This document shows positions 1-25,672 of a DNA stretch of 25,672 bases, one piece after another. Position numbers and translations under genes: made by a program. How positions within the stretch are numbered: position 1 is the stretch's first letter; every line of letters starts with the position of its first letter. The stretch comes from Trichodelitschia bisporula. Taxonomy: Eukaryota > Ascomycota > Dothideomycetes > Phaeotrichales > Phaeotrichaceae. Where the stretch lies: assembly GCA_010356995.1 (NCBI GenBank), contig ML996691.1, positions 130,174-155,845 on the forward strand, given 5' to 3'. The notes beneath the pieces are model-generated. The model worked only from the letters and a program-made list of their open reading frames with translations, searched no databases and was not told the origin of the DNA.

Positions 1-278
1 ACGCCGGCTCGGGAAAGGCGCTGCAGACGCTCGAGGGCCATTCGGATTACGTCTACGCCGTGGCCTTCTCGCCGGACGGCAAGCAGCTGGCGTCGACATC
101 GGATCTTCTACGGTCCATAATCGTCCAGGAGCAATGGGTAACTAGGGGCACGGAAAAGCTTCTTTGGCTTCCAGCCGAGTATCGCAGTTCGCGCGCTGGC
201 GCTGTCGCTATCCACGAGGGTAAGGTTGGCTGGGGATGTCCGTTTGGTCGAGTGCTGTGCATGGAATTCATTTGCTAA
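1..278 (+). CDS. 3' end of a WD40-repeat protein (HET-E/NACHT-WD40 type), partial
   Basis: The frame is open from the window edge (first full codon at base 3) to the TAA at 276-278, about 91 residues. It opens with a canonical WD40 repeat containing AGSGKALQTLEGHSDYVYAV and the strand AFSPDGKQLAS. A non-repeat tail follows with WVTRGTEKLLWLPAEYRSS and GWGCPFGRVLCMEF. That tail is the usual C-terminal closing of fungal HET-E/HNWD-like NLR proteins, whose WD40 arrays sense ligands in allorecognition or immunity. The near-consensus repeat suggests a high-identity array to the left, but its N-terminal effector and NACHT domains are outside the window, so the exact subclass is inferred. No start codon is in view. 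Confidence 0.8.
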   Translation, partial: AGSGKALQTLEGHSDYVYAVAFSPDGKQLASTSDLLRSIIVQEQWVTRGTEKLLWLPAEYRSSRAGAVAIHEGKVGWGCPFGRVLCMEFIC

Positions 279-778
279 ATATTTCTCCTAACCTCCTCCC
301 CACCCACCTCCGTTACGGTCTTAGCCCTTTTATACCTCTTTGAAAGTGAAAGTGGCAAAGGATTACAAATGAGAATTGTACGGCTTTGAAATCAAGCACT
401 CCATTAGCAAATGGTAACAGTGGCGTACAAAAATGTCGCCAGATCAGTGAAGTAATGGCTTCAATGCAATGGGGATTTGGAAACATCTGGAATTAACCAT
501 TTCTTCAGTCCACAGAGAAGGTATCATGGAATGTAGTAGCTGTGTTCAATGCTTTCCACTTCCAGTTCTTGCGTCGAGCAGAGCGTTGATGAAGACGGGA
601 CCAGACCCTAGCTCAACCTGATCAAAGCCGGAAAAGGGAGACGGTTACGTACACCATGTCCTCTCATTAGCCTCCATTGATAAAGACGTGAAACTGCGTT
701 AGGATGCTAGGCGGATAATCCCATCTTTGTCATCTGAGACCCTGCCCAGAGAGCCCGATCCTTGAGCGCCACCTCCGC
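279..778. other. Intergenic stretch after the WD40 gene
   Basis: Presumed 3' untranslated and intergenic DNA of the WD40 gene. I see no gene, tRNA or recognisable mobile element in it. Only short chance reading frames are present. Confidence 0.5.
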
Positions 779-850
779 CCGCGCCACCATCTCCATCCGC
801 GCCACCAACTCCACCCGCGCCACCAACTTCACCCGTGCCACCAACCCACT
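779..850. repeat. 18-bp minisatellite, four units
   Basis: Four tandem 18-bp units start at 779, 797, 815 and 833. They share the core GCGCCACCA followed by A/T-C-T-rich ends; the fourth unit has GTGCCACCA. Less regular copies continue to about 870. Read on the minus strand they give Gly-Gly-Ala-Gly-Gly-Val-like repeats in a roughly 70-residue open frame (699-911), but no flanking gene structure supports translation. Confidence 0.8.
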
Positions 851-870
851 CGCCACCTGCGCCACTGGCT

Positions 871-1334
871 CGGCTCGTCTTCCCTTCCCTCACCACGGTA
901 CAACTCCACACTTAGCCCCCTAGCCACCCCACTCGGAGAATCGGAGTGTGGGGTAGTGTTGCCTGAGTCACGTTGAGGCAGAGCTGACACTGCGAAAGAC
1001 AGAATAGGGGTCCTAACAGGCGCCCCCGCTTAATTGAGATATGACGCTTTCCGATACTCATGATACTTCGCTTGCAGGTCCAACCGGGCCGGTTTTGGAG
1101 AGGGGAGTCGGCGACAGGCCGAAGACGGGGCGATTTAAGGGAGGCGTTGTGGTTCAATGCGGAGGGCAGGATGAGCACATGTTACTGCCCATCTAAAATC
1201 ACTTAGCGCGTCAGTAATTTCCAATTGAAGGAAATCTGGCGCTGGATTTAGCGGCAAGGCGGAGGAAAGTATTGGCTAGCATGGATGACAATGCATAGGC
1301 TAGTCCAGATTGAGCATTTTCCTTATTGAGCTAA
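871..1334. other. Intergenic stretch, no gene seen
   Basis: No convincing coding region, RNA gene or transposon. A minus-strand 88-codon open frame (912-1178) has no recognisable domain and no splice context, so I do not call it. Confidence 0.5.
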
Positions 1335-1452
1335 GGGTACGGACACAGGTCAAAGAGAACACCAGTCCCCGTCTGCTCACTGAAGCTAAGCTTTCAACCG
1401 GTTGACTAGTAGTTGCGTGGGCGAACAGCAGCGAATCCCAGCTGCTGTATGC
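1335..1452 (+). rRNA. 5S rRNA, divergent copy, possibly a pseudogene
   Basis: This 118-nt copy aligns without gaps to the copy at 1791-1908 with 13 differences (about 89% identity). It keeps the 5S internal core, including CCCGTCTGCTCACTGAAG and GACTAGTAGTTGCGTGGG. The ends do not pair well: 5' GGGTACGGAC against 3' GCTGTATGC leaves G1336 opposite G1451, two G-U pairs, and A1343 opposite G1444. The intact copy pairs almost fully. A run of five T (1453-1457) follows as a possible Pol III terminator. It could be a functional variant, as fungi keep dispersed 5S families, but the weakened helix I favours a decaying copy. Confidence 0.75.
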
Positions 1453-1481
1453 TTTTTGTCTTTTTTGCACCCTGGAAGCTT

Positions 1482-1551
1482 GCTGATCGGCTCGTTCAGC
1501 GGGAGGAGCTCCGAAGCTTAATGTAAGCCGATACTCTGGTCGAAGGACCAG
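1482..1551 (+). repeat. Palindrome-rich element, copy 1
   Basis: This segment has three small inverted repeats in a row: GCTGA/TCAGC (1482-1486 and 1496-1500), GGAGCTCC (1505-1512), and the hairpin CTGGTC-GAAG-GACCAG (1536-1551). The block at 1508-1529 matches 18 of 22 bases in the copy at 1663-1684. The family is not recognised. It could be a short non-autonomous element or the trace of a structured RNA. Confidence 0.4.
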
Positions 1552-1638
1552 CCGAAAAAGTCATGGCTGTCCCGTCCGCAAAATCAGCCAGGCGAGGTGG
1601 CCATGATAATTTTTCAGGAGGCCCGTGAAGGTTTCTGC

Positions 1639-1721
1639 TCAGCCGGCTGATCGAGGGGAGATGCTCCGCAGCTTAACGCACGCCCCCTATTCTAACCCAA
1701 GAACGCTCTCGCTCGGAGAGC
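1639..1721 (+). repeat. Palindrome-rich element, copy 2
   Basis: A diverged second copy of the element at 1482-1551. It starts with the 12-bp palindrome TCAGCCGGCTGA (1639-1650). It continues with GGAG/CTCC (1657-1660 and 1664-1667) and the shared block at 1663-1684, and ends with the hairpin GCTCTC-GCTCG-GAGAGC (1705-1721). The last stem has a different sequence from copy 1 but sits in a similar place. Homology rests mainly on the 22-nt block. Confidence 0.4.
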
Positions 1722-1790
1722 TAACACTTCTTTTGACAAATGCTTCCGTCTTTTCCGCTAGCTATTAGTTAAATGGCAACAGAGTCCATC

Positions 1791-1908
1791 ACATACGGCC
1801 ACAGGTCGAAGAGTACACCAGTCCCCGTCTGCTCACTGAAGTTAAGCTTCGAACCGGTTGACTAGTAGTTGCGTGGGTGACCAGCAGCGAATCCCAACTG
1901 CTGTATGT
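1791..1908 (+). rRNA. 5S ribosomal RNA
   Basis: A 118-nt 5S rRNA gene. The 5' end ACATACGGC pairs with the 3' end GCTGTATGT to form helix I. The internal promoter core and the signature GTGACCAGCAGCGAATCCC are intact. TTTTT at 1908-1912 fits Pol III termination. It is a dispersed, Pol III-transcribed copy as found in filamentous ascomycetes, not part of the rDNA array. It lies in the same direction as the divergent copy 338 nt upstream. Confidence 0.92.
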
Positions 1909-1912
1909 TTTT

Positions 1913-2186
1913 ACACTCTTTTTGGCTGTGTGGGGTGAGTGGTGATCTTAAAGTCCTTAGCTCTACGGTATCGGGCCGAGCCGCCAACTATTTTGTTTTA
2001 AGCCTCGCCGATGCCCCTAGTCTTGTACTACCGTCCCGTGCAGTACGGTAGGGGATAGCGATATCCGCCACTAGATCTATGGAGTTCCCTACGGCTATCC
2101 CATGTTCGGCTGACCGTCGACGAATCTTATTTCAACTCCATGTCCGGTTGCTTCTCCAGCCTCTCGTACATCAATCACTGAAACTT
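1913..2186. other. Spacer with small inverted repeat
   Basis: No gene seen. CTACCGT (2028-2034) and ACGGTAG (2045-2051) form a 7-bp stem with a 10-nt loop, too short to assign a role. Confidence 0.4.
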
Positions 2187-2787
2187 TCAAGCCCTCATCC
2201 TGATCCCCAGCTGCAACCGGCGTACCTCCTCCACCTTATCCTTCAACTCGCGCACCATCGCCCCTAACATCCCACCCTCAATGCTCCTCCGCGGCTCGAC
2301 AGCCAACTTCTGAATCCGCTCGATATGGTAACACTCCCGATTCCCAAACGCCATCCTCGTCCACCGACAGCAGCAAAATTCGCAATCCCTCGCGGTGCAC
2401 AGGAACGTCTCATAAGACCAGAATTCCCTAAAGTTTGGCGGCTTGATCGTGATGGTGCTAGCGTGGCGCATCTTCTTCCTGGCTATCTCCTTCACCTCCC
2501 TGCAAAAAGTTGTTAATGAGAGCTGAGACGTGGACTCAGGTGTTTTCCCTAGATGTATCTGATCCACTACCGCACGAACTCCGATCTAACGTATAGATCG
2601 AACCATGCTAGATGCTGCTCCAGAGGGTCGAGGAGGGCGTCAATCTCGGCCGCATTTCAAGAGAAAAGATATATTCTTGCGGGATTTCCTTCCACCGCTG
2701 GCTGACGATGCCGTCGATGTCTTTGGTGAAATAGGGAAGATAGTCCTTGTCAGTTTTCGAAACGGCGTTCCCCATGGCGTTCCCCAT
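2187..2787 (-). pseudogene. Degraded Cys-rich protein gene, copy B (unknown family)
   Basis: A minus-strand gene with two exons, about 2787-2571 and 2499-2187, and a 71-nt intron with donor GTAGTG and acceptor TTTTTGCAG. The start reads MGNAMGNAVSK; the MGN doubling comes from a 12-bp direct repeat, and either ATG (2787 or 2775) could be used. Exon 2 holds CEFCCCRW and FGNRECYHIE. Alignment with the neighbouring copy A shows that exon 1 loses one base after YIF, moving EIDALLDPLEQH into another frame and meeting a stop. It is therefore probably a dead paralogue. MGN followed by Ser resembles an N-myristoylation start, but that is inference. I do not recognise the family. Confidence 0.55.
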
Positions 2788-3166
2788 GGCGAGAGTGACT
2801 TCGGGGCTGTCGGGATTGTTTGACCGGTGAGTGTTGGATGGTGAGTCTCGGACGCGTAAGCCTCCCATTGTTGGGGAGGACCCTTTAGTTATCCATGACC
2901 GTTGGTTATAGCGCACCGAACCAGAAGGGGCTCTGATTTTCTCCGTTCTTATCAAGTTCCGCTGCCGCCCTCATCAGATCGCTCGTTATCCGGTCGTTGT
3001 AGTCTGCAGAACGACTTGAATTTGTCCCCGCCAGATTCTTCGGCAAGAATATAACGTAAACTATCTGCTCCCCCCGCTCACCAAACCGGTCAATCTGTTC
3101 CCGCTAATACCATGCCACATCCAGGCAAGAAGGGCGCTTCTGTACTTCGGAGTTGCAATCTTCGAA
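2788..3166. other. Spacer between the two tandem paralogues
   Basis: Upstream region of copy B and downstream region of copy A. An open frame runs upstream of the B start in the same phase (to about 2955), but it has no counterpart in copy A. No other gene seen. Confidence 0.4.
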
Positions 3167-3738
3167 TTACTTGACCTCCCCCGTGGTATCCTGCTTCATC
3201 CATCGCGCTCTTGCTACCTTCATTCTCCCCCTTATGACCTTTTCAATCGGGATGCCATCAGCCACATATGCAGTCATAGGATCGATGAACAACCCTTCCA
3301 CATCCTCGATGTGGGCACACTCTCGGTTCCCCCGAGGCCATGAGAAGACAGCAGCAAAGACGACACCCTCCCTGAAAGCAGTCAAGCATCTCCCACCGAC
3401 GAAGGCCTTCGTCGAAGTCCGGATATTCGGGCAGGTCGCCATCCTGCTTACTCATCATCATCATCCACTCTCTGCAAAAGTCGTTAATGGAAGCTACAGC
3501 ACGGACTCAAGTGTCCCTACCTCTCGCATTTAGTCAGCTCGCTGCATTGGATTCTTTTCTCCAGCTCTGCTTTGTGCCGCTCCAGCGGGTCGGGCATGCT
3601 CTCGATCTCTGGGCGTGTTATGGAGGGAAAGACATAATCGTTGGAAAGCTCCTCCGACCAGCCGGCGGTGCCGTTGATCTCTGTGGAAAGGTTGGGAGGA
3701 GAGTCCTGGTAAAAAAAGTTTGAGGTAACGTTTCCCAT
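3167..3738 (-). pseudogene. Degraded Cys-rich protein gene, copy A (unknown family)
   Basis: A paralogue of copy B in the same direction. The start is MGNVTSNFFYQ at 3738. Exon 1 is 3738-3521. A 49-nt intron follows (donor GTAGGG at 3520, a TTAAC branch-like site, acceptor TTTTGCAG), and exon 2 is 3471-3167. Shared landmarks with B are EIxxxxDPLExH, CRxCCC and GNRECxHIE, plus a basic C-terminus. Between the CCC cluster and GNREC, copy A is 5 nt shorter than copy B, so the two halves lie in different frames. If the assembly is right, the gene is broken. A TATA-like GTATTTAAG lies on the minus strand around 3963-3971. Function unknown. Confidence 0.55.
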
Positions 3739-4605
3739 TCTGAAGGGTAATTTTAGGTTATCGAGATTGTGCAGCGGGTGAGTGTCTGAAGTTGGAGTGC
3801 CTGAGGTGAAGATGAAGGTTATGCGGGGAAGTGATGTAGAAGTGGAAGGAGCATTTAATGGGAGGAAAGCTCCATACACAGGCAAATGTAACTGCGTAAA
3901 CTGAAGATTGAAGTGGAAGATAGAGAGAGGAAGAGAGGAAGAGGGTCAGAGACTTTCGAGACTTAAATACACGATGCCAAGTATCCTCTTTTGCTCCTTC
4001 CTTCCATCATGCGCCTATTACATCATGGCCCTTGGTATGCGCCTTCCTGACATACCAATGCTCCTGCCATAACCACATCAGCATTTTTAATGTCAGGAAG
4101 GAGCATCCGGCCGGCGAAGGAACTTGCGACGTTCGATCCCTGGGAAAGCTGCAAAGCGATCGCCACCTACCACGAGAATCTCCAGCTTGAAGACTCGGGC
4201 GTAAGATCGCCTAAACATATAATAAACCCAACTCGTTTGCTACCGATGCGTAGACAGCGGATCGCGGACACAGATCTCACCAGAACCAATACCAGGCTCG
4301 CGCTCTCAGCCTTGCCAAGAAAACAGACGGGCTTCTGCCTGCGGTACGACGGACCGAGTACAGAGAATGGGGCGAAGTGATGGTGGAGGATAGCGGGCAT
4401 AGAGCAAGGTTGAAAAGATGAAGTAGGCATGATGAATGCTGTCGGAAGTGTGAGGGCGTTTGTTGGGAGGGTGATGGGATCGAACTGGACATGCATCCGG
4501 AATCATGAGTAGGCACAAGAGGAGATAAAGTGATGAGAAATGGCTAGATCTCCGTTAGCCACGCAGCATCAGCAAACCCCAAAAAGCGAAAATGCATACA
4601 TCTAC
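3739..4605. other. Intergenic stretch, no supported gene
   Basis: The presumed promoter of copy A and the 3' flank of the uS17m gene. Open frames of 96 codons (4090-4380, plus) and 109 codons (4167-4496, minus) overlap each other, show no domain and lack splice or start support. Confidence 0.5.
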
Positions 4606-6103
4606 CTAATGCCTCAACCACCCACTCAACCTCTCCCTCCTCTCCGCCCTCGCCTTCCCATCCTCCTCAACTTCCTCCCTCCTCCCCTCCTCCTCCTCCT
4701 CCTTAACCCGCTTAACCAACTCCCTGACCACCTTCCCATCATGCGCCGCCTTCTCCCCCTTCCGCTCCGCCATAAGCTCCTCCCGCCTCAGCCTCGTATC
4801 AATCCGCCTTAGCCGCTGCTCCTGATGCGCCGTCACAGCCTCCCGCTCCTCAGCCGTCAACCGCGCCCGCGCCATCACCGCCTGCCACGCCGCATACGAG
4901 TCTTCACTCCCCGTCTCGCGCGCCGCCTCCACATGCCGCTGGAAACGCACCAGCCGGTCCATCTTCGCATCCAGCTCATCGAGCTTCTCATGCAAATGGC
5001 GACCCACAGCTTCGAGTTCCCACTCCCTGAACGTCGGCGCAGCAGGCGTGCCAGAGAGCGCAGTGTCTTGCATAGCGGGCAAGTCCTTCGCAGCGCGAAT
5101 CTCAGCCAGATGCCGCTCCGCACGGGCGAGAAGCGAGTCGAACATGTTACGCGCAACATGCGCCTGTTCCACAGCCGAGGGGACGTGCTGGGGCAGTTCC
5201 CAGGTGAGGAAATTGGCATCCTTGCTTTCCGCCGTCCAGGACTCCAGAATCGATGCCACGACCCTGCGCTCCACTTCGAGGGACGCTGTGCTGGGGATGG
5301 CGCGGTTCGTCAGCCAGGCCATCATCTTCGCCTCCAGATTCTCCTGCTCATGAACCTTATCCAGTTCCGCCGCACTTAGCTCCCAAAGCTGCTCCGCCTG
5401 ACGTGTCCGGCCCTCCCAGTACTTGTCATCGCGCTTGAGCATATCCTGCACCCAGTCCCGATCCGCAATCTCCGCCCGCTGCTCCTCCGACCACCCCGCC
5501 CAAAGCTTCATAAAATCGGCATGTGCATGGCGCCTCTTCTTCACCGCCTGGACCCGTACCTCGCGAAGCAAGCCCGGGAGCTCCGTATCCCAAAACGCCT
5601 TGGCCGCCTGCTGCTGCGCAAGGCGTGTCTCATGCACTGCAGCCCGAGCATTCCGCTCCCTCTCCTTAACCCGCTGCAGCGCAGAAACCCGTCCCCTCGC
5701 CGCCTGCCGCTCATCCTTCGCTGCACGCTTCGCCTCGCGCCGCGCAGTGAGCACCTCCTCCGACGGAACCGACGGACGAGAACTGATGGGCGTCCCCATG
5801 GGGGCAACGATTCCGGCTACGACGTGCCGCACGTGTTGGCTGATGCGTTGTGTGCGGCGCACGGTGACAACGTCGCCTTCGCGGGTGGACGATGCGGGGT
5901 CGGAGACCATGACGGTGTCGTAGTCGTTGTAGTACTGGGTCGTTAGCCACGATAAGACCAGACTAGAGTAGATATACCTTTTTCACACGCTTATTCCAGA
6001 CTTGCTTTGCGATGCGCACCTTGACCGTGCCCATCATCTTGCCCGCCGACACGACGACGCCGGCCGCCTGCCGTGCGGCGGTTTGCTGAGGAATTGGAAG
6101 CAT
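4606..6103 (-). CDS. Mitochondrial small-subunit ribosomal protein uS17m with long helical C-terminal extension
   Basis: Two exons, 6103-5978 and 5934-4606, with a 43-nt intron (donor GTATAT, branch GCTAAC, acceptor CCAG), give 484 residues. Residues about 13-85 are the uS17 OB-fold: GVVVSAGKMMGTVKVR, then KQVWNKRVKK, then across the splice YYNDYDTVMVSDPASS, REGDVV and the RISQHVRHVV strand. uS17m binds the 5' domain of mitochondrial small-subunit rRNA. The usual protein is only about 90-170 residues. Here roughly 400 more follow, rich in Arg, Glu and Ala (for example REAKRAAKDERQAARGR) and ending in a Glu/Arg-rich tail and GWLRH. This extension is probably mostly alpha-helix or coiled coil. 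The start at 6103 is the first ATG before the conserved core. The next gene upstream on the same strand is tps1. Confidence 0.85.
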
Positions 6104-6465
6104 GATCGTGGTAGGTGAGCTGCAGACAAGATTTACAGTCCTATTGCATGCCACTTGAGCTTTTTGACAGCTCTTCAGGCAGCGGAGTCGTGAAGGAGCG
6201 TAATTGGCGTTCACGGCAACGCCGGCTTGAAGTGAGGTCGAGTCGAAAATCATTTCCGCCAAGACGGCAGCCAACACCACACGCACGGACCAGTCCAATC
6301 GGTGTTTAAAGTCTCAGACTTCATCGGCTTTCACTTGAACATAATTGCAATCTCACCAAATCACTCATTGATTCCTATTAACGTCTAATTCGTCGAGCTG
6401 CCGGTATCTATTCATGCGAGCCATTACCCGAACTCCAAATCCGCCAATCTGCGCCTAGAGATGCA
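6104..6465. other. Spacer between tps1 and uS17m genes
   Basis: Holds the 3' flank of tps1 and the promoter region of the uS17m gene, both read leftward. No separate gene seen. Confidence 0.5.
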
Positions 6466-8152
6466 TTAACGTGCGGCCAGATTCTTCATGTCCTGCTCAC
6501 GCGCACTCTCAATTTCGCGGTCCGCGGCATGGTCCGCGAGGTCGGCAGGCGTCTCTACGGGCGTCGCTGGCTCCTGCGGGCTCAGTATCAGCGCCTCACG
6601 CCGTAGCTGGCGGCCATGCGCCTCAGCCTTGACGCGGTTCAGTTCCTGGACAAACGTTTGGCCCCACCACGCGCTGCAAAAATTAGCCCCACTCCTTCCT
6701 AGCATTTCGTACATACCTCGTGTAGTTCTTGACATATTTGGACAGCTTGGCGAAGTTGATGGCGCGTGGCTCGTCCGGCATAGTGACAGCCTCGTGCAGC
6801 GCATCAGCCAACTCCTCCGTGTTCCATGGGTTCACGATGAGGCTGCCGTTAAGGCTCTGCGCCGCACCAGTGAACTCTGACAGCACCAGCACGCCATGAC
6901 GCTGCTCCTGGCAAGCAATGTACTCGTACGACACCAGGTTCATGCCGTCGCGCGTCGACGAGACCAGGCATACATCTGACACGGCGTAGAGCGCAAGCAT
7001 CTCGTCGAAGCTGATGGACTTGTGCATGAAATGGATGGGCATAAACTCGACGGTACCTGAAATGTTAGTGACTCACTCGGTGATATCTGAGTAGAGGCAC
7101 TTACCAAACTTGCCGTTGATCCGGCCCACCAACTCATTGACCACTGCCCGTAGGTTCTGGTACTCCTCGACGTCCTGCCGGCTGGGCACTGCCACCTGCA
7201 CGAGCACCACTTTGCCTATCCACTCGGGGTGCTCCGTCAGGAACACCTCGAGCGCGTGCATCTTCTGGGGAACACCCTTAATGTAGTCGAGGCGGTCAAC
7301 GCCGACAATCAGCTTCACGCCCTGAAACTTGCGCTCCAACGCCGCAATGCGCTCCTGCACCTTGGGCTTCTTGAGGCCCTCTTCAAACTTCTCCGGGTCG
7401 ATGCCGATTGGGAAAGCTCCCACGGCCACCAGCCGACCCTCGAACTCAACACCGTTGGGTGTCGTTGGCAATCCCAGAATGCGCGAGCAGCTCGACAGGA
7501 AGTGACGCGCGTACTCGTAAGTGTGGAAACCGAGCAGATCGCACTGTAGCACGCCCAGCAGGATCTCGTTGCGCACAGGCAAGATGCGGTAAATCTCGCT
7601 GCTCGGAAAAGGGGTGTGCAGGAAGAAGCCAAACTTGACATTCTTCTTCGTGTCACCGAGCTCCTCGCGCAGCATCGCCGGGAGCAGCATGAGATGGTAA
7701 TCGTGAACCCAGACGAGGTCGTTGTCCTGGATATCCTTGGCAACGGCCTTCGCGAACAGGCGGTTCGCTTCGCTGTACGCCTGCCAGGCCGACTCATCAA
7801 AGGTGATTTCACCGGGGTGGTAATGAAACAGCGGCCAGAGGATGGAGTTGGAGAAGCCATTGTAGTGCTTATCGGCGAGGTCGTCGTCCAGCATGACGGC
7901 AACAGCATTGTACTCATCCTTGAGTTTCTCCTGCAGACCGGCAATCTCGTCTTCGGGAATCTCCATACCTGGCCAACCGTACCACTGGAAAGTTGTCGTC
8001 TTCTTGAGCCCGCTCAATCCACTGACGAGACCGCCCGATGACATGCTCGTCTCGTAAGTGCCGTCATCCTTGCGCTTAATGGTGATGGGCAGGCGGTTGG
8101 AGATGAGGAGGAGACGTCCCTCCTGGTCGGAGTTGGTAGCGGGCGCCGACAT
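6466..8152 (-). CDS. tps1: Trehalose-6-phosphate synthase (UDP-forming, GT20 family)
   Basis: Transfers glucose from UDP-glucose to glucose-6-phosphate to make trehalose-6-phosphate, the first step of trehalose synthesis in the cytosol. Three exons (8152-7105, 7056-6717, 6673-6466) with introns of 48 and 43 nt give 531 residues, slightly longer than the usual 480-520. Motifs in order: LLISNRLPITIKR, SGGLVSGLSGLK, QWYGWPG, VWVHDYHLMLLPAMLR, FFLHTPFPSSEIYRILPVR, VGVDRLDYIKG and SSTRDGMNLVSYEYIACQ, covering the UDP and G6P sites. The C-terminus adds a Glu/Ala-rich tail after AWWGQTFVQEL. The start MSAPATNSDQEGRLLL at 8152 was chosen because the conserved core begins 13 residues later. There is no phosphatase domain, so this is the Tps1 rather than the Tps2 type. 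Confidence 0.96.
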
Positions 8153-8388
8153 GATTTTGCTGACGCTTAGCTGAGACACAGGCGACGATGGCGGGTAGAT
8201 GCAGTTCGAGTATGCAGTGTGGATAAGGTGCGTCTCAGTAAGGTATGAAAGCGAAAGCGTCACAGTGTCCTGGTCGAGGACAAGGGTTTGTTGATTACGT
8301 GGTAGAGGCAGGCACGAGTAGTGGGGGGAGAAGGTGAGGAGGTATTTGCAGAATGTGGGCAATGCTGCGTCGTGAGTGTCGTGGTTGT

Positions 8389-8412
8389 AGCAGCAGCAGC
8401 AGCAGCAGCAGC
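8389..8412. repeat. (AGC)8 microsatellite in the tps1 upstream region
   Basis: Eight perfect AGC units (GCT on the tps1 sense strand), about 240 nt upstream of the tps1 ATG, probably in the promoter or 5' leader. Such tracts are prone to length change, so polymorphism between strains is likely. Confidence 0.9.
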
Positions 8413-8430
8413 GATCGTGGTGTTTGAAGA

Positions 8431-8571
8431 AGGGGAGTTCTCGATGCTTCTGCGGGGTGATTGAAGCCAAAAAAATGGGAGGGTCGGTTGCTTTTACTGA
8501 TACGGTTCGGGAATTGGCCCCTCCTTCGCTCCTGCGCTGCGCAAGAGAAGCAAGCCACATCCGGCAAGGGG
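8431..8571. promoter_or_regulatory. Cluster of STRE-like sites upstream of tps1
   Basis: Three matches to the fungal stress element AGGGG/CCCCT lie at 8431-8435, 8518-8522 and 8567-8571, all 280-420 nt upstream of the tps1 start. A CRE-like TGACGTCG lies at 8599-8606. Yeast TPS1 is known to be driven by STREs through Msn2/4-type factors. Five-base motifs also occur by chance, so only the clustering is suggestive. Confidence 0.4.
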
Positions 8572-8606
8572 GAGGCCAACTCAAGATTTCCATCATGGTG
8601 ACGTCG

Positions 8607-9186
8607 TTGGGGGCCCGTGCGCCAACAAAGCAGCAAGTACCCAAGCTGCTGGGGGGCACGGTCCAGTCATCATCTCTTTGGGTCGTCCCCATGTTTGCAT
8701 TGCTGTCACCGGTACTGATAAATAGCCATCGAGATCCCATATGCACTGCACAGGATTGACTACAGTACCCTGCCAAACTGCATTGTTATCGGCAGCTTGC
8801 ATGTGATGAAGAATTGCGACAATCAATTGCCCAAACTTACCCGACGATCAGGTCATGCTCGCGGCCCTTCGTCGGGAGTATCCGCCGCAAATGTGGCTTG
8901 CCGCTTGCCAATTGTGTTCTAGCGCACACTCCGTTTTTCAATGATGGCATGGCATTTCGAATTCCCCATCGACAAGTCCTACCGTATCGATAATCACGAT
9001 CGCGAGATCGCGCTGACGCCACGTCCAAGAAATTGATCAACTCCAACATCATTAGTAACATCCAAATGGCTCAATTAACATGTACAACCTTCTCCGGGTG
9101 CGCACTACCAGTGCACGGTGCAGTTTATATACAAAAAGCCCCTCTAGCTCCATATTTTCCAGACGCCTTGAACACCGAGAGACCAG
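8607..9186. other. Intergenic stretch, no gene seen
   Basis: Distal upstream region of tps1 and 3' flank of the acyltransferase gene. Open frames here are short and overlapping, and no domain was recognised. Confidence 0.5.
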
Positions 9187-10580
9187 CTACCCAAGCAAGC
9201 TCTTTTCCCCCTCACCCTTCATCCGCCGAATCACCGCCCCTACCACTCGCACGCACATCGGGTCCACCCACCGATTCCACAAACCTGCCAGCCGATACAG
9301 CATGTAGAAAAACGTGGCAATGGCACATCCCATCTGCAACGGCGGTCCCCTTGCTAGATCCTTCGGATTACCCATCTCGTCGACCTGCGGTTTCATCGCG
9401 CTCGGCAGGTACACCATCCATGTTAAGAGCGTTTTGATCAACTGGTTGTGCAGCAGGTACACCGCGAAGCTGACCCGCCCCATGTAGTTGCACACGCTGG
9501 ACGTGAGTACGCGCCGCGCCGGTTCGCAGGTGAAGATACCGACGAGGATCATCGTCGCCCCAAGCGAGTCCCAGTGTCGCCGTAGGTCGGTCCCCTCGGG
9601 TGTTATGGCCGTCATTATGCGCTCCATGACTGCACTCCACGGCGCGTTGCCTGGCGCATCCTGGGGGTAGCCACAGATGAACATTCCGACAGCCATCAGA
9701 ATCGGTGGGAGAACAGCCATAAAGCCGTGGACTCGCGGCGGTATCTTTCCGCTCGAAGCTGCAATGTCGGCGAGAAACATGCCTGCGGTGATGTTCATCA
9801 TCATGAGTGCTATTAGATCTGATTAGCTTCCGCTAGAGCCATCGGCAACCAACATACCATTGTGAGACAGCCACCCATACACCCACATCACCACCAATAC
9901 CATGCGCCGTGCCCGCGGCGCCACAAGGACCGTCGCAAACAGCACAATATACACCACCATGCTGCCCTTCAAGAACAGCGACAGCGTCCACTGCGTCCCA
10001 TCATAGTTCTCCTCCCATGCCCCCGTCCACAACCCGACCTGCGCCTTAACCAGACTAACCACTGCCTCAACCACACTGCCACTCGGCCCGCGATACCCCT
10101 GCCGAATCCACGTCGAGTCCACATGCTGTGTCATCTGGTACGCCCCGACATTCGCCAGCAACCAGGAAAGGAGCAATGCGCACGCCGACGGCAACAACAG
10201 GCGTCCGGACCGCGCGAGCGCCGACTGCGCAACCGAGTGGAAAGCCGAGTCGATGTCCCCGGCGTATGACTTCGACAGCGGCCCGAGAGCATTGACGTAG
10301 CCTGTGATCAGGAAGAAGAAGGCGACGGCCATGCGTCCGCCGACGCAGAGCCGCAGGAACGGCAGCTGGAAGAGTAGAGGCGCATCGGTTGGTGATGCGG
10401 CGGGGGCGTGAAGATGTGGCACGAAGGATGTGCAGAGATGGCCGGTTACGACGATAAAGGAGGCGATCCCACGGAGGCCCTGGCCGGTTAGCTGGATGAA
10501 GCATTACAACGGCATGGGCTACGAACGTCTATCCAGTTCGCACCTCGCACGACGGGTGCGCGTGTCTCTGATACTGACAT
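9187..10580 (-). CDS. Acyltransferase 3 family membrane protein
   Basis: Three exons (10580-10527, 10479-9858, 9809-9187) with introns of 47 nt (donor GTTCGT, acceptor GGCCAG) and 48 nt (donor GTATGT, acceptor AATAG) give 432 residues. The first splice restores the family hallmark WIDGLRGIASFIVVTGHL, where the His is the candidate catalytic base. Further along are GGRMAVAFFFLITGYV and YMGRVSFAVYLLHNQLIK, typical of the AT3/OafA fold with about ten membrane segments. Members transfer acetyl or other acyl groups to sugars or small molecules at a membrane. In fungi they occur singly and in secondary-metabolite loci, and no cluster is seen around this one. The substrate is unknown. The start at 10580 gives only 16 residues before the DGLRG motif, as is normal for the family. 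Confidence 0.87.
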
Positions 10581-13072
10581 GGTCGTTGCTCGATACGTCC
10601 GTCTACTGTTCTCCAACCTCGATGGGAGCCCAGACGATAATCCACCAGCATGGACTCGTCTGAAAAGGTCAACTCCACTCATGCAAGGAGGTACTCGAGA
10701 GCAGCTCACCATATACGGAGCAAGCCAAGCACCTCCTACGCCCAGATTGCAGATAAGATATAAAAAGACCGTCGAGCCCAGCCCGATCGTCACCGGGAGT
10801 GATGTGTAAATGTGAAAATCCGCCCTAAGCATTCCGCCCTCCAACCCCTCAGTCCCGTGTCCCACTGCGACGCCGTCTCGGCTCTCCCCATCGCGCCCAG
10901 TCGTAGCCAATTGCGCCCCATTTCCCACAACATCCGGAACCCGGCACACTCACCGTTAACAGAGACGCGCGGCCATAGCGAGAGAAGCACCAATGCGCCA
11001 TCAGTTCGCGCCCAGACGGGCATTGGAATAGCCCACATCCCCCGCGTCAGTAGCCCCATCAGGGTTCATCGCTCGCCCGCATCTCGCATCTTGGCGGTGA
11101 TACGTCCAACGGTTCAGGTGCGACATCAGACCAACGTTGTCGAAGCGGAGCCCACTCGCCAAACTCTGGGCTGCTGGGCGTCCATCGCCCTCATAATTAA
11201 GATCTCGGCCAATGGGGCCGCCCTTGCATTGTGTGCCTCTGTCTAGGGCGGTGGGTTCGGCGCATACTCCCTTGCTGCGAGATGGGGGAGGCGGATGCGA
11301 GGTGAAGTCGTTGTACCCCCGGCCCCGCATACGGTACGCAACGCAACGTAATGCGATCAAGCCACTACCGCCCGCTGTGCCAGCCGCCGGCTCCATCTCC
11401 GCCGTCGTGCGCAGCCAGCCGGCGCGGCAACGCTCTTGGCTCCTGGGCAGATGCAACGCCGTTCAATCGTGCGATTCAGGCACCGCACACGTAGACGCGC
11501 AAACCTCAAACCGCGCAAGAGCGGTACAAGTGGATTGAAACGGCCGGGATATCCCCCCTCACCCCCACTCCGGCACCCCATATCCTCCGTCACCCGAGAC
11601 CATCCCCGATGAGCCTTGGTCGTCTTGGATTCTGGCATCAGATAAAGCCTTGAGCTGTTTCCTTTTATTTGCCCAAGCATAGCAATGTCCCTTCATCAAG
11701 CCCAAATATGCTCGCCTTGGCCACTGGAGCAGTTCACGCCTTGAAAGGGAACATCTTATCTCTTGGTAACGGTGGGAGATAAAGTCACCCTCGCAGCCCA
11801 TCGGGGCCTTGCAATCTCCGCCGTGCGCACTCACCACGATCTCACTCGACGCCGTCGATGTTCAAAGCTCTAGTTCATATCATAGTGTGGCTTAGGCGTA
11901 GATCGGCGTTTGTACTGCAAACAGCGAGCTGACGTAGACGAGAAGATCAAGGCTTGACGACAGATGTCGGACGTTGCTAGTTCAGACGGTAGTCTAAGGC
12001 TGCTGACGCGGCCTACGGAACTCAGCCTCGCCGGATTCACGCCTCCCGCGCCGGTGGCGGGAGCGAAGCGGCTTGATACAAGCTCAAGCCCGCGATGCTG
12101 CGCGTTTTTAGTATCCTCAGTGGCTGGTGTCTACGAAACATCGTTGACGTCCAAGCGTGTTTGGTGTTTGGTACAAACACTCCGATTAAAGACTGCCAGG
12201 CCAGATCCCAACCGGGAGCCGGGTAGATAGCCCAGGCACGTCCATTGAGCGCAGGCCGCGTCGAGCCCTGTTTCGCAGTGAGGGAGTTGCCAGGCTAGGA
12301 TATTGATATCGGGCCGTCAGGGTCATTTGGAGTGCTCGGCGGCAGTCCAGAATGATCTATGATAGGAGGGTCTCCGGTCGTATGTCCAGATATGTCGAAT
12401 AGCAATCAAGGGCACGGCTGGTTCCTACTGTGGCTTTAGAAGCGAGTCGCAATGCAAACGAAACAGAAGTCGAGGCTTCGTTGGTCAACCAGGTTGGTAG
12501 GATGCAGTACAGCCGCGGTGATATTGTGGTGCCGAATCGATTTCAGCCCAGTACCATAAGCACGACGCGTGTAGCGCCTACGTGGTACAGGTCCGCATAT
12601 GGCCAATATACAACGGATACAGATCGCAACAGCGTCTGATTGACTTGGGCTTCATCCGTTGTCTTCACCATAACCTCTTCCCCAACAGCCCGCACCAGGC
12701 GAACGCATCGATGAAAAGCAGACCATCAAAAATTATGCCAGTGAGGCCCCCGAAGGAGACTCATACCAACACCTCTCCACGCTGTGCAATGCAGGAGGTC
12801 CTGGCAAGCTTCCGCATTCTTGAGCGCGGATAGCTCCAACAAGGTAAGTATGAAGAAAAGAAGAAGAGGAGGAGGGAGGGGAGTGGGCGGTATTTATACC
12901 CGAGGGTGGTGGTCAGAGCTTTGAACTTCGGAAAAACGGCGGATTTGTTCCGAGGGGAGGGCGCGTCCAAGCGCGTCCTACGGGTGGGCCAAGGCCGTGC
13001 TTTGTGCTTGCTTGCTTGCTTCGCGACGGCTTCGAGTGCAAATCCGTCTGTCCGACGACACGGCATTGAGGA
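10581..13072. other. Long gene-poor stretch
   Basis: About 2.5 kb in which I can support no gene. Open frames of 60-150 codons on both strands overlap, carry no recognised domain, and do not link through good splice sites. No terminal repeats, transposase or reverse transcriptase motifs were seen. Near the right end are a (GCTT)4 tract (13006-13021) and a duplicated GCGCGTCC (around 12961 and 12971). Confidence 0.5.
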
Positions 13073-13156
13073 GCCCCAATGGCTCAGGGGTAGAGCGTCG
13101 CACTAGTATTCCAGCAGTCTATGCGAAGGTCCGTCGTTCAAATCGGCGTTGGGGCA
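13073..13156 (+). tRNA. tRNA-Thr(AGU) with a 12-nt intron
   Basis: The acceptor stem GCCCCAA pairs with TTGGGGC and A13156 is the discriminator. The D-arm is GGCTCAGGGGTAGAGC, the anticodon stem TCGCA/TGCGA, and the T-arm CGTCG-TTCAAAT-CGGCG. The loop reads CT-AGT-A and is interrupted after position 37 by 12 nt (13109-13120). Removing it gives the standard loop CTAGTAA and a 72-nt body. The anticodon is at 13105-13107. TTTTT at 13176-13180 can terminate Pol III transcription. Confidence 0.92.
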
Positions 13157-13483
13157 TCGCGCATCGCGCATTGTCTTTTTGCACCTTTACTCACTGCTCC
13201 ACTATGTCAGAGACAGCAGACGTCGGCTAATCTGAAGTTTGTGCGCTGGAGATGATCTTTTTGCTTCCCGTTTATGGGAGCTTCGGTGAACAGTAAGCAG
13301 GTTCAGTAAATGTCATAGAGTTCAATGTTCATTCAAAGGCATCGGCCTAAAGCCGGTCTCCCTAGCCGAACATGGCGGTATCATCACCCATATGCTCCCA
13401 AAAGCAGTTCCCACGCTTCCAATCATTTTCCTCCCATAACTCCACGCAACGCCCAAAATGCCATCCCCTCAACCCCCACCACC
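13157..13483. other. Spacer between tRNA-Thr and the CFEM gene
   Basis: Includes a short GCATCGC/GCATCGCGCATT repeat just after the tRNA and the 3' flank of the CFEM gene. No gene seen. Confidence 0.5.
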
Positions 13484-14378
13484 TCACCTCTCCGCACTCC
13501 TCACCGACATCCCCCGATCCGGCGTCCAAAGCGTGGTAACCGGACTCGCAGCCCAAGTCTGCAACTCGGCAGGCTCGTCCCTGCCCGCCGGCACCTCCGC
13601 CGGCGGCCTCGCATACGGCACCGGCCAGACACCCTGCGCCCTTCCATCCCACGCCGGATCCCGCCCATCCCATCCCCCTCCGTCCGCGCCCTTCCAAGTA
13701 CTCCCCGCGCCCCCGCTCTCCATCTGCGTCAGCGGCACCGCACTCCCCGGCCGCCGCCATGCCTTGAGTTCCTCGATTTCGCGCCGTAGACGCCGCATGC
13801 TGGACCGGCGGTGGAGGAGCATGCCTGCCACCAGAAGGAGGGCGAGGCCGACGACGCCGGCTGCGATGCCGATGGTGAGTTTTGTGGATTGGGGGAGGCC
13901 GTGCGCGTGTTCGGGGAGGGGGGTGGAGGAGGAGGTGGTGGTGTTGGAGGAGTGGGTTGGTGTTGTTGAGTTGCTGTCCAAGGGACACTGGAGGGTATCT
14001 AGTGTGATGGTTTTGTTGGCTTCCTGGCAGAAGCCGGCGAAGTAGTGAAGCGCGCCTGGAGCGGTTAGATACGCGTGCGATATGGGAGGGGAGGGGAGCG
14101 TACCGATGCGGTCGTTTGGCGAGCATGAATTCGGCAAGCAGCACGATATGCCGTTTATCAGCGCTGTGTCAGAGCAGAGACACAACACATCGGTTGGATT
14201 GCACGCGCTGATAAACACGGCATTGTTCACACATCCGGCCTTGCCTATTAGCCAACATCCCCTCAAATTACTCAAGGAGCATACATACAGCACACTGCGG
14301 CAAACCATTCAGTCCCGGCCCATCACCCAGCGCAAAAGCCGCACAAAGCAGCGCAACTACGATAGATAAAAGCACCAT
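13484..14378 (-). CDS. CFEM-domain single-pass membrane protein
   Basis: Three exons (14378-14289, 14239-14104, 14055-13484) with introns of 49 nt (donor GTATGT, acceptor GGCAAG) and 48 nt (donor GTACGC, acceptor CTCCAG) give 265 residues. Residues 1-17 form a signal peptide (MVLLSIVVALLCAAFAL). The CFEM domain spans about 26-86 with cysteines at 29, 33, 43, 50, 52, 63/64, 69 and 85. Asp47 (CNPTD) lies in the usual pre-Cys position that binds haem iron in Candida CFEM proteins. A Ser/Thr-rich linker follows (about 104-122), then a membrane helix (135-156, IGIAAGVVGLALLLVAGMLL) and a basic cytosolic tail. Topology predicts an extracellular CFEM domain. CFEM proteins act in haem or iron uptake, adhesion or host interaction, and which applies here is unknown. 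Confidence 0.87.
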
Positions 14379-15089
14379 TCTCCGTCGAAACTGTCACGGA
14401 CAAAATGCGCAGGAAGAAGGAGATGATCTAACCTGCCTCTTCCCACCGGTCAACTTCCCCCGCTGGGCCCCGCCTACATTTAACCAGCGCAACGAGCTGA
14501 AAACGCAGCATCAGCCTCAATCTCCCCGTCAAACCCAGCATCACTGTGGCTCACCATATCCAACCCCAGCCAAGCAACGCTACATCCGTACTCCGCCTCA
14601 AATAGCAGCCTCCCATCGTGGCAACTCCACCGCACCATGCTCCCTCCCCGTTCAGCATCTGCACCTCCCCCTCACCAGCGCGCCCGGGCACCGGTTCCGA
14701 GACTTGAGGCCACCCCGCGCATGACCAATCGGTGTGGCGAGACAAGCTTGCCTCTGCATCCGTCCAGCAGCACACTCGGGCCCGCCGGTGGGATTGGCGG
14801 TACGGTCCGGCGAGCCCGTTGACACATGCCTACGGCGTGGCCTCATTGGCCTGATGTTTGATGGCGAACGCCCGACGGTGTGGGGGGGCGTTCAGCCGCA
14901 GTCACGTGAAAGGCTTGGTTGGTGAGCGTCACCGCTGGGGACTGCGAAGGCCGTGTGGCGGGAACGGCGGGGGTAGAGGTCGGGGGCCAAGGAAGCAAAA
15001 GATGAATCATCGCCGGCCAGATGATGATCGTGGGGTTGGTGTGATGTTAACATAGAGGGTTGGGGCAAAAGGGCAAAAAATTATCAGGA
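14379..15089. other. Intergenic stretch with a TCACGTGA palindrome
   Basis: No supported gene. It holds the upstream region of the CFEM gene and the 3' flank of tRNA-Ile. An E-box palindrome lies at 14902-14909 and an A6 run at 15075-15080 (the tRNA-Ile terminator on the minus strand). Confidence 0.5.
14902..14909. promoter_or_regulatory. TCACGTGA E-box palindrome
   Basis: A perfect 8-bp palindrome of the type bound by fungal bHLH factors such as Cbf1-like proteins. It lies 524 nt upstream of the CFEM gene start, so the target gene is uncertain. Confidence 0.3.
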
Positions 15090-15178
15090 TGGTCAATACG
15101 GGGGTCGAACCCGCGACCTTGGCGTATACATGAAGGTTCATATTAGCACCACGCTCTAACCAACTGAGCTAATCGACC
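15090..15178 (-). tRNA. tRNA-Ile(AAU) with a 15-nt intron
   Basis: Read on the minus strand, GGTCGAT pairs with ATTGACC (one G-U) and A is the discriminator at 15090. The D-arm is AGCTCAGTTGGTTAGAGC, the anticodon stem TGGTG/CGCCA, and the T-arm GCGGG-TTCGACC-CCCGT. The loop CT-AAT-A is interrupted after position 37 by 15 nt (15140-15126). Splicing restores CTAATAA and a 74-nt tRNA. The anticodon is at 15144-15142. Six T on the minus strand (15080-15075) end transcription. Confidence 0.93.
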
Positions 15179-15487
15179 TGATTTGATGTGAAGAACAACC
15201 ATTGCTTTGTAAATCTTGTGTTTGCAAAGCAGTAAACGCGCGAGATGTCGCGCCGAGGCTGGTGTGCCGATCGTAACTGTCGAAGCCCCCCGAGGAACTC
15301 GTAGCCGCTGACTCCGCACTAAACGCGGGGGAGGAAAGCGACGACTTTCCCGGAGGGCCCTTAGTCCCAAGTCCGCATGCGCCTCGCGGCAATCGCGTCT
15401 AAAACATCGGGATTAGCCGCCAAAATCTCCACCCTCACAACCTCAACACCACCCCCCACACCTTTCCCCACCACCCTCTCACACACA
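15179..15487. other. Divergent region between tRNA-Ile and the uL11m gene
   Basis: Upstream regions of both genes. From 15377 the sequence is open in frame with uL11m, giving 37 extra codons rich in Ser/Thr/Pro. A pyrimidine/CA-rich leader directly precedes the chosen ATG. Confidence 0.5.
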
Positions 15488-16116
15488 ATGGCCAAGCGCG
15501 CCCTCGCAACCGACGTAATCGTCAAGCTCCTCGTCGGCGCAGGCCAGGCCTCGCCCTCGCCGCCCGTCGGCCCTGCACTCGGTAGCAAAGGCGTCAAGAC
15601 CATGGACTTCTGTAAGGTGCGCTTCACACGCTACGGCCCAATTGCCCGCTACGCTCGCGGGCTCGCTGTGCTCGTTCGCCTCGCTCTCTCGGCTCGCTAA
15701 CGCTCGCCCAGGAATTCAACGCCCGCACCGCAAACTACATAACCGGCACACCTATCCCCGCGCGCATCACAGTCCGGCCAGACCGAAGCTTCACCTTCGA
15801 GCTGCGCACGCCCCCGACCGCAACTCTCCTCTTCGCCGCCGCCAACGTCAACGTGGTCAAGAACAAAGTGCGCGGGGCGGGGAATGTGCCCGGTCCGAAA
15901 GCGAACACCGAGAATGCGTCCGGCAAGGCCACGGGGGCGGGCGTGCAGGTCGGAAATGCTTTGAAGGGGACGGTGGGGACGGTGAGCTTGAAGCATGTGT
16001 ATGAGATTGCGCGGATTAAACAGAGTGAGACACGGCTTGCGGGGTTGAGTCTGGAGGGGATGTGTAAGAGTGTTGTGGCGCAGGCGGCGAGTATTGGGGT
16101 TGTGGTTGTGCCGTAG
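15488..16116 (+). CDS. Mitochondrial large-subunit ribosomal protein uL11m
   Basis: Two exons, 15488-15616 and 15712-16116, with a 95-nt intron (donor GTGCGC, a CTAAC branch site, acceptor GCCCAG) give 177 residues. The N-terminal domain shows [34 protein letters not shown] and, after the splice, EFNARTANY. The C-terminal rRNA-binding domain carries [18 protein letters not shown] and [18 protein letters not shown]. uL11m forms the stalk base of the mitoribosome. It resembles yeast Mrpl19 and bacterial L11, and the short N-terminus distinguishes it from cytosolic uL11. The ATG at 15488 fits the family start; an in-frame ATG at 15377 would add a basic, hydroxylated 37-residue stretch that could be a targeting presequence. 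Confidence 0.93.
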
Positions 16117-16342
16117 GGGGGTGGGGAGAGGGATGGGCGTGTTGTATTATAGCATTGGGCTGGAGTTAAGGCCTTAAATGAGGCTATGAGGGCATTGGGT
16201 ACAAAATTACGAGCTAGCACGGCTGGTTTTCTTCTTCATCTTCCGTTCAACTCCTGTAAATGGCTATGTATGCCCAAAATCGTACACAGTAAGTTCCTCA
16301 TATGTATGTCTCCAAATCAACCCTAACGCCCCAGATGCCCCA

Positions 16343-17458
16343 TCACGAAAGCAACCCCGCCACCCCACCTCCGAGCTCCTGTGTCGACCGCGCCGCCGCC
16401 GGCCTCTCTCCCGCCGGCTTCCCTCTCGTTCGTCCGCCATCTTTACCTCCAGCCGCCTTCCCCGACCGCCTCCCACTCGGCGCCGTATTACTCCTACTCA
16501 ACCCCGGCGGCGGCACCGGCACCCCCCCCTCAGGCTGGACATTGAAATCGCTAACCACGCGCGCCAGGCTCACGCTATACCCGCCAAACCACTCGCTCCA
16601 ACTCGAGCCCGTGCGCTTAATATCTGACCCACATTAGCACCCACCCATCAAAACTCAACCCCCAAACCACTTACCGCTCCGCGCCGTAACTCCCGCACTC
16701 TCCCTCCGCGACTCGAGATACCCCCGCGCGACACGCTGCGCCGAACGTATCCCCCGCTGCACAGCTTGCAAGTCCGTGTCGTCCACGCCCTCGGGGATGG
16801 GGATGCGATACCGCCCGCTGACGACGACGGCGCGTTCTTTGCCTGCGCCACGCCCGCGGGGTATTTCTTCTACCTCGTCCTCTTCCACGTCCTCGGCCCG
16901 GCCCGCATCTGCCCGCGCGCTCAGGCCTTCCAATTCGCCCTTCGCGACCGCGAGCTCCGTCTCCACGCGCGCCAACTCGCCAGTTTCGCCCTCATCCCCA
17001 TCCTTTGCATTCTCCTTATCACTCCCCTCCTTCTCCCCCTCGCCCTCCTCAGTGCGCTGCCGCCGCAACCGGCGCCTCGCGCCCTTGCTCGGCTTGTCGG
17101 CCGGCTTGTCGGGGGGAGGTGCAGGCCGCGAGGCCAATTCACGGACCCGTGCTTCCAGGCCCTGGACGCGGGCTTTGAGGGCGACGAGTTCGAGGGTTGT
17201 GGGGTCGTTGGAGGGGGGGAGGTCGGTTGGGGGTGTACGGTCTGAAGGGAGCTTTTTGGGGCGGGAGCGGCGGCGGGAGGTTGAGGGCCTAGGGTCGGGA
17301 GAGGCTTTAGGTTCTTTTGGCTCGGTGGTGGGTTTGGTGGCTTCTTGAGGTGGAGGAGGAGGGGGAGGAGCGGTGGTTGTGGTTGCGGAGGCGAGTTTAC
17401 GCGGCTTGCGCTTGGGTGCTTCCTTTGGCTGTGGGGTCGATTGGGGTGTCATGGTCAT
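16343..17458 (-). CDS. Conserved-looking protein with coiled coil, function unknown
   Basis: Two exons, 17458-16675 and 16623-16343, with a 51-nt intron (donor GTAAGT, branch GCTAAT, acceptor GGTCAG) give 354 residues. Residues 1-85 are a basic, Pro/Thr/Lys-rich disordered region with a Pro7 run. A leucine-heptad coiled coil (LELVALKARVQGLEARVREL) spans about 88-109. A charged RRRLRRQR/Glu-Lys stretch, a second helical segment (162-184) and an acidic patch follow. The most ordered part is SGRYRIPIPEGVDDTDLQAV to ARGYLESRR, followed after the splice by SSWSEWFGGYSVSLARVVSD. The tail is disordered and Gly/Arg-rich. I recognise no named family. The basic stretches would fit a nuclear protein, but this is inference. 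The start at 17458 has a good CCAAAATG context; an in-frame ATG exists at 17566. Confidence 0.75.
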
Positions 17459-17529
17459 TTTGGTGGGTTGGCGGTGCTGGTGAGGCTGAATGTTGGATGG
17501 GGAGGAGGAGAGGTGAAGTCCATGGGGCG

Positions 17530-17537
17530 TGACGTCA
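17530..17537. promoter_or_regulatory. CRE palindrome TGACGTCA
   Basis: A perfect 8-bp CRE (bZIP/ATF-CREB site) 72 nt upstream of the start of the 354-aa coiled-coil gene. A full palindrome this close to a start is suggestive of ATF/CREB-type control. Confidence 0.4.
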
Positions 17538-18120
17538 TGGGTTGGGATGCGGGTATGACGGGCCAATGTGTGGCAACCGGAAGCAAGTTTCGCTTACTGG
17601 GGTTGTACTACAAGATATCATAGTAAACAGTTGCTTGCGTGCCGATGCTGGGCGTTTTGATGGTGTGGATTTGGGGACTTCGTTTTGGCATTGGGGGTTT
17701 CGTGATAGACGGGAACTATCGTGTAAGGCTGAATTCGACGGCCCGCCTAGCGTGAGGACTTAATTCTCACGTCTGGAGTACCAACGCATCTCGAGTACAA
17801 ACCGGCGAATGAGAACCGACAGGTGCCTTCGACGACCAAAGGCGGGCTGGCATCGCCTCTCTGCGCATGAAATAGACATCACAGTAGCAGTGGGCAAATG
17901 TCCATTCTACTCTCCCAACGCCCGCTCCCAATCCCATCAGTACAACTTCATATCCAGCCCAAAAACCTGGGACCAGTGTCCCTCTAATGTACAGGCCTTG
18001 CTGCTATCCACACAGAACGCCATCGTGATCGTAGAAGTCCACCGCTCAAACCTGCCCAAGGGATGTGTACAATCTCCACCCTCCCGCCAACCCAAACGCC
18101 CATACTCTGAGAAACAGCTC
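17538..18120. other. Intergenic stretch, no supported gene
   Basis: Contains the upstream region of the coiled-coil gene and the 3' flank of the FKBP-STIMATE gene. Opposed open frames (17809-18195 plus, 17937-18155 minus) have no domain. Confidence 0.5.
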
Positions 18121-19572
18121 CTACACCTTGCCCTCATCATCGCTATCCTCATCACTCAACCGACTCGCCCCACTGCCCTCCGCACCGATCGGTAGAGGCG
18201 TCGGATTGGCCTCTTTCCGCGTTGGCTTGACCGCAACACGCTCCTCCACCTCCTCCTCCTCCTCATCCTCCTCCCCCATCAATCCCTCCCCCTCATCCCC
18301 ACTCTCCTCGCCTGGCGCAACAACATACTCCCCCCCCGTCTTATCCTTAATAAAGCTATCAATAATCCAGTACTGCATCGCATTCATCACCAGCGGGAAA
18401 ACAAACATAACGAACACGATCTGCATCCACTGCTTGCCCTCCGTCCACCGCAGCGCCCAGTCGCCCACCCACCCCAGCCAGGGCAGGACCTGGAAGAGAA
18501 ACAGCACGCAGAGTTTCATGCCAAAGAGGCCGAGGAAGTAGATGAAGGATTGCTTGAGCCACCAACTGGCCTTCGGAGGGTTGCCGTAGTTACCGCTCTT
18601 GAGCGACTCGGGCGGGTTGGCGAGGGCTGTTCGGGCGAAGAGCGCGTGGAGGACCCGGAGCAATACCACTAGGATCGCGATGCCGATCGTCGTCTGCCCA
18701 TCATTAGCCTCTCCCCAAAAAAAAATCTCAAAAGAACCACTTACATCAATCCCCAAATTCAACAAATAAAACGAGCACGGATTCGGCTGTCTCCCATCCT
18801 CCATCTTCACCCCCTGCACCGCATCCTTCGCCCTATTGATATCCAAATCCCCACTGCTCAACATGCTCATGAACAGATTCGCCAGGTGCAGCAGCATGCT
18901 CCCAACTACCTGCTTGCTCACGTCGAAGGACCACACCTTCAACGGCCGGCGGGGTGTCTCGCGGTAGCGCTTCCACACGAGCGAGAGCAGCGCAAGCGCA
19001 CCTAGCGCGCCCTGCACCAGCAGCGCGAAAGGACCGAGCAGCTTGCACTCATTGTTGCCATGCTTCGGTCCATCCTCATGCCCCTTATCCTCCTTCCCAC
19101 CCTCCTTCGCCGGCTTCACAGCCGTAAAATCCCCCGGCGTAGGCACCGGCACCGGCGGCGCCGTCGCAATCACCATCTCCACCTCCACGCCATCAATACT
19201 AATCAGCTCCGTATCAAACACCAGCGTCGCCTTGGGCGGAATCGGGCCGGTGCCAAAATCGCCATATCCGAGTTCGGGAGGTATGGTCAGTCGCCTCGCC
19301 TCGCCCGGACACATGTCCAGAAGGCCCCGGTCCCAGCCCTTGATGACCTGGCCCAGGCCGAGGGTGAAGGCGAACGGTTTCTTGCCCGCGCCGTAGCTGG
19401 TGTCGAATTGTGTACCGTCTACGAGGCGGCCCCGGTAGTGCACGTGGATTGTGTCGCCGGAGCGGGTGGGGCGGGTGCATGGCTGGGCCTTTGTGGTTGT
19501 GATGGCGACTGTGGGGGGCGTGGCGAGGACGGAGGGGAGGAGGGCGAAGAGGGCGACGGTAGGGAGGCGCAT
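18121..19572 (-). CDS. Signal peptide - FKBP prolyl isomerase - STIMATE/TMEM110-like membrane protein fusion
   Basis: Exon 1 (19572-18745) and exon 2 (18693-18121) flank a 51-nt intron (donor GTAAGT, branch GCTAAT, acceptor GGGCAG). The product is 466 residues. Residues 1-17 form a signal peptide and about 30-128 an FKBP domain of the ER FKBP2 type. All pocket residues are seen: Tyr46, Phe56, Asp57, Phe67, Phe69, Val76, Ile77, Trp80, Tyr103, Phe119. After a Pro/Lys-rich linker (133-174), residues 176-390 match STIMATE/DUF3661 (fungal vacuolar membrane protein, animal TMEM110): [66 protein letters not shown] and [16 protein letters not shown]. It has about five membrane helices and an acidic cytosolic tail. 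No stop, frameshift or splice site separates the two parts. The FKBP would face the ER lumen. An ATG at residue 133 could start a STIMATE-only form. Confidence 0.85.
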
Positions 19573-20208
19573 CGTCGCGATGGTGAGGGTGGCGGTGGAT
19601 GTGGTATTCGTGGCCGCGGTGAGGTCCGTAGATTGCGGGCCTAAAGGTGAGCGAGGGACCGCGATAAAGGGTGTCGTCAACAAAGGCGCTACAACATATC
19701 CGTCCCCGTCTCAGTGCGTCTCGATTCAGAACCTTCAGGAACAGGCGATAGCGGTGAAGAGTGTCGTTAGGAGGATGGAGGCGAGATAAGGTTGTAGGTG
19801 GTGAGGGTGACTGAGCAAGTCAAATCAACGATGGGCGGCGAGACGGGGGGGGCGCGTGCCCACCAACCCCCAGCGCTGTGCAGCGGCTGCGCCTTGTTTG
19901 GGCAATGCAACACGCTGGTGCATGCCACCTCCGCACTCTGCGCCCAGCGGTCGAGACCGGACTGGCTTGAGTTTCACGGGCACATGTCAATATCCCGATA
20001 TTGTGCTACTCTCGACACATTGTAGCGAGTCTCTACGTAGCACAGAGGGCACAAAGCAATGCACGGTAACGACTGCGGAGGCAGAACTATGAGGGGGTAT
20101 ATCTCCATAGTCCAAAGCATCGCTACGGTAGATGGTATCCGCTTGTCTACCTACATTCATCACATCGCATTTCACCTCCCATCGCCATCATGAAACACCA
20201 CCCTCCAC
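19573..20208. other. Intergenic stretch, no supported gene
   Basis: Promoter region of the FKBP-STIMATE gene and 3' flank of hexokinase. The FKBP frame stays open upstream to an ATG at 19683, but the signal peptide begins at 19572, so the longer start is unlikely. Confidence 0.5.
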
Positions 20209-21886
20209 CTACTCCACCCTCTCATCCCTCTCCTCGTCCTTCGTTCCCCGATAAATACTCTCCGGATTCCTAACCCCCACCGTAATCCCCTCCTCCACCC
20301 TCTTCAACGTCAACGCCGCAATAAGCGCCGCACCCACTCCACTCCCATCCTCCGCCGCCCTAACCATTACCGGATCCGGCACGTCTCCAACTCCCCACCC
20401 GAAGATCTCGCGCAGCGCTTGCGCGAGCCGCGTCCGGAAGTACGGGTGCATGCCGAAGAGCGACCCATCCGCGCCGACGGCACACGTCTTCCACTCCATC
20501 TTGTTGCATATAGCCGCGACGCCGCAGGCCGACAAGCGCGCCGAACGCGTGGAGATGAGTTCCGCGAGCCGCCGCGCGAGCTCGAGTTCAGCAGGCGAGG
20601 CGGTCAGATTGAGGGTGGTGGTGAAGAAGGCGGCGACTTCGGCGAGGTCGTCGGTTGTATCTCTGCATCGCAGTTAGCCCGTCTCCCATTCAAAGCAACC
20701 AAGCAACCCACTCCTCAATCGCTGAAATAACACTCGAATCCAACGAATACGCCTTCCTCAACCTCCCCACATCCTGCCCCTTAAACAGCTCCGCATCCGG
20801 ATTCTCATGCAAATCCAGCAAGACCAGGCGGAACAACTCGCCGAGGTACAACCCCGCGACCATCTTCTCAAACGTCTGCTGTCCTGGCCTCGGGCTGTCC
20901 TTATCAATTATAACATCGTACGGCGTGCGTGGCAGTATAACGCGCTCGTTGTCGAAGGCGCCCCACTCGCAGTTAATCGCCATAGGCAGATCCGGGTCAA
21001 GATTCAGGTGCGCGAGTTTGGGGATCGACCCGCAGCGCTCCATGTACGCGGCGTTGCAGCCCGTGCCGAAGATGCACCCGATGCGCACTTGATCGTTCGT
21101 GTAGGCGGAGGCGATGAGCGTGCCGACGGTGTCGTTGATCAGCGCTGTGGGCTTGATCGGGAGGCCCTGGGGGTGTCAGTCCGCACCCACACATCCCGAG
21201 ATGGACATACCCGCTCCTCGAGCGCGGCCTCAAACGGCGGGATGACGTCCGTCCCCTCCACGCCCTTGATATCAAACCCCTTCGTCCACCGCTGCAACAC
21301 GCCATGGTTGATATACTCCTGCGTCGCGGGATAACTAAACGTAAACCCGAGCGGGAGCTTCTCCAACATCTCCCCCGGGTGCTGCTCCTCAATGAAACTC
21401 TTCAAACAGTCCCCAATATACGCCCACAGTTCCTCGCCGGTGCCTGTCTTCAGCTCCTCTGGCATGCGGTACTTGCTCTGCACGATTTCGAATTCGCCTT
21501 TCGCTTCTGGGAGGGTGATTTCGCAGACGCGTAGGTTTGTGCCGCCCATGTCGATGGCGAGGAAGACGCCGGTTTCGTGGCCGGTCGGGAAGGACATGCA
21601 CCATGAGGGGACCATGGGCTGGGAGGGGTTAGCTCTTGGGTTGAGGGATTGGGAAGGGAAGGAACGTACGATGCTGCCGCCCTCGACGGAGAGTCCCTTC
21701 GTCAGTTCAGACTGGAAATGTGCTGTAATCCGCTTGAGCAGGTCCGTCGGCACGGTGAACAGCTCCTCCAGCCGCTCAAGCTGCGCACGCAACTCATGCG
21801 GCATAGCGGCGAAGGAATCTGCGCGATCGATTCAGTGACATGCCACCTCGCCCGTAGACGGCAGCTCACATACCCGATCTCGCCAT
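20209..21886 (-). CDS. Hexokinase
   Basis: Phosphorylates glucose and fructose with ATP at the entry to glycolysis, in the cytosol. Five exons (21886-21874, 21818-21670, 21618-21211, 21166-20712, 20662-20209) with introns of 55, 51, 44 and 49 nt give 492 residues, the normal family length. The first exon is only 13 nt and yields MARSD across the splice. Motifs: LAIDMGGTNLRV (phosphate 1), QSKYRMPEELKTGTGEELW, LPLGFTFSYPATQ with LQRWTKGFDI (sugar binding), ALINDTVGTLIASAY (catalytic Asp), IGCIFGTGCNAAY, LPRTPYDVIIDKDSPRPGQQ, LSACGVAAIC and AAEDGSGVGAALIAAL. FSYPATQ and LQRWTKGFD mark it as hexokinase rather than glucokinase. Small oddities are GCNAAYMERC, where GVNAAYMEN is usual, and the absence of the longer basic N-terminus of many fungal hexokinases. 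Confidence 0.95.
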
Positions 21887-22918
21887 GTCGCCGGTGTTTA
21901 TGTGTCTAGTCGTTGTAACGAGTCCACGACTTCCTACTTGTTCTGAGAATGCACTGGTGACTGGGGGATCAATGGGGATCAATGGTGTTGCTGGAGGTTG
22001 TCAGTCGTCGATTCGCGGGTTGAGGCATGTTATCTGTGATAGTTGGCCGGGGACGGGGTCCTCGCGCTATTGAGCTCCCTTTGCCCGTATTAGGACCCCG
22101 CGGCGCTATGGCGGGCTAGTGGGGCGGCTTTTGCGCCCTGGAAACTACTCCGAGGCGGGGGAGGGGAATGGGGAAATGGAGACGAGGGAGGCAACTTACA
22201 CAGTCAGAAGATATGTAGAGAGAGATCTGATTGTAGAACTAGATGGCAGTGTGAAGCGTCAAATCCCTCGAGACGGCAACCCGATAGCGCAGTTATTAAC
22301 CGCAGCTAGGCCAATTTTGCTCTGACGTAGACGATGCAGGCGATGGTGGGGCACGATAGGCCCCGGCACAATGACGCAGCAAAAAAGCCGATACTACACC
22401 TGTAAAAAGTAAAAAGAAACGGGCTCGATGGAAGCAGAATGGGGAATTGCACCACTCTTCTAGCACACGAAGTTCAGCCTTAGAATCTAAAAGCTAGGTG
22501 CGATTAGAGGCATGCCGGGCGACTCGCGTCTTAAAAGCGTACCCCGCCATGCACAAATGCCCCTGTCGTCCCGAATGGCGCTGCGGCGCCTCCTGGGCTG
22601 CATCATGCTGACTGCTCTGTTTGTAAGCCTCTAGACTGCCCTGCTGGCGGCTTGATATATGCCCAGGCGGAGATGTACCTGTACGATCGGGAGAACGCTT
22701 ATAGCATGCTACATCTCCACGGCCTCGGACGAACACAACCCCACGCAGGTACACCCAACAGGAAGGAAGCAATTGATACGGATCTGCATATCGATCGAGG
22801 CAAAGTTGAGCAACAAAGCTCCATCTCCAGTAGAAGTCCACATCCCCACCCGGACACCATATCCAGCCCGTAAAAAGAAGAACTCCATCCCCACCCTCAA
22901 AACGTCCATCCCAAGCAG
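21887..22918. other. Intergenic stretch, no supported gene
   Basis: About 1 kb holding the hexokinase promoter and the 3' flank of the Tls1 homologue. A tandem 11-nt repeat ATCAATGGGG lies near 21968-21988. No gene, tRNA or mobile element was recognised; open frames are short and unsupported. Confidence 0.5.
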
Positions 22919-23966
22919 CTATCTCTTCTTCCCAGCCGGCCCCCTCTTCTCCGCCTCCCTCATCGCCGCCCTCGCACTCCGACTCCCCCCCAACTTCGGC
23001 CCCTTCGGCCTATCCGCCACCTGCCCGGCAGGCTGCGGCACCGCACGCCTAACATGTTTCGCACTCATAGCATCGAGGAAATCCTGGCGGAACTGTTCCG
23101 CAATTCGGTCATCAGCAGCCTGATCGTCGTCCGCAGCGGGAGGCGAGTCCGGCTTCGGCTCGTCGTAGATATCAACTAAGTCTTGTTAGCATCCTGCATG
23201 TGTGAGAGAAAGGAGGGAAACCGTACGCCGACTCTCCTTAAGCACCTCCTCCACCAACCGATCCCGCTTAACATCCTCACTCCCCCTCCTCTTCCTCTTC
23301 CTCCACGGCCGGCCATCCTTCCTCTTCGGCCCAACCTCCTCATCCACATCCCCCTCCCCCGTAACCAACCTCCGTTTCGCCTCCTCCGTCCTCTCCACAT
23401 TCCGTCTCGCAACCTCAGGACCCAGATCAATCTCCATCAACTTCCCAACCCCCGCCGGCACTCTCGCCGTCATGACTCCCCCTCCAACCCTCCTCTCCTC
23501 CTCTCCCCCTCCCTGCTCCCCCTCCCTCATCGCCGCAAGCTTAGCGTCTATATACGCCATCCTGGCCATCAGCATCGATCCACCTCAACCCGAACCATCA
23601 GGGGGGAAACACTCACATATGCCGATCCGCCTCGCCCTCGGTCCCCCGCCCTGTCTGCGCCATGAACCGCCCTGCCACCACTTCAAGCATTTTATTCGCC
23701 GGGTCGGGCTCGCGCGGCGCGTCCGTCATTGTACGTTCCGTGGGCTGGGCGGAGGAGGAGAAAGCGACGCCGGCGCGGCGCGGTCGTGCGCGCCGGAGGG
23801 CGGTCAGATCGGGGGGTTGGGTGGGCGCGCCATCGTCTTGCGGAGGTGAGGGCCGCGCGTTGTGCTCGGGGGAGGAGAGGCGGGCGCGAAGGTGCCGTTT
23901 TTGACGCGGGGCGCGGAAAGTGGGCACCGAAGGCGTTTGCAACGCAGAATCGGTGTCGAGATCCAT
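22919..23966 (-). CDS. Tls1/HCA59 (C9orf78) family spliceosome-associated protein
   Basis: Three exons (23966-23617, 23561-23227, 23175-22919) with introns of 55 and 51 nt give 313 residues. The first splice creates the family signature DRHMMAYIDAKLAAMRE. Other family landmarks are FMAQTG, LMEIDLGPEVARRNVERTEEA, DRLVEEVLKESRLDIYDEP, DDRIAEQFRQDFLDAM and KGPKLGGSRSARAAMREAEK. The Pfam family is named hepatocellular carcinoma-associated antigen 59. The S. pombe homologue Tls1 is a nuclear splicing factor that works with Brr2 and affects telomere-related transcripts, and human C9orf78 also binds the spliceosome. The basic KRKDGRPWRKRKRR patch is a likely nuclear localisation signal. The second intron has a less common donor, GTACGG. 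A similar splicing role is inferred. Confidence 0.87.
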
Positions 23967-24041
23967 GGTTGCGGTGGTGAGGTGGTGGTGTCGCGGTGGC
24001 GGAGCGATAAGGCTCTCGCGCCGAAGGGGTTCGACAGGCGG

Positions 24042-24049
24042 TCACGTGA
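24042..24049. promoter_or_regulatory. TCACGTGA palindrome upstream of the Tls1 gene
   Basis: A perfect E-box palindrome 76 nt upstream of the Tls1-homologue start, in a position suited to a core promoter element for a bHLH factor. Confidence 0.4.
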
Positions 24050-24385
24050 TGCAGGGAAGCATGGATCGTGGTTACCGCATTAGGAAGGGGAGGAGCACGA
24101 AAGACGAGGTCACAGAATCAAGAGATCAAAAATTGCAACACCGTTACATCGAGACTACGACACCCTTCAATCATCATCAACTCATGATCGGAAACCGAGT
24201 ACTTCATGCTACATACAGCAACCCTAACGTACAAGTATACAATTTACCGTACCGTACAACCAGCCGTGAGTCTAGCCGGATATCTCGCGCATCCGCCGCC
24301 ATGAAAAACGCCGCTAAACGCAGGATACAACAGCCGACATCGCACACCTCGCGCAACGACAGACCCACGAACCCAGACCTAGCGT
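24050..24385. other. Spacer between Tls1 gene and the repeat-helix gene
   Basis: Distal upstream region of the Tls1 homologue and 3' flank of the next gene. Short CGTAC-rich palindromic strings occur (around 24228-24256). No gene seen. Confidence 0.5.
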
Positions 24386-25672
24386 TTACTGAAAGTGAGG
24401 GAAGATATGAGCAAGGCCAGTGCCGCCGTTGGCGTGGCCGTTGGCGTGCTGCTCGTCCTTTACGACAGCCGGAGACTCATCGTGCTTGTTTTCAGCCTGA
24501 CCTTCATCCTTCACTTCCTCAACCCGGGCCGCCTCTTCCTCTTCCGCCTTCTTCTTGTTCAGAATGGCCGCTTCCTCGGCCTTCTTCTTCGCCGCCTCCT
24601 CCTCGGCGCGTGCTTTCTCCTCAGCTGCCTTCCTCTCAGCTTCGGCGATCTTTAGCGCCTGAGCAGCCTTCAACTTCTCCTCGGCAATGCGGGCTTCCTC
24701 AATTGCACGGGTCTCCGCAGCCTGGCGAGCCTTCTCAAGCTTGTGCGCCTCCTCCTCGGCCCGACGCTTCTCTTCGGCGACACGAGCTTCTTCGGCCTTC
24801 CGGGCTTCTTCAGCTTTGCGAGCTTCCTCCTCGGCCTTCCGCTTTTCCTCGGCCAGACGAGCTTCTTCAGCTTTCCGCTTTTCCTCGGCGAGGCGAGCTT
24901 CCTCCGCCTTCCGAGCCTCCTCTTCGGCAAGACGCTTCTCCTCGGCAAGGCGCACTTCCTCAACCTTGCGAGCTTCTTCAGCCTTCCGAGCCTCTTCCTC
25001 AGCTTTCCGCTTCTCCTCGGCAAGACGCGCCTCCTCGGCCTTGCGAGCCTCTTCGGCTTTCCGGGCTTCCTCGGCCTTGCGCTCGGCCTCGAGACGAGCC
25101 TCCTCAGCTTTGCGAGCCTCCTCGGCCTTCCGCGCCTCTTCAGCCTTCCGCGCTTCCTCCGCCTTGCGAGCCTGCTCAGCTTTACGGGCCTCCTCAGCTT
25201 TACGGGCCTCCTCAGCTTTACGCTCTTCCTCCGCCTTGCGCTCGGCTTCGAGACGAGCCTCCTCAGCTTTGCGGGCCTCTTCGGCCTTCCGCTCCTCTTC
25301 GGCCTTACGCTCGGCTTCGAGACGAGCTTTCTCAGCTTTGCGTGCTTCCTCAGCCTTTTGCTCCTCCTCCGCCTTGCGTTCAGCTTCGAGGCGCGCCTCT
25401 TCAGCCTTCCGGGCTTCCTCTGCTTTGCGTTTCTCCTCTTCCACCTTGCGCTTTTCCTCAGCAAGACGCGCCTCCTCCGCCTTCCGTTCCTCTTCCGCCT
25501 TACGCTTTTCCTCGGCAAGACGCGCCCCCTCCGCCTTCCGTTCCTCCTCAGCCTTGCGCTCGGCCTCGAGACGAGCCTCCTCAGCTTTGCGAGCTTCCTC
25601 GGCCTTGCGGGCTTCTTCAGCTTTGCGAGCTTCCTCGGCCTTGCGGGCTTCTTCAGCTTTGCGAGCTTCCTC
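24386..25672 (-). CDS. 3' part of a long Lys/Ala/Glu/Arg repeat helix protein, partial
   Basis: The minus-strand frame is open from the window edge to the TAA at 24388-24386, 428 residues, and the start lies outside. Nearly all of it is built from KAEEAR, RLEAERKAEEE and RLAEEKRKAEEE units with almost no hydrophobics apart from Ala and Leu. Such E/K/R-rich sequence usually forms a stable single alpha-helix or a long charged rod. The last 65 or so residues become KKKAEEEEAARVEEVKDEGQ and then a His/Gly/Asn-rich end, HANGHANGGTG followed by LAHIFPHFQ. No domain allows a family name. TolA-like, caldesmon-like or cytoskeletal linker proteins share this composition without implying homology. The non-repetitive C-terminus may be the best handle for a search. 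Confidence 0.75.
   Translation of the reverse strand, partial: EEARKAEEARKAEEARKAEEARKAEEARKAEEARLEAERKAEEERKAEGARLAEEKRKAEEERKAEEARLAEEKRKVEEEKRKAEEARKAEEARLEAERKAEEEQKAEEARKAEKARLEAERKAEEERKAEEARKAEEARLEAERKAEEERKAEEARKAEEARKAEQARKAEEARKAEEARKAEEARKAEEARLEAERKAEEARKAEEARKAEEARLAEEKRKAEEEARKAEEARKVEEVRLAEEKRLAEEEARKAEEARLAEEKRKAEEARLAEEKRKAEEEARKAEEARKAEEARVAEEKRRAEEEAHKLEKARQAAETRAIEEARIAEEKLKAAQALKIAEAERKAAEEKARAEEEAAKKKAEEAAILNKKKAEEEEAARVEEVKDEGQAENKHDESPAVVKDEQHANGHANGGTGLAHIFPHFQ
25583..25672. repeat. Exact 36-bp tandem repeat inside the helix gene
   Basis: Two identical 36-nt units (25583-25618, 25619-25654) and half of a third (25655-25672) run into the window edge. They encode 12-residue steps of the KAEEAR type. 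Perfect identity including third codon positions points to recent expansion, unlike the codon-diverged repeats further inside the gene. Confidence 0.85.

Follow-up and report, generated by a model that had tools for sequence, protein, structure and literature searches.

The window analysed here, a stretch of 25,672 nucleotides from the ascomycete Trichodelitschia bisporula, contains on its minus strand an open frame that begins with the first ATG, at 19572, and is closed by a stop codon at 18121, without any internal stop. This FKBP-STIMATE fusion gene (18121..19572, ATG to stop; all of its parts described below lie on the same strand) is modelled with two exons, 19572-18745 and 18693-18121, and the spliced product was computed to have 466 residues and a mass of 51 kDa. 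Domains were called with Pfam profiles and their curated cut-offs, and helices were taken from hydropathy peaks. By these means, the order of parts proposed in an earlier note on this DNA, a signal-like start, an FKBP_C domain, a linker and five hydrophobic helices with the STIMATE profile PF12400, was confirmed. A TctB match in the fusion protein was disregarded, as its 17.7 bits fell under the cut-off of 29.1. The genome searched comprised 25.65 Mb in 30 contigs, and as profile searches were run exon by exon, all genome-wide counts given here are lower bounds. Upstream, 636 nt lie between the fusion gene and the stop codon of a hexokinase gene, its direct neighbour on that side (20209-21831, matches to Hexokinase_1 and Hexokinase_2). 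Downstream, 662 nt separate it from the first ATG (17458) of the next frame, which is without a Pfam match and unproven as a gene. The same window also contains a gene for a glycosyltransferase of family 20 (trehalose-phosphate synthase-like, 7073-8167) and a CFEM-domain protein (13484-14308, minus strand), which is followed by a hydrophobic stretch recognised by eye; gene content of this kind, together with the introns, points to a fungal genome.

The description of the gene as one uninterrupted frame in the earlier note is correct in that no stop codon falls between the two domains, but the frame includes a 51-nt stretch at 18744-18694 that is very probably an in-frame intron (18694..18744), judged by the signals GTAAGT, GCTAAT and CAG, by base composition and by the gain in profile score. 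Third-position GC is 0.29 inside this stretch versus 0.78 before and 0.80 after it, and when it was removed, the PF12400 (STIMATE) match gained 18 bits (149.5 versus 131.4 with the stretch in place) and extended from profile position 12 back to position 1. The motif GCTAAT likewise occurs in a 56-nt intron of the gene for an FKBP2 with a KKDEL end in the same genome. The following applies to the 51-nt intron of the fusion gene. Its length is divisible by three and it contains no stop, so that a transcript with the intron retained would still be open throughout and would give an isoform of 483 residues with 17 extra residues just before helix 3. A loose intron scan yielded ten candidates in the frame; the nine others have weaker signals, and none of them is located at the domain join. 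The best of the nine, which starts with GTATGT and spans frame nt 1244-1301 (window 18271-18328, 58 nt), has a weak branch site, the acceptor GAG and a length that is not a multiple of three. We did not adopt this candidate, the removal of which would shift the frame of the acidic tail after helix 5.

The putative N-terminal signal peptide (residues 1-18, 19519..19572) is called by hydropathy only, with a peak at residues 6-24, and its probable cleavage after VLA was placed by eye. The FKBP_C domain follows at residues 33-124 (19201..19476) and matches PF00254 with 109.8 bits against a cut-off of 21.1 over profile positions 2-94 of 94, so that the complete FKBP domain described earlier stands, as does the signal peptide in the form of a signal-like start. 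In the PDB search, the top two chains among the best 60 of 151 distinct sequences matched were multi-domain wheat FKBPs, and the next-best chains in the same set were FKBP2 (4nnr, 2e-31; 2pbc, 6.4e-31). The domain is of the FKBP2/FKBP13 type, with Cys32 and Cys88 aligning with Cys residues of the FKBP2 chain 4nnr. Of the features of a soluble ER protein of this type, the signal-like start and the FKBP2-like sequence are present, whereas the soluble form and the retention end are absent. The fused domain was compared with an active-site list in FKBP12 numbering. The equivalents of Tyr26, Phe36, Asp37, Phe46, Val55, Ile56, Trp59, Tyr82 and Phe99 are present as the active-site core, and the aromatic core of the pocket is kept in an alignment to PDB FKBP chains that was inspected by eye. 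However, the Arg42 equivalent is Ala, the Ile90 equivalent is not kept, and in the alignment to wheat FKBP one residue is missing from the 80s loop. The claim that all ligand-pocket residues are conserved is therefore overstated, although it holds for the aromatic core. From the sequence, we infer that the fused FKBP has prolyl isomerase activity.

Genome-wide, PF00254 matched at least five stretches in four genes, the fusion gene included. One of them (L002) encodes after splicing the 135-residue FKBP2 with the KKDEL end, which is of the soluble type and shares 57.9% identity with the fused FKBP (70/121 columns). Its gene has an intron within the FKBP domain, whereas the fused FKBP domain has none. 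At the 80s loop, the KKDEL paralogue aligns to the fused FKBP without gaps and thus has an equally short loop, indicating that the short loop is not a decay of the fused copy. Because this KKDEL FKBP2 is encoded elsewhere in the genome, the soluble-type ER isomerase is retained and the fused FKBP represents an extra, tethered copy. In another gene (L003), the FKBP is split over two frames, and its first part gave an additional match of 39 bits to NPL, a nucleoplasmin-like domain, an arrangement as in nuclear FKBPs. The stretches L004 and L005 are two exons of one gene, the spliced product of which has 156 residues and is the third FKBP of secreted type, without a KDEL-type ending and with 41.8% identity to the fused FKBP (59/141 columns). 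This gene occupies positions 1339-2006 of L005 (contig C7, about 386086-386753) and has introns of 89 and 108 nt. A wheat FKBP-domain query gave four matches in the genome, all in FKBP genes already matched by PF00254. Neither PF00254 nor the wheat query detected a separate FKBP12-like frame in the genome, in which introns may split one; we do not claim absence of FKBP12, since a gene for the cytosolic protein may be interrupted in this way.

In the C-terminal half of the fusion, PF12400 matches spliced residues 266-392 (18346..18777, interrupted by the intron) over profile positions 1-123 of 124, and the score of 149.5 bits after splicing compares with a cut-off of 22. It is the single PF12400 match in the genome. 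Five hydropathy peaks were assigned as transmembrane helices: helix 1 at residues 182-200 (19029-18973, given as 18973..19029; hydropathy 2.05), which is followed by a basic loop, helix 2 at residues 222-240 (18853..18909; 1.44), and, in spliced numbering, helix 3 at 278-296 (18634..18690; 2.34), helix 4 at 325-343 (18493..18549; 2.07) and helix 5 at 368-386 (18364..18420; 1.83). A sixth peak at residues 123-141 (1.26) was not counted as a helix, as it falls in the end of the FKBP domain and the linker. The five-helix STIMATE domain of the earlier note is thus borne out with respect to the number of peaks, but the PF12400 match does not reach beyond the part with helices 3-5, and helices 1 and 2 are assigned to the STIMATE part from general features of the family. 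The predicted cytosolic loops are basic, with 7 K/R versus 2 D/E after helix 1 (residues 201-221) and 4 versus 1 between helices 3 and 4, whereas the predicted lumenal segments are not (K/R versus D/E: 6 versus 7, 4 versus 6 and 2 versus 2). The C-terminal tail (spliced residues 387-466, 18124..18363) is acidic, with 26 D+E versus 8 K+R, and ends with DEGKV, without a KDEL-type or KKXX ending. It holds one match to the dileucine-like pattern [DE]xxxL[LIM], EGEGLM; motifs of this kind are AP-3 signals. The acidic tail departs from the positive-inside rule and is placed in the predicted cytosolic position because of the helix count alone. Four to five helices and a cytosolic C-terminus are expected of STIMATE, and by hydropathy and loop charges the predicted arrangement of the fusion fits this expectation. 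A topology with a lumenal FKBP and a cytosolic C-terminus is therefore supported as a prediction, and the consistency that had been noted earlier is upheld by the agreement of frame, Pfam matches, hydropathy and loop charges. An AlphaFold2 model of the unspliced single sequence (mean pLDDT 42.3, pTM 0.26) was too poor for use.

Taken together, it appears fairly probable that the two exons of the gene encode just one product, a lumenal prolyl isomerase of the FKBP2 type that is tethered to a membrane of the ER or the vacuole. In such a protein, the signal peptide would direct the FKBP domain into the lumen, helix 1 with the basic loop trailing it would stop the transfer, and after five helices the acidic tail would end up on the cytosolic side. 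Both anchor and address may be provided by the STIMATE part, either for the ER or, if yeast Ypl162c is a guide, for the vacuolar membrane, and the anchor would keep the isomerase close to its clients and to the lumenal side of a single membrane. The likeliest clients would be nascent or mature membrane proteins, or the lumenal loops of STIMATE itself. The separate KKDEL FKBP2 could keep the general ER role, with the fused domain acting as a specialised copy. Such a gene may have originated when a duplicated FKBP2-type gene was joined to a STIMATE gene by loss of a stop codon and the spacer.

The yeast protein Ypl162c, which we take to be a member of the STIMATE family (PF12400), bears on the location of the fusion. 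Ypl162c is reported exclusively at the vacuolar rim in log phase (PMC8176713), while animal STIMATE is described as an ER protein (PMC7889955). The vacuole could be the site of the fusion according to the location of Ypl162c, the missing ER retrieval ending and the weak EGEGLM motif, and the ER could be its site by analogy with animal STIMATE. The same observations may be read in another way, namely that the gene encodes an ordinary vacuolar protein of the STIMATE/Ypl162c type with a passive FKBP passenger that is no longer catalytic or important. Besides the vacuolar rim location of Ypl162c, the absence of a KDEL-type or KKXX ending and the EGEGLM tail motif, the replacement of the Arg42 equivalent by Ala and the 80s loop lacking one residue would agree with a passenger. 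However, the FKBP has an intact aromatic core and an intact Cys pair and PF00254 is matched over positions 2-94 of 94, the KKDEL paralogue shares the short loop, and EGEGLM is weak evidence, so that we regard a mere passenger as unlikely.

The preferred reading of a tethered lumenal isomerase presupposes that both domains are made as one protein. They are connected by a Pro/Lys/Glu-rich linker (residues 129-174, 19051..19188) of 46 codons that is open in the frame of the gene only, in agreement with the Pro/Lys linker described before; it contains no stop in this frame and two in each of the two other frames. The GC contents of its codon positions (0.72/0.43/0.74) include coding-like third positions. 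The absence of stops is not rare by itself, as 77% of position-specific shuffles were also free of them. Frame nt 340-560 (residues 114-187) contain 13 GT dinucleotides, but in this stretch donor patterns pick out only GTGGGA and one GCAAGC, which are weak, and the scan of the frame listed no intron with donor, branch site and acceptor that has its donor before frame nt 636. There is therefore no convincing intron by which the FKBP could be terminated ahead of the STIMATE part. The stronger argument for one protein is the spacing, with 46 linker codons between the domains, while the frames on either side are 636 and 662 nt away. Two separate proteins could be formed from a transcript for a lumenal FKBP and from an internal start for STIMATE at the ATG at 19176 or later. 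The ATG at 19176 is in frame, has a purine at -3 and could start a STIMATE-only product. We nevertheless consider two proteins very unlikely: since there is no stop, good donor or spacer between the domains, an FKBP product must run into STIMATE unless there is cleavage or early polyadenylation, and the pyrimidine content of the 128 nt before 19176 is 0.45 versus 0.61 before 19572, with the former stretch also coding for FKBP. That an assembly or base-calling error joined two genes is highly improbable even though the join is known from one assembly and a shift by a single base where the FKBP ends would run into a stop 6 or 34 codons later, because the two domains share one frame and neither is damaged, a KDEL-like FKBP end appears in neither of the shifted frames, and even with a base error only about 46 codons would lie between the domains.

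As a single protein, the fusion resembles several known FKBPs in part. Proteins of the FKBP2/FKBP13 kind (yeast Fpr2, fungal ER group C) likewise have a signal-like start, a single FKBP_C domain of lumenal type and the Cys pair, but in contrast to them, the fusion has no retention tail and carries a five-helix membrane domain after the FKBP. Neurospora FKBP22 is presumably the NcFKBP3 of PMC1618848. It is similarly a fungal secretory-pathway FKBP with an extra C-terminal region, but this region is described as charged, with a predicted amphipathic helix and an HNEL end, and not as a multi-pass membrane domain (PMC1618848). In this survey of the repertoires of 16 fungi, the ER FKBPs of groups C and D are uni-domain, the FKBP section describes no membrane-fused member, and the word "transmembrane" appears once in the main text, about a cyclophilin (PMC1618848).

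The earlier note had considered a tethered lumenal isomerase a new arrangement, yet membrane tethering of a lumenal FKBP is not new in kind. The anchor of mammalian FKBP11, for instance, is a single helix. FKBP11 is described as a membrane-spanning protein of the secretory translocon and is thus an earlier case of a tethered lumenal FKBP; like the fusion it is membrane-anchored, with its FKBP assigned to lumenal density and its C-terminal helix on the cytosolic side (PMC12804085). It differs by a basic, ribosome-binding end, where the fusion has the five-helix STIMATE domain and the acidic tail. The ligand site of FKBP11 is buried by CCDC134, and the authors of that study reason that FKBP11 does not act as an isomerase on nascent chains (PMC12804085). 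With this caution from FKBP11 in mind, tethering may matter more than catalysis in the fusion as well.

We rate the fusion as a new combination of two domain families that are both already known. The statement in the earlier note that no FKBP-STIMATE fusion had been described agrees with the titles of the open-access matches listed, none of which is about such a fusion; one may still be published, and the unpublished status is not shown by these titles. Among the open-access matches listed, FKBP, STIMATE and fungi were mentioned together only in PMC9513094, which is on TraB proteins, and PF12400 as a literature term gave no open-access match. A paper on STIMATE evolution deals with chordates and three non-chordate model species, and its main text contains no word beginning with fung, yeast or FKBP (PMC5627428). 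In prokaryotic and viral contig collections, which have no bearing on fungi, no relatives of the fusion were confirmed; short patterns matched 48 and 87 stretches in prokaryotic contigs and 10 and 6 in viral contigs, none of them confirmed, and the pattern set of one of the prokaryotic-contig scans included intron and linker residues. It is conceivable but quite unlikely that a clade of fungi shares the fusion and that STIMATE/Ypl162c acts together with a lumenal FKBP2 even where the two are encoded by separate genes. If true, such a recurrent partnership would be the first clue to the role of the STIMATE family without STIM1. Conservation of the fusion would connect lumenal protein folding with a membrane family whose role in fungi is little known, and would provide a natural membrane-tethered FKBP2 beside a soluble-type sister in one genome. 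If private to one species, the fusion would be a curiosity of domain shuffling.

The resemblance to animal STIMATE/TMEM110 lies in the PF12400 match of 149.5 bits, the multiple helices and the C-terminus that is predicted to be cytosolic in the fusion, whereas the descriptions of TMEM110 in the available part of PMC7889955 mention no FKBP domain. TMEM110/STIMATE binds STIM1 via its C-terminus (PMC7889955), and the earlier note had suggested that the fusion is a calcium regulator at contacts of the ER and the plasma membrane, acting with STIM1 or calcium-release channels. The partner STIM1 is, however, reported to be absent from the fungi surveyed: a study of human-pathogenic fungi found neither STIM1 nor Orai1 in the genomes it covered and states that fungal genomes lack IP3R and RyR (PMC3410928). 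As these four proteins are reported absent from fungi (PMC3410928) and Ypl162c is vacuolar (PMC8176713), this calcium mechanism is not supported and has hardly any likelihood; an unrelated calcium role of the fusion is possible. Pfam searches of the genome for Orai-1, SOAR and Ins145_P3_rec were empty, but no control genome gave matches either, and without such a positive control these searches are no evidence of absence. PF00520 gave six ion-channel matches in the genome, which belong to a different family and are no control for the Orai, SOAR and IP3R searches. Three ion-transport matches are located in one frame of 1634 residues on contig C7 (284357-288735) and a fourth in a nearby frame of 271 residues. 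By their architecture, we take these frames to resemble a Cch1-type calcium channel.
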